NCBI RefSeq assembly: GCF_017603825.1
Contig: NZ_CP072014.1
Coordinates: 1,302,001-1,366,000, forward strand
Source of the DNA: Arthrobacter crystallopoietes
Lineage (GTDB): Bacteria > Actinomycetota > Actinomycetes > Actinomycetales > Micrococcaceae
Reading direction: 5' to 3'
DNA: 64,000 nt
How positions within the stretch are numbered: position 1 is the first letter of the stretch; the number at the start of each line of letters is the position of its first letter. The notes beneath the pieces are model-generated. The model was given only the letters and a program-made list of their open reading frames with translations, had not been told where the DNA came from and made no database searches. The position numbers and the translations under genes were made by a program. Below are positions 1-64,000 of this stretch, one piece after another.

Positions 1-1
1 T

Positions 2-520
2 CAGGTCCGCAACAACGTCAAGCTCACCATCTCCGGCGGCATGAATGAACCGCAGCACATGATCACCAACATGGTGTGGCTGCTTGAGCGTGCCCCGGAG
101 CAGAAAGCGGAGGTGCTGGCGCGGCCCGAGCTGTGGAAGCAGGTCTTCACCGAGGCCGTGCGCTACTTCTCGCCTATCGGGATGATCACCCGCCAGACAA
201 CGTCCGACGTCGAACTCCACGGTGTCACCATTCCGGGCGGTACACAGATCGGCATGATTCTGGCCTCCGCCAACCGCGATGCCGACCGGTTCCGGAACCC
301 CGATGCCTTCGACATCCACCGGGACGGCGGAACCAATCTGGCTTTCGGTAGCGGAGTGCATCAGTGCGCCGGAAAATGGGCCGCGCAGAAAGCCATCGGT
401 GAGATCGCGGTGCCGATGTTGTACCGGGAGCTGCCGGGGCTCCGCCAGGACCCGGAGCGCGCAGAGACCTGGGGCGGCTGGGTTTTCCGCGGCATGACCA
501 GCCTCCCTGTCATTTGGTAA
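2..520 (+). CDS. Cytochrome P450, CYP255A/GcoA-like, C-terminal part (5' end outside window)
   Basis: This is the C-terminal ~172 residues of a heme monooxygenase; the reading frame is open to the left edge. The visible I-helix reads SGGMNEPQHM instead of the usual AGxxTT. That resembles GcoA, the guaiacol O-demethylase of Amycolatopsis, whose I-helix as I recall it is GAMQEPGHG. An ExxR (EAVR) and the heme loop FGSGVHQCAG follow, with the cysteine codon at 365-367. The C-terminus GGWVFRGMTSLPVIW also matches the end of GcoA. Established: CYP255A oxidises methoxylated or alkoxylated phenols using the reductase GcoB. No gcoB lies downstream; an MHS transporter and a ferredoxin follow in the same direction. 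O-demethylation of a guaiacol-like phenol is likely, but the substrate is inferred. Confidence 0.85.
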   Translation, partial: QVRNNVKLTISGGMNEPQHMITNMVWLLERAPEQKAEVLARPELWKQVFTEAVRYFSPIGMITRQTTSDVELHGVTIPGGTQIGMILASANRDADRFRNPDAFDIHRDGGTNLAFGSGVHQCAGKWAAQKAIGEIAVPMLYRELPGLRQDPERAETWGGWVFRGMTSLPVIW

Positions 521-544
521 TCAACCCTCCCTATCCGAAGGACG

Positions 545-1930
545 ATGATGTCTTCACCAAGTTCCACTCCCATCCAAACCGACCGGTCCACCATCCGTGA
601 CCGTCGTCGTGTCATCTTTTCCAGCTATCTGGGCACCACGATCGAGTTCTACGACTTCCTGCTCTACGCCACAGCTTCTGCCGTTGTCTTCGGGCCGGTC
701 TTCTTCTCCGGGCTTGAACCGTGGGCCGGCGTCGTCGCTGCCTACGGAACATTCGCGGCCGGCTACGTCGCCCGCCCGCTGGGCGGGATTGTGTTCGGGC
801 ACTTCGGCGACCGCGTGGGTCGCAAGAAGCTGCTGGTCCTGTCCATGCTCATCATGGGACTGGCCTCCACGGCCATCGGCCTAGTGCCGAGCCCGGACCT
901 GATCGGTGCCTGGGCTGCCGTGCTGCTGGTGCTGCTGCGCGTGATCCAGGGAATCGCCATCGGCGGCGAGTGGGGCGGCGCCGCGCTGATGGCATTGGAG
1001 CATGCTGACCCGAAGACCCGCGGCTTTGCGGCGTCGTTCACCAACGCCGGGGCGCCGACAGGCTCCGTCCTCGGACTGCTGGTTATGAGCGCCTTCTCGT
1101 CCCTGCCGCAGGAAGCATTCCTGTCCTGGGGCTGGCGGGTGCCTTTCCTGCTCTCCTTCGTACTGCTGCTCGTTGGGCTCTATGTCCGCTCCCGGGTCTC
1201 CGAGAGCCCGGTCTTCGAACAGGCAATGGCCAAGCTTGATGAGAAAGCCGCCCTCACCAAGGACACGCGGCGGACCGTCCCGCTGCTGCAGGTGCTGCGC
1301 CGTCCAGGCCTGCTCGTGACGGTCATTCTTGCCGCCACGTCCGCGTTCGCGTTGCAGACCCTGCTGTCCACCTTCGCGATCTCCTACACAGTGTCAACCG
1401 GCGTGCCACGCTCCGAAGTTATGCTGGCCTTCGCCGGCGCCGGCATCATCAGCATCGCCACCACCTTGCTGATGGGTAAGCTCTCCGACCGGCTGGGACG
1501 CAAACCGCTGATGATCGCGGGAAACATCCTGTTCATTCTCGTCCTGCCCGCCGTTTTCGGACTGCTGTCCAGCGGAAGCCTCGGACTGATCTTCCTCGCC
1601 TTCACCCTGGGCATCGTGACGCAGACCGTCCTTTACGGACCGATGGCCGCCTTCATCGCGGAGCGGTTCGGCACCTCGTCGCGCTACACCGGCGCTTCCA
1701 TGGGCTACCAGATCGCCACGCTCCTGGGCGCAGGCTTCACCCCGATCGTGCTGGCGAACCTGTACGTGGGCGGGGAATCCACGCTTCCGGTCATCATCTA
1801 CCTGTCCGTCATTGCCCTGGTCAGCCTGGTTACCGTGGCCTTCATGCCAGAGTCGAACCAGCGGAGCCTGTCCGAGGACGAGGCGGGCAGCCCGGTTCAT
1901 TCCGACACCGTAGAGCCCGCGCAGCGCTGA
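545..1930 (+). CDS. MFS transporter, metabolite:H+ symporter (MHS) family
   Basis: A 461-residue twelve-helix permease. The N-terminal block FSSYLGTTIEFYDFLLYATA and the loop 2-3 signature GHFGDRVGRKK (residues 85-95) are typical of the MHS branch of the major facilitator superfamily, which includes shikimate, proline/betaine and aromatic acid/H+ symporters. The start is ATGATG at 545, behind an AAGGA a few bases upstream. It begins 24 bp after the P450 stop and ends 18 bp before the ferredoxin, so the three genes form one operon. Its likely job is proton-coupled import of the aromatic acid or phenol handled by the P450; the exact substrate cannot be read from sequence. A paralogue lies at 45253-46668. 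Confidence 0.88.
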   Translation: MMSSPSSTPIQTDRSTIRDRRRVIFSSYLGTTIEFYDFLLYATASAVVFGPVFFSGLEPWAGVVAAYGTFAAGYVARPLGGIVFGHFGDRVGRKKLLVLSMLIMGLASTAIGLVPSPDLIGAWAAVLLVLLRVIQGIAIGGEWGGAALMALEHADPKTRGFAASFTNAGAPTGSVLGLLVMSAFSSLPQEAFLSWGWRVPFLLSFVLLLVGLYVRSRVSESPVFEQAMAKLDEKAALTKDTRRTVPLLQVLRRPGLLVTVILAATSAFALQTLLSTFAISYTVSTGVPRSEVMLAFAGAGIISIATTLLMGKLSDRLGRKPLMIAGNILFILVLPAVFGLLSSGSLGLIFLAFTLGIVTQTVLYGPMAAFIAERFGTSSRYTGASMGYQIATLLGAGFTPIVLANLYVGGESTLPVIIYLSVIALVSLVTVAFMPESNQRSLSEDEAGSPVHSDTVEPAQR

Positions 1931-1948
1931 AAATACGAGGAGAAGATC

Positions 1949-2275
1949 ATGGCAAAAGTTACCTTCAACCACGGTGACGGCTCGGTGGATGTACTCGACG
2001 TTGACCCGGGAACCTCGCTGATGCGCGCGGCGGTGACCAACGGCGTCGCCGGGATCGTCGGTGAATGCGGCGGCCAGGCGATGTGCGCCACCTGCCACGT
2101 CTATGTCCGCCCCGAATACCTCGAGGGTCTACCGGAAGTCAGCGCCGACGAGGACGAGATGCTGGAGTGCACCGCGGAGCCGCGTGACGACCCCCGGTCC
2201 CGGCTGGGCTGCCAGATCCAGGTAGGGCCGGAGCTGGAAGAAATTGCCGTCGACGTGCCGGACAACCAGACCTGA
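1949..2275 (+). CDS. [2Fe-2S] ferredoxin, adrenodoxin/Pux type
   Basis: A 108-residue vertebrate-type ferredoxin that passes single electrons to P450 enzymes. Cluster ligands are Cys40, Cys46, Cys49 (ECGGQAMCATC) and Cys88 (GCQI), the C-x5-C-x2-C...C pattern of adrenodoxin, putidaredoxin and palustrisredoxin. A GAGGAG ribosome binding site precedes the ATG. It is the last gene of the P450-transporter-ferredoxin operon and is followed by a strong hairpin. It is the obvious redox partner of the upstream P450. That is unusual, because characterised GcoA uses a one-piece ferredoxin-flavin reductase instead. No ferredoxin reductase is visible nearby, so it may lie left of the window. Confidence 0.92.
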   Translation: MAKVTFNHGDGSVDVLDVDPGTSLMRAAVTNGVAGIVGECGGQAMCATCHVYVRPEYLEGLPEVSADEDEMLECTAEPRDDPRSRLGCQIQVGPELEEIAVDVPDNQT

Positions 2276-2303
2276 CCCTTCGAATAAGTAAAGAGAGCGA
2301 ACG

Positions 2304-2349
2304 ACGACGGCGAGGGCCCGCTCAGGTGAGCGCTCGCCGTCGTATTTTC
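2304..2349 (+). terminator. Hairpin terminator after the P450-MFS-ferredoxin operon
   Basis: An 11-bp perfect stem (2304-2314 with 2333-2343, ACGACGGCGAG/CTCGCCGTCGT) encloses a second 5-bp stem (CGCTC/GAGCG) and ends in ATTTTCG. It lies 28 bp after the ferredoxin stop and before the convergent DUF429 gene. Confidence 0.75.
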
Positions 2350-2363
2350 GCTGCCATCGTCCT

Positions 2364-3119
2364 TCAGCGGGTAAGCAGCTCCCCGAGCGGGCCGTTGGGA
2401 AGATGGATCCAGCCTTCGTGGCGTGCTGCTTCGAGGTGTTCGTCGCCCGGTCGAAGTGTTGCTCCAATGAGTGTGGCGCGGGTCGTCAGGGATGCGATGA
2501 GGGAATCCAGCAGGTCATCCGACGCAATCAAGGCATCCCGATGCGGTCCGAGCTTGAGCCAGGGCGCAGCTTCTTCCAGTTGCTCCAGAATGAGGTGGCG
2601 GATCTTTGATTCGGGTGTTCCCTTACCTTTGTACTTGCGTGCTTCGACGCGCCACAGTTTGAGGGAAGCCGCCGGATAGACCTCCATGAGCCGGCCCGAT
2701 CCATCAAGAGGTTGGTATCCGTGTTCCTTGGCAATCTTGGCTTGGATGACCGCGCAGCGCATGGCGGGATGGGCCAGCCGATCTGCCGAAACACTTAGCG
2801 GAATCAAGCCGGTGATGCTCGTGACGAACCGGTCGCAGTCCCGATAGGCGAGGAGGCGGCGGCCAGCAATGCCATCGTGCTGGAGCACGGAACCCGCGTC
2901 ACGGTGCAGATGGCCTGTGAGAAAAGGCAGCAGCGCTTGCGGCCAGCCCACCGGGCAGTCAACGCCGGTGGCATCGGCTTCGGTAAAGAGGTCAACGACA
3001 TCCTCGTCGGTGACGCCGAGCTGCAGGTGGGTCAGCCGCGCGGCATCCGGTACCCAGTCGAGGACGGCCGCAGCGGTTTTCTTCGGATCTGCGGCAAGGT
3101 CGATACCGAGGGTCTTCAT
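2364..3119 (-). CDS. DUF429 domain protein (predicted RNase H-like nuclease)
   Basis: A 251-residue protein with the DUF429 layout: an N-terminal GIDLAADPKKTAAAV strand that provides the first acidic residue of an RNase H-like fold, then GVDCPVGWPQALLPF, which carries a second. Family members are predicted metal-dependent nucleases, mostly uncharacterised. The gene starts at 3119 and is divergent from the AlkD-like repair gene 79 bp away, so a shared promoter region and a link to nucleic-acid maintenance are possible. It converges on the ferredoxin operon. The function is predicted from the family only. Confidence 0.75.
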   Translation of the reverse strand: MKTLGIDLAADPKKTAAAVLDWVPDAARLTHLQLGVTDEDVVDLFTEADATGVDCPVGWPQALLPFLTGHLHRDAGSVLQHDGIAGRRLLAYRDCDRFVTSITGLIPLSVSADRLAHPAMRCAVIQAKIAKEHGYQPLDGSGRLMEVYPAASLKLWRVEARKYKGKGTPESKIRHLILEQLEEAAPWLKLGPHRDALIASDDLLDSLIASLTTRATLIGATLRPGDEHLEAARHEGWIHLPNGPLGELLTR

Positions 3120-3198
3120 GCGCCTACTCTATTGGTGGCCCGTAGAAGCAGTGCTGGCCGGGCAAGTGATGGATCCACAACCAGGGGAGGACGCTTGA

Positions 3199-3846
3199 GT
3201 GAGTGACGCCGCTGACTTCGTGGACGCTGCTCTCCAGCGTGAATCATCGTGGGAACGGGCCGAGTACTGGGAGCGGCGGTTCGGCGACAGCCTGAGTTAC
3301 TACGGGGCGTCGGTAGGTGCGGTGCGCGGAACGATCCGCGACGCCGGACGGCGTTACCCGAAGCTGTCGCACGACGAGATCACCGCCCTGAGCTCCGAGC
3401 TGTGGGCGGTGCCCGTGTTCGAGCGCCGCCTCGCCGTCGTCGTTTTGTTGCAATCCAACCTCCGGCTGCTGGACAATTCGGACCTCACCCGGCTGGAGGG
3501 CTTTGTGCGCTCAGCCCGGATACCTGCTCTGGTCGATCCGCTCGCCATGGACGTCATCGGCCCGATGATCGAGGGGCTGGAGGCACCGCGACGTGTCCGT
3601 GCGGATGCGGTGCTGGACCGCTGGGCGGAGGACGACGACGTGTGGCTGCGTCGCGCTGTCGTGCTCTCGCCGTTGCGGGCTCTCCGGAAGGGCGGAGGGG
3701 ACTGGAACAGGTTCGCCCGACGCGCGAAGGTCCTGCTTGAACAGTCCCGGGGCGCTGGCGTGGAAGGCGAAGTTGTTCGCGAAGCCGTCGCCCTGGTGCT
3801 GGCCGAGGTGGCGGAAACCAGGCCGGAGCTTCAGCTGCCGCCGTAA
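3199..3846 (+). CDS. DNA alkylation repair protein, AlkD-like HEAT-repeat glycosylase
   Basis: A 215-residue, all-helical protein resembling AlkC/AlkD DNA glycosylases. These enclose DNA with HEAT-like repeats and remove bulky or cationic alkylated bases without base flipping. The blocks YYGASVGAVRGTIRD, ELWAVPVFERRLAVVVLL and DDVWLRRAVVLSPLR match the conserved helices around the active site; the last region carries the family's Trp/Arg cluster. The start is GTG at 3199 with GGGGAGG eight bases upstream. It is a single gene, divergent from the DUF429 gene. A role in repair of alkylation damage is inferred from the family. Confidence 0.78.
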   Translation: MSDAADFVDAALQRESSWERAEYWERRFGDSLSYYGASVGAVRGTIRDAGRRYPKLSHDEITALSSELWAVPVFERRLAVVVLLQSNLRLLDNSDLTRLEGFVRSARIPALVDPLAMDVIGPMIEGLEAPRRVRADAVLDRWAEDDDVWLRRAVVLSPLRALRKGGGDWNRFARRAKVLLEQSRGAGVEGEVVREAVALVLAEVAETRPELQLPP

Positions 3847-3887
3847 CCGCTGGCCGCGGTGCTCCCCGCCTTGGCCGGGTCACATTT

Positions 3888-3918
3888 TTGATGGAACCGA
3901 AGCGGCAGCGGGTATAAG
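3888..3918 (+). promoter_or_regulatory. Possible promoter for the P450 at 4009
   Basis: TTGATG (3888-3893) and TATAAG (3913-3918) are separated by 19 bp, about 90 bp before the P450 start. The spacing is slightly long, so this is only a candidate. Confidence 0.3.
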
Positions 3919-4008
3919 ATCAGGCCTCATCGGGCCGGAAGGCCGGTCCGTCCCGGCGCTTCGGCCGGGGCAGGCCGAAGTTTGCCGGGCTGAGCAGGAA
4001 GGCCAGCC

Positions 4009-5172
4009 ATGGATCACGTTCGGGCCCTCGAGCAGTCGATGAACCCCTACCCCCACTACGAAGCGATGCGTGAAACCGCGCCGGTCTTCCATGATGAGCG
4101 GACCGGCATCTGGCAAGTTTTCAAGTACGACGACGTGCACCGCGTCCTGTCCGAGCACGCCACGTTTTCTTCCCAGCGGCCCGACGACGATCAGTCGGAA
4201 ACGGGCCGCCTGTTTGCGGCCAGCCTGATCAACACGGATCCGCCGCGGCACCGGAAGTTGCGCTCGCTGGTCAGTCAGGCGTTCACGCCCAAGGCGGTGG
4301 AAGCGCTGGCCCCGCGCATCGCGGAGATTACCGAGGAGTTGCTGGACGGTTTCGCCTCGGCTGGCACGGCCGATCTGGTCAAGGAGTTCGCCTATCCGCT
4401 GCCGGTGATCGTGATCGCCGAACTGATGGGCATACCGGCCGAAGACCGGGACCGCTTCAAGCTGTGGTCAGATGCGATCGTCAGCACAGTCACGGGCGAT
4501 GAGGGGGAATCCGGGCATGCACTCCACGGGGAGATGGTCGAGTATTTCCTGAGCATGATCGAACAGCGACGGCGTACCCCGGGGCACGACCTGATCAGCG
4601 CCTTGCTGGCGGCCGAAATCGACGGGCAGCAACTGACCGTCCCCGAACTGCTCGGCTTCTGCGCCCTGCTCCTCGTGGCCGGCAACGAAACGACTACCAA
4701 CCTGATCGGCAACGCCGTCCTGACCTTCACCGAACATCCCGGCACCGTGGAGCGGCTGCTGGCCGAACCGGAACTGCTGCCGCACGCGATCGAGGAGGTG
4801 CTGCGCTACCGCTCCCCGGTCCAGGCCATGTACCGGGCAGCTGCCGCTGACACCCTGCTGGGGGACCAGCGCATTCCGGCCGGATCCGTGCTCATCGCCT
4901 GGATCGGTTCGGCCAACCGCGACCCGCGGCAGTTCGAAAGGGCTGAAGAGTACGACGTCGACCGCCCGCCATTCCACCACCTCGCCTTCGGGCAGGGGGT
5001 CCATTTTTGCCTCGGCGCACCGCTTGCCCGGTTGGAGGCCAGAATCGCGCTGCAGGCGATGCTCTCCCGCCTGCCCGGGCTCACAGTGTTGCCTGAGCCG
5101 CCGCTGGAACGGGTGGACAGCACCATTGTCTTTGGCCCGAAGCAGCTCTCGATCTCCTGGCAGCAGGCGTGA
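4009..5172 (+). CDS. Cytochrome P450, class I bacterial type
   Basis: A complete 387-residue soluble P450. It has the I-helix AGNETTTN (about residues 224-231) with the acid/threonine pair needed for O2 activation, the ExxR pair in EEVLRYRSP, and the heme loop FGQGVHFCLG with axial Cys334. An AGGAAGG site precedes the ATG at 4009. It resembles CYP107/CYP109-type hydroxylases. It stands alone, with no ferredoxin or reductase beside it, and could borrow the ferredoxin at 1949. The next gene is convergent. The substrate is unknown, and it is not closely related to the other two P450s in the window. Confidence 0.9.
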   Translation: MDHVRALEQSMNPYPHYEAMRETAPVFHDERTGIWQVFKYDDVHRVLSEHATFSSQRPDDDQSETGRLFAASLINTDPPRHRKLRSLVSQAFTPKAVEALAPRIAEITEELLDGFASAGTADLVKEFAYPLPVIVIAELMGIPAEDRDRFKLWSDAIVSTVTGDEGESGHALHGEMVEYFLSMIEQRRRTPGHDLISALLAAEIDGQQLTVPELLGFCALLLVAGNETTTNLIGNAVLTFTEHPGTVERLLAEPELLPHAIEEVLRYRSPVQAMYRAAAADTLLGDQRIPAGSVLIAWIGSANRDPRQFERAEEYDVDRPPFHHLAFGQGVHFCLGAPLARLEARIALQAMLSRLPGLTVLPEPPLERVDSTIVFGPKQLSISWQQA

Positions 5173-5248
5173 TTTACCGCCCGCTGTCGCGAGCAGGCCG
5201 GCCGGTCATGTCCTAGTCCTAGCGCAGTGCCTGCCATGAGATGCTGCT

Positions 5249-6619
5249 CTACGCCGTCGGCCGGATGTTCTGGTTGGATTGGAATGTGTTGGCTGGATCG
5301 TAAATGGCTTTGACCGCGGCCAGACGATCGTAGTTCGCCCCGTAGGCGGCCCTCACCCGATCGTCTCCTTCTTCGCCCAGATCGTTAACGTAGACGCCGT
5401 GTGATGCAAAAGGTTCCATCGCATTGAAGAGCGCGCGGGTCCATGCGACGTTGCTCTCCGTTTCCGCAGGATCGGCCCATTGGGAAAGGATGAGTAGCTC
5501 GCTCTGCGACTTGCGGTGCGGGAACGCGGTGGCCGAGGGATCGACCCGCGCGGCTGCACCATGGAGTTGCTGCATACCGATGCCACTTGCAGGTGACGGC
5601 ATCTCGGCCGCAAAGTGGAGCAGAACATCGACGGCCTCGTCGGTGAGTCCGGTGAAGAAGCTCGATTTCCAATAGTGGTACCGTTCCGGCGGAAAACCTG
5701 CATCGTGAGAGCTCTGCAGCGTGCAATAGTCCATCGGCATGACCGCATCAGTGTTCGGGCCGAGACTGCGCAGCGGCCGGAGCGCGGAATTAACCTCGTC
5801 GGGCTCGCCGCACCAGCAGAGGCCCACTCCAAAGACGGGGCGGCCCAAATCGTCACGACCAAGACTGGCCGACATCGAGAGTTCGTCGGGGCAAGAGGCT
5901 GCGAATTCGGGATAGAACTGCAGAACCTCCTTCGTCCGCTCGGCTGGAAATGAGAGCCCTCCGGCCATGACTTGTCCGACTGGATGCAGACTGTACGTAA
6001 AGGAGGTCACCACGCCGAAGTTGCCGCCTCCTCCGCGAATGGCCCAGTGGAGGTCTGCATGATTATCGGGGCTTGCCGTCAGGAACCCGCCGTCCGAAGT
6101 CACGATGTCGGCGGAGAGCACGTTGTCACACGCGAGACCGTAGCAACCGTTGATCCAGCCGATGCCGCCGCCGAGAGTCAATCCAGCGATGCCAGTTACG
6201 GAAACGACCCCTAGCGGCGTGGCCAGTCCATATACCTGAGTGGCGCGGTCGAGTTCGGCCAGGAGGGCTCCGGCAGCTGCTTGCGCGGTCCGCTTATCTG
6301 CATCGACTCGGATGCTCCTCATGCCAGAGCAATCCAGCATCACCCCGCCGTCCAGGACTGCGCTCCCTGCTACATTGTGGCCGCCTCCTTTAACGGAGAC
6401 AGGGAGGTCGTTTTCCCGGGCGAAGGACACCGCAAGGCGAATATCGTCGGCGTCAGCTGGGCGGACGATCAAGGCTGGTCGGCGGTCGACCATCGCGTTG
6501 AAGACCTTACGTGCGACGTCGTAACCGTTTTCTCCGGAACGGAATAGCTGACCATGGAGAGCCGAATTCAGCTTGTTAACTGCCGCCGGATTGAGCGGCG
6601 AAGGGGTCTGGATGGGCAT
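5249..6619 (-). CDS. FAD-binding oxidoreductase, berberine-bridge-enzyme-like
   Basis: A 456-residue flavoprotein with the PCMH FAD domain (PALIVRPADADDIRLAVSFA, then VKGGGHNVAGSAV). The GHN histidine is the usual site of covalent FAD attachment. The region after PLGVVSVTGIAGLTLGGG lacks the second cysteine that gives bicovalent FAD in some BBE enzymes. The C-terminal BBE motif YGANYDRLAAVKAIYDPANT is intact. The ATG at 6619 is preferred over an in-frame start at 6658 because GGAAGG lies nine bases upstream. Homologues oxidise sugars, alcohols or alkaloid-like substrates with O2; the substrate here is unknown. Confidence 0.85.
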   Translation of the reverse strand: MPIQTPSPLNPAAVNKLNSALHGQLFRSGENGYDVARKVFNAMVDRRPALIVRPADADDIRLAVSFARENDLPVSVKGGGHNVAGSAVLDGGVMLDCSGMRSIRVDADKRTAQAAAGALLAELDRATQVYGLATPLGVVSVTGIAGLTLGGGIGWINGCYGLACDNVLSADIVTSDGGFLTASPDNHADLHWAIRGGGGNFGVVTSFTYSLHPVGQVMAGGLSFPAERTKEVLQFYPEFAASCPDELSMSASLGRDDLGRPVFGVGLCWCGEPDEVNSALRPLRSLGPNTDAVMPMDYCTLQSSHDAGFPPERYHYWKSSFFTGLTDEAVDVLLHFAAEMPSPASGIGMQQLHGAAARVDPSATAFPHRKSQSELLILSQWADPAETESNVAWTRALFNAMEPFASHGVYVNDLGEEGDDRVRAAYGANYDRLAAVKAIYDPANTFQSNQNIRPTA

Positions 6620-6697
6620 ATTACCGCACCTTCCGTGATCCGGACGTCGGCGCCTCATTGAGAGCTCAGCACACCCGTGATATCTCTAGATGCCTTG

Positions 6698-6725
6698 AGG
6701 GTACGCTCTCTACTCCTACTGTCAA
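6698..6725 (-). promoter_or_regulatory. Candidate promoter of the BBE-like gene
   Basis: On the minus strand a consensus TTGACA (6725-6720) is followed after 16 bp by TACCCT (6703-6698), which fits the actinobacterial -10 TANNNT. Transcription would start near 6690, giving a leader of about 70 nt before the ATG at 6619. Confidence 0.5.
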
Positions 6726-6786
6726 TATGGGCACGAATGATGCAAAATCCTACGACGGGAGCACACCAAAGTGGGCCAAAAGCAAC

Positions 6787-6831
6787 AGCCGGGCACCGCC
6801 GTCGTTATTTGACGGAAAACGGTGCCCGGCT
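6787..6831 (-). terminator. Terminator hairpin after the VOC gene
   Basis: A 12-bp perfect stem (6787-6798 with 6820-6831) encloses an inner CCGTC/GACGG stem. Read on the minus strand it is followed by a T-rich stretch. It lies 17 bp past the end of the VOC gene. Confidence 0.7.
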
Positions 6832-6847
6832 GCTTGGGTCCTGAGCG

Positions 6848-7627
6848 CTACTGCTGCGGCAGTTCCTGGACAATGAGGAACATGGCACCGGTGGGGTCGG
6901 TCAGGGTGGCGACGCGGCCGAAGGGGGTGTCTGCTGCCGGTTGGACCACCTGGCCGCCGAGTGCGGTTGTCTTCTCGATCGCGGCGTCGGTGTTTTCCAC
7001 GGCGAAGTAGATGCGCCAGTGGGCCGGGATGCTTTCGGGGAGGAACGCGCTGACATCCATGATGCCCGCCTTGGCGTTTTCGCCCGCGCCGAGGGTGGTG
7101 TATTTGAACTCGTCGGTGTCGCTCATGACGTCCGTGTCCCAGCCGAAGACGTCCTGGTAGAACTTCACGGTGGCGGGGTAGTCGCGCGTGAAGATTTCGT
7201 GCCAGGCCGGCGAACCCGGTTCGGCCGCGAGCTGGAAGCCGGTGTGGCCGCCGAATTCCCAAACACCGACGGCGGCGCCTCCAGCATCGCTAATCATCGC
7301 CATTTTGCCCTGCTCGGGAACCTCCATCGGCGGCACGAAGATCTGGCCGCCGTTGCTGGCTGCGGCCTGGGTGGTGGCGTCGACGTTGTCCACGCGCAGG
7401 TAGGTTGTCCAGACATCCGGGTAGCCGGACTGACCGTCGTTCTTCATCAGGCCGGCGACGGACTGGCCGTTCTTGAAGGCCGTGATGTAGCCGCCGTACT
7501 TTTCCTCATCACCGGTCTCATAGGTCCAGCCGAAGAGTTCGGTGTAGAAATTTTTGGCCTTTTCCGGCTCCGAGGTCATCAGGTCGATCCAGCACGGCGC
7601 TCCGAGGGTGATATCGGGCTTGGGCAT
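6848..7627 (-). CDS. VOC family protein with two glyoxalase-like domains
   Basis: A 259-residue protein of two tandem vicinal-oxygen-chelate modules. The first begins APCWIDLMTSEPEKAKNFYT and the second PAWHEIFTRDYPATVKFYQD, each with the LFGW/VFGW turn typical of the family. This architecture is common in actinobacterial glyoxalase/bleomycin-resistance-like proteins of the Cfp30B type; the role of these is mostly undefined. The start at 7627 is supported by AGGAGA; the longer frame to 7690 has no such site. It is monocistronic, with hairpins on both sides. Confidence 0.85.
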   Translation of the reverse strand: MPKPDITLGAPCWIDLMTSEPEKAKNFYTELFGWTYETGDEEKYGGYITAFKNGQSVAGLMKNDGQSGYPDVWTTYLRVDNVDATTQAAASNGGQIFVPPMEVPEQGKMAMISDAGGAAVGVWEFGGHTGFQLAAEPGSPAWHEIFTRDYPATVKFYQDVFGWDTDVMSDTDEFKYTTLGAGENAKAGIMDVSAFLPESIPAHWRIYFAVENTDAAIEKTTALGGQVVQPAADTPFGRVATLTDPTGAMFLIVQELPQQ

Positions 7628-7747
7628 AGCGGTTCTCCTATCGATGGTGTGGAGATGGCAACAGGTGGAGTCTATGCGCGACGCTGACAAGCGGCAATGG
7701 ATGCTAGCGATGGTTCGCGCGAGTATGCGCCCCGACGGGCCGACTAA

Positions 7748-7788
7748 CGGAGTGACGTGCCGGACTGGCAGTCCGGCACGTCACTCCG
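7748..7788 (-). terminator. 19-bp perfect inverted repeat with 3-nt loop
   Basis: Positions 7748-7766 and 7770-7788 are perfect reverse complements separated only by GGC. It lies 23 bp beyond the end of the minus-strand MFS gene (7811) and 121 bp upstream of the VOC start. It most likely terminates the MFS transcript. The U-tract after it is weak, so some other role, such as an operator or attenuator for the VOC gene, cannot be excluded. Confidence 0.6.
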
Positions 7789-7810
7789 CGCCATTGTGAG
7801 TAGGACCTTG

Positions 7811-9226
7811 TCAGGCGTTGACAGCCGCTCTCGGGGTGTCGGCCTCGACAGGATACGCAGAAGCCAGCGGGTGAGTGGCGTCCAGGCCAAGCCGCCGGCG
7901 GTCGCGCTGCTGGTTGACGAACAGCAGGGCCAGGATCCCGAAGGCGAGCATGAGCCCGCCGGCAAGGGCGAAGGCTGCCTTGTAACCATCAGCGGGAGTG
8001 CCGGCGCCGCCGATCAGGAAACCGGAGACTGCTGGTGCGAAGACGCCGCCGGTGGTCAGGACTGCGTTGGCGATGGACAGGTTGGCGCCGCGCTGCGCGA
8101 TAGTGGTCAGTTCGGCGACCACCAGGTAGGTGATGGCGAAAAGCGCCGGGGCTGTGCCGAAACCGAAGACCATGAGGGCGATGGACAGCACGGGAGAGTC
8201 GGTCAGCGTTGCGGCAACCAGGCAGGCACCGGCGAAGGCAGCAGAGCCGCCGAGCACCCAGCCGCGGGCCTTCTGCGTCGGAACACCTTTAATGTGCAGG
8301 CGCTGGGTCAGGGCGCTGAGCCCGACGGTGGCGATGGCGCCCCAGGCTGCAGGCAGGGCGATCATGGTGCCGGACTGCTGGCCGGTGAAGCCCAGGACGT
8401 TCTGAAAGTAGGCCGGTCCCCAGGACATAGCCAGGGTGAAGGTCCAGTAGCCGAAGAAGGAAGCGAGGACCGCGAAAACCCAGCTGGGGGAGAGGATGGT
8501 ACGCAAGTAGGGCACCTTGCGTTCTTCCATTACAGGCTCTTCGTCGGCAGCTATTCCGTCGATTTCCTGCTCGGCCTGCCGGCTGGTGTAGGGACCTTCC
8601 TTCCCTGCGATGACCCAGAAAACGGCCCAGACCAAGCCAACAATCGCCAGCAGCGCGAAGGCGGTCTGCCAGCCGAACTGACCGATGACCCAGGCCAGGA
8701 CCGGGGCGAAGGCCACGATGCCGAGAGTGACGCCGGAAGAGGCGAGGGCGGCCGGGGTAGCGCCCTTCTTCTCCGGGAACCACTTATAGATGCCGTGCAT
8801 CAGCACGGGTGCCAGCGGGCCTTCGCCGGCACCCAGCAGCAGGCGGCTGGCCCACAGCGCGGGCAGGGAAGCGAACAGGAGGATCGGTGCCTGCGCGATG
8901 GACCACAACAGGCACAGGACCAGCAGGATCCACTTGCTGGAGACCTTGTTGGCGATCGGGGCGGCGACAAGCTGCGCGATGCCGAAGGTCAGGAACATGG
9001 CGCTGCCGACCAGGCCGAACTGCTCCGGGGTGATGCCCAGATCTTTCATCAGTGGAACGGCGGCGATACCGAGGACAGCCTTGTCGGCCCAGCTGAGCAT
9101 CATGAGGAAGAGCAAGCTGACGGTGATGAACCAGCCGTAGCGGTTGCGCTTTGTGCTGGACCAATGGCGGGGATCGCGGGCACTCGCGGAGCCCGGGGCC
9201 AGGTCGGGAAGAGTAGGTGCAGACAC
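7811..9226 (-). CDS. MFS transporter, aromatic-acid/anion symporter type (paralogue 1)
   Basis: A twelve-helix permease of about 471 residues. Helix 1 reads LMMLSWADKAVLGIAAVPLM and the loop after helix 5 GAGEGPLAPVLMHGIYKWFP. It is a close paralogue of 14990-16354 along its whole length. The start is uncertain: the frame is open to 9310 and ATGs occur at 9310 and 9259. GTG at 9226 is chosen because it aligns residue for residue with the start of the paralogue, and because it places the IclR-type palindrome (9317-9333) about 90 bp upstream, as in the paralogue. No good Shine-Dalgarno precedes any choice. It likely imports an aromatic acid for the surrounding cluster. Confidence 0.82.
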   Translation of the reverse strand: MSAPTLPDLAPGSASARDPRHWSSTKRNRYGWFITVSLLFLMMLSWADKAVLGIAAVPLMKDLGITPEQFGLVGSAMFLTFGIAQLVAAPIANKVSSKWILLVLCLLWSIAQAPILLFASLPALWASRLLLGAGEGPLAPVLMHGIYKWFPEKKGATPAALASSGVTLGIVAFAPVLAWVIGQFGWQTAFALLAIVGLVWAVFWVIAGKEGPYTSRQAEQEIDGIAADEEPVMEERKVPYLRTILSPSWVFAVLASFFGYWTFTLAMSWGPAYFQNVLGFTGQQSGTMIALPAAWGAIATVGLSALTQRLHIKGVPTQKARGWVLGGSAAFAGACLVAATLTDSPVLSIALMVFGFGTAPALFAITYLVVAELTTIAQRGANLSIANAVLTTGGVFAPAVSGFLIGGAGTPADGYKAAFALAGGLMLAFGILALLFVNQQRDRRRLGLDATHPLASAYPVEADTPRAAVNA

Positions 9227-9315
9227 GGTATGCCAATCGATAGGAGAGGGCCGTTGCATCCTTCGCAGCGGCGTTTCCCCGACTTTAGGCAAGTGTGACA
9301 GGGCTAACATTGTCG

Positions 9316-9334
9316 CTTTCCGTTGGATGGAAAG
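9316..9334. promoter_or_regulatory. Candidate IclR operator, site A
   Basis: The palindrome TTTCCGTTGGATGGAAA occupies 9317-9333, flanked by C and G that extend the symmetry. It matches the shared form TTTCC-R-TTGGA-Y-GGAAA found also at 13014-13030 and 14876-14892. It lies upstream of the minus-strand MFS gene. Confidence 0.65.
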
Positions 9335-9360
9335 TCTTTTTTTGGGAGCTTGTCTTGGGC

Positions 9361-10596
9361 TCAGGCGCCGGCGGTGCGGGACTTACTGAGGCAGGCGAGC
9401 AGGAGGATGCCGGCGACGCTTAAGCCGCAGGTCAACCACCAAGTGCTGCCCCATCCGCCTGCATAAGTTGCGAGCATGGCGAAGAGCATTGGCCCGAGGA
9501 AGTTGCCCACGTTGAAGATCTGCTGGGTCAGGCCCAACACCGCCGTAACAGACCCGTCCGCCGGGGCAAGGTGCACAGAGTAACGGGTCAACGCGGCGGG
9601 AATGAGACCGCCGATGGCGGAAAATGCCGCGATGATGCCCAATTGGATGGCGAATCCATTGCCGTGACCGGTCCAATCGACGGCGAAGGTAGCCGTGGAT
9701 GTAGCTGACATCGCGAGGAAGGTCCAGAAGACGATAGTCCGCTCGGACAGCCCGCGTTGCATAAGGGGTCCAGCGCTGACTGCCCCTATCGCGTTGACCC
9801 CGCCCACGATGGCACTCAAGACGCCCGGCCACGGACCCTCGAGGCCTGCCGCGCGGTAAATCGAGGGCAGAAAGCCAAGCACAGCCATCCATTGGGCGGT
9901 GTAGCAGGCGAAGACCACGCCGGTAATCCAGGGTGGTCCGGTGGCAACGGTACGCTTCACCCGGCGCACGGCAGCGCGCAGCCCAGCGTCGGCCGGCGGG
10001 GTATCTTTCGGAACCTGGCGCAGCAGCAGTGGCACCGGCAGGAGCGTAACCACGGCCATGACCATCCACCACTCGCGCCAACCGGACGCTTGGAGGAACA
10101 ACGCGCCGGCCGAGAGGCCTGCCAAGGTCGCCATGCCATGGAACGTTGCCCAACTTGCCAGCGCCAGATTCAGGCGCTGAGGCGGCGCGACTTTACGGAT
10201 CAGCGCAGGCGCAACAACGACGGCGAGCAGGAAGCCCACCCCTTCGAGGGCGCGCGCGGCCATAAGAACGCCGGTGCTGGTCGAGGCTGCCCCGAGCAAA
10301 GAGGCTGCACTGAGCAGGACCAGGCCGCCCAACAACAGGCGGCGCAGTCCGATCATCTCCCCGCCGATCGCCGTGGCCAGTCCGCCGACGATGCTCGCTA
10401 CTTGGATGATGCCAAGCAGAAGGCCGGCCTGCACGAGCGTGGTGCCGAGGTCGGATTGGATGTCCGTCAGGGCTGCAGGCAGTTTCCAGATGTGCATAGC
10501 GGCCGCGATTCCCGCCGCGAGCACGGCAAGCCAGGCTGCGTCCGCCGTCGTCGCTCGTCGATCAAATGCTCCGGTAGTGAGCGACGGGAGGGCCAA
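9361..10596 (-). CDS. MFS transporter, cyanate/nitrate-permease-like (CynX/NNP-type) group
   Basis: A permease of about 411 residues with twelve predicted helices (for example AAWLAVLAAGIAAAMHIWKL and GLLLGIIQVASIVGGLATAI). It belongs to the major facilitator superfamily but is distinct from the other four MFS proteins in the window; subfamily placement is tentative. A TTG at 10596 is preferred as start because GAAGGG precedes it by about seven bases and it begins 11 bp after the MBL-hydrolase stop; no ATG is suitably placed. It is part of the minus-strand ALDH-MBL-MFS-MFS arm, so it probably moves a substrate or product of that pathway. The IclR site A lies in the 134 bp between it and the next MFS gene. 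Confidence 0.75.
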   Translation of the reverse strand: MALPSLTTGAFDRRATTADAAWLAVLAAGIAAAMHIWKLPAALTDIQSDLGTTLVQAGLLLGIIQVASIVGGLATAIGGEMIGLRRLLLGGLVLLSAASLLGAASTSTGVLMAARALEGVGFLLAVVVAPALIRKVAPPQRLNLALASWATFHGMATLAGLSAGALFLQASGWREWWMVMAVVTLLPVPLLLRQVPKDTPPADAGLRAAVRRVKRTVATGPPWITGVVFACYTAQWMAVLGFLPSIYRAAGLEGPWPGVLSAIVGGVNAIGAVSAGPLMQRGLSERTIVFWTFLAMSATSTATFAVDWTGHGNGFAIQLGIIAAFSAIGGLIPAALTRYSVHLAPADGSVTAVLGLTQQIFNVGNFLGPMLFAMLATYAGGWGSTWWLTCGLSVAGILLLACLSKSRTAGA

Positions 10597-10607
10597 GGGC
10601 AGCCCTT

Positions 10608-11534
10608 CTAGGCGCGTGCGAGAACGGGGCGGCCAACGCCGAAGCGTTGGCCGCTCACGGCCACGTCGATCGGGCCATCGAAGGTCGACGCGGCCCGGCT
10701 GCCCCACCACGCAGGATCGGCGCGTCCGGCCAAGTGGGACAGCACCAGGCGGCCAACGCCCGCAGCGGAAGCCACGCGCCCGGCGCCCTCGGGAGGGGTG
10801 TGCGAGATGCGCTGGTGGTTCAGGAACTCCGGTGCGAAACCCTTGCCCGCGTAAAAATCAAGGTTCACCGCTTCGTGCACCAAGACATCGGCCCCGCTGG
10901 CGAGGACTGCCATTGAGTCGCACTCGGCGGTGTCCCCGGAGAAGACCACGGATCCGGCGTCTGTATCGAAGCGGAAGGCCAGTGCAGGCCGCACCGGCGG
11001 GTGCTCCACCAGGATGCCGGTGACCTTGACCCGGTCATCCTCATACACGTCGAACGGGCGGGCAGCCTCCGGGGAGCCATGTGCTGGCGTATCCAAGTCG
11101 ACGGTGTGCAGCAGAGATGCGAGGTCTGGACGTGCCTCATCATGAACGCGGATGTCGATGTCGTAGGAGAACGCCTGCAGCGCGTGCGAGACGAGCTCCC
11201 GGGTGCCGGAGAGCGTCTCGCCGGCCGGACGCGTGGCGTCCTTGCCGGGGCCCAGGACGGAGACTGGCGTTGTGAAGCCATCCACCGGGTTGCCCCAGTT
11301 CCACAGCAGGAAGCCGGGCAGTTCCACCACGTGGTCCGAGTGCAGGTGGGTGACAAAGCCGGCGGCCAGGTCCTTGCCCCGCAGGCCTGCCTCATGTGCG
11401 GCGCGGGAACAACCCATTCCGAAGTCCACCATGTAGAAAGCGTCGCCTACTACGAGGGCACTGGAGATCCCGTTTTCGGGTCCACGGAAGGCCGGCCCGG
11501 CGGCCGTGCCGAGGGTGATGAGTTCGACGCTCAA
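10608..11534 (-). CDS. MBL-fold metallohydrolase (arylsulfatase/RNase Z-like)
   Basis: A 308-residue metallo-beta-lactamase-fold protein. It has the metal motif HLHSDH (residues 63-68), the conserved start ELITLGTAAGP, SGDTAECDS with the bridging aspartate, and a late HLAGR histidine. Such enzymes hydrolyse esters, lactones, sulfate esters or phosphodiesters. The start is TTG at 11534 with AGGA six bases upstream. It sits 30 bp after the ALDH and 11 bp before an MFS gene. Its neighbours suggest hydrolysis of a lactone or ester made during aromatic side-chain catabolism, but this is inference. A longer paralogue at 44175 is also next to a transporter. Confidence 0.8.
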   Translation of the reverse strand: MSVELITLGTAAGPAFRGPENGISSALVVGDAFYMVDFGMGCSRAAHEAGLRGKDLAAGFVTHLHSDHVVELPGFLLWNWGNPVDGFTTPVSVLGPGKDATRPAGETLSGTRELVSHALQAFSYDIDIRVHDEARPDLASLLHTVDLDTPAHGSPEAARPFDVYEDDRVKVTGILVEHPPVRPALAFRFDTDAGSVVFSGDTAECDSMAVLASGADVLVHEAVNLDFYAGKGFAPEFLNHQRISHTPPEGAGRVASAAGVGRLVLSHLAGRADPAWWGSRAASTFDGPIDVAVSGQRFGVGRPVLARA

Positions 11535-11564
11535 GATAAATCCTTTGAGAAGAGGGGGTGCGGG

Positions 11565-12944
11565 TCAGGCGTGGGGGCGGGCATTGATAACGCGGGTTTC
11601 CAGATATTCCTCCAGCCCCCAGCGGCCGCGTTCGCGTCCAACGCCGGAAGACTTCCAGCCGCCAAACGGGGCATCGGGTTCCACCAGGGTGTGCTGGTTG
11701 ATCCACACCGTGCCGGCCTCGATCCGGGACGCGGTGTCGTAGGCACGCTGGGCATCGGGGCTCCACACTGAAGCCCCGAGACCGAATTCTCCGGCATTGA
11801 GATGGGCAATGGTGGCTTCGAGGTCGTCGTAGGCCACGATGGGCAGCGCTGCGCCGAACTGTTCCTGCTCCACCAAGTCCATGCCGGGTTCAGCATCGAT
11901 CACGACTGTGGGCGAGAGAAAGTAGCCCGGCAGGTCGCAACCGGGCTGGCCGCCAGTGATAACGCGTGCGCCGGAGCCCACCGCCGAATCCACCAATCCG
12001 CGGACAAGCTTGAGCTGTGATTCGTTGTGCATGGGGCCCATGGTGGTGCCATCGTCGATGCCGTGTCCCAGCACGTGGCGGGCTGCTTCGGCGGCGATGG
12101 CCTCGGCCAGTTCGTTGCTGCGGCTACGCGGGACGTAGACGCGCTTGACGGCCATGCAAACTTGGCCTGCATTGCGGAAAGCGCTGCCGACGATGCCCCG
12201 GGCGGTAACGGCGATATCGGCGTCGTCGAGCACGATGGCCGGGTCGTTGCCACCCAATTCCATGGTCACACGCTTCACCGTCGGAGCAGCCTGCTGCGCA
12301 ATGGAGATGCCCACCTCGGTGGAACCGGTGAAGGAGATCTTCCGGATGCCGGGGGAGGTGCTCAGGGCAACGTTGACCGTGCGGCGCGAGCTTGTCCGAG
12401 CCTGCAGCACACCGGCTGGCAGTACTTCGTTGAGCAGGTCGACCAGCGCAATTGTGGACAGCGGGGTGGACGGTGAAGGCTTCGAGATGACGGTGCAGCC
12501 GGCGACCAGCGCCGGGGCCAGCTTTACGCTGAGCAGCGAGATGGGAAAGTTCCACGGGGTGATGGTGCCAACCAGGCCCACGGGACGATGATGCACCTCA
12601 AGGGTGCGGTCCGCGCGAGGCGCCAACGGTTCCATCTCGTCCCACGCCAGGTCCGCGTAATACTCGAACAGGCCCGCTGCTACCGTGAATTCTCCGGCGG
12701 CCTCGGTCTTCGGCTTGCCTTGCTCGAGGGAAAGCAGGGTTGCGAGGCGGTCGAGGTCGCGGCGGATCAGTTTGGCTCCGGCACGCAGCGCATCGCGGCG
12801 GGCCTCGCGGTCTGCGGCCCAGCCGGGAGCAGCAGCACGGGCAGCTGCAACGGCGTGTTCGACGTCCTGCCCGGTGTGCTCGGGCGCCTGTCCTACGAGT
12901 TCAAGCGTCGCCGGATCCAGCACTTCGTAATGGGGTGCCGTCAT
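11565..12944 (-). CDS. Aldehyde dehydrogenase, NAD(P)-dependent
   Basis: A 459-residue aldehyde dehydrogenase. It has the Rossmann segment PLxAPRADRTLEVHH..VGLVGTITPWNFP, the general-base block MELGGNDP and the catalytic cysteine in NAGQVCM. The ATG at 12944 has AAAGGA at the right distance. It is divergent from the coniferyl-alcohol-dehydrogenase-like SDR, with an IclR-type palindrome in the 156-bp gap. It heads the minus arm (ALDH, MBL hydrolase, two MFS). Paired with that SDR, oxidation of a cinnamyl or benzyl aldehyde to the acid is the simplest reading (compare coniferyl aldehyde dehydrogenase), but the substrate is inferred from context. Confidence 0.88.
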   Translation of the reverse strand: MTAPHYEVLDPATLELVGQAPEHTGQDVEHAVAAARAAAPGWAADREARRDALRAGAKLIRRDLDRLATLLSLEQGKPKTEAAGEFTVAAGLFEYYADLAWDEMEPLAPRADRTLEVHHRPVGLVGTITPWNFPISLLSVKLAPALVAGCTVISKPSPSTPLSTIALVDLLNEVLPAGVLQARTSSRRTVNVALSTSPGIRKISFTGSTEVGISIAQQAAPTVKRVTMELGGNDPAIVLDDADIAVTARGIVGSAFRNAGQVCMAVKRVYVPRSRSNELAEAIAAEAARHVLGHGIDDGTTMGPMHNESQLKLVRGLVDSAVGSGARVITGGQPGCDLPGYFLSPTVVIDAEPGMDLVEQEQFGAALPIVAYDDLEATIAHLNAGEFGLGASVWSPDAQRAYDTASRIEAGTVWINQHTLVEPDAPFGGWKSSGVGRERGRWGLEEYLETRVINARPHA

Positions 12945-13012
12945 GGTATTCCTTTCGGCGGGCAGTGGATTCTCTTTCCAGTGTCATAGCCTGCATCACA
13001 ATCTGCACAGCG

Positions 13013-13031
13013 CTTTCCGTCCAATGGAAAG
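13013..13031. promoter_or_regulatory. Candidate IclR operator, site B
   Basis: TTTCCGTCCAATGGAAA (13014-13030) is the exact reverse complement of site C. It lies in the divergent region between the ALDH (start 12944) and the SDR (start 13101), where one dimer could control both directions. Confidence 0.7.
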
Positions 13032-13100
13032 GCAGCGTTCACGGGAGGCGCATACTTGCCACCATGGAGTGAAGCCCGTCACGCACTATCAAGGAGCCCC

Positions 13101-13898
13101 ATGTCCGCAAACCAGCCCATCGTCCTCACCGGGGTCTCCTCCGGCATCGGCGCCCGCACGGCGCAGGTCCTGGCGGAGCGCGGCGTGCCCCTGATCGGCA
13201 TTGACCGCAACGCACCGGAATCCTTCAGCGGCACTTTCGTGCAGGCCGACCTCTCGACCCAAGCCGGCATCGACGCCGTTGCGGCCGCCGTGGCTGAGGC
13301 CGCCCCGCAGGGCATCGCGGGCCTGGCAAATATCGCCGGTGTTCCGGGCACGGTACCGTGGCGCACCGTCCTGTCCGTCAACGTCTTCGGCGTCCGAGGC
13401 CTGGTGCGGGCCTTGGCCCCGCTCATGGACGAGGGTGCCGCCGTCGTCAACCTGGCGTCCAATGTCGGCGTGCAATGGCGCAATGTGAAGGACCGCTGCG
13501 CCGAGTTCGCGCTGGCTGAGGACCAGGCCGCCGCACTGGAGGCGCTGGCCGGCGACGAGGAAATCACCGGCGAATCCTACCTCTTCTCCAAGCAGTGCGT
13601 CCGGTTCCTCACCGAGCATCTGTCTGCCGAACTGCTACCGAAGCGCATCCGCGTCAACAGCGTCAGCCCCGGGCCGGTGTCCACGCCAATCCTGGAGGAC
13701 TTTAAAAAGGATCACGGCCGCGACAAGGTCGAAGGCGCCGGTGCCTTGGTGGGCCGTTTCGGCGAGCCCGAGGATATCGCGCGAGTCATCGACTTCCTGC
13801 TGCGCCCGGAGTCGGCGTGGGTTAACGGTTCGGACATCCGCGTGGATGGAGGCCTAGCGGCCTATCGCGGCTCCGTCTTCGCCGCCCAGACCGTGTAA
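13101..13898 (+). CDS. Short-chain dehydrogenase, coniferyl-alcohol dehydrogenase-like
   Basis: A 265-residue SDR. It has the nucleotide motif TGVSSGIG (residues 10-17), NIAG in place of NNAG, and the catalytic pair in SYLFSK. The stretch VSSGIGARTAQVL..GIDRN followed by FVQADLS closely recalls CalA, the coniferyl alcohol dehydrogenase of lignin-degrading Pseudomonas, which oxidises coniferyl alcohol to the aldehyde with NAD+. The start at 13101 has AAGGAG five bases upstream; a TTG start at 13056 lacks one. It is divergent from the ALDH that could take the next step, and is followed by a terminator and the IclR gene. The substrate assignment rests on remembered similarity and context. Confidence 0.82.
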   Translation: MSANQPIVLTGVSSGIGARTAQVLAERGVPLIGIDRNAPESFSGTFVQADLSTQAGIDAVAAAVAEAAPQGIAGLANIAGVPGTVPWRTVLSVNVFGVRGLVRALAPLMDEGAAVVNLASNVGVQWRNVKDRCAEFALAEDQAAALEALAGDEEITGESYLFSKQCVRFLTEHLSAELLPKRIRVNSVSPGPVSTPILEDFKKDHGRDKVEGAGALVGRFGEPEDIARVIDFLLRPESAWVNGSDIRVDGGLAAYRGSVFAAQTV

Positions 13899-13918
13899 TT
13901 CTCCTGCTAGAGACAAGG

Positions 13919-13956
13919 CCGGGGCGTCACCTTAGGTGCGAAAGGTGGCGCCCCGG
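13919..13956 (+). terminator. Terminator after the SDR gene
   Basis: A 15-bp stem (13919-13933 with 13942-13956) with a single G-U pair and an 8-nt loop, beginning 21 bp after the SDR stop. It separates the SDR from the IclR gene, so the regulator probably has its own promoter. Confidence 0.75.
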
Positions 13957-14031
13957 CGTCGGGCCTTAAAATGACAACAGATGGCGCGGCCGCCGTCTGT
14001 GTGTTCCTAGGTCAGGAGGGGGGGGTGCGGT

Positions 14032-14865
14032 ATGGCCAACGCTGCCCCACGAGGACGGACCTCACGTCCTCCGGCCAAGACTCCGGCGGTGAAGGGCCGG
14101 GACAACGACGCCGCTGCCCAGCCGGCCGCGAGCGTGACTTCCCGGGCGCTGGCTCTGCTCGGCACCTTCGACTCCCAGCACTCCGCACAGACCCTTAGCG
14201 CCATGGCCCGACGGGCCGGGCTCCCCGTGGCCACTGCGCACCGCCTGGCTGGGGAACTTGTCGCGTGGGGTGGTTTGGAAAAGCGCCGCGGCGAGTACAG
14301 GGTGGGCCAGCGGATCTGGCGGCTGGGCTTACTGGCCCCGGCCCAGCAGAACATTGCCGAAGTTGCCGCCCCATTTATGCAGGATGTCCTCTTTGTGACC
14401 CAGAACGTGGTGAACCTGTTCATCCTCGATGGGCAGGAGGTTCTGCTGGTTGAGCGGATGTCCGGTACCGGAGCGGGCCTTCCTTTCCGTCGAGTGGGCG
14501 CGCGGCTCCCGCTGCACGCCAGTGCTGCCGGGAAAATCATGCTCGCCTACGGTCCGGAGGACCTGTTCACCTCCGCTTCCGGCGGCCTGGAGCGGCTAAC
14601 GCCGCGGACTATCACTAATTCCCGAGTGCTGGCCGCCGAGATCGAGCAGGTGCGGACCAACGGGTACGCAACCACGGACGAGGAGGCCGGGCCGGACAAC
14701 TACGGGCTGGCCGTGCCGGTGTTTCTGCCGAACAACCAGGTGGCGGCTGCGCTTGGCGTCGTGACCAAGGGCAGGCCTGCCTCGCTCGGTGCAGTGGTCC
14801 CCGTGCTCAAGATAGCCGCCCGCGGCATCGCTCGCCGGCTCGGTACCGAGCAGTGGCCACAATAA
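14032..14865 (+). CDS. IclR-family transcriptional regulator
   Basis: A 277-residue regulator. A basic, low-complexity N-terminus of about 35 residues precedes the winged helix (VTSRALALLGTF..TLSAMARRAGLPVATAHRLAGELV). The effector domain carries the family signature LPLHASAAGKIMLA. IclR proteins such as PcaR and PobR bind palindromes as dimers or tetramers and respond to aromatic acids. AGGAGG lies about 12 bases before the ATG. The gene is central in the 7.8-18.6 kb cluster, and three copies of one palindrome lie at its neighbours' promoter regions, so it probably controls both arms. Whether it activates or represses is unclear. Confidence 0.9.
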   Translation: MANAAPRGRTSRPPAKTPAVKGRDNDAAAQPAASVTSRALALLGTFDSQHSAQTLSAMARRAGLPVATAHRLAGELVAWGGLEKRRGEYRVGQRIWRLGLLAPAQQNIAEVAAPFMQDVLFVTQNVVNLFILDGQEVLLVERMSGTGAGLPFRRVGARLPLHASAAGKIMLAYGPEDLFTSASGGLERLTPRTITNSRVLAAEIEQVRTNGYATTDEEAGPDNYGLAVPVFLPNNQVAAALGVVTKGRPASLGAVVPVLKIAARGIARRLGTEQWPQ

Positions 14866-14873
14866 CTGAAGAT

Positions 14874-14894
14874 CCTTTCCATTGGACGGAAAGC
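14874..14894. promoter_or_regulatory. Candidate IclR operator, site C
   Basis: TTTCCATTGGACGGAAA lies directly after the iclR gene, starting near 14876, and about 97 bp before the ATG of the MFS gene at 14990. It is the reverse complement of site B. The distance to the start codon closely matches that of site A from its MFS paralogue. Confidence 0.7.
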
Positions 14895-14989
14895 TACGCA
14901 GGTGCTGTGCTGCGCGACACCTAACATCGAATAAGCGTATTTCACGTCACAACCCCAGTAGACGGCCGTCACGGCAGACAGGATTTTCC

Positions 14990-16354
14990 ATGGCGATACA
15001 TGTCCCTCACAAGGCGTCGGAGGTGGCTGCAGACTTGGCCGACCCGGCCCTATGGGATGCCCGGCGCCGGTCCCGCCGCGGCTGGACGATCACCGTGTTC
15101 CTGCTGGTCCTGATGATGATCAGTTGGGCAGATAAGGCGATCCTGGGCATTGTCGCGGTCCCCCTGATGCGTGACCTGGGCATCAGCCCTGAAACCTTCG
15201 GCCTGCTGGGCAGTGCTGTCTTCATCCTCTTCGGTGTAGCCCAGTTCGCGGCGGCACCCATTGCCAACCGCGTCAGTTCCAAATGGATCCTGCTGGCCCT
15301 GTGCCTGGTTTGGTCGATCGCGCAGGTGCCCATCTTCGTCTTCGCATCGCTGCCGGCGCTGTGGTTCAGCCGCGTCCTGCTGGGTGCAGGCGAAGGACCG
15401 CTGGCGCCGATCACGATGCATGCCGTCTATAAATGGTTCCCCAGTGCCAAGGGCGCCACCCCGGCCGCCGTCGCCTCCTCGGGCGTGACCCTCGGCATTG
15501 TGGTGTTCGCGCCGGTGCTGGCTTGGATCACCGCGGAGTTCGGCTGGAAGTCCACCTTCATCTTCCTGGCGCTGATCGGTGTGGTTTGGGCCGCCATTTG
15601 GTTCTTCGTCGGCAAGGAGGGGCCCTATACCTCTATTCGTGCCGAGCACAAGATTGAGGGCACCACGCCGGACAAGGCCGAGGAGCATGCGTTGCATGCG
15701 GCGGACCGGAAAGTCTCCTATTGGCGTTCGATCGCTACTCCGAGTTGGCTGCTCTCCGTCCTCGCGGCCTTCCTCGCCTACTGGACCTTCACGGTGGCCA
15801 TGACCTGGCTGCCGGCGTATTTCGAGAACGTCATGGGCATGAGCACCCAACAGGCCGGCTCCCTGATCGCACTGCCCGCAGTGTGGGGTGCAGCAGCAAC
15901 TGTCGGCCTCAGCTGGCTCACCGAGCGGCTGGCCACCCGGGGCTTGCGCTCCCGCTACTCCCGGGGGCTGGTGCTTGGTTCAACGGCACTTTTCTCCGGC
16001 GTGATGGTCCTCGCCGGCACCATGGTGGAACAGCCTGTGCTGGCGATTATCTTCTTTATGTTCGGCTTCGGCACGGCACCTGCCATCTTCGCGCTGACCT
16101 ACCTGGTGGTTGCCGAAACCACCACGATCGGCCAACGCGGCGCCATGCTGCAGTACAGCAACGCCATCCTGACCAGTGGAGGTTTGCTGGCACCCGCCAT
16201 AGTAGGCATGTTGGTTGGATCCGCTTCCAGCGCCGCCGTCGGCTATGAAAACGCCTTCGTCCTGACGGGCGCAATGATGCTCGGCGTCGGGATCCTGTCC
16301 GTGCTCTTCATCAACCAGCAGCGCGACCGCAAGCGGCTGGGACTGGACGTCTAG
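14990..16354 (+). CDS. MFS transporter, aromatic-acid/anion symporter type (paralogue 2)
   Basis: A 454-residue twelve-helix permease, closely similar to the gene at 7811-9226. Helix 1 is LMMISWADKAILGIVAVPLM, followed by GAGEGPLAPITMHAVYKWFP and GKEGPYTS at matching positions. The ATG at 14990 is preferred over an upstream in-frame start at 14882, which would overlap operator site C; an AGGA lies seven bases before it. It is first in the plus-strand unit with the flavoprotein reductase and the CYP199-like P450, and probably imports the P450's aromatic substrate. Having two copies, one on each arm of the cluster, suggests duplication followed by specialisation. Confidence 0.86.
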   Translation: MAIHVPHKASEVAADLADPALWDARRRSRRGWTITVFLLVLMMISWADKAILGIVAVPLMRDLGISPETFGLLGSAVFILFGVAQFAAAPIANRVSSKWILLALCLVWSIAQVPIFVFASLPALWFSRVLLGAGEGPLAPITMHAVYKWFPSAKGATPAAVASSGVTLGIVVFAPVLAWITAEFGWKSTFIFLALIGVVWAAIWFFVGKEGPYTSIRAEHKIEGTTPDKAEEHALHAADRKVSYWRSIATPSWLLSVLAAFLAYWTFTVAMTWLPAYFENVMGMSTQQAGSLIALPAVWGAAATVGLSWLTERLATRGLRSRYSRGLVLGSTALFSGVMVLAGTMVEQPVLAIIFFMFGFGTAPAIFALTYLVVAETTTIGQRGAMLQYSNAILTSGGLLAPAIVGMLVGSASSAAVGYENAFVLTGAMMLGVGILSVLFINQQRDRKRLGLDV

Positions 16355-16406
16355 ACTCTTGCCGGCCCGAGGGGCAGGCAAACCTTTCAAGGAAGTGGGA
16401 ACCCTC

Positions 16407-17369
16407 ATGACTGCAACCGCAGCAACCATCGATACCTTTGTCGATCACGTGGAGACCGTGGCCGACCAGGTAGTCTCCCTGGTCCTGCGCCGCACGGACG
16501 GCAAGCCGTTCCAGCCATGGCAGCCTGGCGCGCACATCGACGTCCATGTAGGCGACGGCCTGGTTCGCCAGTACTCGCTCTGCTCCTCACCGGAAGAGCT
16601 GGACCACCTGCGGATCGGAGTGCTGCACGTACCGGACTCCCGAGGCGGCTCCAAAGCAGTGCATGCGCTGCTGGCCGGCACCGAGCTGACCATCTCGGAA
16701 CCGCGCAACAACTTTCCGCTCCGCGACTCCCGCCGCTACCTCTTCATCGCCGGCGGCATCGGGATTACCCCGCTGATCCCGATGATGGAGGCGGCGGACC
16801 GCGCCGGCAAGGAATGGACCCTGATCTACGGCGGCCGCAGCCGGAACACTATGGCCTTCGCCCAGCAGCTCGAGGACCGCTACGGCTCGGAGCACATCCG
16901 CATCATCGCGGAGGACGAGGTGGGCCGGCTTGACCTTGACGAGATCCTCGGCATGCCCCGCGCTCACATGCTGGTCTACGCCTGCGGCCCAGGCGGAATG
17001 CTCGGTGCCGTCGAGGAACGCTGCATGGGCTGGCCTCCGGGAGCTCTGCACACAGAACGTTTCGTCGCCTCCACGCTCGGTGCCGGTGCGGCCAACGCCC
17101 CGTTCGAGGTCGAGCTCGCCCGGACCGGGACCACGGTCACCGTTCCCAATGACAAGACCATCCTGGAAGCCGTCGAGGAGGTGGGCGTCCGCGTCCTCTC
17201 CTCCTGCCGTGGCGGCTTGTGCGGCACCTGCGAAACCCAGATCATTTCCGGCGAACCCGAGCACCGCGACGCTGTTTTGACCGAGGAAGACAAGGACGCC
17301 GGCGAGATCATGCTGGTCTGCGTTTCGCGAGCCGCCGCCGGCTGCCCGCGGCTCGTCCTTGACCTCTAG
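16407..17369 (+). CDS. Flavin/[2Fe-2S] reductase of the phthalate dioxygenase reductase (VanB) type
   Basis: A 320-residue electron-transfer protein with the domain order of phthalate dioxygenase reductase. A flavin-binding barrel has RQYSL (residues 54-58), the NAD domain has AGGIGITPL (about 114-122), and a C-terminal plant-type ferredoxin has Cys267, Cys272, Cys275 and Cys305 (CRGGLCGTC). It moves electrons from NAD(P)H through FMN to the iron-sulfur cluster. The start at 16407 is supported by AAGGAAG. Relatives usually serve Rieske oxygenases such as vanillate demethylase. Here the next gene, 45 bp on, is a P450 and no Rieske oxygenase is present, so it is probably the P450's one-protein redox partner. 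Confidence 0.92.
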   Translation: MTATAATIDTFVDHVETVADQVVSLVLRRTDGKPFQPWQPGAHIDVHVGDGLVRQYSLCSSPEELDHLRIGVLHVPDSRGGSKAVHALLAGTELTISEPRNNFPLRDSRRYLFIAGGIGITPLIPMMEAADRAGKEWTLIYGGRSRNTMAFAQQLEDRYGSEHIRIIAEDEVGRLDLDEILGMPRAHMLVYACGPGGMLGAVEERCMGWPPGALHTERFVASTLGAGAANAPFEVELARTGTTVTVPNDKTILEAVEEVGVRVLSSCRGGLCGTCETQIISGEPEHRDAVLTEEDKDAGEIMLVCVSRAAAGCPRLVLDL

Positions 17370-17414
17370 TCGTTGCCCCTTAGCCTTCCGCCCCCCGTAA
17401 ACAGGAGCATCCCA

Positions 17415-18614
17415 ATGACCGTCACCACGCATGAAGCCAACGTTTTGGGCGAGGATCCGTTCGAAACCGCAAACCTTCTCGATCCGTACCCGTTCCTCGG
17501 CCGACTCCGGGATGCAGGCACCGTCTCCTACCTGGAAGCAACCGGCAGCTTTGCCGTTGCCGGCTACGAAGAGGTCTACGAGGTTCTCACCGACTTCGAG
17601 ACCTACATCTCCTCCGGCGGACTGGGTCCGCGCGATATCCGCCAGGACTCCGGCTGGCGCCCGCCGAGCATTCTCGAGTCGGATCCGCCCATCCACACTG
17701 TGATGCGCCGCGCGCTGACCGGCGTGATCAACCCCGGCACCGTCCGCGCACTGCGCGAACCGTTTACCCCACCGGCGGTCGAGCTCACGGAGCAGCTTGC
17801 GCAGCGGGGGTGCTTTGACGCCATCACCGACCTCGCTGAGAAGTATCCTCTGCGCGTCTTCCCCGATGCCGTCGGTATTCCCGACGTGGGCCGCGAGCAC
17901 CTGCTCCCGTACGGCAACATGGTCTTCAACGCCTTCGGCCCAGAGAACTACATCTTCAAACAGGCATTCGCCCAAGGTGATGAGCATGCCGCCGCGGTCA
18001 TGCGCAACTGCGAGCGGGAAAACCTGAACGACACAGGTTTCGGCGCCAGGATCTGGGACCGCGTGGCGGATGGGCTGATAACCGAGCAGCAGGCCACGTT
18101 GCTGGTGCGGGCGCTGCTCTCCGCAGGCGTGGACACCACCATCTTCGGTATTGGCAATACCCTCTCCGTGCTGGCCCGCTACCCTGAAGCTTGGGCTCGG
18201 CTCCGGGAGAACCCTAAGCTGTCGAAGTTCGCCGTGGACGAGGCGCTGCGACTGGAATCACCGTTCCAGAAGTTCCACCGTACGGTCGCCGTGGACACCG
18301 TACTCGGTGGAGTGCGGCTACCTGCAGGTTCCAAGGTTCTCGTCTTCTTGGGCGCAGCAAACCGCGATCCCCGCAAGTGGGGCGACAACGCGGATCAATT
18401 CGACCTGGACCGCAGCGCCTCAGGCCATGTCGCTTTCGGCATGGGCCTGCACCAGTGCGTTGGTCAGCCGATAGCGCGCCTTGAGATGGAAATTGTCCTG
18501 CAAGAATTACTGGAACGAGTAGAGACGATCGAGCCGGACGGCGCCCCGGTTCCGATCCTGCACAATGTGCTCCGCGGCTTCGAATCCTTGCCCGTACGCA
18601 TCACCCCCGCGTAG
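17415..18614 (+). CDS. Cytochrome P450, CYP199A-like
   Basis: A 399-residue heme monooxygenase. The I-helix is SAGVDTTIFGIG (AGVDTT at 237-242), the ExxR is in EALRLESPFQKFHRT, and the heme loop FGMGLHQCVG carries axial Cys348. The ESPxQxFxRT stretch and the tail LRGFESLPVRITPA strongly recall CYP199A enzymes, which demethylate 4-methoxybenzoate and oxidise other para-substituted benzoates or cinnamates. ACAGGAG precedes the ATG at 17415. It is last in the MFS-reductase-P450 unit and is followed by a terminator. O-demethylation of a p-methoxylated aromatic acid is likely; characterised CYP199A enzymes use a separate ferredoxin, unlike the arrangement here. Confidence 0.88.
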   Translation: MTVTTHEANVLGEDPFETANLLDPYPFLGRLRDAGTVSYLEATGSFAVAGYEEVYEVLTDFETYISSGGLGPRDIRQDSGWRPPSILESDPPIHTVMRRALTGVINPGTVRALREPFTPPAVELTEQLAQRGCFDAITDLAEKYPLRVFPDAVGIPDVGREHLLPYGNMVFNAFGPENYIFKQAFAQGDEHAAAVMRNCERENLNDTGFGARIWDRVADGLITEQQATLLVRALLSAGVDTTIFGIGNTLSVLARYPEAWARLRENPKLSKFAVDEALRLESPFQKFHRTVAVDTVLGGVRLPAGSKVLVFLGAANRDPRKWGDNADQFDLDRSASGHVAFGMGLHQCVGQPIARLEMEIVLQELLERVETIEPDGAPVPILHNVLRGFESLPVRITPA

Positions 18615-18629
18615 GGCAATCTAGTGACG

Positions 18630-18668
18630 CCGTGGTGCTGGTTTTGAGAAACGGAAGCAGCACCACGG
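18630..18668 (+). terminator. Terminator after the MFS-reductase-P450 unit
   Basis: An 11-bp perfect stem (18630-18640, CCGTGGTGCTG, with 18658-18668) followed by AGGTCGTTTTG. It starts 16 bp past the P450 stop and lies before the convergent TMEM175-like gene. Confidence 0.78.
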
Positions 18669-18703
18669 AGGTCGTTTTGTGGCTGCCCTGATATGGAAGG
18701 GGG

Positions 18704-19297
18704 TCAGCCCTCACTGCTGCTTTGGTGGGACAGGAAGCGCTCCACCCGCCGATCCGGAATCAGCCATAGCGCGGCAACTACGGTGTAAGCGGCGATGCTG
18801 ATCAGCGGCTGCACAAAGGCGGCCCCCATACCCAGGATGTAGATAACAGGGGAGACCTTCCCCTTCCAGTCCCGGCCCAGTGCCCGTGCCAGTGCGCCGT
18901 CTTTGCCTTGGTTGCGGACGAGGCCGGCTTCAAGGATGTCGTAGGCGATGGCGGCCAGCAGAAGGTTGGCACCGTAGACAAGGACGGGGATGTTGACGAA
19001 GCCCGTTCGGTCCATCCAATGCGTGGTGAACGGAAACAGCGAAAGCCAGAAAAGCAGGTGCAGGTTGGCCCAGAGGATCGTGCCATTGATTTTCCCGGCC
19101 AGGTGAAGCATGTGGTGGTGGTTGTTCCAGTAGATGCCCACGTAAACGAAGCTGAGCAGGTAGCTGAAAAATGCGGGGGCTTGCTCGAACAAAGCATGCC
19201 AAGTGGGCTCCTCCGGCACATCAAGTTCCAGCACCATGATGGTGATGATGATCGCAAGGACCCCGTCGCTGAAGGCTTCCAGCCGGTTTTTGTTCAT
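18704..19297 (-). CDS. TMEM175-family (DUF1211) potassium channel-like membrane protein
   Basis: A 197-residue protein with about five to six membrane segments. Its N-terminus NRLEAFSDGVLAIIITIMVLE contains the RxxxFSDG signature of the TMEM175 family, whose bacterial members form potassium-selective tetrameric channels. WNNHHHML in the second hairpin is also typical. ATG 19297 is chosen because the signature then lies at residue 4, as in relatives; a GTG at 19315 is the alternative. It stands alone between an aromatic cluster and a secreted peptidase, with no functional link to either. Confidence 0.85.
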   Translation of the reverse strand: MNKNRLEAFSDGVLAIIITIMVLELDVPEEPTWHALFEQAPAFFSYLLSFVYVGIYWNNHHHMLHLAGKINGTILWANLHLLFWLSLFPFTTHWMDRTGFVNIPVLVYGANLLLAAIAYDILEAGLVRNQGKDGALARALGRDWKGKVSPVIYILGMGAAFVQPLISIAAYTVVAALWLIPDRRVERFLSHQSSSEG

Positions 19298-19384
19298 GAT
19301 CGGACTTTCATGCACGAAATCATGGTTGATTCAGGCCCGGTTGGGAAGACTTAGCCTCCGGCGGAGGGCCTGGGCGGCAAAGAC

Positions 19385-19420
19385 GCAGGAGCCGCCGCCT
19401 GACCAGGCGGCGGCTCCTGC
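19385..19420 (-). terminator. Terminator after the M14 carboxypeptidase
   Basis: A 16-bp perfect GC-rich stem (19385-19400 with 19405-19420) with a 4-nt GACC loop, 24 bp beyond the end of the minus-strand carboxypeptidase gene. On that strand it is followed by TCTTTGCC. Confidence 0.8.
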
Positions 19421-19444
19421 TCTGGTTTCGCGTCCGGCTTCTAC

Positions 19445-20686
19445 TCAGTCCGCCGTCTGGTCCCAGCCGTAGTCGGGGTAGTCGAAGAAGTCGTCGCCGT
19501 CGAGCGAATCGACTTCACCGGTGGCCATCGAATCAACCAGCGACTCCAACCCGGTCTGGACGGTTTGGACAAGCATCCCCTTCATTTTTTGGCCGAAGTC
19601 ATCGGACTGGCCGCGCACTTCGAAAAGCACGGTCGCCGAGCCGTTCAGCGCAAATGCGGAGCGGCCCTGCCCCGCATACTCCCGCTCCTCCGGATGGAAA
19701 TAACGTCCGACGGCGGCAAGCGGAGACTGCGAGCCGTAGCTGTCCTTGATCCCATCGGCTACCGCCAGCGCGTACCGGCGGGACTTGTCCTGATCGAGTA
19801 GCGGCCAGTCCGCTTGGTAAGCGGCGCCGTCGTTGATGCCCAGCGGCGGGTAGTCCAGGGCGACGGAAATGTGCTTGCCGTCCTGTTCGCCTCCCGTCTG
19901 CTGGTCGCACGGTCCCATGTGGTGCAGATCGACGACGGCGTCCACCTCGCCGAATTCTTGTTGCAGGTCAACGTAGACATCCCTGATGGTTCGGGATTCC
20001 GGTGCGAGGAAGAATCCGGCGTCCTCCTGCAGTCCTGGAAGATCTCCGGGCTGAGGCACGTAGTCCAGGTCGGCGTTGAAATCGCGGTTCAGGTCGAAGC
20101 CGGGCAGATTGATCCCGCCGTTGCTCGGACGGTGGTACCAGGCCGGCTGCGACCCTTCGAGCTGGGGATAGAGACTTTCGACGTCGTTCCAGGACATGAC
20201 GTTCGTGCGGCGGTTGAGTTCGCCGCCATCGGGATTCACCATTGGCATCGCGACCAAAGTGACGCCTTCGAGTGCGCGCTGCGTTTCGGCATCATTGCCG
20301 GAGCCCAGCTTCTGGAGGATCCCGAGGAGGGCCTCCGTGCCGGTCCGTTCGTTGCCGTGGACGGCGCTTTGCACGAGCAGCACACGGTCACCCGTTCCGA
20401 CGCGCGCCGTGTAGAGGTCACGGCCGAGGGCGGATTGGCCCACGACTTCGACATCTACACGACCGCTGCTGTTCTTCTCAATGCGCTCGAGCTTCGGGCC
20501 GAGCTCCTCATAAGTGGTCCAGCCGCTGAACTGAGGATCATCGGACGTCTTGCAGATACCCGCGCCGGGCGCGCCTGATTCTCCTGGAGCGGCACCAGCC
20601 GGGACAGCGGTAACCATCGTGCACAGCATCGTTGCTGCACCAACGGCGCCGAGGAATCTGCGGGGACTTCTGGCGAAATTGCTCAC
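19445..20686 (-). CDS. Secreted M14-family zinc carboxypeptidase
   Basis: A 413-residue exported peptidase. The signal peptide has an RSPRR basic start, the hydrophobic stretch FLGAVGAATMLCTMVTA and an AGAA cleavage zone. The M14 zinc motif HGNER (H-x-x-E) appears in QSAVHGNERTGTEALLGIL, the substrate-binding block NPDGGELNRRTN follows, then FDLNRDF and the third zinc ligand in VDLHHMGP. The acidic C-terminus DSLDGDDFFDYPDYGWDQ is unusual. The start is GTG at 20686 behind GAGGAG, six bases away; the frame runs back to 20737 without one. It probably trims peptides or wall fragments outside the cell. Confidence 0.85.
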   Translation of the reverse strand: MSNFARSPRRFLGAVGAATMLCTMVTAVPAGAAPGESGAPGAGICKTSDDPQFSGWTTYEELGPKLERIEKNSSGRVDVEVVGQSALGRDLYTARVGTGDRVLLVQSAVHGNERTGTEALLGILQKLGSGNDAETQRALEGVTLVAMPMVNPDGGELNRRTNVMSWNDVESLYPQLEGSQPAWYHRPSNGGINLPGFDLNRDFNADLDYVPQPGDLPGLQEDAGFFLAPESRTIRDVYVDLQQEFGEVDAVVDLHHMGPCDQQTGGEQDGKHISVALDYPPLGINDGAAYQADWPLLDQDKSRRYALAVADGIKDSYGSQSPLAAVGRYFHPEEREYAGQGRSAFALNGSATVLFEVRGQSDDFGQKMKGMLVQTVQTGLESLVDSMATGEVDSLDGDDFFDYPDYGWDQTAD

Positions 20687-20852
20687 TGGTTTCTCCTCAT
20701 GCGAGTGATTGGGACAAACCAAGCGTTGCCAGAGCATCCTCTAGGGTCAAGGGTTAGTCGTTAAATCCGCACTCGGACCCGCCAGATAGTTATGGGCGAC
20801 CCAGCCGTCACGGCTTTCCAATCCGCCACGTCCTCGGCTGCGAATACACCGC

Positions 20853-21050
20853 ATGAGCACGATCCCTTTCATCGGTAGCCATCAGGAGGATTCCCCGGTG
20901 GTGGCAGCTGCGCGCCGCGCAGTCGCGAGAACGCTTTGGGAACTTGAGCAGGAGTGGAAGAATCCCCGGCCCGACGCCGTTGTCGCAGCGGCACGCAGAC
21001 ATCTGACCGCCGCCGAGAACTGGGCCGATGCCCGCAGGGAAGGCGCCTGA
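20853..21050 (+). CDS. Small hypothetical protein, 65 residues
   Basis: A short frame with strong third-position GC bias and an amphipathic, Ala/Arg/Glu-rich helical pattern (VVAAARRAVARTLWELEQEW, then VVAAARRHLTAAENWADARR). No signal peptide, membrane segment or cysteine is present and no family is recognised. No clear Shine-Dalgarno precedes the ATG. It lies between the divergent M14 gene and the SRAP gene. It is probably a real small helical protein, but could be spurious. Confidence 0.4.
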   Translation: MSTIPFIGSHQEDSPVVAAARRAVARTLWELEQEWKNPRPDAVVAAARRHLTAAENWADARREGA

Positions 21051-21137
21051 AGATCGCCGTGGATCGGGGGCCGGGCGGATTAGATGAGGCCGGGCCTGGC
21101 GGGTGCAGGCGCTCCGCCGCTGCGGCACAATGGACGC

Positions 21138-21854
21138 ATGTGCGGACGCTACGTAATGGCCAAGGCCACAGCCGACCTGGTCGCCTCGTTTAGGACCGAT
21201 GAGACGGTGGGGGACGATGTGCCGCCGTCGTGGAACGTCGCGCCGACCGACGGGGTGCGGATTGTGACCGAGCGGCTGGACCGCGACGGCGAGTTGTCCC
21301 GGCGGCTCGCCACGGCGAAATGGGGTTTGGTCCCGGCGTGGGCCAAGGACCCGAAATCCGGCGCCAAGCTGATCAACGCGCGGATGGAGACGGTGACCGA
21401 GAAGCCGTCGTTCCGCAAGGCCGCCGTCAAGCGGCGGGCGTTGGTTCCGGCCGCCGGCTACTACGAATGGGAGAAGAAGGACGACGGCGGGAAAATCCCC
21501 ACGTATCTGTTCTCCGAATCGGAGCCGTTGATCGCGTTCGCCGGTCTCTACGAATGGTGGCCCGACCCGGCCCTGCCCAAGGACCATCCGGAAAAGTGGC
21601 TGATGTCCTGCACCATCATCACTACAGCTGCCGCGGACGCCCTCGGGCACATCCATGATCGGACGCCGCTGATCGTGCCGCGGGACCTGCAGGAGGATTG
21701 GCTGAATCCGCAGTTGACGGACAAGGCCGAGGTGCAGGGGCTGCTCGACGCGATTCCGGAACCGCACCTGGTTCCGCGCCGCGTCAGCAGCAAGGTCAAC
21801 AACGTCCGCAACAACGGGCCCGACCTCATCGAGGAAGATCCCGACGCCGGTTAG
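21138..21854 (+). CDS. SRAP-domain protein (YedK/HMCES family)
   Basis: A 238-residue SOS-response-associated peptidase-fold protein. Family members use Cys2 to form a thiazolidine crosslink with abasic sites in single-stranded DNA, protecting replication forks. All catalytic positions are visible: Cys2 after the removable Met (MCGRY), Asn80 (LINARMET), Glu110 (YYEWEKK) and His173 (HDRTP). The start must be the ATG at 21138, because Cys2 has to become the N-terminus; an in-frame upstream start is therefore rejected. The gene overlaps the convergent XRE-cupin gene by 4 bp. Confidence 0.93.
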   Translation: MCGRYVMAKATADLVASFRTDETVGDDVPPSWNVAPTDGVRIVTERLDRDGELSRRLATAKWGLVPAWAKDPKSGAKLINARMETVTEKPSFRKAAVKRRALVPAAGYYEWEKKDDGGKIPTYLFSESEPLIAFAGLYEWWPDPALPKDHPEKWLMSCTIITTAAADALGHIHDRTPLIVPRDLQEDWLNPQLTDKAEVQGLLDAIPEPHLVPRRVSSKVNNVRNNGPDLIEEDPDAG

Positions 21855-22438
21855 GGGGCGCGCTTGGGGCGGGCACGAAGATGGGCACGTTCTCCCTGTG
21901 GCCCAAAGAGTGCGAGGAACTCCACCGGTTCATTGTCGGCGTTTCCCATCCAATGGGGGACCCGGGTGTCGAACTCCGCGGCCTCGCCCGGCACCAGCAC
22001 CAGTTCCTTGTCGCCCAGCACCAGGCGCAGCCGCCCGCTCAGAACGTACAGCCACTCGTATCCCTCGTGCGACCGCGGATCGGGTTCGGCCGGACGGGTG
22101 GCGGCGGGCAGGACGTACTTGTAGGCCTGCAGCCCGCCCGGCCGCTGCGTGAGCGGCAGGATGGTGGCGCCGTGATGCTTGATCGGGCGAAGGTGGACCC
22201 GCGGATCACCGGTTGGCGGGGCCCCGACCAGCTCGTCGATGGGCACCGCGTAGGTCTGCGCCAGCGGCAGCAGCAACTCCAGCGTGGGCCGCCGCTGCCC
22301 CGACTCGAGCCGCGACAGCGTGCTCACGGAGATGCCCGTTGCCGCCGACAGCTCAGCCAGCGTGGTCTGCCTTTCCTGCCGCAGGGACTTCAGCCGGGGG
22401 CCAACGGCGTCGAGCATTGAACCCAAGTTTTCGGTCAT
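21851..22438 (-). CDS. XRE-family transcriptional regulator with cupin domain
   Basis: A 195-residue regulator. The N-terminal helix-turn-helix is RLKSLRQERQTTLAELSAATGISVSTLSRLESGQRRP and the C-terminal half is a cupin barrel (RSHEGYEWLYVLSGRLRLVLGDKELVLVPGEAAEFD...PHWM). Such HTH-cupin proteins (MarR/PuuR-like layout) sense small ligands and usually control the neighbouring gene. It is divergent from the thioredoxin-reductase-like gene, its likely target. The ATG at 22438 has only a weak GTGGGG site. The 3' end overlaps the SRAP gene by 4 bp. Confidence 0.88.
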   Translation of the reverse strand: MTENLGSMLDAVGPRLKSLRQERQTTLAELSAATGISVSTLSRLESGQRRPTLELLLPLAQTYAVPIDELVGAPPTGDPRVHLRPIKHHGATILPLTQRPGGLQAYKYVLPAATRPAEPDPRSHEGYEWLYVLSGRLRLVLGDKELVLVPGEAAEFDTRVPHWMGNADNEPVEFLALFGPQGERAHLRARPKRAP

Positions 22439-22556
22439 AGCCCCACTTTGCCATTCCAGCAAACTTACTTGCCACTTTTGGTCCCCAGGGCGAACACTTA
22501 AGAAACCGCAGGATCCTCAGGACCGGCGGGACGGTTTGAACAAGGAGGACATGGAC

Positions 22557-23546
22557 ATGGCTGAATCAACAGCAACTGCGCCGGCCAAGGATTTGTACGA
22601 CGTCGTGATTGTGGGTGGTGGTGCTGCCGGTCTGGGTGCCGCGTTGACTCTGGCGCGCGCCCGCCGCTCGGTGCTGATCATCGATTCGGGCGAGGCGCGG
22701 AATGCCCCGGCCGGCCACGTGCACAATTACCTGGGCCGCGAGGGCACTCCGCCGGACGAGCTGTACGCCATCGGTCGCGAAGAAGTTGTCGGCTACGGCG
22801 CGGAGATTATCCCGGGAACGGTGACCACCGCACACAAGGAGGACGACGGCGGATTCCGGGTCGGGATCGACGGCGGACGTTCCGCGCGGGGCCGCCGCCT
22901 GTTGGTGACGACGGGCCTGGTTGACGGGCTGCCTGCCATCGAGGGGCTGGCGGATCGCTGGGGACGCGATGTCCTGCACTGCCCGTATTGCCACGGCTGG
23001 GAGGTCTGCGACCAGGCCATCGGCGTCATCGCTCTGAACATCGGGCCAGCGATGCACCAGGCGCTGCTGTGGCGGCAATGGACCGATGACGTGACACTGT
23101 TCCTGCACACCGCCGAGGCGCCTTCGTCCGAGCAGCGGGAGCAGTTGGAGGCGCGCGGCATCACCGTGGTCACCGGCGAGGTCGCCGCTGTGGAGGCAGA
23201 CGCGGACGTCTTGACTGGTGTGCGGTTGAAGTCCGGGGAAGTCATCGCCAGGCAGGCGGTTGCGGTCATGACCCGGATGGATGCGCGGGCTGGCTTCCTG
23301 GACGATCTGGGAATGGAAACAGCGGAGCAGAACTTCGGCGACCTAGTGGTGGGAACGTTTGTGGCGTCCGAACCGACGGGGGCAACGTCCGTGCCGGGCG
23401 TCTACGTTGCGGGCAATGTCACGAACCTGATGGCCCAGGTGATTGTGGCTGCGGCCGCGGGCGTCAACACGGGTGCGATGATCAACGCCGACCTGATGAT
23501 GGAAGACACGCGGCTGGCTGTGGAAGCCCGCGCAGTGTCCGTCTAG
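22557..23546 (+). CDS. Thioredoxin-reductase-like NAD(P)/FAD oxidoreductase
   Basis: A 329-residue flavoprotein with the two-domain thioredoxin reductase fold. The FAD motif is VVIVGGGAAGLGAAL (residues 16-30), a redox-active-type dithiol lies at Cys142 and Cys145 (HCPYCHGWE), and the terminal FAD contact is PGVYVAGNVT. The CPYCHGWE motif differs from the CATCDG of true thioredoxin reductases and marks a group of uncertain substrate, common beside XRE-cupin regulators. ATG 22557 is preferred over 22551 because AAGGAGG then has normal spacing. No thioredoxin gene is adjacent. Confidence 0.88.
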   Translation: MAESTATAPAKDLYDVVIVGGGAAGLGAALTLARARRSVLIIDSGEARNAPAGHVHNYLGREGTPPDELYAIGREEVVGYGAEIIPGTVTTAHKEDDGGFRVGIDGGRSARGRRLLVTTGLVDGLPAIEGLADRWGRDVLHCPYCHGWEVCDQAIGVIALNIGPAMHQALLWRQWTDDVTLFLHTAEAPSSEQREQLEARGITVVTGEVAAVEADADVLTGVRLKSGEVIARQAVAVMTRMDARAGFLDDLGMETAEQNFGDLVVGTFVASEPTGATSVPGVYVAGNVTNLMAQVIVAAAAGVNTGAMINADLMMEDTRLAVEARAVSV

Positions 23547-23700
23547 CAGCGACGCCGATTATTCAGAATGGCTTTCGTGCTTGGACAGGAGGCGCCGTTA
23601 ACGGGGCAGGTTGGAGAGTTGAAACGCGGGGTGGAGCGATGGAATGTCTGAACTTCGGCGCTGGTAGTCAAGCGCTCTGCCGGGAAACACAAGACGGTGC

Positions 23701-23720
23701 ACTGTGGTCCAAGGCACAGT
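23701..23720. promoter_or_regulatory. Inverted repeat upstream of the ALDH-GMC operon
   Basis: ACTGTG and CACAGT are separated by 8 bp (23701-23706 and 23715-23720), ending 60 bp before the ALDH start. The symmetry and position suggest an operator; no regulator gene is adjacent. Confidence 0.35.
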
Positions 23721-23780
23721 AGGGGTTGAGCGATCCACCGCGCCGGAGTCAGACCGGCGCCGAACGAACAGGAGACTTCG

Positions 23781-25220
23781 ATGTCGGCCCAGACCGAGAC
23801 CCAAAGCACCGCCTTCCAGACTTACCAGGACCTGCTGGCCGCAATTGCCCCGACCGGGGAGTCTCGGCCGATCAAGGATCCGGCCACGGGCGAAGTCGTC
23901 GCCGAAGCGCCTGTCCACACCGCCGCTGACCTGGATGCCGCGGTTGTTGCCGCCAAAGCCGCGCAGCCGGAGTGGGCTGCGTTGGGCCACGAGAAGCGCA
24001 GCGAGTATCTGAATAAGGCAGCTGACGCCATCGAGGCGTCAGCCGAGGCGCTCGCCGAGTTGCTCTCGCGGGAACAGGGCAAGCCGCTGAACGGCCCCAA
24101 CGCCCGCTTCGAGGTCGGTGCCTGCGCCGCCTGGCTGCGTGCCACGGCGTCGTTCGCTTTGGAGCCCGAGGTCGTGGTGGACGACGGCGAAAGCTACGCC
24201 GAGGTGCACTACCGCCCGCTCGGCGTCGTCGGCGCGATTGGCCCGTGGAACTGGCCGATGATGATCAGCGTCTGGCAGCTCGCGCCCTCGCTGCGGATGG
24301 GCAACACCGTGGTGATGAAGCCGTCCGAGTACACGCCGCTGAGCGTGCTGGCACTCGCCGCCGTGATCAACCAGGCGCTTCCGGCGGACCTGCTGCACGT
24401 GGTCTCCGGCGGCCGCGAAGTCGGCGAAGCGCTGGCATCCCACCCTGAAATCGACAAGGTGATGTTCACCGGTTCCACCGCCACAGGCAAGGCGATCATC
24501 CGCTCCTCCGCGGACACGGTGAAGCGGCTGACCCTGGAACTCGGCGGCAACGACGCAGGCATCGTGCTCGAGGACGCCGATCCGAAGGCCATCGCCCAGG
24601 ATTTGTTCTGGGGCGCGTTCATCAACACCGGCCAGACCTGCGCCGCGCTCAAGCGCCTCTACGTCCACGATTCGCTCTATGACCAGATCTGCGAGGAACT
24701 GGTGGAGGTCGCCCAGAACATGCCGATGGGCGTGGGGCTGGACGAGAACAATGTGCTGGGCCCGCTGCAGAACAAGGCCCAGTTCGACATCGTCGCGGAC
24801 CTGGTCCAGAAGGCGAAGGCCGGCGGCGCCAAGGTGCTCACCGGCGGCAACCCCGAGCCCGGCCAGCCCGGCTACTTCTACCCGACCACCCTCGTGGCCG
24901 ACATCGACAACGACAATCCGCTGGTGGCCCAGGAGCAGTTCGGCCCGGCGCTGCCGATCATCCGCTACAACAGCGTGGACGAGGCCGTCGAAATGGCCAA
25001 TGGACTCGACGTCGGCCTCGGCGCCTCGGTCTGGTCCTCCGACCCCGCCAAGGCCCGCGAAGTCGCCGCACGCATCGAGGCCGGCACGGTCTGGATCAAC
25101 AAGCACGGCGCGGTCGACCCGCGCGTCCCCTTCGGCGGAGCCAAGCAGTCCGGCTACGGCCTCGAGTTCGGCGTGGCCGGCCTCAAGGCCCTCGGCACCC
25201 CGCAGGTGATCAGCCAGTGA
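23781..25220 (+). CDS. Aldehyde dehydrogenase (ALDH-GMC operon)
   Basis: A 479-residue NAD(P)-dependent aldehyde dehydrogenase. It has GAIGPWNWP in the cofactor site, LELGGNDAGIV with the general base, and the nucleophile in NTGQTCAALKR. AACAGGAG precedes the ATG. Its stop codon overlaps the GTG start of the next gene, a GMC oxidoreductase, so translation is coupled and the two probably act in sequence: alcohol to aldehyde to acid. This resembles choline-to-betaine gene pairs in layout, but typical betaine aldehyde dehydrogenase features are not distinctive enough here to assign that pathway. Confidence 0.9.
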   Translation: MSAQTETQSTAFQTYQDLLAAIAPTGESRPIKDPATGEVVAEAPVHTAADLDAAVVAAKAAQPEWAALGHEKRSEYLNKAADAIEASAEALAELLSREQGKPLNGPNARFEVGACAAWLRATASFALEPEVVVDDGESYAEVHYRPLGVVGAIGPWNWPMMISVWQLAPSLRMGNTVVMKPSEYTPLSVLALAAVINQALPADLLHVVSGGREVGEALASHPEIDKVMFTGSTATGKAIIRSSADTVKRLTLELGGNDAGIVLEDADPKAIAQDLFWGAFINTGQTCAALKRLYVHDSLYDQICEELVEVAQNMPMGVGLDENNVLGPLQNKAQFDIVADLVQKAKAGGAKVLTGGNPEPGQPGYFYPTTLVADIDNDNPLVAQEQFGPALPIIRYNSVDEAVEMANGLDVGLGASVWSSDPAKAREVAARIEAGTVWINKHGAVDPRVPFGGAKQSGYGLEFGVAGLKALGTPQVISQ

Positions 25221-26803
25221 ACGCGCAGGAATTTGACTACATCATTGTCGGCGCCGGTTCGGCGGGCAACGTTGTCGCCCGCCGACTGCTCGATGCGGGC
25301 AAGCGCATCGCCGTCCTCGAAGCAGGCGATGACGACACCAATCCCAACATTGCGCACCTCTACAACCTCGGTGCCCTCTGGCACAGTCCGCAGGACTGGG
25401 ACTACCAGACCACCGAGCAGCAGGGCTGCTCCGGCCGCACGCTTCACCTGCCGCGCGGGAAGGTGATGGGCGGCTCGCACGCCCTGAACGCCACCATCTG
25501 GGTCCGCGGCGCCAAGCAGGACTACGACACTTGGGCCTATCTGGGTTGCCCCGGCTGGTCCTGGGAAGACGTGCTGCCGGTGTTCAAATCCATTGAAAAG
25601 TACGACGGCGGGGGCTCCGAAACGCGCGGCGACTCGGGTCTGCTTGATGTCGCCCAGGACTTCCCGCGCAATCCCATCCAGGAAGCGATGCTGGAAGGGG
25701 CGGTGGAAACGGGCATCAAGCTCAATGAGGACTACAACTCGGGCGACGTCGAGGGTGTGTCCCGGATGCAGCTCAACGTCCGGGATGGGAAGCGCTTCAA
25801 CACGTGGCACGCCTACCTCAAGCCGGTAGTCGACAACGCCAACCTCACGCTGCTCACCGGTGCGCACGTCCGCCGGTTGATTGTCGAGGACGGCACGGTG
25901 GCCGGCGTCGAGTTCGAGCACGACGGCGAAACCAAGACGCTGCGGGCAGCTGAGACCATCCTGTCCGCTGGTGCCATCAACTCGGCGGAGCTGCTGCTGC
26001 GCTCGGGCATCGGACCAGCCGACGAACTGCGCGAAGCCGGCGTCCGACCCGTGCACGACCTGCCCGGCGTGGGGAAGAACCTGCAGGACCATCTGCTCTC
26101 GCCGGTGGTCTTCACCACGAGCAAGCCGGTGCCGGCATCGGAAGTGGCCCCGGCGGAGGTGCACTTTTTCGCAAAGAGCAGCCCGGATCTGGCCGTGCCC
26201 GATACCCAGCCAATCTTCTTCTCGGTGCCCATGTACTCGCAGGGCTACGCAAAGGGCGAGATGACCGGGCCGGAGAACGGCTTTTCCATGCTCGGCGGGC
26301 TCGTGCGGCCGCAGAGCCGCGGCGAAATCAGGCTCACCGGGCCCAAAGCCAGCGATCCGATCGCCATTGACCTCGGCGCACTGTCGGAACAGGCCGACGT
26401 CGACGCCCTGGTGGCATCGGTGCGGCAGTGCCGGGAGATCGGACGCACCTCGGCGCTGGCCGATTGGGGTGCGGAGGAGCTCTATCCCGGACCGGAAGTC
26501 TCGGACAGCGACGAGGACCTGGAGCAGTACGTGCGTGATTCCGTGGTTACCTACCACCACCAGGTCGGCACCTGCCGGATGGGGCTGGATCAGGATGCGG
26601 TGGTAGATCCGCGCACGCTGAAGGTCCATGGCCTCAACGGCATCCGGATCGCCGATGCCTCCATCATGCCGCTGGTACCTACGGGCAACACCAACGCTCC
26701 GTCGATCATGATCGGTGAACGTGCCGCGGCTCTCCTGGTGAACGAAGCAGCCACCGTGAGCGACGAGGCCGCGACTGTACCAGGCGGGGCGCTCACGGTG
26801 TAA
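25217..26803 (+). CDS. GMC-family FAD oxidoreductase (choline dehydrogenase-like)
   Basis: A 528-residue flavoprotein of the glucose-methanol-choline family. The FAD motif is DYIIVGAGSAGNVVARRLL (residues 7-25), the first GMC signature is PRGKVMGGSHALNATIWVRG, the catalytic histidine region is YHHQVGTCRMG, and the C-terminal signature is NTNAPSIMIGERAA. It oxidises a primary alcohol while reducing FAD. The GTG start overlaps the ALDH stop (GTGA). The last ~20 residues are a short repeat-like Thr/Val/Ala tail absent from most relatives. The alcohol substrate is unknown. Confidence 0.9.
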   Translation: MNAQEFDYIIVGAGSAGNVVARRLLDAGKRIAVLEAGDDDTNPNIAHLYNLGALWHSPQDWDYQTTEQQGCSGRTLHLPRGKVMGGSHALNATIWVRGAKQDYDTWAYLGCPGWSWEDVLPVFKSIEKYDGGGSETRGDSGLLDVAQDFPRNPIQEAMLEGAVETGIKLNEDYNSGDVEGVSRMQLNVRDGKRFNTWHAYLKPVVDNANLTLLTGAHVRRLIVEDGTVAGVEFEHDGETKTLRAAETILSAGAINSAELLLRSGIGPADELREAGVRPVHDLPGVGKNLQDHLLSPVVFTTSKPVPASEVAPAEVHFFAKSSPDLAVPDTQPIFFSVPMYSQGYAKGEMTGPENGFSMLGGLVRPQSRGEIRLTGPKASDPIAIDLGALSEQADVDALVASVRQCREIGRTSALADWGAEELYPGPEVSDSDEDLEQYVRDSVVTYHHQVGTCRMGLDQDAVVDPRTLKVHGLNGIRIADASIMPLVPTGNTNAPSIMIGERAAALLVNEAATVSDEAATVPGGALTV

Positions 26804-26846
26804 AGCCAGCGGCACCCGGCGCAGTAGTCCGGCCGCCAGATGCAAC

Positions 26847-26882
26847 GCAACCCTCCGCCATCGTTAGCCGGCGGAGGGTTGC
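26847..26882. terminator. Hairpin between the GMC gene and the convergent TRIC gene
   Basis: A 13-bp perfect stem (26847-26859 GCAACCCTCCGCC with 26870-26882) with a 10-nt loop. It lies 44 bp after the GMC stop and 60 bp from the end of the convergent gene, so it may serve both. Confidence 0.7.
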
Positions 26883-26941
26883 TTGGCATCCGGCCAGCAC
26901 TATCGCCGGCCGCCAGTTATCTGGGGTGGCCCGGGGGCGGC

Positions 26942-27577
26942 TTAGTCCGTGGCCGAGCTCGGGTTCTTCGCCCCGCCCGCGAGCGGAATCCGCCAGCCGA
27001 ACCTCAGGGACAGCACCCGCAACAAGAAAACTACGGCGGCGATCGCGGTGCCGGTGTAGGCATTGAACCAGCCCAGCTGGGAGAAAAGGGTGACCAGCGA
27101 AGCGCCGAGCATGGCCGGGACGGCGTAGACACCACGGGGGTTGAAGATCTGGGGCACCTCGTTGGCCACCACATCGCGCAGCACGCCGCCGCCGACCGCC
27201 GTCGTAATTCCGAGCACCGCGGAAGTCACGGGACCCATGCCGGAATCCAGAGCCTTCAGCGTGCCGGTGACGCAGAACAGGGCCAGCCCGCCGGCGTCGA
27301 AAATGAGCAGGGTCCGCCGGAACCGCTGCACACCGAGCACATGGAAGTAGACCACGGCGGCCGCCAGAACCGGGGCAATCAGGTAGATGGGTTCGACAAA
27401 GGCGGTCGGGACGGCCTGGGAGATGATCACGTCGCGGATGACGCCGCCGCCGAGCCCCACCAGGGACCCGAGCAGCAGGGAGCCGACGATATCGAAGTTC
27501 CGGCGGGCGGCCAGGAGACAGCCCGACATCGCGAAGAAGAACGTGCCGAAAAGATCCAGTATCAGCAGGATGTCCAC
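26942..27577 (-). CDS. TRIC-family (UPF0126) cation channel-like membrane protein
   Basis: A 211-residue protein with about seven membrane helices arranged as two repeats. Each repeat has a glycine-rich GGGVIRDV/GGGVLRDV motif (LVGLGGGVIRDVIIS and ITTAVGGGVLRDVVA). This is the hallmark of bacterial TRIC/YadS-YicG proteins, which form trimeric monovalent cation channels. It starts 18 bp after the stop of the upstream M20 hydrolase gene, so the two are probably co-transcribed, although no common function is evident. Confidence 0.9.
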   Translation of the reverse strand: MDILLILDLFGTFFFAMSGCLLAARRNFDIVGSLLLGSLVGLGGGVIRDVIISQAVPTAFVEPIYLIAPVLAAAVVYFHVLGVQRFRRTLLIFDAGGLALFCVTGTLKALDSGMGPVTSAVLGITTAVGGGVLRDVVANEVPQIFNPRGVYAVPAMLGASLVTLFSQLGWFNAYTGTAIAAVVFLLRVLSLRFGWRIPLAGGAKNPSSATD

Positions 27578-27595
27578 GGCTACGTCCCCTGCTGC

Positions 27596-28819
27596 CTAGC
27601 GCTCAAGACCGACCTTGGACAGGATTGCGGCAACGGCGGCACGGGCACCGGTGGACAGCGTCGGTTCCATAACCGGGGCGAAGTGCGGCGAATGGTTGAC
27701 CGGGATGCGGTCGCCGGCCAGGGTCTCGGCCGGATGGCCACCGAAGAACCAATAGACAGAGGGAACGCCGATGGGCTCAACCAGGTTGCCGAAGTCTTCC
27801 GAGGCCATCACCGGTTCACCTTTGACGACGCTGGCTTCGCCGAGTTCCTGCCGCAAGGCTTTGACGACGTCGTCGGTTGCCTGCTGGTCGTTGGAGTTCG
27901 GTGGAAAGGAGGAGAGCTCCTCGATGACCGGTTCGGGTGCGTTGGACGCATCGGCCTCTGCCTTGATGATCCGCCGCAGCGCACCGAGCACGGTGGCGCG
28001 CACTGTCTCGTCGAAGGTGCGCACGTTGAGGGTGAATTCCGCGCTGGAGGGAATGATGTTTTCCTTCAATCCGCCGTGGAAAGTGCCGACGGTGACCACA
28101 GCCGAGCGGCGCGGATCCACCTCGCGGGACACGATGGTCTGGATGCGGGTGATGATGTGGGCGCCGAGCACGATGGGATCGATGGAGTCCTGCGGTTGCG
28201 AGCCGTGGGACTGCCGGCCCTGCAGGGTCACCTTCCAGGAATCCGCCTGCGTCATGGGGTGCCCGTGCACGTACTGCACGGTGCCGGCCAGGCCCGGCAT
28301 GACATGCTGGCCGAAGACCACCTCGGGCTTGGGCGCCTTCGCCCACAGTCCGTCCTCCACCATCGCCTTGGCGCCGGCCGCGGTTTCTTCGCCGGGTTGG
28401 AAAAGGAACACGATGGTTCCTGCCCACCGGTCCTTGATGCCGGCTAGGATCCGGGCGGCCGTCAAGAGGGCTGCGGCGTGGGCATCGTGGCCGCAGCCGT
28501 GCATGACGGGAACTTCGGTGCCGTCCGCAAGAGTACCGGTAGCGGTGCTGGCATAGGGCAGGCCGGTGTCTTCCTTGATCGGCAGCGCGTCGATATCGGC
28601 ACGGAACGCCACCACCGGACCTTCGCCGTTGCGCAGCACGCCGACGACGCCGGTGCCGCCACAGCCGAAGGTATCGATCCCGCATTGCTCCAGCTCGGCT
28701 TGAATCAGTGCGGCGGTCCCGTGTTCCTGCATGGAGAGCTCGGGATGCTCGTGCAGCTGACGGTAGAGGTCATGCATGCGGGTGCGCTGCTCGTCGGTCA
28801 GCCGGACGGATGCTGGCAT
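27596..28819 (-). CDS. M20-family amidohydrolase/peptidase (hippurate hydrolase-like)
   Basis: A 407-residue metalloenzyme of the M20D group, which removes acyl groups from amino acids (hippurate, N-acetyl or IAA-amino-acid hydrolases). Seen: RLHEHPELS near the N-terminus, VAFRADIDALPI, the metal ligands of MHGCGHDAHAA, the dimerisation-domain loop GLKENIIPSSAEF, and late catalytic residues in EDFGNLV and VNHSPHFAP. GAGGA supports the ATG at 28819 over a GTG at 28849. It is first in a two-gene unit with the TRIC channel. The exact substrate is unknown. Confidence 0.87.
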   Translation of the reverse strand: MPASVRLTDEQRTRMHDLYRQLHEHPELSMQEHGTAALIQAELEQCGIDTFGCGGTGVVGVLRNGEGPVVAFRADIDALPIKEDTGLPYASTATGTLADGTEVPVMHGCGHDAHAAALLTAARILAGIKDRWAGTIVFLFQPGEETAAGAKAMVEDGLWAKAPKPEVVFGQHVMPGLAGTVQYVHGHPMTQADSWKVTLQGRQSHGSQPQDSIDPIVLGAHIITRIQTIVSREVDPRRSAVVTVGTFHGGLKENIIPSSAEFTLNVRTFDETVRATVLGALRRIIKAEADASNAPEPVIEELSSFPPNSNDQQATDDVVKALRQELGEASVVKGEPVMASEDFGNLVEPIGVPSVYWFFGGHPAETLAGDRIPVNHSPHFAPVMEPTLSTGARAAVAAILSKVGLER

Positions 28820-28991
28820 TGTTTCCTCGTTTTCTCCAGGCGCTTCCACGGCAGTTGGAGGCTGTGCAACGTGCCTGCACTCAAGCGGAGGGCGCGGTTC
28901 GACTCATCGTAACAATGAAAGCGCGACCCTCCGCCGTCGTCACCGTGAAGAGTCGCGCTCAAGGCCAGCGGAGCGGCGCAAGGCGCTCCGC

Positions 28992-29034
28992 GCCGCCGTC
29001 GTTATTACCTCATAACGACGACGACGACGGCGGC
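28992..29034 (-). terminator. Hairpin after the SDR gene containing a GAC microrepeat
   Basis: GTCGTTAT (28998-29005) pairs with ATAACGAC (29012-29019) around a TACCTC loop, and GCCGCC pairs with GGCGGC (29029-29034) across a bulge made of GAC repeats. It begins 15 bp past the SDR stop on the minus strand. The rest of the 229-bp gap up to the M20 start holds nothing else I can assign. Confidence 0.5.
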
Positions 29035-29048
29035 AGGCTGGCTTTGGG

Positions 29049-29831
29049 TTAGTACTTGTAGGACTGGCCGCCGTCGATCGGGATGACCGCGGCGTTGATG
29101 AAAGCCGCATCGCCGGAGAGCAGGAAGGCGACGAGGTGGCCGACCTCTTCGGGCTTGCCGAAGCGCTTCATCGGGTTGGGCTCGACGAAGCCCTTGCCGA
29201 CCTCTTCCCAGTTTTCCGGGTCGATCTGCTTGAGCGAGCCCTCGACCATCGGAGTCATGATGGCACCGGGGGCGATGGCGTTGATCTGCACGCCGTACTG
29301 GCCGTATTCGATACCCGAGTTACGGGTGAGCCCGACGACGCCGTGCTTGGACGCGGCGTAACCGGACTGGTTGCCGACCCCGCGGATGCCGCCTACCGAC
29401 GCGGTGTTCACGATGGCGCCGGAGCCCTGTTCCTTCATGACCTTCAGGACATGCTTGAGCCCATAGAAGACACCGTTGAGGTTGATGGAGACCACCTTGG
29501 AGAACTCATCGGAGCCGAAGTCTTCGGTGGGACTCTGCTTGCCTTCGATTCCGGCGTTGTTGAAGAACCCGTCGATCCTGCCGAAGCGCTTGACGGCCTC
29601 GGCGACGTAGTTCTCGACCTCGGACTCGTTGGCGACGTTGGCGGTGACACTCAGGACCTCGGCGTCGGGGGCAACCTGGCGGATGTCTTCCGTGGTCTCC
29701 TTCAGGCCGGCCTCGTTGAGGTCCACCAGGGTCAGCTTTCCTTCTTCCTTGGCGATCTGAAGCGCCGCCGCACGGCCGAGCCCGGATCCGGCGCCGGTGA
29801 TGATGACGGATTTACCTGAGAACCTTTGCAT
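29049..29831 (-). CDS. Short-chain dehydrogenase/reductase (classical SDR)
   Basis: A 260-residue NAD(P)-dependent oxidoreductase. It has TGAGSGLG near residue 10, an acidic DLNEAG after beta-2 that favours NAD, NNAGIEG, the catalytic Ser in NTASVGG, and YAASKHG carrying the Tyr and Lys. It ends with the usual IDGGQS segment. GAAGG lies about nine bases before the ATG at 29831. It is divergent from the GH13 gene and not in an operon. Relatives are annotated as 3-oxoacyl-ACP reductase or sugar/cyclic-alcohol dehydrogenase; the substrate is unknown. Confidence 0.88.
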   Translation of the reverse strand: MQRFSGKSVIITGAGSGLGRAAALQIAKEEGKLTLVDLNEAGLKETTEDIRQVAPDAEVLSVTANVANESEVENYVAEAVKRFGRIDGFFNNAGIEGKQSPTEDFGSDEFSKVVSINLNGVFYGLKHVLKVMKEQGSGAIVNTASVGGIRGVGNQSGYAASKHGVVGLTRNSGIEYGQYGVQINAIAPGAIMTPMVEGSLKQIDPENWEEVGKGFVEPNPMKRFGKPEEVGHLVAFLLSGDAAFINAAVIPIDGGQSYKY

Positions 29832-30075
29832 GTTCTGCCTTCTTTCCCATTCGATGGACCGGCCGGTTGGCCGGCTGCTATCTATGCAAACGCATGAATG
29901 GCGAATGATCATCCGCAATCGGATGTGATTCCGCGGACATTACGCCCGCCATGCCGCGGTTTTGTCCGTTGCACGCCTGATTGCGGAGGTGCACTGGTCT
30001 CGTTTCCCTGTGTCTGGCAGTGTGGAAGAAGTCAGTACTGGCCCGTGCCTGCAGGATGATCAAGGAGATATCTCG

Positions 30076-32409
30076 ATGGTCGATTCGCTTTCTTCGATGG
30101 AACACCTCGACGACGGTTCGGGTGGCAACTCGGAAGCTGCCGAACCTGATGCCGTGCAGGAGGAGGCGCTCGAGCCGCACATTCCGGAAATCAACTTCGA
30201 CGAGCAGTTCTATCCGGCGCGTCCGCGGGCGTTGCGCCCCAAGGCCCGGCGGCGGCACTTCAATGCGGGCCAGCCGCCGTTCGAGCCGGATGCCCGCAAC
30301 AATGTCTACGTGGAATGGCTGCGCAACCAGTCCATGCTCGGCGACGCCAAGGTGCTGTCCCGCCAGCTCTCGGGCCAGGCCAGCATGTGGCAGAACCCTT
30401 TCGCCTGGCCGAATCCGCGGGCCGCGGTGGAGCGGGCATCCGTGTGGTTCACCGCCTACCCGCTGTCCTTCATGACCAAGCCCGGGCAGTCCTTCCTCGG
30501 TGCTTTGGGAGACCCTGGTCTGTGGGAGGCGTTCGAGCAGATCGGCATTAACGCCATCCATACCGGACCGGTGAAACTCGCCGGCGGGCTCTCGGGCTGG
30601 GAGCAGACGCCGAGCGTGGACGGCCACTTCGACCGGATCAGCATGGCGATTGATCCAATGTTCGGCACCGAGGACGAGTTCCGCGAGATGTGCCAGGTCG
30701 CCAACGACCACGGCGGAACGATCGTGGATGACATTGTGCCCGGACACACCGGCAAGGGCGCGGACTTCCGGCTGGCCGAGATGAACTTCCGTGACTACCC
30801 GGGCATTTACCACATGATCGACATCCCGGAGTCGGACTGGCACCTGCTGCCGGACGTGCCCGAGGGCGAAGATGCGGTCAACATCGACGCCGAAACCGAA
30901 CGCGCCCTCCAGAAGGCCGGCTACATCATCGGCGAGCTGCAGCGGGTCATTTTCTACGAACCCGGAGTCAAGGAAACCAACTGGAGCGCCACGGCCCCGG
31001 TCCTGGACGTTACCGGCCAAATGCGACGGTGGGTGTACCTGCACTACTTCAAGGCGGGGCAGCCGTCCATCAACTGGCTGGATCCCACCTTCTCCGGCAT
31101 GCGCCTGGTGATGGGCGACGCGCTGCACTCGCTGGTGGACCTGGGCACCGGCGCGCTGCGGTTGGATGCCAACGGTTTCCTGGGTGTGGAGAAGAGCGCC
31201 GAGGAGACGCCGGGCTGGTCGGAAGGCCATCCGATTTCCGAGGCCGCGAACCAGATCATCGGCAGCATGGTCCGCAAGGTCGGTGGCTTCACGTTCCAGG
31301 AACTGAACCTGAGCATCGACGACATCAAGTCCACCTCGGCCAACGGCCCCGACCTGTCCTACGACTTTGTCACCCGCCCCGGCTACCACCATGCCCTGGT
31401 CACCGCGGATACCGAATTCCTCCGGCTGACCCTGCGCCTGGCCATGGAGATCGGCGTGGATCAGGCCTCCCTGGTCCACGCGCTGCAGAACCATGACGAG
31501 CTGACCTATGAACTGGTGCACTTCACCACCAAGCACAAAGACGATATCTATGAGCTCGACGGCGAGGAACTGACCGGCGCCGAACTGGCCCTTAAGGTGC
31601 AGCAGACCTTGCGGGACGGCATCACCGGGGAGGCCGCTCCGTACAACCTGGTCTTCACGGCCAACGGCATTGCGTGCACGACGGCGAGCGTGATTACCGC
31701 GGTGCTGGGCATCAAGGACCTGAGCACCATCACCCCGGAGCAGACCCTCGAGGTCCGCAAGGTGCACCTGCTGCTGGCAATGTACAACGCGCTGCAGCCG
31801 GGAGTCTTTGCGCTCTCCGGGTGGGACCTGTGCGGCATGCTGACCCTGGACCGGTCGCAGGTTGCCCCGCTGCTGTCCCGCGGCGACACCCGCTGGATCA
31901 ACCGGGGCGCTCATGACCTAATGGGTGTCAACCACACCGGGCAGGCTCCGACCTCCGGCATGCCCAAGGCCGTGAGCCTGTACGGGACGCTGCCGGACCA
32001 GCTCGCGGACGAATCATCTTTCGCCCGGCAGTTGGCCAAAATCCTGGCCGTCCGCGAGCAGTACGGCATCGCGAAGAGCGCCCTGTTGGACGTTCCGGAC
32101 GTCTCGCACCGGGGCATGCTGGTCATGGTGCACCAGCTTGAGTCGGGGGATTGCGAAGTCACTGTCCTGAATTTCTCGGACCAGGAGATGGCCGGCACGG
32201 TGCGCTCCGAGCAGTTGGAAACCGGAGCCTTGGTGACCGATTTGTTCAGCGGTGAAGAGGTGGGCAGCGTGGATGACCTGCACAGTTTCTACATCCAACT
32301 GGAGCCGTACCAGGGAACCGCGCTGCTGGTGACCCTGCCCGAAGAAGAGGAGCCGGCCGCAGAGGCGGAAGCTGGCACGGACAAGGACGCGGGCACGGCT
32401 GCGGGTTAG
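30076..32409 (+). CDS. GH13 alpha-amylase-family enzyme, trehalose synthase/maltosyltransferase-like
   Basis: A 777-residue glycoside hydrolase family 13 protein. The predicted catalytic triad is Asp364 (ALRLDANGF), Glu409 (TFQELNL) and Asp474 ([10 protein letters not shown]). The barrel's first region is [13 protein letters not shown]. The N-terminus is acidic and disordered, and the C-terminus ends in a Glu/Ala-rich tail after a beta-sandwich. Actinobacterial relatives of this type are annotated as maltose alpha-D-glucosyltransferase (trehalose synthase), which interconverts maltose and trehalose in the cytoplasm. AAGGAG stands eight bases before the ATG at 30076. It is not next to other trehalose or glycogen genes here. 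Confidence 0.8.
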
Positions 32410-32578
32410 AGCCCGCGGCGCAGGCACGGAGCCCCTGTCACGTCCTGATCTGGGGCAATGGTCAACGCGCCGGAAATGTGAGCAGCATCTCACAAGGAAA
32501 CGCGGTAGGCGGGGAACCTGTTCGGGGGGACCGGCGTTACCTTTCCGTAACTTTGCCTACCCGAAGCGTGTGTGAAAT

Positions 32579-33469
32579 ATGGCTGAAGACTCCTCCGCCG
32601 AAGATAAGCCGAAACTCCTCGGCCTCAACGGTGCCCAAACTATTGCGTCCGCCCTGGCCGCTGTGACCTCGGCCTTGGCGGGTTCCTTTCTTGGTGTCGC
32701 GGGAACGCTGATCGGCGCTGCCCTCGGCTCGGTCATCGCCACGGTGGCCGCAGCCGTGTACGCCAGGACGCTGAGTTCTGCCGCCGTTGCGGCCAAGAAG
32801 ACCCTGCCCGTGCCGCGGCTGCGCGGCCTGCGCAACGGCGGCCTTCCGGCGAGCGACGACGGAACCGCGCGCGCCGGCGTTCCCCATGCCGTTGCGGATT
32901 TCAAGGCCAAGCTCACTGCCCGCCGCTTTACCCCCAGGACCTGGGCGAAGATCGGAGTGGTCAGCGCAGCCTCCTTCCTGATTGCCATGGCCGGCATCAC
33001 GATGGTCGAACTGGGAACCAGCAAGCCCATTTCGGCGCTGGTGGCATCTTCGACCAGCAGCGCCCCGGCCGCCGAGCAGCAGACCACCCTGGGCCGCGTC
33101 CTGACCGGAACCACGGCCCCCGCCGAGGATGGCAGCGAAACCACGGAGCCGGGCGAGGCTGAGCCCGGGCAGGTCGACGACGGCGCCGGCCAGACCGGGA
33201 CTACCGGTGAGACCTCCGGCGGTACAGACGGATCGGACCCGGCCACCGGCCAGACCGACGGCACAGCGCCGGTAGAGACCGTGCCCGAACCGGTTCCCGC
33301 GCCCGGCTCTGAAAACGGCGAAGTTTCGGATCCGGAAGTTATCACGGACCCGGGCACCGGCCAGCAGGACACCGGGCAGGAAGCGGTGCCTGATGACAGC
33401 GGTGCCGCCGATCCTGCACCGGTGGACGGCGGTTTGACCGAAGGTGACCAGACCGGCAGCGGGCAATAA
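32579..33469 (+). CDS. Hypothetical membrane protein with long acidic Gly/Thr/Glu-rich tail
   Basis: A 296-residue protein with no recognised domain. Residues ~20-65 form a glycine/alanine-rich hydrophobic region (ALAGSFLGVAGTLIGAALGS). A basic stretch follows, then a single membrane helix near 125-145 (IGVVSAASFLIAMAGITMVE). The last ~140 residues are a low-complexity, acidic, Thr/Gly/Pro-rich segment, probably disordered and possibly outside the membrane. No signal peptide or sorting motif is present. The Shine-Dalgarno is weak. It lies between the GH13 gene and the glycine riboswitch, and is separated from the latter by a terminator. Confidence 0.7.
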   Translation: MAEDSSAEDKPKLLGLNGAQTIASALAAVTSALAGSFLGVAGTLIGAALGSVIATVAAAVYARTLSSAAVAAKKTLPVPRLRGLRNGGLPASDDGTARAGVPHAVADFKAKLTARRFTPRTWAKIGVVSAASFLIAMAGITMVELGTSKPISALVASSTSSAPAAEQQTTLGRVLTGTTAPAEDGSETTEPGEAEPGQVDDGAGQTGTTGETSGGTDGSDPATGQTDGTAPVETVPEPVPAPGSENGEVSDPEVITDPGTGQQDTGQEAVPDDSGAADPAPVDGGLTEGDQTGSGQ

Positions 33470-33510
33470 GGCCTGACCTTTCCGTCCCGCCCTTCCCGCT
33501 CCGCACAGGC

Positions 33511-33540
33511 GACGCCGGCACTCCGGAAAGTGCCGGCGTC
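33511..33540 (+). terminator. Terminator before the glycine riboswitch
   Basis: A 12-bp perfect stem GACGCCGGCACT/AGTGCCGGCGTC (33511-33522 with 33529-33540) with a CCGGAA loop, 41 bp after the preceding stop codon. Confidence 0.72.
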
Positions 33541-33591
33541 GACCGTTGCCTGCAGCGGATCCGCCACTGACTAGGCAGTTAAGAAATGATG

Positions 33592-33620
33592 TTGCTTACG
33601 TCCCGCCGGGCCGCTAAGGT
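33592..33620 (+). promoter_or_regulatory. Promoter of the glycine-riboswitch transcript
   Basis: TTGCTT (33592-33597) and TAAGGT (33615-33620, fitting TANNNT) are separated by 17 bp. Transcription would begin near 33627, about 35 nt before the first aptamer, which agrees with the riboswitch position. Confidence 0.6.
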
Positions 33621-33659
33621 TTGTGAGGCGGGTCACGAAGCTGTGGCCCAACGCTTTTG

Positions 33660-33850
33660 ATCTGCGGCGGGAGAGTCCTGCCGGTACGTTCGTCAGGCGC
33701 CGTAGGAGCAACTCCTCCCCAGGAATCTCTCAGGCCCACGTACCGCCGCGGCTAGGCAACTCTGGAAAGCAGCCGGGCAACCGGCTCACCGACGGTGCAA
33801 GCGGCCCCCACGGGGCGGCGGAAACTCTCAGGTCCCAGACAGAGCGGGGA
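33660..33850 (+). ncRNA. Tandem glycine riboswitch (two aptamers) upstream of glyA
   Basis: Aptamer 1 has P1 GCGGCGG (33664-33670) paired with CCGCCGC (33743-33749) and the conserved core GGGAGAG...GGAGCAACTCCTCCCCAGGAATCTCTCAGGC (in part). Aptamer 2 follows at once with P1 CTCTG (33760-33764) paired with CAGAG (33840-33844) and the core GCAACCGGCTCACCGACGG...GGCGGAAACTCTCAGG. Established: glycine riboswitches bind one glycine per aptamer and usually turn on glycine breakdown or export. Here it precedes glyA and, further on, a CycA-like permease, so glycine probably induces both. GGGGAGGA at its 3' end could be part of the expression platform. Confidence 0.93.
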
Positions 33851-33903
33851 GGAACCCGAATCATCGTGGCGTGTTGTGCGCTGCCTGAAATATGGAGTTC
33901 CTT

Positions 33904-35235
<1,332 letters not shown>

Positions 35236-35383
35236 CCGGGACAGGCAGGGACCGCGGGGCACCTGCCCAGGGGCCGGTCGCCGACATGGGGGAAGCGGCC
35301 GGCACCCTGATCAAACCTGCATGCAAACCCGCAACCCGGGCCATGCAGCCATGCGAAATATCCTCGCTCTGAAGGAGTAGTAA

Positions 35384-36844
35384 ATGAAAGATGCAACAGT
35401 GCAGTCATCCGGCGCACCCCATCTGGAAAGACAGCTGAGCAACCGCCACATCCAGCTGATCGCGATCGGCGGTGCCATCGGCACGGGGCTTTTCATGGGC
35501 TCGGGGAAAACGATCTCCGCAGCCGGGCCCTCCGTCATCTTCGTCTACATGATCATCGGCTTCATGCTTTTCTTCGTGATGCGGGCGATGGGCGAACTGC
35601 TGCTGTCCAATCTGAACTACAAGTCCTTCAGCGACTTCGCCGGCGACCTGCTGGGCCCCTGGGCCGGATTCTTTACCGGCTGGACTTACTGGTTCTGCTG
35701 GGTCGTAACCGGCATTGCCGACGTCATCGCCATCGCCGGGTACGCCAACGAACTGGTTCCGGGCATTCCGCTGTGGATCCCGGGCGGGGTCACCATCGGC
35801 ATTTTGCTGGTGCTGAACCTGGTCACGGTCAAGGCGTTCGGCGAGACGGAGTTCTGGTTCGCGCTGATTAAGATCGTCGCCATTGTGGCCCTGATCCTCA
35901 CCGGTCTGTTCATGATCCTCTCGGGCTTCAAGTCCGAAGCCGGCCCGGCCACTGTCGAAAACCTGTGGATCCATGGCGGCTTCTTCCCGAACGAGTTCAT
36001 GGGCTTCGTGGCCGGCTTCCAGATCGCCGTGTTCGCCTTCGTGGGCATCGAACTGGTGGGTACCACCGCTGCCGAAACCAAGGATCCCGAGAAGAACCTG
36101 CCCAAGGCCATCAACTCGATTCCGGTCCGCATCCTGCTCTTCTATGTAGGCGCACTCGTCATCCTTATGGCAGTTACTCCGTGGACCCAGTTCGAGGCCG
36201 GACACAGCCCCTTCATCGGCATGTTCTCGCTGGCCGGGCTGGGCATGGCCGCTACGGTGATCAACCTGGTGGTCCTGACCTCCGCCATGTCGAGCGCCAA
36301 CTCGGGCATCTACTCCACTTCGCGCATGGTCTTCGGTCTGGCGCAGGACGGCGACGCTCCGTCAATCTTCAGCAAGCTGTCAGGGCAGAAGGTGCCGAGG
36401 AACGCGCTGTTCCTGACCTGCGTGCTGCTGTTCTCGTCCGTGGCCCTGCTCTACGCGGGCGACGACGTCGGCAAGGCCTTTGGCATGGTGACTACGGTTT
36501 CGGCCGTGTGCTTCATGTTCGTCTGGTCCATCATCCTGGCCAGCTACCTTGCCTTCCGCAAGCGCCGGCCCGGCCTGCACCAGGCTTCCAAGTTCAAGAT
36601 GCCCGGTGGTCCGGTGATGGTGTGGGTGGTCTTCGGATTCTTCGGCTTCGTGCTGTGGGCGTTGACCACACAGCCGGATACGTTGTTGGCCCTGCTGATC
36701 ACGCCCATCTGGTTCGCGGTACTGGGCGCGGCATGGGCGATCCTGCGACGCAATCCGCTCCATGCCGCCCGCTACGAAACGTTCAAGGCAGGCGTCATCG
36801 CCGACCACGCCGAGGTGAAGGAAACCGCCTCCGTGTCCAGCTAA
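35384..36844 (+). CDS. Amino acid permease, CycA (D-serine/D-alanine/glycine)-like
   Basis: A 486-residue APC-superfamily transporter with twelve predicted helices. The N-terminal signature is LSNRHIQLIAIGGAIGTGLFMGSGKTI, then ELLLSNLNYKSFSDFAGDLLGPW and TTAAETKDPEKNLPKAINS. This matches the CycA/amino-acid permease group. GAAGGAG precedes the ATG. It lies 148 bp behind glyA on the same strand with no obvious terminator between them, so it probably shares the glycine-induced transcript. Glycine (with D-Ala and D-Ser) is therefore the likely substrate, taken up to feed the SHMT. Confidence 0.87.
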   Translation: MKDATVQSSGAPHLERQLSNRHIQLIAIGGAIGTGLFMGSGKTISAAGPSVIFVYMIIGFMLFFVMRAMGELLLSNLNYKSFSDFAGDLLGPWAGFFTGWTYWFCWVVTGIADVIAIAGYANELVPGIPLWIPGGVTIGILLVLNLVTVKAFGETEFWFALIKIVAIVALILTGLFMILSGFKSEAGPATVENLWIHGGFFPNEFMGFVAGFQIAVFAFVGIELVGTTAAETKDPEKNLPKAINSIPVRILLFYVGALVILMAVTPWTQFEAGHSPFIGMFSLAGLGMAATVINLVVLTSAMSSANSGIYSTSRMVFGLAQDGDAPSIFSKLSGQKVPRNALFLTCVLLFSSVALLYAGDDVGKAFGMVTTVSAVCFMFVWSIILASYLAFRKRRPGLHQASKFKMPGGPVMVWVVFGFFGFVLWALTTQPDTLLALLITPIWFAVLGAAWAILRRNPLHAARYETFKAGVIADHAEVKETASVSS

Positions 36845-36867
36845 CGACGGCGGAAAGCGGCTACCTG

Positions 36868-36918
36868 ACGGCGGCCGGGCATGGTGAATCCACCTGCCCG
36901 GCCGCCGTTCCGGTTTTC
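36868..36918 (+). terminator. Terminator after the glyA-permease unit
   Basis: A 14-bp perfect stem (36868-36881 with 36895-36908) with a further TGG/CCA pairing inside, followed by TCCGGTTTTCT. It starts 24 bp beyond the permease stop. Confidence 0.85.
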
Positions 36919-37202
36919 TAGAGCCGCCAAGCGGACTGGTAGCCGGTGTGGGCTTGATAGGGAAGCGCCATATGCTGCAGGAAGGTCAGCATGTAGTCAT
37001 AGTCGCTGGCCGGTTCATGGTCCCAGTCAACGTCCCTCACATGGGCGATCACCCGCCGCTTGGCATCGCACTCGGCCAGATTCTGTGTCAGGTGGTGCCG
37101 CAGGACCGTTTGTCCCACCATGCCTACGTCTGTCATCAGCGCCCGTATCCGAGCCTCGTCCTGCTGGATCCTCGCGAGCAGAAAATCGATAAGATCACCC
37201 AT
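36918..37202 (-). CDS. DUF6221 family small protein
   Basis: A 94-residue protein. MGDLIDFLLARIQQDEARIRA at the start, the central NLAECDAKRRVIAHV helix and the C-terminal MALPYQAHTGYQSAWRL match the pattern of DUF6221 proteins, small and common in actinobacteria and their phages, with no known function. Start 37202 fits the family N-terminus; 37220 is an alternative ATG. The frame continues far upstream but only this part looks conserved and does not overlap the divergent deaminase. It is convergent with the permease, whose terminator touches its 3' end. Confidence 0.68.
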   Translation of the reverse strand: MGDLIDFLLARIQQDEARIRALMTDVGMVGQTVLRHHLTQNLAECDAKRRVIAHVRDVDWDHEPASDYDYMLTFLQHMALPYQAHTGYQSAWRL

Positions 37203-37256
37203 GTCGCCATCTTGGACCATTCCACAGGCAAAAGGCCATGGGCCATAATCGAGACC

Positions 37257-37748
37257 ATGGGTATCACCGAAACGGATCTTGAGCACCTGCGCCGATGCGT
37301 TGACCTGGCACGCGAAGCACTCGAGGATGGCGATGAGCCGTTCGGCTCGGTCCTCGTCGACGCCGGTGGCCACGTGCTTTTCGAGGACAGGAACCGGGTC
37401 AAGGGCGGTGACCAGACACGGCATCCGGAGTTCGAGATAGCGCGCTGGGCCGCCGGCAACATGAGCCCGCTGGATCGTGCCGCGGCCACGGTCTACACCT
37501 CCGGCGAGCACTGCCCGATGTGCTCGGCCGCGCACGCCTGGGTCCGGCTGGGCCGGATTGTCTATGCCGCGTCCTCGGAGCAGCTGGGCAGCTGGCTGAA
37601 GGAGTGGGAAGTGGCCCCGGGACCAGTCACTCCGCTGCCCGTACAGGCCGTGGCGCCCGGTGTGGAGGTCGATGGCCCCGCGATGGCACTGGCCGACGAC
37701 GTCCAGGCACTGCACCGGAAGTTCCACTTCCCGCAAGAACCCGCCTAG
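37257..37748 (+). CDS. Nucleoside/guanine deaminase of the cytidine deaminase superfamily
   Basis: A 163-residue zinc deaminase. The active site is His56-Pro-Glu58 (RHPEFEIARWA) with the zinc cysteines Cys86 and Cys89 (EHCPMCSAA). HPE replaces the usual HAE but keeps the zinc histidine and the proton-shuttling glutamate. It resembles CMP/dCMP-type guanine or tRNA adenosine deaminases but is too short and variant to name a substrate; guanine or a related base is likely. ATG 37257 is chosen because the conserved domain begins there. It is divergent from the DUF6221 gene. Confidence 0.82.
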   Translation: MGITETDLEHLRRCVDLAREALEDGDEPFGSVLVDAGGHVLFEDRNRVKGGDQTRHPEFEIARWAAGNMSPLDRAAATVYTSGEHCPMCSAAHAWVRLGRIVYAASSEQLGSWLKEWEVAPGPVTPLPVQAVAPGVEVDGPAMALADDVQALHRKFHFPQEPA

Positions 37749-37815
37749 TTCCGGCATGGTCCCCTGGACATGACGCGTGGTGAATTGACCAGTTCCCATT
37801 GACCGGCACGGCCCG

Positions 37816-39024
37816 ATGCTGTGCACTGTTGAGGTGGACACCCATCACAATGTGCTCATCATCGGCGGCGGCAATGCCGGCATTTCGCTGGCCGCCCGGC
37901 TCCGGCGCTACAAGGTCGAGGATATTGCGCTGATCGAACCGAGCCCGTGGCACTACTTCCAGCCGTTGTTTTCCCACATCGGTGCCGGGGCCGCCCAGAT
38001 GAAAGAAGCAGTCCGCGAACAGCAGAAGGTGATGCCGCGCGGAGTCAACTGGATCGGTGGCGCGGCTGCGGACATCCAACCTGATGACAACGCGGTCGTG
38101 CTCGCCGACGGCCGGCGGGTGCGCTACAACCAGCTGGTGGTTTGTCCGGGACTGCAACTGGACTGGCAGGCCGTTCCCGGGATGGCTGATGCCATCGAGT
38201 CTCCTTACGGAACGTCGAATTATGAGTCGCGGATGCCAACCAAGACCTGGGAGCTGGTCCGCCGACTGCGCTCGGGCACTGCAGTTTTCACCCAGCCACC
38301 GGGCGCGGCCAAGTGCGCCGGGGCGGCACAGAAGATTGCCTACATGGCGTGCGACTTCTGGCGTGAGCAGGGCGTGCTGGGAGACATCAGGGTGGTGCTG
38401 GTGGTGCCAACGCCCACTGTCTACGGAGTGGACGGCGTTGATGCGGTGCTGGAGCGCAAAATCGCGGAGTACGGGATCGAGCTGCGGACCTCCAGCACTG
38501 TGGCCTCCATAGAGGCAGCGGAGCGGACCATCCGGCTGCAAGGCCCGGGAGGCGTCGAAGACCTCGGCTATGACTTGCTCCATGTGGTGCCCCCGCAATC
38601 GGCGCCGGACTGGCTGAAGGCCACCACGTTGCCGGCCCCGGACGACCAAACCGGTTGTGTGGAAGTGGACCCGGAACTGCTGCGGCACCGCCGCTACCCG
38701 AATGTCTGGTCCCTGGGGGATGCCGCCGCGACCCTGAACTCAAAGTGCGGCGGCGCCCTGCGCAAACAGGTCAAGATGCTGGCATTGAATCTGAAGGCCG
38801 TGCTGGACGGGCGCGAGCCGGAGAACCGGTACAACCACTACGGCGTCTGCCCTTTCACGCTCACGCGTCACACCGTTCTTTTCGCCGAGTTCGACCACCA
38901 ATACCGCCCGATGCCCAGTATCCCGTGGCTGAACCCAGCCAAGGAGCGGCGCTGGGCATGGGTGCTGGACAGGCGGATCTTCCCTCAGATCTACTGGCAT
39001 TTGATTCTAAAAGGCCGTGCTTAA
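37816..39024 (+). CDS. Sulfide:quinone oxidoreductase-like FAD protein (SQRDL type)
   Basis: A 402-residue flavoprotein resembling mitochondrial-type SQR, which oxidises sulfide and reduces quinone at the membrane. Seen: VLIIGGGNAGISLAARL (residues 13-29), WHYFQPLF, TQPPGAAKCAGAAQKIAYM with Cys167 (the human Cys201 position), HRRYPNVWSLGD and the C-terminal FPQIYWHLILKG. The second redox cysteine, which follows GD in the human enzyme, is Ala303 here; Cys311 and Cys110 lie nearby. The start is uncertain, as no Shine-Dalgarno is seen. The gene lies 7 bp before a medium-chain reductase gene. Sulfide oxidation is possible but the active site is altered. Confidence 0.8.
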   Translation: MLCTVEVDTHHNVLIIGGGNAGISLAARLRRYKVEDIALIEPSPWHYFQPLFSHIGAGAAQMKEAVREQQKVMPRGVNWIGGAAADIQPDDNAVVLADGRRVRYNQLVVCPGLQLDWQAVPGMADAIESPYGTSNYESRMPTKTWELVRRLRSGTAVFTQPPGAAKCAGAAQKIAYMACDFWREQGVLGDIRVVLVVPTPTVYGVDGVDAVLERKIAEYGIELRTSSTVASIEAAERTIRLQGPGGVEDLGYDLLHVVPPQSAPDWLKATTLPAPDDQTGCVEVDPELLRHRRYPNVWSLGDAAATLNSKCGGALRKQVKMLALNLKAVLDGREPENRYNHYGVCPFTLTRHTVLFAEFDHQYRPMPSIPWLNPAKERRWAWVLDRRIFPQIYWHLILKGRA

Positions 39025-39031
39025 GGAGAAC

Positions 39032-40060
39032 ATGACAACGACGACGGCAAACCACACCACCCGAATCGTGCTCGCCGAACGACCGCATGGTGCACCGACG
39101 GATCAGACTTTCCGGACGGAAAGCGCAGAGCTTCCCGCGCTCGCCGACGGGCAGTTGCTGGTGCGCAACCGGTACATTTCGCTGGACCCCTACATGCGCG
39201 GGCGGATGAGCGCAGCAAAGTCCTACGCCACGCCGACGCCGGTAGGTGACGTTCTTCCGGCCGAGACGGTTGCCGAAATCGTCGAGAGCCGCGACCCCGA
39301 CTTTAAACCGGGACAGCTGGTGGCGACATACGGCGGTTGGCAGAGTGCCGCCGTCGTTCCTGGTAAATACTCGCGTCCGGTCAGCGACAACGGACAGCCG
39401 GAATCGACCGCGCTGGGCGTCTTGGGCATGCCCGGCTTCACCGCTTATTCCGGCATGGCGGAGATCGGACGCATCAAGGCGGGGGAGACCCTCGTGGTCG
39501 CGGCAGCAGCCGGACCGGTGGGCTCCGCCGTCGGGCAGTTGGCCCGTGCGGCGGGAGCGCGTGCGGTCGGCGTCGCCGGCGGACCGGAGAAGTGCGCCTA
39601 CCTGGTTGAGGAACTGGGGTTCGACGCCGCCGTGGACCACCGTTCGGAGTCGTTCGCCGAGGAGCTGAAGGCTGCCTGCCCGGACGGGATCGACGTGTAT
39701 TGGGAGAATGTGGGCGGCAGGGTGCTCCAGGCCGTGCTGCCGCTGCTGAACCTGTACGGGCGGATGCCGGTGTGCGGGATGGTTGCGCAGTACAACGCGA
39801 CCGACGCTCCGGAGGGGCCGGACCGGCTGCCCGGTTTCATGCGCACGGTCCTGAACCAGAGCCTGACGGTGCGCGGTTTCATCCAGACTGAATTCCGGGC
39901 CAAGCACTGGGACAACTTCCAGCGGGACATGGCTGAACTGGTCGCCGACGGCAGGATGAAGTACCGCGAGGACATTGTCGACGGGTTGGAGAACGCGCCG
40001 TCGGCCTTCGCGGGGTTGCTCGAGGGGCGTAACTTCGGCAAGCTGCTGATCCGGGTCTGA
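39032..40060 (+). CDS. NADP-dependent MDR oxidoreductase (curcumin/alkenal reductase-like)
   Basis: A 342-residue zinc-free medium-chain reductase of the YncB/CurA and leukotriene-B4-dehydrogenase group. These reduce alpha,beta-unsaturated ketones or aldehydes with NADPH. Seen: SLDPYMRGRM near the N-terminus, GMPGFTAYSGM, the nucleotide-binding AAAGPVGSAVGQLA, and DVYWENVGGRVLQAVLPLLN. AAGGAGA supports the ATG at 39032; an upstream in-frame start would overlap the SQR-like gene. Co-transcribed with the SQR-like gene (7-bp gap). A role in detoxifying reactive carbonyls is likely from the family. Confidence 0.9.
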   Translation: MTTTTANHTTRIVLAERPHGAPTDQTFRTESAELPALADGQLLVRNRYISLDPYMRGRMSAAKSYATPTPVGDVLPAETVAEIVESRDPDFKPGQLVATYGGWQSAAVVPGKYSRPVSDNGQPESTALGVLGMPGFTAYSGMAEIGRIKAGETLVVAAAAGPVGSAVGQLARAAGARAVGVAGGPEKCAYLVEELGFDAAVDHRSESFAEELKAACPDGIDVYWENVGGRVLQAVLPLLNLYGRMPVCGMVAQYNATDAPEGPDRLPGFMRTVLNQSLTVRGFIQTEFRAKHWDNFQRDMAELVADGRMKYREDIVDGLENAPSAFAGLLEGRNFGKLLIRV

Positions 40061-40094
40061 TAGTGCCCTGACGGTATTGGCGATTTCCGCCTAA

Positions 40095-40823
40095 TCAGCA
40101 AGGCAACCGTAGCGGTAGGAGCGCCGGGCTGGTGGTGATCCGCCCGGTTGCGCCTCCATGGGCCCTGCAAAGTCGGAGTCCCTTGTCTTCCAATCCTTCC
40201 TTCATCCGGTCCAGCGCCCTGGGGTGGAAGCCCTGCCACTGCATGTGCATGAGGATTGTGCCGCCCTTTCGGCCTAGGGCGACGACCGAATCGACCACCT
40301 CGCTCCTGGACAGGCCTGTCCAGTCCCTGGTGCTGCCGGTCCAAAGCCACGGCAGCATGCCGGCTCGGCGGTAGCCGCAGAGGACGGCCTCGTTGAGCCC
40401 GCCGTGCGGCGGCCGGCCAAAGTTGGTGACAACCCCCGGGGCCCGCAGCTCGGCGGCCACTCCGGCGCAGTTGAACTGCCGGAGATCCCGATGGCTGATG
40501 CTGTGATTGATGACGTATTGGCCGTTGCGCCTGGCCAGCGGGACAATATCGACCCCGTACTCGCGCCTAAATCTGGTTATGCAATCGCCGGATGGTGCCA
40601 ACACCAGCCCGATGTTCTCCCGCCGAGCGTAGTTCAGCACTGACCTGTAGGCCGACAAAGTCCGTGGGCAATCATCGAACGTCAGCACCACCCGTTCGGT
40701 GTAATTCGGCCCATTGCGCATGTTGTACGCCGGAGCCGCGTTCGCCGCGGTCGGGAGGATCTGCCCGGCTAGACTCAAGGCCACGATGGACAGCAATGCG
40801 GCGATTCGATGGCGGCGTTGCAT
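40095..40823 (-). CDS. Secreted polysaccharide deacetylase-like protein (NodB fold)
   Basis: A 242-residue exported protein. The signal peptide is MQRRHRIAALLSIVALSLAG with an ANA-A cleavage zone. The NodB-type core follows: VVLTFDDCPR (Asp-Asp motif, residues ~46-54), NHSISHRDL with the two metal histidines, NFGRPPHGG, and the closing ILMHMQ strand with the catalytic-site histidine. Such enzymes remove acetyl groups from peptidoglycan, chitin or xylan. ATG 40823 is chosen because it starts the signal peptide; the frame extends to 41108 over the next gene's promoter. The target polymer is unknown. Confidence 0.85.
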   Translation of the reverse strand: MQRRHRIAALLSIVALSLAGQILPTAANAAPAYNMRNGPNYTERVVLTFDDCPRTLSAYRSVLNYARRENIGLVLAPSGDCITRFRREYGVDIVPLARRNGQYVINHSISHRDLRQFNCAGVAAELRAPGVVTNFGRPPHGGLNEAVLCGYRRAGMLPWLWTGSTRDWTGLSRSEVVDSVVALGRKGGTILMHMQWQGFHPRALDRMKEGLEDKGLRLCRAHGGATGRITTSPALLPLRLPC

Positions 40824-41004
40824 TGCGCACCCGCTTTCCACCGGCGGCACATAACGCGGTGGGCCAGCGTTCCCCAATGACAGCCGGATCAGGCAAGTAT
40901 CCGCCCGGCTGCGACCTAGGTCAACACTTTGAACGAGCAAAATTTCGTCAGCGGCGCATGCAGTATGATCGGCATCACTTGCCGGAGGAAACGAAGGAGT
41001 TTTC

Positions 41005-42384
41005 GTGGGAATGGATGTTTCTCCCGACGTCTTGGGAGCGTCTGCCGCCGTCCTGCATGCTGCCCGCAGGGCATCAGTCGACTGTGCGGACAGGGCAGCG
41101 GCGAACACGGACCGCTCGGGCTTTGTCCCGCGGTCCTTGCCGGATGGGGTGGTCTACGCCGAATCGGTGGCGGACGTGGTGCAGGCGGTGAAACTGGCGG
41201 CCGCGCACAAGGTTCCGCTGGTGCCGCGGGGTGCCGGAACCGGGTTGGCGGGTGCCTCCTCGGCGTCCGCGGGGGAGGTGGTGTTGGATCTCTCGCGGAT
41301 GAACCGCATCCTCAGCGTCGATCCGGTCGAGCAGGTCGCCGTCGTCGAACCCGGTGTGTTGAACGCTCATCTCAACGCGGCCGTGGCTGAACACGGGCTG
41401 TTCTACGCGCCGGATCCGGCCAGTACGGCCATCTGCTCGATCGGCGGAAATATCGCCACCAACGCGGGCGGCATGCGCTGCGCCAAGTATGGCGTGACCC
41501 GTGAATCGGTTCTCGGGCTGCGCGTGGTGCTGGCCGACGGGCGCGAACTGCGCACCGGCCGCGGCACCATCAAGGGTGTCACCGGATACGACCTGAACGC
41601 ACTGATGATCGGGTCGGAGGGCACCCTGGGCGTGGTCGTCGAAGCGACGCTCCGCTTGCGTCCACTACCAATAGCGACGGCGACCGTGGCGGCCTTCTTC
41701 CCCGACGTGGCCGCCGCAGCCGCTGCAGCTTCGGCAGTGATTGCCGCGCGGCTCCAGCCTGCTGTGCTGGAACTGGTGGACGGCCCGACGCTCGCCGCCA
41801 TCGACGCCGCGCTGGGAACCAACTACCGCAGCCGTGGCGGCGCTTTCCTGCTCGCGCAGACAGACGGCTTCGGCGCCGACCTCGAGATGGACGTGCTGGT
41901 CAACGCCGTCGAGCCTTTCGCCGCCGAACTGGGGCGCGCGGCCGATGCGGCGGAGGCAGAGGCGCTCCTGACGGCCAGGCGCGAAGCCATTCCTTCGCTA
42001 GAAAAGATGGGGCGGGTATCCATCGGGGACATCGGCGTGCCGCGCGGCCGGTTGGCCGACGCAGTCACCGGGCTGGCGGACATCTCCCGGCGGACCGGGG
42101 TGCGCATCTTCACGATCGCCCACGCCGCGGACGGCAACCTGCACCCCATTATCGTGGTGGATCCGCATGAATCGGTGACTGAAGGGCCGGCGAAAGCGGC
42201 ACTCGGTGAAATGTTCCGGCTGGCCCAAAATCTTGGCGGAACGCTGACCGGCGAGCATGGCGTGGGCCTGCTCAAGCGCGACTGGCTCCGGGACGAACTC
42301 GGCGATGTCTCGCTTGAGGTCCAGCACGCCATCCGCCGCGCGCTGGACCCGCAGGGCATCCTCAACCCCGGCAAGGCGATTTAA
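41005..42384 (+). CDS. FAD-linked oxidase, GlcD/D-lactate dehydrogenase type
   Basis: A 459-residue flavoprotein of the vanillyl-alcohol-oxidase/PCMH superfamily. The FAD domain has VPLVPRGAGTGLAGAS, the diphosphate loop DPASTAICSIGGNIATNAGGMRCAKYG and the block GYDLNALMIGSEGTLGVV. The cap domain carries HAADGNLHPIIV, and the C-terminus GEHGVGLLKRDWL...DPQGILNPGKAI, all typical of GlcD/LldE-like 2-hydroxyacid dehydrogenases. GAAGGAG favours GTG 41005 over ATG 41011. No glcE or glcF subunit is beside it, so it may act alone on D-lactate, glycolate or a related hydroxy acid. Confidence 0.9.
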   Translation: MGMDVSPDVLGASAAVLHAARRASVDCADRAAANTDRSGFVPRSLPDGVVYAESVADVVQAVKLAAAHKVPLVPRGAGTGLAGASSASAGEVVLDLSRMNRILSVDPVEQVAVVEPGVLNAHLNAAVAEHGLFYAPDPASTAICSIGGNIATNAGGMRCAKYGVTRESVLGLRVVLADGRELRTGRGTIKGVTGYDLNALMIGSEGTLGVVVEATLRLRPLPIATATVAAFFPDVAAAAAAASAVIAARLQPAVLELVDGPTLAAIDAALGTNYRSRGGAFLLAQTDGFGADLEMDVLVNAVEPFAAELGRAADAAEAEALLTARREAIPSLEKMGRVSIGDIGVPRGRLADAVTGLADISRRTGVRIFTIAHAADGNLHPIIVVDPHESVTEGPAKAALGEMFRLAQNLGGTLTGEHGVGLLKRDWLRDELGDVSLEVQHAIRRALDPQGILNPGKAI

Positions 42385-42428
42385 GTGCCTCGATTCGAAG
42401 GCGCGGCGGGACGGCGGGCTAGGCGTGA

Positions 42429-43031
42429 TTACTTGCGCGAATCGGCGTCCTCGTCACCGATGTGCCCGGCCGCGTTGGCATCAAGGACACGCTGGACGAA
42501 GGCGCAGTACTCGTCCATATAGTGGCGCAGGAATTTCTGCGTGGACTCGTCCTTGACCTCGCCGTCGTCGCCGTATGCTTCCGGCCTGAAACTGATGTAG
42601 GCCTCGGGGGTGTTGAGCTGCGGGGCGTCGAGAAAGCTCAGCACGCTCCGCATGCTCGACTGCATGACGGCCGTGCCGATGCCGCCAGGGGAAGCGCCAA
42701 TGATGCCGGTGGGCTTGCGGGCGAAGGAGTTGGTACCCCACGGACGCGAGCCCCAGTCGATCGCGTTCTTCAAAGCACCGGGAATGGACCGGTTGTATTC
42801 GGGCGAGATGAACAAGATCCCGTCTGCGGCTTCAACCGCTTCCTTCAATGCCCGGCCTTCCGCGGGGAAATCGGCGTCGTAATCCGAGCTGTAGAGGGGG
42901 AGGTCCTTAATAGGAATCTCGTTGAATTCCAGGCCCTTCGGAGCGAGCTTGATCAGAGCCTTCGAGAGAGTGCGGTTGATGGAGCCGCTGGCCAGGCTCC
43001 CGACGAAATAACCGATCTGGTAGGTGGGCAT
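42429..43031 (-). CDS. NADPH-dependent FMN reductase (ChrR/azoreductase-like)
   Basis: A 200-residue flavodoxin-fold reductase. It has the FMN phosphate loop GSLASGSINRTLSKAL, ISPEYNRSIPGALKNAIDWGSRP (the classic family signature), and PTGIIGASPGGIGTA. Relatives are NADPH-dependent FMN, quinone or chromate reductases that protect against oxidative stress. GGAAGGA supports ATG 43031. It is convergent with the FAD-linked oxidase and lies 144 bp after the LysR gene on the same strand; the LysR transcript could read into it. Confidence 0.9.
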   Translation of the reverse strand: MPTYQIGYFVGSLASGSINRTLSKALIKLAPKGLEFNEIPIKDLPLYSSDYDADFPAEGRALKEAVEAADGILFISPEYNRSIPGALKNAIDWGSRPWGTNSFARKPTGIIGASPGGIGTAVMQSSMRSVLSFLDAPQLNTPEAYISFRPEAYGDDGEVKDESTQKFLRHYMDEYCAFVQRVLDANAAGHIGDEDADSRK

Positions 43032-43175
43032 ACGTACATTCCTTCCACGGCGGCCGGCCGAGCCGGCCTCTTGCGGCTGATGGACAATCCCGGCGCGGCG
43101 GCAAAGCGGAGCGCCAGCCTCAGTCCAACACACTGCCCGTGCCGCGTCCACACCTCTGCCGCGTCTGCCGCTGGG

Positions 43176-44069
43176 TCAGTCCTTCCAGTGCGCGTGCAGC
43201 GCCGTCAACGCCTCATTGACAAGGGCGCTGCGTACAACTCCCGCGGGCGATACGGCCAAGACCGAGTTGCTCGGAACGTCCCCGGCCAACTGCCGGAAGA
43301 CCAGCGGGCGGCCTTCCGGGCTCACCGACGACGGTTGCATCAGCAGCGAATAGGCCAGGTTGCGGCCCACAACGTTTTGGATGGCTTGGACGCTGGCGGA
43401 GCGCCACCGAACTAATGGTTCCACTCCAGCCCTGGCAAACTCCGCCATAGTCCGCTGGAGGGCAGGCTCTTCGTCGATCAGTATGGCAGGATACTGGGCC
43501 AACTCTGCCAAGCTCACCTTGTCCTTGGCGGCCAGCGGGTGATCAGGGCTGAACACTACCTGCCGCTTCGCCTCCATGAGCAACTCGGGCGCGCAATCAG
43601 GCATCAACTGGGCTTCATACAGCACACACAGCTGGGCCCGACCCGCCAGCATTGCCTCCTGTATGTCCGGTCCTGCGCCTTCAATAAAGTCCAGTTCCAC
43701 CTGCGGATGCCGTGCCGTAAACCAATCCACCAAAGGCGGGATGGCATGCATGGCCAGTGTCCGGAACACGCCGATCACCAGCCTGCCGGAAAGCTCGCCG
43801 TGCACCCGCTCCACGGCGGAGGCCAGATCTGCGATCTGTTCAGCTACCTGACGTGCACGGGTGGCGACAGCCTGTCCCTCGGCCGTGAGTGCCATGCCTT
43901 TGCCCCGCCGGCGGATGGCGAGCGTTGCGCCGACGGCCTCCTCCAATTGGGCCAACGCCAGGCTCACGGCTGCTTGAGAAACATGGCAGCGCCGGGCCGC
44001 CTCAGTCACCGACTGCGTCTCCGCCACGGCTGCAAAGTACTCCAATTGGCGGAGGGTGATTTCCTTCAT
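43176..44069 (-). CDS. LysR-family transcriptional regulator
   Basis: A 297-residue regulator. The N-terminal helix-turn-helix is LRQLEYFAAVAETQSVTEAARRCHVSQAAVSLALAQLEEAVG, followed by the linker helix and a periplasmic-binding-like effector domain (SGRLVIGVFRTLAMHAIPPL). AAGGAGA precedes the ATG. It is divergent from the MBL-hydrolase/MHS-transporter pair by 105 bp, the classic arrangement for a LysR activator with its target. Its inducer is probably the compound carried by the transporter at 45253. Confidence 0.93.
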   Translation of the reverse strand: MKEITLRQLEYFAAVAETQSVTEAARRCHVSQAAVSLALAQLEEAVGATLAIRRRGKGMALTAEGQAVATRARQVAEQIADLASAVERVHGELSGRLVIGVFRTLAMHAIPPLVDWFTARHPQVELDFIEGAGPDIQEAMLAGRAQLCVLYEAQLMPDCAPELLMEAKRQVVFSPDHPLAAKDKVSLAELAQYPAILIDEEPALQRTMAEFARAGVEPLVRWRSASVQAIQNVVGRNLAYSLLMQPSSVSPEGRPLVFRQLAGDVPSNSVLAVSPAGVVRSALVNEALTALHAHWKD

Positions 44070-44097
44070 AAGTTCTCCTTGTGGGTCTGGTCAATTA

Positions 44098-44111
44098 TTG
44101 TAGTTCGACAA
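44098..44111. promoter_or_regulatory. Candidate LysR box between the divergent genes
   Basis: TTGT-N6-ACAA (44098-44111) is an AT-rich dyad in an otherwise GC-rich gap between the LysR and MBL-hydrolase starts. It fits the loose T-N11-A-type symmetry of LysR sites, but it is a single occurrence. Confidence 0.4.
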
Positions 44112-44174
44112 ATGTGATGTGGCGCACCATCCTCGAATAAGGAACTATTTCTCCCGTTCGGAAGGACTGGCCGC

Positions 44175-45236
44175 ATGCAGCATCAGGCCCCCTATGTGAT
44201 TACCCTCGGCACTGCCGGCGGCCCCCGCTGGTGGAAGGACCATCAGGGCACCCCGCGTTTCGGCATTGCCACCGCCGTCGTCGTCAATAACATGTGGTAC
44301 CTGGTGGACTGCGGTCAGGGAGCGGGCCGTCAGGCCAATGCGGCCGGCCTGGACATGGCGGATCTGGGCGGTATTTTCATCACCCATATGCACTCGGATC
44401 ACACCGTGGACCTGCCCTCGCTACTGCTCTTCGGCGCGTTCGAACTGAAGAACTCTCCGCGGGGGCCCATCCCCATCGTCGGGCCGGGAGACCGGGGTAA
44501 ACTGCCGCCGCTTTCGCCGCGCGCCACCTCCGTCCCAATGCCTGTCGCGCCGCTGCGGCCGACGCCGGGTGTCGCTGGGCTGGTGGAGGGATTGCTGGGC
44601 GCGTATGCCACGGACTGCAACGACCGGATTTTCGATTCACTCGCTAAAAGCCCGATCGAGCAGTTTGAGCCGCGGGAGATCACTTTGCCCGCGGGCATCG
44701 GATTTGATCCCGATGTCAACGTCGCCCCGGAGATGGAGCCCTTCGAGGTGTTCCGGGATGCGCACGTTACCGTGAGTGCCATCCTGGTTTCGCACCATCC
44801 GACGGCGCCTGCCTTTGCCTTCAGATTCGATACCGAGGCCGGCTCCGTGACAATCTCTGGCGACACCGCCCCCTGCACCAACATGGTGCGCCTGGCCAGC
44901 GGCACGGACCTGCTGCTGCACGAGGCAATCAACCTGGAAATTCTCGCCCGCCAGTACTCTGACGCGGAGATGCTCCAGGCCACCATGGACCACCACCGCC
45001 GTGCCCACACAACGGCCGCGGAGGCCGGCCAAATTGCGAACGACGCCGGTGCTCGCCACCTTGCGCTGCACCATCTGGTTCCGAGTTATTCACCGCCGGA
45101 GGCTTGGGCCGAGGCCCGCTCCACCTACAACGGGACCTTGAGCATCCCCGACGATCTCGAGGTCATCCCTTTCGGCCGCCACGACACCGAAGTGCTGGCC
45201 ATGCCCGTCACCGCCGGCAGTGCTGCCGCCCGGTAA
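44175..45236 (+). CDS. MBL-fold metallohydrolase (paralogue of the gene at 10608)
   Basis: A 353-residue metallo-beta-lactamase-fold enzyme. The metal motif is HMHSDH (residues 71-76), the start YVITLGTAGGP recalls its paralogue, and SGDTAPCTNM with the later HHLVP supply further ligands. Compared with the paralogue it has an insertion of ~45 residues between the two metal halves. GGAAGG precedes the ATG. It is 16 bp before an MHS transporter, so the transported compound or its first metabolite is probably an ester or lactone that this enzyme opens. The substrate is unknown. Confidence 0.82.
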   Translation: MQHQAPYVITLGTAGGPRWWKDHQGTPRFGIATAVVVNNMWYLVDCGQGAGRQANAAGLDMADLGGIFITHMHSDHTVDLPSLLLFGAFELKNSPRGPIPIVGPGDRGKLPPLSPRATSVPMPVAPLRPTPGVAGLVEGLLGAYATDCNDRIFDSLAKSPIEQFEPREITLPAGIGFDPDVNVAPEMEPFEVFRDAHVTVSAILVSHHPTAPAFAFRFDTEAGSVTISGDTAPCTNMVRLASGTDLLLHEAINLEILARQYSDAEMLQATMDHHRRAHTTAAEAGQIANDAGARHLALHHLVPSYSPPEAWAEARSTYNGTLSIPDDLEVIPFGRHDTEVLAMPVTAGSAAAR

Positions 45237-45252
45237 AGATTAAGGACACGTC

Positions 45253-46668
45253 ATGACCACTCAGCCGCAGAATCCGGTTGCGCCCGGCGGAAGCTATACC
45301 GCGGGCCCGCGCGAAATGCGCAGGATCCTCTTCTCCAGCTTCCTGGGCACCGCCGTCGAATATTACGACTTCATCCTCTACGCCACCGCCGCCGGTATCG
45401 TGTTCAACCAGGTATTCTTCGCGGGAATGGACCCGAACCTGGCAATCCTCGTTTCCTTCGGCACCCTCGCCGTGGGGTATATTGCCCGTCCTTTGGGTGG
45501 CTTCATCTTCGGCCATCTCGGTGACCTCTTGGGGCGTAAGGCGATTCTCGTCGGTACGGTCCTGATGATGGGCATCGCGTCCACGCTCATCGGTCTGCTG
45601 CCGACGAGCGAGCAGATCGGCGTCTGGGCTCCCATCCTGCTTGTTTCGCTCCGCCTGCTCCAAGGTATCGCCGTTGGTGGCGAATGGGGCGGGGCGATGC
45701 TGCTGGCTTTTGAGAACGCGAAGAAGGAATCCCGCGGATTCGCGTCGGCCTTCGCCTACATGGGTGCACCTGCCGGGACAATCCTCGGCACACTGATGCT
45801 CTCGGCGATGACAACTCTGCCCGACGGACAGTTCCTGGAGTGGGGCTGGCGAGTGCCGTTCATTCTCTCAGCTGTCCTGATGGGGCTGGCGATCTTCATC
45901 CGGATGAAGGTCTCGGAGTCCCGGGTCTTCAAGGAGATCTCGGCAAAAAGCGAGGCGAAGAAGAAGCGTGTTCCCGCAGCCGAGCTGTTCCGCGAGCACC
46001 CCAAGTCGCTGTTGATCGCCGTTGCATCCGGACTCTCCGGCCAGATGGCACAGGGCTTGATGGGCGCCTGGGCTATTTCCTATGCAGTGCAGCAGGCGGT
46101 ACTGGCCCAGACAGAGGTGCTGAACCTCAAGGCCCTTGGAGGTGTCAGCACGATTCTGATGATCATCATTGCCTCCAAGCTCTCCGACCGGCTGGGCCGC
46201 CGTAAGGTTCTGATTTGGGGCAACATCGGCGCCATGCTGCTGGCCTTCCCCGTCATGTCCCTGCTGGAAATGGGTTCAACCGTGGCATTCATGCTCGCGA
46301 TCTTCCTTGGGCTGTCAGTTGTTCAGGGCTTCACCTCCGGGCCGTACGGCGCTTTCGTAGGCGAGCTGTTCCCGACCTCAGTGCGCTATTCCGGCACCTC
46401 CATCGGCTATCAGCTGGCCTCCACCCTGGGTGCCGGTTTCACACCGCTGATTGCGACGGCGCTGGTAGTCGCCGGTGGCGGTTCCCTCTGGATGGTGGCA
46501 TGCCTCTGGATCGCGTTCTCCGGCATGAGCCTGGTGGCACTGCTCGCGGCGAAGGACCGGTCGGGCCAGGATATCCAGCAGCTGGACGGGCCGGCAGCGG
46601 TAGCCGCCCCAGAAGGAACCAGCACCTCCACACAGAACGACGGCGAAACAGCAGCGGTACGAGCCTAA
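45253..46668 (+). CDS. MFS transporter, MHS family (second copy)
   Basis: A 471-residue symporter. It has FSSFLGTAVEYYDFILYATA in helix 1 and the loop signature GHLGDLLGRKA. The C-terminal ~40 residues are a hydrophilic Gln/Ser/Thr/Ala-rich tail. It is clearly related to the transporter at 545-1930. It forms an operon with the MBL hydrolase and probably answers to the divergent LysR protein. Substrates of this branch are organic acids such as shikimate, aromatic acids and dicarboxylates; which one is not evident. Confidence 0.88.
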   Translation: MTTQPQNPVAPGGSYTAGPREMRRILFSSFLGTAVEYYDFILYATAAGIVFNQVFFAGMDPNLAILVSFGTLAVGYIARPLGGFIFGHLGDLLGRKAILVGTVLMMGIASTLIGLLPTSEQIGVWAPILLVSLRLLQGIAVGGEWGGAMLLAFENAKKESRGFASAFAYMGAPAGTILGTLMLSAMTTLPDGQFLEWGWRVPFILSAVLMGLAIFIRMKVSESRVFKEISAKSEAKKKRVPAAELFREHPKSLLIAVASGLSGQMAQGLMGAWAISYAVQQAVLAQTEVLNLKALGGVSTILMIIIASKLSDRLGRRKVLIWGNIGAMLLAFPVMSLLEMGSTVAFMLAIFLGLSVVQGFTSGPYGAFVGELFPTSVRYSGTSIGYQLASTLGAGFTPLIATALVVAGGGSLWMVACLWIAFSGMSLVALLAAKDRSGQDIQQLDGPAAVAAPEGTSTSTQNDGETAAVRA

Positions 46669-46674
46669 AGGTAA

Positions 46675-46712
46675 GAGCCGGCCGGGAAGATGCAACTCTT
46701 CCCGGCCGGCTC
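46675..46712 (+). terminator. Terminator after the MHS transporter (near-identical copy at 55333)
   Basis: A 15-bp perfect stem GAGCCGGCCGGGAAG/CTTCCCGGCCGGCTC (46675-46689 with 46698-46712) with the loop ATGCAACT. The same 38-bp element with one loop base changed follows the BCCT gene at 55333-55370. Confidence 0.8.
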
Positions 46713-46728
46713 TCATGCGTCGTACTCG

Positions 46729-46753
46729 GGCCGGACGATAGATTCGTCCGGCC
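46729..46753 (-). terminator. Terminator of the minus-strand catabolic operon
   Basis: A 10-bp perfect stem GGCCGGACGA/TCGTCCGGCC (46729-46738 with 46744-46753) around TAGAT, 25 bp beyond the last gene of the minus operon. It lies back to back with the plus-strand terminator at 46675. Confidence 0.65.
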
Positions 46754-46777
46754 GGCTCGTGGGGCACTGCGTCTCTT

Positions 46778-47083
46778 CTACCCCATGTGTTCGAAATGGG
46801 CGCGGACCTTGGTGCCGTCCTCGTTGAGCCAGCCTTGCTTCCCGGCATACGAGATCATCCCGGCGAAGCCCTCGCTCCACTCGGACAGTTCGGCCGGCCC
46901 GCTGCGGCGAAGCCTCTCCACGTCCAGCCAGGCGTGGTCGCCATCCACCGCACCTAAGCCGTTGGCCTGCAGCGCAGCAGAGATTCCGTCCACGTCCACG
47001 CCGTGAGCACGGACAGCAAGCTCGCGGAGGTTTTCAACGTCCTGTACGGAAGCTTCCCTGGCTGAATGGACCTTCACATACAT
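46778..47083 (-). CDS. Unknown 101-residue protein, last gene of the monooxygenase operon
   Basis: No family is recognised. The protein is soluble and acidic, without signal peptide, membrane helix or cysteine. The first half is helical (ASVQDVENLRELAVRAHGVD) and the C-terminus is WLNEDGTKVRAHFEHMG. It contains several tryptophans and His residues but no known metal motif. Its ATG overlaps the tautomerase stop by one base (TGATG), so it is translationally coupled and belongs to the operon. A pathway-specific accessory or small enzyme is possible; nothing in the sequence decides this. Confidence 0.7.
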   Translation of the reverse strand: MYVKVHSAREASVQDVENLRELAVRAHGVDVDGISAALQANGLGAVDGDHAWLDVERLRRSGPAELSEWSEGFAGMISYAGKQGWLNEDGTKVRAHFEHMG

Positions 47084-47298
47084 CAGGCGCGCTCGGGTTC
47101 CGGCGATGCCTGCTGTCGTTCCGCGATGGTCTGGTTGGCTTTGGACCAGTGGGTGGTCGGAACCTCACGGATAATCACCGTGGTGTTTTCGGGAAGCGCG
47201 CCGACGGATTCTTCTGCGGCCCGGTGCAGGGCAGCGGTTAGTTCCCGCAGTTGATCCGGCGTGCGGCCCTCGGCAATGGACACCTCAATCAGTGGCAT
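47083..47298 (-). CDS. 4-oxalocrotonate tautomerase family protein
   Basis: A 71-residue tautomerase. After Met removal the catalytic Pro1 (MPLIEVSIAEGRTPDQLREL) is exposed, as in 4-oxalocrotonate tautomerase. The later VIIREVPTTHWSKANQTIAER matches the family's second half. These enzymes move enol/keto double bonds in ring-cleavage products such as 2-hydroxymuconate. It lies 9 bp after the ALDH stop in the operon and overlaps the next gene. It probably isomerises an unsaturated ring-opened intermediate. Confidence 0.9.
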   Translation of the reverse strand: MPLIEVSIAEGRTPDQLRELTAALHRAAEESVGALPENTTVIIREVPTTHWSKANQTIAERQQASPEPERA

Positions 47299-47307
47299 TC
47301 GTTTCTC

Positions 47308-48789
47308 CTATGCGCGCATGACGAACGGGTCCGCTACGGGGCCCTCATCGGTGTTGATCCAGACACTCTTCAACCGCGTGTATTCGTGCATGGACTCCAG
47401 TCCGTGCTCGATGCCCACGCCGCTATTCTTGAACCCCTGCCGCGGCGACATCGGCGACATCGCACGATAGGTGTTGACCCAGACGGTGCCGGCCTCCAGC
47501 CGGCGGCTCATCCGGTGCGCCCTGGCCAGGTTCTGCGTCCAGACGCCGGCGGCGAGGCCGTACTGCGTGTCATTGGCCAAGCGCAGGACCTCTTCCTCGG
47601 AGTCGAAGGGCATGATGGCAGCGACCGGTCCGAAGATCTCCTCGCGGACCACGCGCATCGAATTATCGACGTCGGTCAGGACAGTCGGCGCGTAGAAGTA
47701 ACCGGGCAGATCAATCTCTGGCCGACCGCCGCCGGTCAGTACCTTGGCGCCTTCCGAGACGCCCAACTCAACGTAGGAGCCGACCTTTTCCTGCTGGGCA
47801 GCGAATGCCAGCGGACCGAGTTCGGTGCTGTCCTCGCGCGGATCGCCGATCACGATGCTCTTTGCCCGAGCGGAGACTTTCTCCAGCAGCTCGTCGTACA
47901 CGGACCGGTGTGCGAAGACGCGGCTGCCGGCAATGCAGGTCTGGCCGGCAGCGGCGAAGATGCCGGCGACCACTCCCATGGCAGCGTTGGAGATATTGGC
48001 GTCCTCGAACACAATGTTCGGGCTCTTGCCGCCCAGTTCCAAGGTGCAGCCGATGAAGCGCGCTGCCGCGGAAGCCGCGATGGCGGAACCGGTGGCGGTG
48101 GAACCGGTAAAGGAGATCTTGGCAATCTCCGGGTGGTCCACCAGCGCGGCGCCGGCCTCGGCGCCCAGGCCGGTCACTACGTTGACCACACCGTCGGGGA
48201 ACCCGGCCTCGACGGTCAGTTCGGCCAGCCGCAGCACGGTGCGGGAGGTGTATTCGGACGGCTTGATGACCAAGGTGTTGCCGGCAGCCAGCGCTGGGGC
48301 AAGCTTCGACGTCGTCAAGGTCAGGGGAGAGTTCCAGGGGGTGATGGCGCCGACCACGCCGAGCGGTTCGCGCTGGGTGTAGTTGAGGACGGCGGGATTC
48401 ATTGTTGGAATCTGGCTGCCCTGCACCTTGTCCGCCAGTCCGGCGTAGTAATACAGGTACTCGGGCAGTGTTGCCAGTTGCCCGCGCATTTCACGCAGCA
48501 GCTTGCCGTTGTCCGCGGTTTCCATCTGCGCCAGTTCCTCGGCATGCTCGCCGACGAGGTCGCCCAGCTTGCGCAGGAGATGGCCGCGCTTGGTCTGGCT
48601 CAGGTCACGCCAGAGCGGATTCTCGAAGGCTGCGCGGGCAGCGCGGACGGCCGTGTCGACATCGGCCTTGCTGCCGCGGGCGGCAGCGTAGAGGACCTCG
48701 AGGGTGGCCGGGTTGGTGCTCTCGAAATAGGCGCCTTCGGCAGGGGTGGCCCATTTGCCGTTGATGAAGTGCTCGTATTGCCTAGTCAT
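47308..48789 (-). CDS. Aldehyde dehydrogenase of the monooxygenase operon
   Basis: A 493-residue NAD(P)-dependent aldehyde dehydrogenase. It has GAITPWNSPL, LELGGKSPNIVF with the general-base Glu, and AAAGQTCIAGSR with the nucleophile. It resembles semialdehyde and phenylacetaldehyde/betaine-aldehyde-type enzymes. Its start overlaps the hydrolase gene by 8 bp. In the known trigonelline and pyridine pathways an ALDH oxidises the semialdehyde made by flavin-dependent ring cleavage; that is the proposed role here. A 2-hydroxymuconic-semialdehyde-type function would also fit the tautomerase next door. Confidence 0.9.
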   Translation of the reverse strand: MTRQYEHFINGKWATPAEGAYFESTNPATLEVLYAAARGSKADVDTAVRAARAAFENPLWRDLSQTKRGHLLRKLGDLVGEHAEELAQMETADNGKLLREMRGQLATLPEYLYYYAGLADKVQGSQIPTMNPAVLNYTQREPLGVVGAITPWNSPLTLTTSKLAPALAAGNTLVIKPSEYTSRTVLRLAELTVEAGFPDGVVNVVTGLGAEAGAALVDHPEIAKISFTGSTATGSAIAASAAARFIGCTLELGGKSPNIVFEDANISNAAMGVVAGIFAAAGQTCIAGSRVFAHRSVYDELLEKVSARAKSIVIGDPREDSTELGPLAFAAQQEKVGSYVELGVSEGAKVLTGGGRPEIDLPGYFYAPTVLTDVDNSMRVVREEIFGPVAAIMPFDSEEEVLRLANDTQYGLAAGVWTQNLARAHRMSRRLEAGTVWVNTYRAMSPMSPRQGFKNSGVGIEHGLESMHEYTRLKSVWINTDEGPVADPFVMRA

Positions 48790-49534
48790 GGATATCTCGA
48801 CTCGATTCTTCGATGAACTCGATGATGATGCGTGCCAGTTCCGCCGGGCGCTGCACGGGCAGCATGTGCCGCGTATTAGGTACGACGGCGGTGCGGGCGC
48901 CGGGAATTGCCTCGCCTAAACGCCGGGTCATCTCCGGCGTGGAGCCCGGGTCCTGGTCTCCGGTCACGGCCAGGGACGGCACCGCGATGGTCCCGAGCTC
49001 GGCCCCGATTTCAGCGTCGGCTGTGGCAAACACGCGGTATGCATGCAGGTAGGAGCTCGGATCGTTGGCCAGCAGCGTCCGGCGGACACCGGCCACCGTG
49101 GCCGGATCCGTGCCGGCATCGGCCGGGAACCAGCGCTGGATGGACGCCTCCACGCTCCCGGAGAAGTCCGTGGCGGCATTCTGCAGCCGGGCATCCACGG
49201 ATTCAGCCTCCTGAAGCGTCCGCAGGCAGACCGAACTGACGCTGGTGAGGGTGGCCACCCGCTCCGGATGGAACCGGGCCAGATGCTGTGCGATCAGTGC
49301 CCCCAGCGAAAACCCGACAAGGTGGGCTCGCGCTGGGAGCCGGTTCGCGACGTCGTCCGCCAGGTCGCCAAGCGAAACTTCCCGTTCCAGCGGCGGCCGG
49401 CTGCCGTGGCCGGGCAGATCCAGGGCAAGGACCTCACGGTCGCTGGCCCGGCTTACTTCGTCCCGGAACTGGTCCCACATGGTGCTGTCCAGCCCCACAC
49501 CGTGGAGCAGGACGATCGGCAGTTTCGCGTCCAT
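48782..49534 (-). CDS. Alpha/beta-fold hydrolase of the monooxygenase operon
   Basis: A 250-residue alpha/beta hydrolase. It has the oxyanion loop LLHGVGLDSTMW, the nucleophile elbow GFSLGA (Ser76), the acid in TGDQDPGSTP and the histidine in PNTRHMLP. Relatives include 3-oxoadipate enol-lactonase, meta-cleavage hydrolases and E-2-(acetamidomethylene)succinate hydrolase. It is separated from the upstream DUF1185 gene by 2 bp and overlaps the ALDH gene by 8 bp. In a ring-cleavage pathway it would hydrolyse the enamide or lactone intermediate. Confidence 0.9.
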   Translation of the reverse strand: MDAKLPIVLLHGVGLDSTMWDQFRDEVSRASDREVLALDLPGHGSRPPLEREVSLGDLADDVANRLPARAHLVGFSLGALIAQHLARFHPERVATLTSVSSVCLRTLQEAESVDARLQNAATDFSGSVEASIQRWFPADAGTDPATVAGVRRTLLANDPSSYLHAYRVFATADAEIGAELGTIAVPSLAVTGDQDPGSTPEMTRRLGEAIPGARTAVVPNTRHMLPVQRPAELARIIIEFIEESSRDIHD

Positions 49535-49536
49535 GG

Positions 49537-50088
49537 CTACTGTTCCGTTGACAGGGCTGCCAACCGCTGCTGCGGACGTCCCTGGGACGCAGCGGCGAGG
49601 GCGATGACGATCTCGCCCGGGTGCGGTGCATCGGCCAGCCGGACCTCAATGCTCTGGTGGTGCGAGCGGATGGTCGCGTCGGTGATGTGCTTGAGCGGAA
49701 TGTCGAACGTGACTCCGGCCGGTCCGCGCTTTTCCACAGCAGGCAGCAGGGTGGTGGCGTTGGCCGCATTGCGGAAGTGGTCGCCGAACTTCAGCGTATG
49801 GATCAGGGCCGAACCATGCTCGATCTCGCCGTCCAGGCCGACGATCGCGGCCTTGCCGTAGGCTTCGACATTCCCGCCCAGTGTCTTGACCACGCGCGGT
49901 GCGAGGAGTTCGCCGATGTCGGACGCTACCGCGTCGATGCCGGCGGTGAGGTCTTCGACGAATCCCTGTCCGTGCCAGGGGTTCTCGATGATCGCGGCGA
50001 CGACAACGACACGGGCGTTAGGTTCGACGGGCCGGCCGCCCTCGGTGAGGGTCTCTTCAACCAGAGTGACGATCTTGCGGACGTTCAT
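49537..50088 (-). CDS. DUF1185 (PF06684, 'amino acid synthesis') protein, copy 2
   Basis: A 183-residue protein of the PF06684 family. It shows the conserved N-terminus MNVRKIVTLVEETL, NPWHGQGFVEDL, GKAAIVGLDGEIEHGSALIHT and SHHQSIEVRL. Family structures have a chorismate-mutase-like fold; no reaction is established to my knowledge. Its start overlaps the stop of copy 1 (ATGA) and the two are clearly paralogues, so they may form a heteromer. Being inside a monooxygenase operon points to a catabolic step such as isomerisation or hydrolysis of a ring-opened intermediate. Confidence 0.85.
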   Translation of the reverse strand: MNVRKIVTLVEETLTEGGRPVEPNARVVVVAAIIENPWHGQGFVEDLTAGIDAVASDIGELLAPRVVKTLGGNVEAYGKAAIVGLDGEIEHGSALIHTLKFGDHFRNAANATTLLPAVEKRGPAGVTFDIPLKHITDATIRSHHQSIEVRLADAPHPGEIVIALAAASQGRPQQRLAALSTEQ

Positions 50089-50714
50089 GCGGTGGCTCCT
50101 TCAAGAGTGCGGGAAGTTACTGCAGGGTCGGTTTTGCGGTCGCCGATTCTGGCGTGCGGACGCGGTCCGGTTGAGGCCGCGGCAACGACGACGATCTCGT
50201 CCGCCCGGGGCCCGTCCGGAATCCGGGCGGTAATGGTCTGGTAGTGGCTGCGGGTTGCCGCGTGGGTCTTGTGCCACATCGGCACGACCAGCGGTTGCCC
50301 CGCTTCGGCCCGGTCGTCGGCGAAGCAGATGATGGACGAGCCGTCGAGGTACTCCCGGACAAGGTTGCCGAAGAACGGAGTATGGATCAGTGCACCCGCG
50401 TGCTCGATCTCGCCTCCGATTCCGACGATGGCGGCCTTGCCGAAGGCCTCGATCTCCTCAACGCCGCCGAGTCCGTCAATCAGACGGTCGGTCAGCGCCT
50501 TGGCGATGTGCGGGGCGACCCGCTGGGCCTCGGGTCCCAGATCCGTGTCCGGTCCGGTGCCGTTCCAAGGGTTGGTAATAACAGCGGCTGCGGTGGCCCG
50601 CAGGGCCGGCACCGGTGGCATGGTGCCGTTCTCTACCAAAATCTCTTCCTGGTAGTAGACGATCTTCCGGATGCCGGCGGCTACGTCCGGCGTGGGCTGC
50701 TCAATGCTAGTCAA
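50085..50714 (-). CDS. DUF1185 (PF06684) protein, copy 1
   Basis: A 209-residue paralogue of the next gene. Matching blocks are GIRKIVYYQEEILVENG, NPWNGTGPDTDL, FGKAAIVGIGGEIEHAGALIHTPFFG and SHYQTITARI. It has ~11 extra residues in front and a longer C-terminal tail. The GEIEHxxALIHT stretch, shared by both copies, holds two conserved histidines and two acids and probably lines the active site. It overlaps the monooxygenase gene by 8 bp, which ties it functionally to that enzyme. Confidence 0.85.
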   Translation of the reverse strand: MTSIEQPTPDVAAGIRKIVYYQEEILVENGTMPPVPALRATAAAVITNPWNGTGPDTDLGPEAQRVAPHIAKALTDRLIDGLGGVEEIEAFGKAAIVGIGGEIEHAGALIHTPFFGNLVREYLDGSSIICFADDRAEAGQPLVVPMWHKTHAATRSHYQTITARIPDGPRADEIVVVAAASTGPRPHARIGDRKTDPAVTSRTLEGATA

Positions 50715-51825
50715 AGTGGGGCTTCACTTTCTCGGAGAACAGCTCGAGGCTGCGCATTGCCTTTTCGTGCTTCAAGCCGGGGTGCGTGGTCCAGAGCATC
50801 ATGTGCTCAAGGCCGACTTCGCGCTTCAGTTCGTGGATCTTTTCGGTGACGAACTCGGGCGTGCCGACCAGCATGTTGCGGTCCATCAGGAGGTCGAAGT
50901 CCAGCTTGTGCTCGTCGGTTAGATCTTCGCCCTCTTCCATCAGGTTGGACAGGCCGCGCCAGTGGGTGATCCATTTGTAGGTGTTCAGGACCGCTTCCTC
51001 GAACTCTTCGCGTGCCTGCTCCATCGTGTCCGCCACGTAGACATCGCGGACCAGGGCGATGCCCTCGCCGAGCGGAACCTCGCGGCCCTGGGCCTTGGAG
51101 GCATGTTCACGGTACAGCTCGAACCGCCCCTTGAGCGCGGACACCGGCGGCAGCCAGAAGATGCCCTGCACGCCGGTTTCAGCGGCACTGATGATGGAGC
51201 GGGGTGTATCGATGACCTGCCAGAGCGGGAGTTCGGGCTGCAACGGGCGGGGGACTACCGCCATCTTGGTGATCTCGCCGTTTTCGGTGAAGTCCGGGGT
51301 GGCGGGCGAGAGCGGGTGGCTCCACTTCACGCCCGGCGCGGGGAACTCGTAGAACTCGCCCTTGTGGCTGAAGAACTCGTTATTCCAGGCCTTCTGCAGG
51401 ATCTCCATGGTCTCGGCGAACAGCGCGCGGTTCTTTTCCTGGTCGCGCGGATCGGCCGCCGGGTTCAGGTTCAGTGCTTCGCGGCCATACAGGCCCCGGC
51501 CCACGCCTACTTCGAGGCGGCCGTCGGAGAGCTGGTCCAGCAGGGCGAGATCCTCGGCAAGCCGCAGCGGGTGCCAGAAGGTGACGATCGAGGCGGCCTG
51601 GCCGATACGGATCTTCGAGGTGCGCGCGGCAATGTCGACACCCATCATGATCGGGTTGGGGGTCAGCTCCTGCCCCTCGTGCCCGAAGTGGTGCTCCGTG
51701 TACCAGGTGGACCAGAAGCCGTACTTCTCTGCAGCGACCGCATACTCGCGGGCGTCCTTCATATGCTGGTTGTAGTTGGCCAGATCGCCGGGGGCGCCGA
51801 GGCCGTGGAAAATTGAAAAGCGCAT
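50707..51825 (-). CDS. LLM-class flavin-dependent monooxygenase (luciferase-like)
   Basis: A 372-residue bacterial-luciferase-fold oxygenase. It has WYTEHHFGHEGQELTPNPIMMG near residues 40-60, IRIGQAASIVTFWHPLRLAEDLALLDQLSDGRLEVGVGRG, the highly conserved LLM core, and a C-terminal WTTHPGLKHEKAM. These enzymes use reduced FMN supplied by a separate reductase; the SnoaL-flavin reductase fusion across the divergent promoter is the likely supplier. Related two-component LLM enzymes open the rings of trigonelline (TgnA) and pyridine (PyrA in Arthrobacter). It lies 48 bp after the GntR gene and is preceded by AAAGGA. Confidence 0.9.
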   Translation of the reverse strand: MRFSIFHGLGAPGDLANYNQHMKDAREYAVAAEKYGFWSTWYTEHHFGHEGQELTPNPIMMGVDIAARTSKIRIGQAASIVTFWHPLRLAEDLALLDQLSDGRLEVGVGRGLYGREALNLNPAADPRDQEKNRALFAETMEILQKAWNNEFFSHKGEFYEFPAPGVKWSHPLSPATPDFTENGEITKMAVVPRPLQPELPLWQVIDTPRSIISAAETGVQGIFWLPPVSALKGRFELYREHASKAQGREVPLGEGIALVRDVYVADTMEQAREEFEEAVLNTYKWITHWRGLSNLMEEGEDLTDEHKLDFDLLMDRNMLVGTPEFVTEKIHELKREVGLEHMMLWTTHPGLKHEKAMRSLELFSEKVKPHFD

Positions 51826-51873
51826 GGTTGGTCCTTTCAGGGTGGCTCAAAAATGGTTTAGCTAAGGAAGTCT

Positions 51874-52560
51874 TCAGTCAGTTCGGTCGCGCGAGTCCGT
51901 CAGGACTTCGCGGGAGGACGCATAGACGTGGTTGCGCATGGCCGCTTCGGCACCGAAATGGTCTTTGTCTTTGATCATGGCCAGCACGGTGCGGTGTTCC
52001 GAGGTGGAGGAGCTGATGCGGCCAGGGTGGCCGGCCGTGCGCAGTACCAGCCGGTGGTAGGCCAGCTGGTTCATCAGCCGCTCGTAGTGCTCGGCAAGTT
52101 TGCTGTTGTCCGCACCCGTGATGATCGTGTGGTGGAACTCGTGGACCAGCTCGGCGTAGCGTTCGACGTCCTGCTCGGCCGCCGCTTCGTCGGACTCCTC
52201 CACGTTGCGTTCAAGGATTGAAATCTCCCGTACTTTGCCCCGGCGGGCCAGCAGGCCTGCTGCGAGTCCTTCGAAGCTTTCCTTGAGCTGGAACAGTTCG
52301 ACAATCTCGCGTCGCGTGGGTTCACGGACGAAGGTGCCGACCTTAGGGCGAATCTCCACCAGGCCTTCATGCTGCAGCTGCTTCAATGCCTCGCGGATGG
52401 GAGTGCGGCTGACGTCGAATTCCTGTGCGAGGAAGACCTCGGACACCGGGGCTCCGGGGGGAAAGTCGCCTCCGAGGATAAGCGTGCGCACCTTATCGAG
52501 GAGAGGCTCTCCTTGAAGGGCACCGTTTCTGCCCGGCTGATTCACGATCGTCTGTTGCAT
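51874..52560 (-). CDS. GntR-family regulator, FadR/FCD subfamily
   Basis: A 228-residue regulator. The N-terminal winged helix has VSEVFLAQEFDVSRTPIREALKQLQHEGLVEIRPKVGTFV and a C-terminal all-helical FCD ligand domain carries the metal-binding residues in ELVHEFHHTII and SEHRTVLAMI. The start is taken as ATG 52560 because a promoter places the transcription start exactly there (leaderless); a frame extension to 52581 would cover the -10 box. It is first in the monooxygenase operon and probably represses it and the divergent flavin reductase-BCCT unit until an inducer acid binds. Confidence 0.92.
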   Translation of the reverse strand: MQQTIVNQPGRNGALQGEPLLDKVRTLILGGDFPPGAPVSEVFLAQEFDVSRTPIREALKQLQHEGLVEIRPKVGTFVREPTRREIVELFQLKESFEGLAAGLLARRGKVREISILERNVEESDEAAAEQDVERYAELVHEFHHTIITGADNSKLAEHYERLMNQLAYHRLVLRTAGHPGRISSSTSEHRTVLAMIKDKDHFGAEAAMRNHVYASSREVLTDSRDRTD

Positions 52561-52585
52561 ACATGAGACATTATGTTGCATGCAT
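52554..52585. promoter_or_regulatory. Two GTTGCATRCAT direct repeats (candidate GntR operator)
   Basis: GTTGCATACAT (52554-52564) and GTTGCATGCAT (52575-52585) are spaced by exactly 21 bp, two helical turns. The first covers the gntR start codon and predicted transcription start, the second lies inside the -35/-10 spacer. A third copy of GTTGCAT, inverted, covers the start codon of the divergent gene (52701-52707). Confidence 0.6.
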
Positions 52586-52596
52586 CACGTCGTCAA
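52568..52596 (-). promoter_or_regulatory. Promoter of the gntR-monooxygenase operon (leaderless)
   Basis: On the minus strand TTGACG (52596-52591), a 17-bp spacer and TAATGT (52573-52568) stand 7 nt before ATG 52560. The predicted transcript therefore starts at or next to the A of the start codon. No Shine-Dalgarno is present, which agrees. Confidence 0.65.
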
Positions 52597-52663
52597 GTGG
52601 ATGCGGCAATTCCTGAAAAAAATCCCATCTTTTCGGGAGTTTTGGAGTTTTTTGGATTGCCTG

Positions 52664-52693
52664 TTGACCGCTCGGCGTGATGCAGATTACGCT
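52664..52693 (+). promoter_or_regulatory. Promoter of the SnoaL-flavin reductase/BCCT unit (leaderless)
   Basis: TTGACC (52664-52669), 18 bp, TACGCT (52688-52693), and 7 nt later ATG 52701. The spacing predicts transcription from the start codon, matching the lack of any Shine-Dalgarno and mirroring the divergent gntR promoter. Confidence 0.55.
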
Positions 52694-52700
52694 GTCTGCC

Positions 52701-53648
52701 ATGCAACAGACTTTTGAGAACGCAGTAGCGAACGCTTGGGAAGCCGCTTGGGACCGGGGGGAAGTGGAAGCGCTTGCAGCGCTGGTCACTCCTGATTACG
52801 TCAGGGTCAGCAAGGGTAGTGGAAAGGCCTCTAGCCTCACGCAACACCAAAATGAAATCCTCGCGATCAGGGAAGGGTTCCCAGACTTGGTGACTACCGT
52901 CGACGCTGTAGTCGTGAACGGTGAGACCGCGGCGATCTTCTGGACCTCAACGGGAACGCATACGGCTCCGTTCATGGGCGTACCGCCCACGGGACGCCAA
53001 GTACAGACACGCGGTTCCAATTTCCTGACCATGGAGAACGGCCGGATCAAGCAGGAAACCGTTACCTGGGACAGCAGCGAACTGCTCGCGTCCCTCGGCA
53101 TCCGCCACCTGGGCGACGCGATGGCACCGGCAGACCCAGGCGTCGTCGTCGATTCTCTCGCGGGTGAGCCAGACCTCGAAATCATGAAAACCTTCAACAG
53201 GCAGTTCGTGACCGGCGTTACCGTGGTCACAACGAACGAAAACGGCGTTCCCAAGGGGCTGGCAGTCAACGCCTACGCGTCCGTTTCGCTGGAACCGCCG
53301 CTGGTCATGGTCTGCATCCAGAAAACGTCCTCCACCTACCCCGCCCTGTTCGCTTCGAGCCACCTGGGCATAAACATCCTTAGCAACCAGCAAAAAGACA
53401 CCGTTTCCACTTTCGCATCAAAATCCGCGGACAAGTTTGCCGACCTGGACTGGCACACCGGACCCAACGGATCACCGCTGATCGACGGATCTTCCGCGGC
53501 GCTTGAAGCCGAGATCCGGGAACGCTTCCAGGCGAAGACCCACACCATCTTCATTTGCCGCGTACGCCACGCAGAAGTGAGCGAGACGGCGCCGATGGTA
53601 TATCAGGCAGGCCGCTTCTTCGACAGCGAAGGCCTGTCCCAGCTCTGA
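52701..53648 (+). CDS. Fusion of a SnoaL-like domain and a flavin reductase domain
   Basis: A 315-residue two-domain protein. Residues 1-~140 form a SnoaL/NTF2-like barrel (AVANAWEAAWDRGEVEALAALVTPDYVRV...GRQVQTRGSNFLTMENGRIKQE). Residues ~155-312 form a DIM6/HpaC-type flavin reductase domain (FNRQFVTGVTVVTTNENGVPKGLAVNAYASVSLEPPLVMVCI...LGINILSNQQ), which reduces free FMN or FAD with NAD(P)H. It almost certainly feeds the LLM monooxygenase. The SnoaL part could bind or isomerise an intermediate, or hold the partner. ATG 52701 is chosen from the leaderless promoter; GTG 52677 and ATG 52680 are alternatives. Confidence 0.85.
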   Translation: MQQTFENAVANAWEAAWDRGEVEALAALVTPDYVRVSKGSGKASSLTQHQNEILAIREGFPDLVTTVDAVVVNGETAAIFWTSTGTHTAPFMGVPPTGRQVQTRGSNFLTMENGRIKQETVTWDSSELLASLGIRHLGDAMAPADPGVVVDSLAGEPDLEIMKTFNRQFVTGVTVVTTNENGVPKGLAVNAYASVSLEPPLVMVCIQKTSSTYPALFASSHLGINILSNQQKDTVSTFASKSADKFADLDWHTGPNGSPLIDGSSAALEAEIRERFQAKTHTIFICRVRHAEVSETAPMVYQAGRFFDSEGLSQL

Positions 53649-53689
53649 CGTCCACGGGACGCCCTACACCTGAAATTCGGAGACCACTC

Positions 53690-55312
53690 ATGGTTCAACA
53701 AATCACCCGTCCGACGGCGGATGACGTGCCTAAAGACAACCTGCCGGACGAGCCGGAAGACACCGGATCGCGGCGTCTTGGTGCCGTTTTCTGGTCGTCC
53801 ATCGCCCTGATCGCGGCCTTTGTCTTGTGGTCTTCGGTGTCGCCTCAGAGTCTGGGCGACGTCATGACGGCCAGCATGAACTGGGTAGCAGCCTCCGTGG
53901 GGTGGAGCTACCTAGTGGTGACTCTGCTGTGCATTGGTCTCATGCTCTACCTGGGCCTCAGCCGCTTTGGTGGCATCCGACTCGGTTCCGATACCGACCG
54001 GCCCGAATACAGTACATGGGCCTGGCTCGCCATGATCCTGTCGGCTGTGATGGGGATCGGCCTCATCAGCTACGGTGTGGCGGAACCCATCTCCCATTTC
54101 ATGGCCCCGCCGCATGCTCTGGCGCAGCCCGAAACGATGGAAGCCGCAGTCCGAGCCATGCAGTTCAGCTTCTTCGATTGGGGCCCGCATGCCTGGGCAG
54201 TCTTCGGAATTTTCGGTTTGGCGATCGGGTATTCAACGCACCGTAAGAAGCGCCCCGGCCTGGTTTCCCCGATGCTGCGTCCGATCTTCGGCAAGCTGGT
54301 GGACGGTTGGTTTGGCAAGATGATCGACGTTTTCGCCATCATTGCCACTCTCTTTGGCACCACGACTTCGCTGGGGCTGGGCGCTTCGCAGATCGCCGAG
54401 GGCTTGGGACGGGTGTTCGGGGTCTCGTCCGGCCTCGTCACCCAGATACTGATTATTGCTGTGGTAACCATCCTGTTCACGCTGTCGGCGCTTTCCGGTG
54501 TCAACCGCGGCATCAAGTACATCAGCCAGATCACTATGACGCTGTCGCTGGCGCTGGCCATCTATGTCTTCATTGCCGGCCCCACCAACTTCATTTCCAA
54601 CCTGTTTTTCCGGTCTGTCGGGCAGTACTTCAGCGACTTCCTGCAGGTCAGCCTGATAACCCCCAGCACTCCGGATGATCTGCAGTGGATGCAGTGGTGG
54701 ACCTACTTCATGATGGCTTGGTGGCTCAGCTGGGGCGCTTTCGTCGGAGTCTTCCTGGCGAAGATTTCCCGCGGCCGCACCATCCGCCAGTTCGTGGCAG
54801 GCGTGCTCGGCGTGCCCAGCCTGGTCTTCTTCGCCTGGTTTACCATCTTCGGCGGCTCCGCCATTCAGATGGACATGAACGGCGCGGGTATCGGTGCGGC
54901 GACAACCGAGAACATCAATAGCGCATTCTTTGCAATGCTGGAGAACCTACCGCTCGTCCAGCTCACGGCAGTAGTCACGGTTGTCCTTGTTGCCCTCTTC
55001 TTCATCTCGGGGGCCGATGCGAATACGTTTGTCCTGAGCATGCTGTCCTCGAAGGGCAGCCTGGAACCGAGCAAGCCGGTTCTCGGGCTTTGGGGCGGAC
55101 TGACCGGAGCCTGCGCCGTTCTCCTGCTGCTGGTTGGCGGACTAACGGCCCTGCAGCAGGCGGCGATGCTCTCAGCGTTGCCCTTCACGGTCATCGTGGC
55201 ACTCCTCGGAACATGCTTGGTCATGGAACTGAGGAAGGACCGGGAGTTCGAGGCTCTACGGCACGCACGGCTCAAGGACCTGGATGAAAAGGGTAAAAAC
55301 ACACCCGCTTAG
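53690..55312 (+). CDS. BCCT-family betaine/carnitine/choline-type transporter
   Basis: A 540-residue permease with twelve predicted helices. The family signature in helix 8 is seen as WWTYFMMAWWLSWGAFVGVFLAKISRGRTIR (around residues 335-365), with MGIGLISYGVAEPISHFM in helix 3. BCCT proteins import quaternary ammonium compounds such as betaine, choline or carnitine. GGAGA precedes ATG 53690. It lies 41 bp after the flavin reductase fusion and is followed by a terminator. In a monooxygenase regulon it is more likely an uptake system for a growth substrate with a betaine-like charge than an osmotic-stress transporter. Confidence 0.9.
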   Translation: MVQQITRPTADDVPKDNLPDEPEDTGSRRLGAVFWSSIALIAAFVLWSSVSPQSLGDVMTASMNWVAASVGWSYLVVTLLCIGLMLYLGLSRFGGIRLGSDTDRPEYSTWAWLAMILSAVMGIGLISYGVAEPISHFMAPPHALAQPETMEAAVRAMQFSFFDWGPHAWAVFGIFGLAIGYSTHRKKRPGLVSPMLRPIFGKLVDGWFGKMIDVFAIIATLFGTTTSLGLGASQIAEGLGRVFGVSSGLVTQILIIAVVTILFTLSALSGVNRGIKYISQITMTLSLALAIYVFIAGPTNFISNLFFRSVGQYFSDFLQVSLITPSTPDDLQWMQWWTYFMMAWWLSWGAFVGVFLAKISRGRTIRQFVAGVLGVPSLVFFAWFTIFGGSAIQMDMNGAGIGAATTENINSAFFAMLENLPLVQLTAVVTVVLVALFFISGADANTFVLSMLSSKGSLEPSKPVLGLWGGLTGACAVLLLLVGGLTALQQAAMLSALPFTVIVALLGTCLVMELRKDREFEALRHARLKDLDEKGKNTPA

Positions 55313-55332
55313 GTAGCTGCTGGTCAGACAAG

Positions 55333-55370
55333 GAGCCGGCCGGGAAGATGCAATTCTTCCCGGCCGGCTC
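55333..55370 (+). terminator. Terminator after the BCCT gene (near-identical copy at 46675)
   Basis: A 15-bp perfect stem GAGCCGGCCGGGAAG/CTTCCCGGCCGGCTC (55333-55347 with 55356-55370), loop ATGCAATT, followed by TTT. It differs from the hairpin at 46675-46712 by one loop base. Confidence 0.85.
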
Positions 55371-55411
55371 TTTGGCTGCCTGACAGGTCAGGCAACAGGT
55401 GCCGCAGACCG

Positions 55412-58012
<2,601 letters not shown>

Positions 58013-58028
58013 GTATCCTCCTCAGGAA

Positions 58029-58049
58029 CTTGAGTACCTTCGACTCATG
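58029..58049. promoter_or_regulatory. HAIR element (HspR operator) upstream of the Clp ATPase
   Basis: CTTGAGT-N7-ACTCATG (58029-58049) matches the HspR-associated inverted repeat CTTGAGT-N7-ACTCAAG at 13 of 14 defined bases. It ends on the gene side 17 bp before the ATG at 58012. Established: HspR represses dnaK, clpB and clp genes through HAIR in actinobacteria. Confidence 0.85.
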
Positions 58050-58251
58050 TTAACGCTGGTGTCTGAGGATTATTCCGCCGACGTGAAAATATTGAGCGAA
58101 GCCGGCTCAGGTCTGTGATTTTCCGGCCTCGTCTGTTTTGGAAAGAACATCCAGACGATCTCGCAGTTAACATGGCACCGGCAGACTGGAAGCAGTGCCG
58201 CTATGGCTGGAATCCGCACAGACCGTCCACTACGAAGATCGGTTGGTAGAG

Positions 58252-58470
58252 ATGAACGCCCAAGAATCAGATCCCACCGCTCCACAGCCGCACAACGTAG
58301 GCCACGAACGGCCCGACTTGGCCAACCTTCATGTCCGTGAAGACGTAGCGCGGGCCGGCCGCTGCGCCAACCTCCACCTTCCGACCGGCCGGACCTGCCT
58401 CCTACCCGAACGCCATCCCGGTGCCTGCGATTTCACCGGACCGGGGGAAGCAGAGGAGGCCCTGCAATGA
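58252..58470 (+). CDS. Small Cys/His-containing hypothetical protein
   Basis: A 72-residue protein. The second half, RCANLHLPTGRTCLLPERHPGACDF, has three cysteines and histidines in a spacing that looks like a small zinc-binding or disulfide knot; similar short C-x-LP-x-G-x-x-C proteins are common in actinobacteria without known function. The first half is polar and disordered. The Shine-Dalgarno is weak (GGTAGAG). It lies alone between the Clp gene and an empty stretch. Its length and frame are plausible, but nothing else supports it. Confidence 0.45.
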   Translation: MNAQESDPTAPQPHNVGHERPDLANLHVREDVARAGRCANLHLPTGRTCLLPERHPGACDFTGPGEAEEALQ

Positions 58471-58928
58471 GCCGAGCCCCTAGCGGGCCGGCAAGGGGGA
58501 CTGCCGGACAGCCCCTGCGGGCGGCGCTTAGTGTCCGTCCTTGGGCCGGGAACGTTCCTGGGTTGTAAACCTGCGCTTTATAACTGCTCCGTGCCGCCGT
58601 AGCAGGTCCGGCTCCTAACGCTACAAGTACGGCGGTTGCTAGTGCGGCGGTTACGGTCTTCCGGATGTGGTTGTACGTGGTTCTGCCCCAATTGCATAGA
58701 TAGATTCGGAATCGAGGCGCGGAGACGTCGTCGTCTCCGGGCACGCTTTCCCGTCGGGCGAAGCGCCCTAGCTGTGAATTTCCCCTTCCGGACGCACCGG
58801 GGGATAGCCCCGGAACACAGCGGGGAGGATGGATGAACTCCGGCTGCAGCTCCGGAAGGAGGTTCTCAAAGTAGGAGCGCAAGCTGAATGCAAGCTGGAA
58901 ACAACCTTGGGGAAGCCTTTGGCGGCAA
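58471..58928. other. 458-bp stretch with no supported gene
   Basis: No start with a ribosome binding site and convincing codon use was found on either strand. One minus-strand frame carries a signal-peptide-like piece (TVTAALATAVLVALGAGPATA) but has no usable start next to it. It may be a decayed small secreted protein gene. No hairpin, repeat or RNA motif was recognised. Confidence 0.5.
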
Positions 58929-59255
58929 TCAGGTGCCGGGGGCGCGGTAGCGGACCTGGTCGGCGTGCCGCAGCGCCTGCATCGTATCGTCGACCGTCAT
59001 CAGCACAGTGGTTTCCAAGGTGCTCAGCGCACCGCCTCCGGTGATGGCGAGCGCTACCGCGGCCATGGAAACGTTGTCCGGAGCTTCCCAGAGCGTATAT
59101 CCGTCATAGGAACCGAAGGCGTACCAGAAGCCGTGGAGCTTGCCGCCGACCGCCTCGATGTACGCCTGTGCGGCCTGGCGCCGGTCCTCCGGCTTGCTGA
59201 TCAACCTGGCCCAGGTCTCCGGTGTGTAGCTGAACCTTGAAAGATAGAGCGGCAT
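58929..59255 (-). CDS. GYD-domain protein
   Basis: A 108-residue protein of the GYD family (PF08734), named for the motif seen here in AFGSYDGYTLWEAPDN; the family has a ferredoxin-like fold and no known activity. The start PLYLSRFSYTPETWARLISKPEDR and the core VALAITGGGALSTLETTVLMT are characteristic. GAGAGGA stands at good distance from the ATG at 59255. It is divergent from the alpha/beta hydrolase at 59435. The function is unknown; relatives are sometimes near stress genes. Confidence 0.85.
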   Translation of the reverse strand: MPLYLSRFSYTPETWARLISKPEDRRQAAQAYIEAVGGKLHGFWYAFGSYDGYTLWEAPDNVSMAAVALAITGGGALSTLETTVLMTVDDTMQALRHADQVRYRAPGT

Positions 59256-59434
59256 GTCTATTCCTCTCGTCCACCGGACCGGCGAAGTTGCGGTTCGGCT
59301 TAAAGTCTAGATCCGGCAGCCGCGAAAAGATCGGGTATCTACCGTCCTGATTGCGGCTCTTTTCTGCGGGCTGGCGGCAGCAGGTTCGGGCCGATGCGTA
59401 CCATTTGCGAGTGGGCCCGCGTAGGGTACCGGGC

Positions 59435-60133
59435 ATGGATATCATCCTTGTGCCCGGATTTTGGCTGGACGCTTCCTCGTGGTCTGAGGTCACGCCGACG
59501 CTGGTCGCGGCAGGCCACACAGTCCACCCGCTAACGCTGCCAGGGCTGGAGTCCGTAAACGCATCGCGGGCGGGCATCCGGCTGCGGGACCATATCGACG
59601 CCGTTGTGGCGGCGGTCGATGGGATTGACGGGCCGGTAGTGCTTGTCGGCCACTCCGGAGGCGGTGCCATCATCCACGCCGCCGTCGATGCGCGGCCGGA
59701 GCGTGTGGCCCGCGCAATCTACGTGGATAGCGGTCCGCTGGCGGAGGGCGGCGTCATCAATGATGAGCTGCCGGCGGAGGATGATGAAATCCCGCTGCCG
59801 CCGTGGGACGGCTTTGACGAAGCTGATCTCGTGGATCTGGACGACGAACTTAGGGCGGCCTTCCGCACGCAGGCCATTCCACAGCCGCGCGGGGTCGCGT
59901 ACGACAAACAGCACCTGGCCGACGAACGGCGCTTCGACGTCCCGGCCACCGTCATCGCGTGCGAGTTCCCGTCGTCAGTGCTCACCGAGTGGATCGCGTC
60001 CGGTCACCCCTATGTGGCAGAGCTGGCCCGGATCCGCGACGTCGAGTACGTCGACCTGCCCACAGGGCACTGGCCGCAGTTCACTAAACCTGCCGAGCTC
60101 GGCGCGGCCATCCTTGCCGCCGTCGAGCGTTGA
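59435..60133 (+). CDS. Alpha/beta-fold hydrolase (RsbQ/EstC-like)
   Basis: A 232-residue hydrolase. It has ILVPGFWLDASSW at the oxyanion strand, the nucleophile elbow GHSGGG, and the catalytic histidine in PTGHWPQFTKP. A compact cap lies between. Start ATG 59435 places the first beta strand directly at the N-terminus, as in relatives; the frame runs back to 59351 without good codon use. It is a single gene, divergent from the GYD gene and convergent with the Fn3-protein gene. The ester or amide substrate is unknown. Confidence 0.87.
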   Translation: MDIILVPGFWLDASSWSEVTPTLVAAGHTVHPLTLPGLESVNASRAGIRLRDHIDAVVAAVDGIDGPVVLVGHSGGGAIIHAAVDARPERVARAIYVDSGPLAEGGVINDELPAEDDEIPLPPWDGFDEADLVDLDDELRAAFRTQAIPQPRGVAYDKQHLADERRFDVPATVIACEFPSSVLTEWIASGHPYVAELARIRDVEYVDLPTGHWPQFTKPAELGAAILAAVER

Positions 60134-60196
60134 ATCGAACACGACAAAGGCCCTGTTTGCCGGGGAGATCCGGCGGACAGGCCTCTGGACGATGAA

Positions 60197-60227
60197 CCGC
60201 CTGCCCGTTTGGTTGACGGGCAGGCGG
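60197..60227. terminator. Terminator between the hydrolase and the convergent Fn3 gene
   Basis: A 12-bp perfect stem CCGCCTGCCCGT/ACGGGCAGGCGG (60197-60208 with 60216-60227), followed on the plus strand by CCGTGGTTTTG. It lies 13 bp before the end of the Fn3 gene and may serve both directions. Confidence 0.75.
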
Positions 60228-60240
60228 CCGTGGTTTTGCG

Positions 60241-62220
60241 TCAGCGGCGGCTGGTCGCGTTGATCGTCGCTGCTCCTCCAGCTGAGGATGTCACCTTGAT
60301 AGTCGGTGTGTAGGCGGAGGTGGAGTTGCGGCCTCGGTAGGTCCAGGCGCCGTCAGCTCCGACGGTGGCAGTGCCGATACGGGCGCCATCAGCGTTGGTG
60401 ATAGTGATGGTGTTGCTGGTGGTGATGCTGGCGCTGCCGCTGATGCGCCACTCCCGTTCCCGCGTACGGAACTCGGCGGTACCCGTCAGCTGGTCGTTGG
60501 GAGTCAGCGTCACGGATGCATTGGATCCGAAGGATGCCGGTTCGCTGTTGCCCGCGGCGCTGGCGGCGACGAGGCTCAGCGTGTAGGTGGTGCCGTTGGT
60601 CAGCCCGGTGAGTGAGGCGCTGGTGGCATTGGCGGCCGCTTCAACTTTGATAGGTGCGCCGGACTCCGGGGTCGCGGTGAGGACATAGCCGGTGATCGGA
60701 GTGTTGCCTGCGGTGGCGGACAGCCACTCGACGTTGGCAGAGCCGTTACCGGGAACGACGCGTACCACGGTGGGTGCAGTAGGTGCGGTCAGTTCAGGTG
60801 AGCCGACGGCGTACTGAACGGGTTCGGCCGGCGTCTCTCCGGCCGTGCTGATGGCAGTGACAACGAAGCCGTACTCGGTACCTGCGGTCAGGCCCGTTAC
60901 CGTGGCCGAAGTTGCGCCGGCTCCGGCGTCAGCTTTGGCTGCGACGGTGCCGTCTGCGGCCATGGCATCCACCCGGTAACCGGTGACGGCGGAACCGTTC
61001 GCGGCGGCCGTGGTCCAGGTGACCTCCGCTGAACCGGCCATGGCGCCGTCCTTAACGCTTACGCCGCTGGCCGCAGCAGGCGCACCGGGCTCGCTGGGCG
61101 CGGCGTCACTGACCATGACGGTCCCACCGGAGGCAGCGGTACTGCTTGACTGGCCGTTCATCGCGACAACTTCTACGGGGTAAGCTTGGCTGTCCACGAG
61201 TCCACGCAGCGTCGCGGTGGTTGCATCCGCACCGACGTAGGTGCTGACTTCCTGGTTGAGTACCGTGTCCTTGGCGATCAACTTGTAGCCGGTGATGGCC
61301 GGAGCGTCGGCCGGAACTGTCGCTCGCTCCCAGGTGGCGGTTATGCTGCCGCTGCCGTTGGCGCTGGCGAAGACGTTGGCGGGCGGATTCGCGGCTTGGC
61401 CGGTGGGTCCGGCCGGGCAGCCGCCGAAGCCCGGGCCGTCGATTTCCTTGAACTCGGAGATGGTCAGGCCGAGCTGCATCTCCACCCCACCGGTGGCGTC
61501 GGCCTGCCAGGTGGCTACCGCGGGATCGCCGGCCAGAGCTGCGTCCCGCTCAGCCGCGGAGAAGAAGCCGTAGGTCACCGTGAACTCGTTGTTCGCCGCG
61601 GTTCCCTCGATGGCGTAGGTGGTCGGCGCATCGTCCGACGGCCAACCGATGGCGCGCTCGCCGATGCCCATGTCGCGCATGTCCGGGTTGACGATCTCGA
61701 CTTCCATCCGGGCGGGATCGACGTCCTCGCCGTAGGTGCCCTTGACGACAACCTGGCCTTCCACGTCGCCGGCCGCTGCCGTGGCCGGCAGCTCAACCTT
61801 CTCGACGGAATCGATCTTGGCGGATCCGGTGACGGCGCCGTCGCTGCTGCCATCGGCGAACTGCACCTTGACCTCGTCGCCGCCTTGGATATTCGGCGTG
61901 ACCATACCCCAGCAGACACCGCCGGGATGGTTGACCTCAAGGAAGCCGGTGGTATCGACGGTGCCGCTGGTCATGCCGATGACGCTGCCGCCGCGGGTGA
62001 CCGTGATATCGGCCTTCTGCCCGGCCTGCGCCGCGTAGCCTTCGATGGCGACCATGTCGCGCTTGGCGAAGATTTCGATGTTGCCTGGTCCTGTTGGCGG
62101 ATTGGCTGCCATCGCGGCTTGCACTGTGAACAAGGCCGTGGCGGAAAGACTGGCTGCGGTAAGGGTGACCAGAGCTGTGCGCGTCCTACGCTGCCCCTGG
62201 CCAGTTGGTCTGTGTTGCAT
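60241..62220 (-). CDS. Secreted protein with N-terminal cell-surface domain and fibronectin type III repeats
   Basis: A 659-residue exported protein. A signal peptide (basic RTRTALVTLTAASLSATALF, cleavage near AMA-ANPP) precedes a ~240-residue domain containing FLEVNHPGGVCWG. Three Fn3-like domains follow (starting near NPPANVFASANG, PGAPAAASGVSV and PTAPTVVRVVPG), then a ~75-residue C-terminal beta domain (ISGSASITTSNTITITNADG). No LPxTG sorting signal is seen, so it is released or held non-covalently. ATG 62220 has a GAAGG site and starts the signal peptide. It follows a signal peptidase gene and a multicopper oxidase on the same strand; both could act on it or with it. Confidence 0.85.
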   Translation of the reverse strand: MQHRPTGQGQRRTRTALVTLTAASLSATALFTVQAAMAANPPTGPGNIEIFAKRDMVAIEGYAAQAGQKADITVTRGGSVIGMTSGTVDTTGFLEVNHPGGVCWGMVTPNIQGGDEVKVQFADGSSDGAVTGSAKIDSVEKVELPATAAAGDVEGQVVVKGTYGEDVDPARMEVEIVNPDMRDMGIGERAIGWPSDDAPTTYAIEGTAANNEFTVTYGFFSAAERDAALAGDPAVATWQADATGGVEMQLGLTISEFKEIDGPGFGGCPAGPTGQAANPPANVFASANGSGSITATWERATVPADAPAITGYKLIAKDTVLNQEVSTYVGADATTATLRGLVDSQAYPVEVVAMNGQSSSTAASGGTVMVSDAAPSEPGAPAAASGVSVKDGAMAGSAEVTWTTAAANGSAVTGYRVDAMAADGTVAAKADAGAGATSATVTGLTAGTEYGFVVTAISTAGETPAEPVQYAVGSPELTAPTAPTVVRVVPGNGSANVEWLSATAGNTPITGYVLTATPESGAPIKVEAAANATSASLTGLTNGTTYTLSLVAASAAGNSEPASFGSNASVTLTPNDQLTGTAEFRTREREWRISGSASITTSNTITITNADGARIGTATVGADGAWTYRGRNSTSAYTPTIKVTSSAGGAATINATSRR

Positions 62221-62449
62221 TTTCTTACCCTTCAGGAAGTGTGGACCGGCAGGTCCACTGTTTTGTGCCCGGGCCGTCGGCTGACCCTCGATCCGAGCTG
62301 ATGACATTTCCCCCGGTGTTCCTGTGCCGCTGCCGTCTATGGCATCCAGGAATGGGATTGAGACTGTCTGCTGCTTCTTGAAAATTCCTTGGCTTCCCGG
62401 TCGAAAGATTCGGCGGGCACGCCAAAGGAACAGATGTCCGGATTCGCCC

Positions 62450-62968
62450 CTACCTTCCCGCTCCAAGCACCAGGCCTTGGAGGGAAGAAAGCGGCAGCGT
62501 GCCGAAATCTCGGGAATCGATGGAGCGCTCGCGGTTGTCTCCCATGACAAACACCTCGCCAGGAGGAACGTGCCGCAAGGAGAAGTGGGTGCCGTCAATG
62601 GACTTGTAATCCACAAACGGTTCATCCGGAGCGACGCCGTCGACAAACAGCACGGCGTCCCGAACCTCCACGGTCTGGTTTCCCATTGCCACCACCCGCT
62701 TGATCACCGTCGAGTTGTCCTCGGGTGACTGGAAAACAACCACGTCGCCGGGATGGATCCCGGACAGCTGAGGTGCTGCCTTGAAAACAAACACCAGGCT
62801 GCCCGGGTTCAGCGTGGGCTCCATGCTGTCGGAGTCGACGACGGCGGGTTCCACTACCCAGATTCGGATGGCCAGAAGACCGGCCACGCCGAGCAGGACC
62901 AGTCCTGCCCGGCCCCTCCGTTTCCGGGGACTGGAAACGGAGGGACGTTGTGTCGCTTCGGCCGGCAC
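62450..62968 (-). CDS. lepB: Signal peptidase I
   Basis: A 172-residue type I signal peptidase. A single membrane anchor (GLVLLGVAGLLAIRIWVV, residues 22-39) is followed by the catalytic serine Ser48 in DSMEPTL and lysine Lys90 in STVIKRVVAMG, then VFVMGDNRERSIDSRDFG. These match the conserved boxes B, D and E. It is short, lacking a second membrane helix. It lies 5 bp after the multicopper oxidase and 229 bp before the secreted Fn3 protein. This may be a dedicated enzyme for the operon's exported proteins, as SipW is for TasA; that comparison is inference. Confidence 0.9.
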   Translation of the reverse strand: MPAEATQRPSVSSPRKRRGRAGLVLLGVAGLLAIRIWVVEPAVVDSDSMEPTLNPGSLVFVFKAAPQLSGIHPGDVVVFQSPEDNSTVIKRVVAMGNQTVEVRDAVLFVDGVAPDEPFVDYKSIDGTHFSLRHVPPGEVFVMGDNRERSIDSRDFGTLPLSSLQGLVLGAGR

Positions 62969-62973
62969 GACTG

Positions 62974-64000
62974 CTAGTCCGGATCAGTGTCGAGTTCAGC
63001 CATGGCCGCCGTCATCGGATCGCAGGGGTCCGGATCGTCCTCGCCCAGGCCCACCCGGAACTGGAACATCATGGAATGGTCCTCGTGCGGCAAATTGTGG
63101 CAGTGGACCATGTAGCGGCCTTCATGCGGGCCGAACCTCATGACCAGGTCCACCTTTTCGTTCTCACCGACGTAAACCACATCCTTCGGCCCCCGCTCCC
63201 AGGCAAAAGGTGCCTTGCCGTTGCGGCTGAGGACCCGGAAGTCGACAAGATGGATGTGCACCGGATGGAACCACCCGCCGGACTTGTTCTCGATCTCCCA
63301 CAGCTCGACCGAGTTCAACGCTGGATCTGCGCTGGCCAGCTTGAAGTTGCTGGCAATCACGTCTTCCCACGTGACGCCGTTGAAAGTCCACGGTTCAACC
63401 ACGCCGTCCTTTTCCAACCGGAAGCGTCGCTTTTTGTCTGCGTCGTCGTCGGTCAGTGACATGACTTCGCTGTCCACCAATGTGGTAGGAATGTGGTTCC
63501 ACTTCGGGTCCGACTTCATGTCGGCGGCGGCAGCAACGACGTCGAACCTCATCACTTTGTTGGTGTGGTCGTAATCACGGTTGTTTTCGTTGGAGAGGTT
63601 CTTCAGCTCCACCCGTGTCCCGGGCGTGTATTTGCTGAAGTCGATCAGGACCTCGTACCGCTCTGCCATGCCCTGGCGGAAATTCTTGACGGACTGGGTC
63701 GCCGGCATGAGGCCGCCGTCCGTTCCGACTATGTGGAAGGGCTGGCCGCTGCTGAGGGCGAACCGGTAGGACCGCGAAATGGAGGCGTTGAGGACCCGGA
63801 AACGGTAGACCCGAGGCTGTACCTTCATCACCGGCCATGGCTGCCCGTTGACCAGAATGACGTCGCCCCAGAGACCGGAGCGTTCGCGATCGTCATAGGC
63901 GAGGGAACCGTTGGACGCGAACATCGCATCGCTGACCACTAGGGGCACATCAAAGTCGCCTTGCGGCAGCAATTCCCGTTCCACCTCGTCATGCATCACA
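62974..64000 (-). CDS. Multicopper oxidase, CotA/bilirubin-oxidase-like (5' end outside window)
   Basis: The C-terminal ~342 residues of a three-domain multicopper oxidase; the gene continues past the right edge. Copper motifs of the last domain are complete: HPVHIHLVDF and HCHNLPHEDHSMM, with the type 1 copper Cys inside HCHN and an axial Met. The middle domain has LVNGQPWPVMKV and YRFRVLNAS. This resembles CotA laccase, phenoxazinone synthase and bilirubin oxidase, which oxidise phenols or metals and reduce O2 to water. It is first in a minus-strand unit with signal peptidase I and the Fn3 protein. Without the N-terminus, export cannot be judged. Confidence 0.9.
   Translation of the reverse strand, partial: VMHDEVERELLPQGDFDVPLVVSDAMFASNGSLAYDDRERSGLWGDVILVNGQPWPVMKVQPRVYRFRVLNASISRSYRFALSSGQPFHIVGTDGGLMPATQSVKNFRQGMAERYEVLIDFSKYTPGTRVELKNLSNENNRDYDHTNKVMRFDVVAAAADMKSDPKWNHIPTTLVDSEVMSLTDDDADKKRRFRLEKDGVVEPWTFNGVTWEDVIASNFKLASADPALNSVELWEIENKSGGWFHPVHIHLVDFRVLSRNGKAPFAWERGPKDVVYVGENEKVDLVMRFGPHEGRYMVHCHNLPHEDHSMMFQFRVGLGEDDPDPCDPMTAAMAELDTDPD

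Follow-up and report, generated by a model that had tools for sequence, protein, structure and literature searches.

A probable trigonelline-type catabolic operon of Arthrobacter crystallopoietes with a distinct type of luciferase-like oxygenase

Gene content and organization

The window, a stretch of 64,000 nucleotides of the Arthrobacter crystallopoietes genome (contig NZ_CP072014.1, positions 1,302,001 to 1,366,000), contains a divergent regulon of ten genes; positions below are those of the window. All ten genes, described in an initial annotation together with their overlapping or nearly touching order, were found at the expected places and strands by ORF coordinates and Pfam assignment. 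The minus-strand arm starts with a GntR/FCD regulator (51874..52560; PF00392 and PF07729), followed by a luciferase-like flavin-dependent oxygenase (LLM) of the type here called W (50707..51825; PF00296, 166 bits), which is the proposed ring opener. Two DUF1185 proteins come next, A, a TgnF-like paralogue with a TTG start (50085..50714), and B, likewise TgnF-like (49537..50088); with 184 and 204 bits, respectively, against a gathering cut-off of 27, both belong to PF06684. The arm continues with an alpha/beta hydrolase (48782..49534; Abhydrolase_6) and an aldehyde dehydrogenase (ALDH, 47308..48789; PF00171), candidates for TgnD-like and TgnC-like steps, a 4-oxalocrotonate-tautomerase-type protein with a proline directly after the start methionine (Pro1) (47083..47298; PF01361, 49 bits, cut-off 22), and, as the last gene, a 101-residue protein with no Pfam or NCBIfam match (46778..47083). 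The LLM and DUF1185 A genes overlap by 8 bp, the two DUF1185 genes by 4 bp, the hydrolase and ALDH genes by 8 bp and the last two genes by 1 bp, and the remaining gaps in this arm are 2, 9 and 48 bp.

The plus-strand arm consists of a SnoaL-like domain fused to a flavin reductase (52701..53648; PF07366 and PF01613) and a BCCT-family importer (53690..55312; PF02028), which exceeds the TIGR00842 cut-off (453 against 407.55 bits) and falls short of the glycine-betaine equivalog (534.7 of 650). The control region between the arms (52561..52700) contains two facing TTGAC-like boxes. In the aligned intergenic regions, drawn from operons of both oxygenase types, the TTGAC box on the reductase side was present in all 17 operons, and 16 of them had the GTCAA box on the side of GntR. 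Because of these conserved divergent boxes the start codons were corrected: the reading frames are open to 52581 (GntR) and 52677 (reductase), and translation probably begins at 52560 and 52701. The regulon is bordered by two palindromic terminator-like hairpins, a 38-bp palindrome at the left end (46675..46712) and one at the right end (55333..55370) that folds at -46 kcal/mol (z -9.35). When as many as two mismatches are permitted, the 4.38-Mb genome contains two copies of their 34-bp core, both of them flanking the regulon. The promoter and terminator scan as such yielded no more than it did in shuffled sequences.

Comparison with Tgn-type clusters

The trigonelline (tgn) pathway of Acinetobacter baylyi was reportedly described by Perchat et al. 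in 2018. The regulon resembles it in having a two-component flavin oxygenase, an ALDH and a hydrolase of the same families, a DUF1185 helper and a betaine N-heterocycle as the presumed substrate, and differs in having an LLM of another clade, two DUF1185 paralogues, a tautomerase, a SnoaL-fused reductase, a BCCT importer and an operon without succinate-semialdehyde dehydrogenase (SSADH). The reference clusters used for comparison were Tgn-type by gene content (Acinetobacter venetianus and others alike) rather than that of A. baylyi, and the operon core is the same as in these clusters of named records. In a figure legend of PMC11354265 the A. baylyi TgnB is given as UniProt Q6F9F6.

The reductase domain is 36-44% identical to the PF01613 reductases of Tgn-type clusters, which makes it a TgnA-like component; in relatives the SnoaL part is fused to the reductase or adjacent to it, and in four loci (L017-L020) the two halves lie in different reading frames. 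DUF1185 B and A, which form separate clades, share 44-49% and 41-49% identity with the DUF1185 proteins of Tgn-type clusters. The hydrolase belongs to the same family as its Tgn-cluster counterparts and is 29-34% identical to them, in a tree without a broad outgroup. For the ALDH the identity to Tgn-cluster enzymes is 45-48%, certain unrelated ALDHs being equal or higher (50-54%). It groups with the Tgn-cluster ALDHs in a tree that does not contain the unrelated enzymes of 50-54% identity; since these are missing, no weight was placed on the position of the Tgn-cluster enzymes in the same tree, which is among ALDHs from marine W-type clusters. Twenty-six listed loci were left out of the ALDH, DUF1185 and hydrolase trees. 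No SSADH (TgnE-like) gene was found within the operon, the nearest homologue lying at genome position 2,283,841 (2.28 Mb) and being 72% identical to the enzyme of Arthrobacter dokdonellae (L140), in which SSADH and riboflavin kinase genes adjoin the operon.

It had been proposed that the DUF1185 pair is foreign to such pathways. This was mistaken, as DUF1185 proteins are annotated in the Tgn-type clusters of Sinorhizobium, Acinetobacter, Leisingera and Pantoea (named records), and TgnF is, according to PMC7913881, a DUF1185 homologue; DUF1185 as the mark of a new pathway was rejected on these grounds. The tautomerase and the 101-residue protein, also put forward as signs of a new variant, are instead lineage additions. 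The tautomerase is present in all nine Micrococcaceae W loci (the window included) and in 19 of 21 loci of the TgnB-like type T. In 41 named-genome loci whose LLM shares 55% identity or more with that of the window, there were five matches, four in Micrococcaceae and one, at 38%, apart from a Streptomyces operon; the tautomerase is lineage-specific and was set aside as a core member. The 101-residue protein was found in all three W genomes of the window's genus and had no match in the 21 T-type loci; a relative in L017 is 39% identical over 54 residues (35% in the alignment), and L104 gave one weak match of 25%. Its AF2 model has a pLDDT of 87 and matched no PDB fold at E 0.001.

Two oxygenase types and their exchange

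With 25-29% identity to Tgn-type LLMs, the window LLM is not an orthologue of TgnB, and the phylogenetic comparison suggested in the initial annotation did not place it with TgnB-type enzymes. In a tree of 40 hand-picked rows type W forms its own clade (support 99/93) and type T a separate one. A single joint W+T clade was rejected with an AU p of 0.016, the group having been named after the tree was seen; a larger LLM tree retained 88 of 111 rows, those removed being 22 listed loci that were near-copies and any row shorter than 280 residues. The T-type LLM of L140 is 48-56% identical to those in records of Acinetobacter, Rhizobium, Sinorhizobium, Pantoea, Leisingera, Azospirillum and Paraburkholderia, and 29-30% identical to the W LLMs listed.

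The same gene set recurs in other genomes. In the 41 named-genome loci with an LLM of at least 55% identity, DUF1185, hydrolase and ALDH genes were nearby in 41/41 each, GntR in 38/41 and a reductase of the probed family in 26/41, a recurrence because of which the gene association can be regarded as more than chance. Type-W operons of Streptomyces, Saccharopolyspora, Bacillaceae, marine Acidimicrobiia and SAR11 have LLMs of 47-77% identity, most with DUF1185, hydrolase and ALDH; they differ in their importers and, apart from the actinobacterial group that has two DUF1185 genes, in carrying a single one. Many of those in Bacillaceae differ further by an FMN reductase, YciI and a second ALDH, and some by a riboflavin kinase. 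In most cases this second ALDH is 33-37% identical to a Rhizobium SSADH, its best model match being lactaldehyde dehydrogenase. Among distant W relatives (LLM 38-46%) the core is mostly absent (DUF1185 in 3 of 18).

Type T occupies closely similar operons in the same family. Those of A. dokdonellae (plasmid pDCT5, L140) and of four loci of the window's own genus (L163-L166) share GntR, both DUF1185 proteins, hydrolase, ALDH, tautomerase, reductase and BCCT or NCS1, with proteins up to 93% identical; in them a TgnB-like LLM lies behind the ALDH or tautomerase gene, whereas in the window the W gene lies between gntR and DUF1185 A. In the four same-genus loci the ALDH is 88-93% and DUF1185 B 86-93% identical to that of the window, and in three of them the BCCT is 85-89% identical. 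The core (GntR, DUF1185 x2, hydrolase, ALDH) was found in 19 of the 20 T loci fetched from the 40 T genomes. Of 295 Micrococcaceae genomes sampled, 40 had a T match, nine a W match and none both; this zero is weak taken alone, as 1.2 would be expected under independence (hypergeometric probability about 0.27).

On the tree of operon ALDHs, from which 14 near-copy rows of 79 had been dropped beforehand, the LLM type changes at least seven times, six of the changes being forced by supported branches. Moreover, remnants of a W gene (E <=1e-5) persist between gntR and DUF1185 at nine of the 20 junctions in T operons; in the control with single-base shuffles, 1 of 400 reached E 0.01. The queries included the 35 bp preceding the W start codon, so that some 5' matches could reflect a shared leader; the matches extend some 30-50 nt into the W gene, and the 3' matches are independent of the leader. 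In the reverse test, covering 0.2-1.6 kb behind the tautomerase gene of eight W operons, no convincing T remnant was found (one 18-nt match, E 0.025). Judged from these comparisons of sequence, the oxygenase has repeatedly been exchanged for a distant relative, the other genes of the set being retained. The remnants in T operons imply that W became dispensable where T serves, and the two oxygenases are thus suggested to do the same job.

Alternation of the importers

The importer varies separately. In Micrococcaceae the eight W operons have BCCT (2) or NCS1 (6), and the 19 T operons BCCT (9), NCS1 (7) or both (3). Over 66 loci BCCT occurs without NCS1 in 28 and NCS1 without BCCT in 30; an OpuAC protein was found near the L025 operon, and a cytosine permease is also present inside the Acinetobacter and Pantoea clusters. 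As betaine carriers (BCCT, OpuAC) alternate with nucleobase-type carriers (NCS1), the distribution fits a zwitterionic N-heterocycle. An isochorismatase-family amidase, whose best model matches are BiuH and RutB, was found in 20 of the 36 loci with NCS1 and in none of the 30 without it (p 2e-7, shared descent being ignored).

Proposed pathway and alternative readings

The initial suggestion that the regulon serves the catabolic ring cleavage of a betaine-like N-heterocycle gains support from the match of the gene set to Tgn-type clusters and from the alternating importers. The regulon is probably a tgn-like operon for an N-methylpyridinium betaine, trigonelline being the best candidate. The zwitterion would be imported by the BCCT carrier and the SnoaL-fused reductase would supply FMNH2 to the type-W LLM, which would open the ring beside the charged nitrogen, giving an N-formyl aldehyde or hydroxylactone; W would thereby carry out the step done by TgnB-like (type T) enzymes in sister operons and Tgn clusters. 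The ALDH would oxidise the product to the acid, and the hydrolase would release methylamine, formate and CO2. The remaining succinic semialdehyde (SSA) would be the substrate of an SSADH presumably encoded elsewhere in the genome. The DUF1185 pair would act as TgnF-like helpers, and both arms may be under GntR control. Section 8 of PMC8269262 has trigonelline degradation begin with ring opening by TgnA/TgnB and judges action on homarine unlikely. The confidence placed in these readings derives from the oxygenase exchange and the remnants and not from ALDH membership.

Several observations point away from a trigonelline-type operon: the low identities of the LLM and the hydrolase to Tgn-type proteins, an ALDH no closer to these than to unrelated ones, the rejected joint clade, the lack of an SSADH gene in the operon, the mostly coreless distant W relatives and the lactaldehyde-dehydrogenase match of the second Bacillaceae ALDH. 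In PMC7913881, furthermore, a TgnF-like effect could not be demonstrated for HcdD.

It is conceivable, if rather unlikely, that W and T differ in the N-methylpyridinium isomer or amide whose ring they open (trigonelline, N-methylisonicotinate, homarine or 1-methylnicotinamide), tolerant downstream enzymes serving both, so that exchange of one gene retargets the operon. The distinct clades would agree with this, as would the NCS1-associated amidase, which hints at amide input in some operons, and the neighbourhoods with two LLMs (W-like and T in L106; W-like and L013-like in L099 and L100). Against it, importer and ALDH are 85-93% identical across the exchange in the window's genus, in Micrococcaceae each LLM type is found with BCCT as well as with NCS1, none of the W genomes of that family has a T match, and the remnants imply that W was no longer needed once T was there. 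Breakdown of another N-heterocycle (pyrimidine, hydantoin or thiamine-derived) in a Rut-like manner, with NCS1 as the ancestral importer, is very improbable. NCS1 is frequent in relatives, the amidase resembles BiuH and RutB, and reductase, hydrolase and LLM share families with RutF, RutD and RutA; the window proteins, however, score far under the Rut models (RutF 80 of 254.75 bits, RutD 40.8 of 238.5), the matches of RutA chains to the LLM profile reach E 7.5e-5 at best, and the list of 23 families matched by the LLM does not contain RutA. With the equivalogs of RutA, RutD and RutF not reached, a Rut-type system was rejected; the many loci having BCCT without NCS1 and the match of the gene set to Tgn-type clusters also speak against it. 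The least probable reading is a non-heterocyclic betaine (carnitine, butyrobetaine or a DMSP-like compound) of which the LLM would cleave a C-N or C-S bond: the BCCT importer and the high, sub-cut-off score of the ALDH on the betaine-aldehyde dehydrogenase model would suit it, whereas the loci with NCS1 and no BCCT would not, hydrolase and DUF1185 would lack an evident role, and T-type LLMs take the place of W.

The pyridine (pyr) pathway of Arthrobacter resembles the proposed one in ring opening by an LLM with a flavin reductase and in SSA as the end product. The name PyrA did not appear among the matches listed in the searches for relatives.

Significance of the oxygenase exchange

Among the osmolytes of plants and of marine environments are trigonelline and its isomers. 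There are about even grounds for regarding type W as an undescribed family of ring-opening LLMs, extending from Streptomyces and Bacillaceae to marine Acidimicrobiia and SAR11, which repeatedly swaps with TgnB-like enzymes in otherwise near-identical operons and leaves in-frame W deletion scars in T operons. With importers (BCCT, or NCS1, in many cases with the amidase) being exchanged as a separate module, the operon would then behave as a plug-in platform, suited to N-methylpyridinium betaines and perhaps also to their amides. Surveys for TgnB-like enzymes only would miss the W-type operons of actinobacteria, Bacillota, marine Acidimicrobiia and SAR11, and in the literature searched, which comprised few subscription papers, no W-type operon was named. 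The scars make oxygenase displacement readable in the DNA. Sister strains whose operons are much alike (several proteins 85-93% identical) and contain either W or T offer a ready pair for comparing two distant LLM enzymes with respect to the same ring opening or different isomers. What sets the regulon apart is the oxygenase type and not the DUF1185 content. DUF1185 B has relatives with solved structures (2qtp, 3byq), and the genus counts were nearly equal for plasmid relatives of DUF1185 B (345 records at E 1e-30) and for those of the TgnB-like LLM (326 at E 1e-40).

Gene organization and relation to trigonelline clusters

The ten genes listed in the initial annotation were all recovered. Close-set minus-strand genes for a GntR regulator, a luciferase-like (LLM) oxygenase, two DUF1185 proteins (A and B), a hydrolase, an aldehyde dehydrogenase (ALDH), a tautomerase and a 101-residue protein diverge from those for a flavin reductase fused to a SnoaL domain and for a BCCT betaine carrier. 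Alignment of 17 intergenic regions showed conserved divergent boxes that shift the likely starts to 52560 (GntR) and 52701 (reductase). The regulon is bracketed by near-identical 38-bp palindromes at 46675-46712 and 55333-55370, the right copy folding at -46 kcal/mol. No further copy of the 34-bp core was found in the 4.38-Mb genome with up to 2 mismatches allowed, and the inner 28 bp had no exact match among 182 fetched loci.

The regulon is interpreted as a trigonelline-type operon whose oxygenase, from a separate LLM clade, swaps with TgnB-like enzymes. Ring opening by TgnA/TgnB is described in PMC8269262 as the first step of trigonelline degradation, with homarine an unlikely substrate. 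The Sinorhizobium meliloti pSymA cluster comprises GntR, DUF1185, hydrolase, reductase, LLM, ALDH, NIPSNAP, an ABC importer and SSADH; those of Acinetobacter venetianus and Pantoea piersonii comprise DUF1185, hydrolase, reductase, LLM, ALDH and a cytosine permease, and a Leisingera record is likewise of Tgn type. These four were putatively assigned as tgn clusters from their gene content. Identities between the window and such clusters were 45-48% for ALDH, 41-49% for DUF1185, 36-44% for the reductase domain, 29-34% for the hydrolase and 25-29% for the LLM, the Pantoea LLM giving a partial alignment (34% over 145 aa). The ALDH value is uninformative, since unrelated ALDHs are up to 50-54% identical to that of the window.

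Exchange of the oxygenase

In a carefully built tree of 40 rows, the window's LLM type (W) and the TgnB-like type (T) fell into separate clades (support 99/93 for W, 100/100 for the T core); a joint clade lacking the set's 11 other LLMs was rejected (p 0.016). Arthrobacter dokdonellae pDCT5 nevertheless contains the window's operon but with a T enzyme, its products being identical to those of the window at 79% (ALDH), 80 and 69% (DUF1185), 73% (GntR), 69% (tautomerase), 63% (reductase) and 54% (hydrolase).

Among 295 Micrococcaceae genomes, 9 had W (LLM 82-100% identical, the window's own counted), 40 had T (two as partial matches, G122 and G009) and none had both. The ten genomes of the window's genus divided into three with W, five with T (the partial G122 included) and two with neither. 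The 21 T loci examined came from 19 of the 40 T genomes, from another family (L180) and from pDCT5, itself one of the 40. GntR, both DUF1185 genes, hydrolase and ALDH occurred together in 20 of them; in L173 the LLM stood alone, the other core genes being unmatched, and in L180 searches for the tautomerase and reductase gave no match. Same-genus W and T operons were up to 93% identical in ALDH and 89% in BCCT. A single in-frame stop was flagged in the T match of seven of the 40 genomes (G075, G180, G232, G049, G284, G125 and G036), which may reflect either decay or an effect at the end of the frame.

At the DNA level, identity to the window across about 47.1-50.7 kb was 80-83% in four same-genus T operons. 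The W gene was missing from all four, and past it three resumed at 79-81% over 51.9-55.3 kb, the fourth, which has a nucleobase-type NCS1 carrier, matching at 73% and ending at 53.7 kb. Matches to the ends of the W gene were found in 10 of 20 gntR-DUF1185 junctions (all T loci except L173) at E ≤0.01, and in nine at ≤1e-5; one of 400 shuffled junctions reached E 0.01. In L163 (within L163:4330-4620), L166 and L168 the initial and terminal codons of the W gene are joined into a 30-codon reading frame; L180 has a longer such frame with a different junction. All four frames stop just ahead of the DUF1185 gene and are perhaps retained for translational coupling. Behind the tautomerase, no convincing T trace was seen in eight W operons. 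The remnants, together with the lack of a convincing reverse trace, indicate that in these lineages W came first and was deleted from operons that now use T.

In a tree of the ALDHs from 65 operons, 40 of type W and 25 of type T, at least seven changes of LLM label were required, six of them forced by supported branches; L016 and L172, of one genus, are close sisters with different types. Some W operons, including that of the window, are nested within T operons in this tree, so differential loss among descendants of an ancestor that carried both enzymes, or transfer, also contributed. In three loci a W-like gene shares its neighbourhood with a second LLM gene, which is of type T in L106 and resembles that of L013 in L099 and L100.

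Conservation among relatives

In 14.5-kb stretches from the eight other W genomes of the family, both DUF1185 genes, hydrolase, ALDH, GntR, tautomerase and reductase were kept in all eight; the importer was BCCT in two and NCS1 in its place in six. A scan of named genomes covered the best 80 of at least 551 candidate loci. Within these 80, the 41 loci with LLM identity ≥55% all had DUF1185, hydrolase and ALDH, with GntR in 38 and a reductase of the probed family in 26. At 47-53% (n=21, several contigs short) the counts were 14, 19 and 17 for DUF1185, hydrolase and ALDH, and at 38-46% (n=18) they were 3, 2 and 7.

Many Bacillaceae operons contain an additional FMN reductase, YciI and second ALDH, and some further have riboflavin kinase, an isochorismatase-family amidase and NCS1. 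The second ALDH is in most cases 33-37% identical to Rhizobium SSADH, its top model match being lactaldehyde dehydrogenase. In the SAR11 loci L079 and L081-L083 (Pelagibacteraceae) the genes behind a W-type LLM encode a thiamine-diphosphate enzyme, a distant DUF1185, a hydrolase and an ALDH. On plasmid pA of Peribacillus sp. R9-11 (L141), GntR and an ALDH 55% identical to that of the window occur with two other LLMs, a flavin reductase, a riboflavin kinase and BCCT, perhaps forming another flavin-oxygenase betaine cluster.

Importers and proposed pathway

BCCT was the sole carrier in 28 of 66 operon loci (W- and T-type plus two Tgn-type) and NCS1 in 30, while six had both and two neither; in Micrococcaceae each carrier was found with both LLM types. 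Because betaine and nucleobase-type carriers alternate, the substrate is best accounted for as a zwitterionic N-heterocycle fitting either. The isochorismatase-family amidase was confined to loci that have NCS1 (20 of 36, against 0 of the 30 lacking this carrier); as a guess, NCS1-amidase operons could take in an amide such as 1-methylnicotinamide.

In the Tgn pathway hydrolysis yields methylamine, formate, CO2 and succinic semialdehyde (SSA). By the proposed route, BCCT would import the substrate, the reductase would supply FMNH2, the LLM would open the ring, the ALDH would oxidize the ring-opened product and hydrolysis would give the same four products. SSA would then be oxidized by an enzyme encoded away from the operon; a 72% homologue of an SSA-oxidizing enzyme lies at 2.28 Mb of the window genome. 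DUF1185 A and B may act as helpers, possibly as one mixed oligomer, since solved relatives are reported as hexamers (PMC2954203). PMC7913881 describes the DUF1185-type HcdD as a homologue of TgnF, a protein that stimulates the TgnE-dependent oxidation of SSA; its authors could not demonstrate a similar effect for HcdD. A third DUF1185 gene of the window genome (L111, G000:C1:1890027-1890548) adjoins ORFs resembling glyoxalase and fumarylacetoacetate hydrolase, and P450-like and reductase-like ORFs lie close by, all of these names being assigned by eye.
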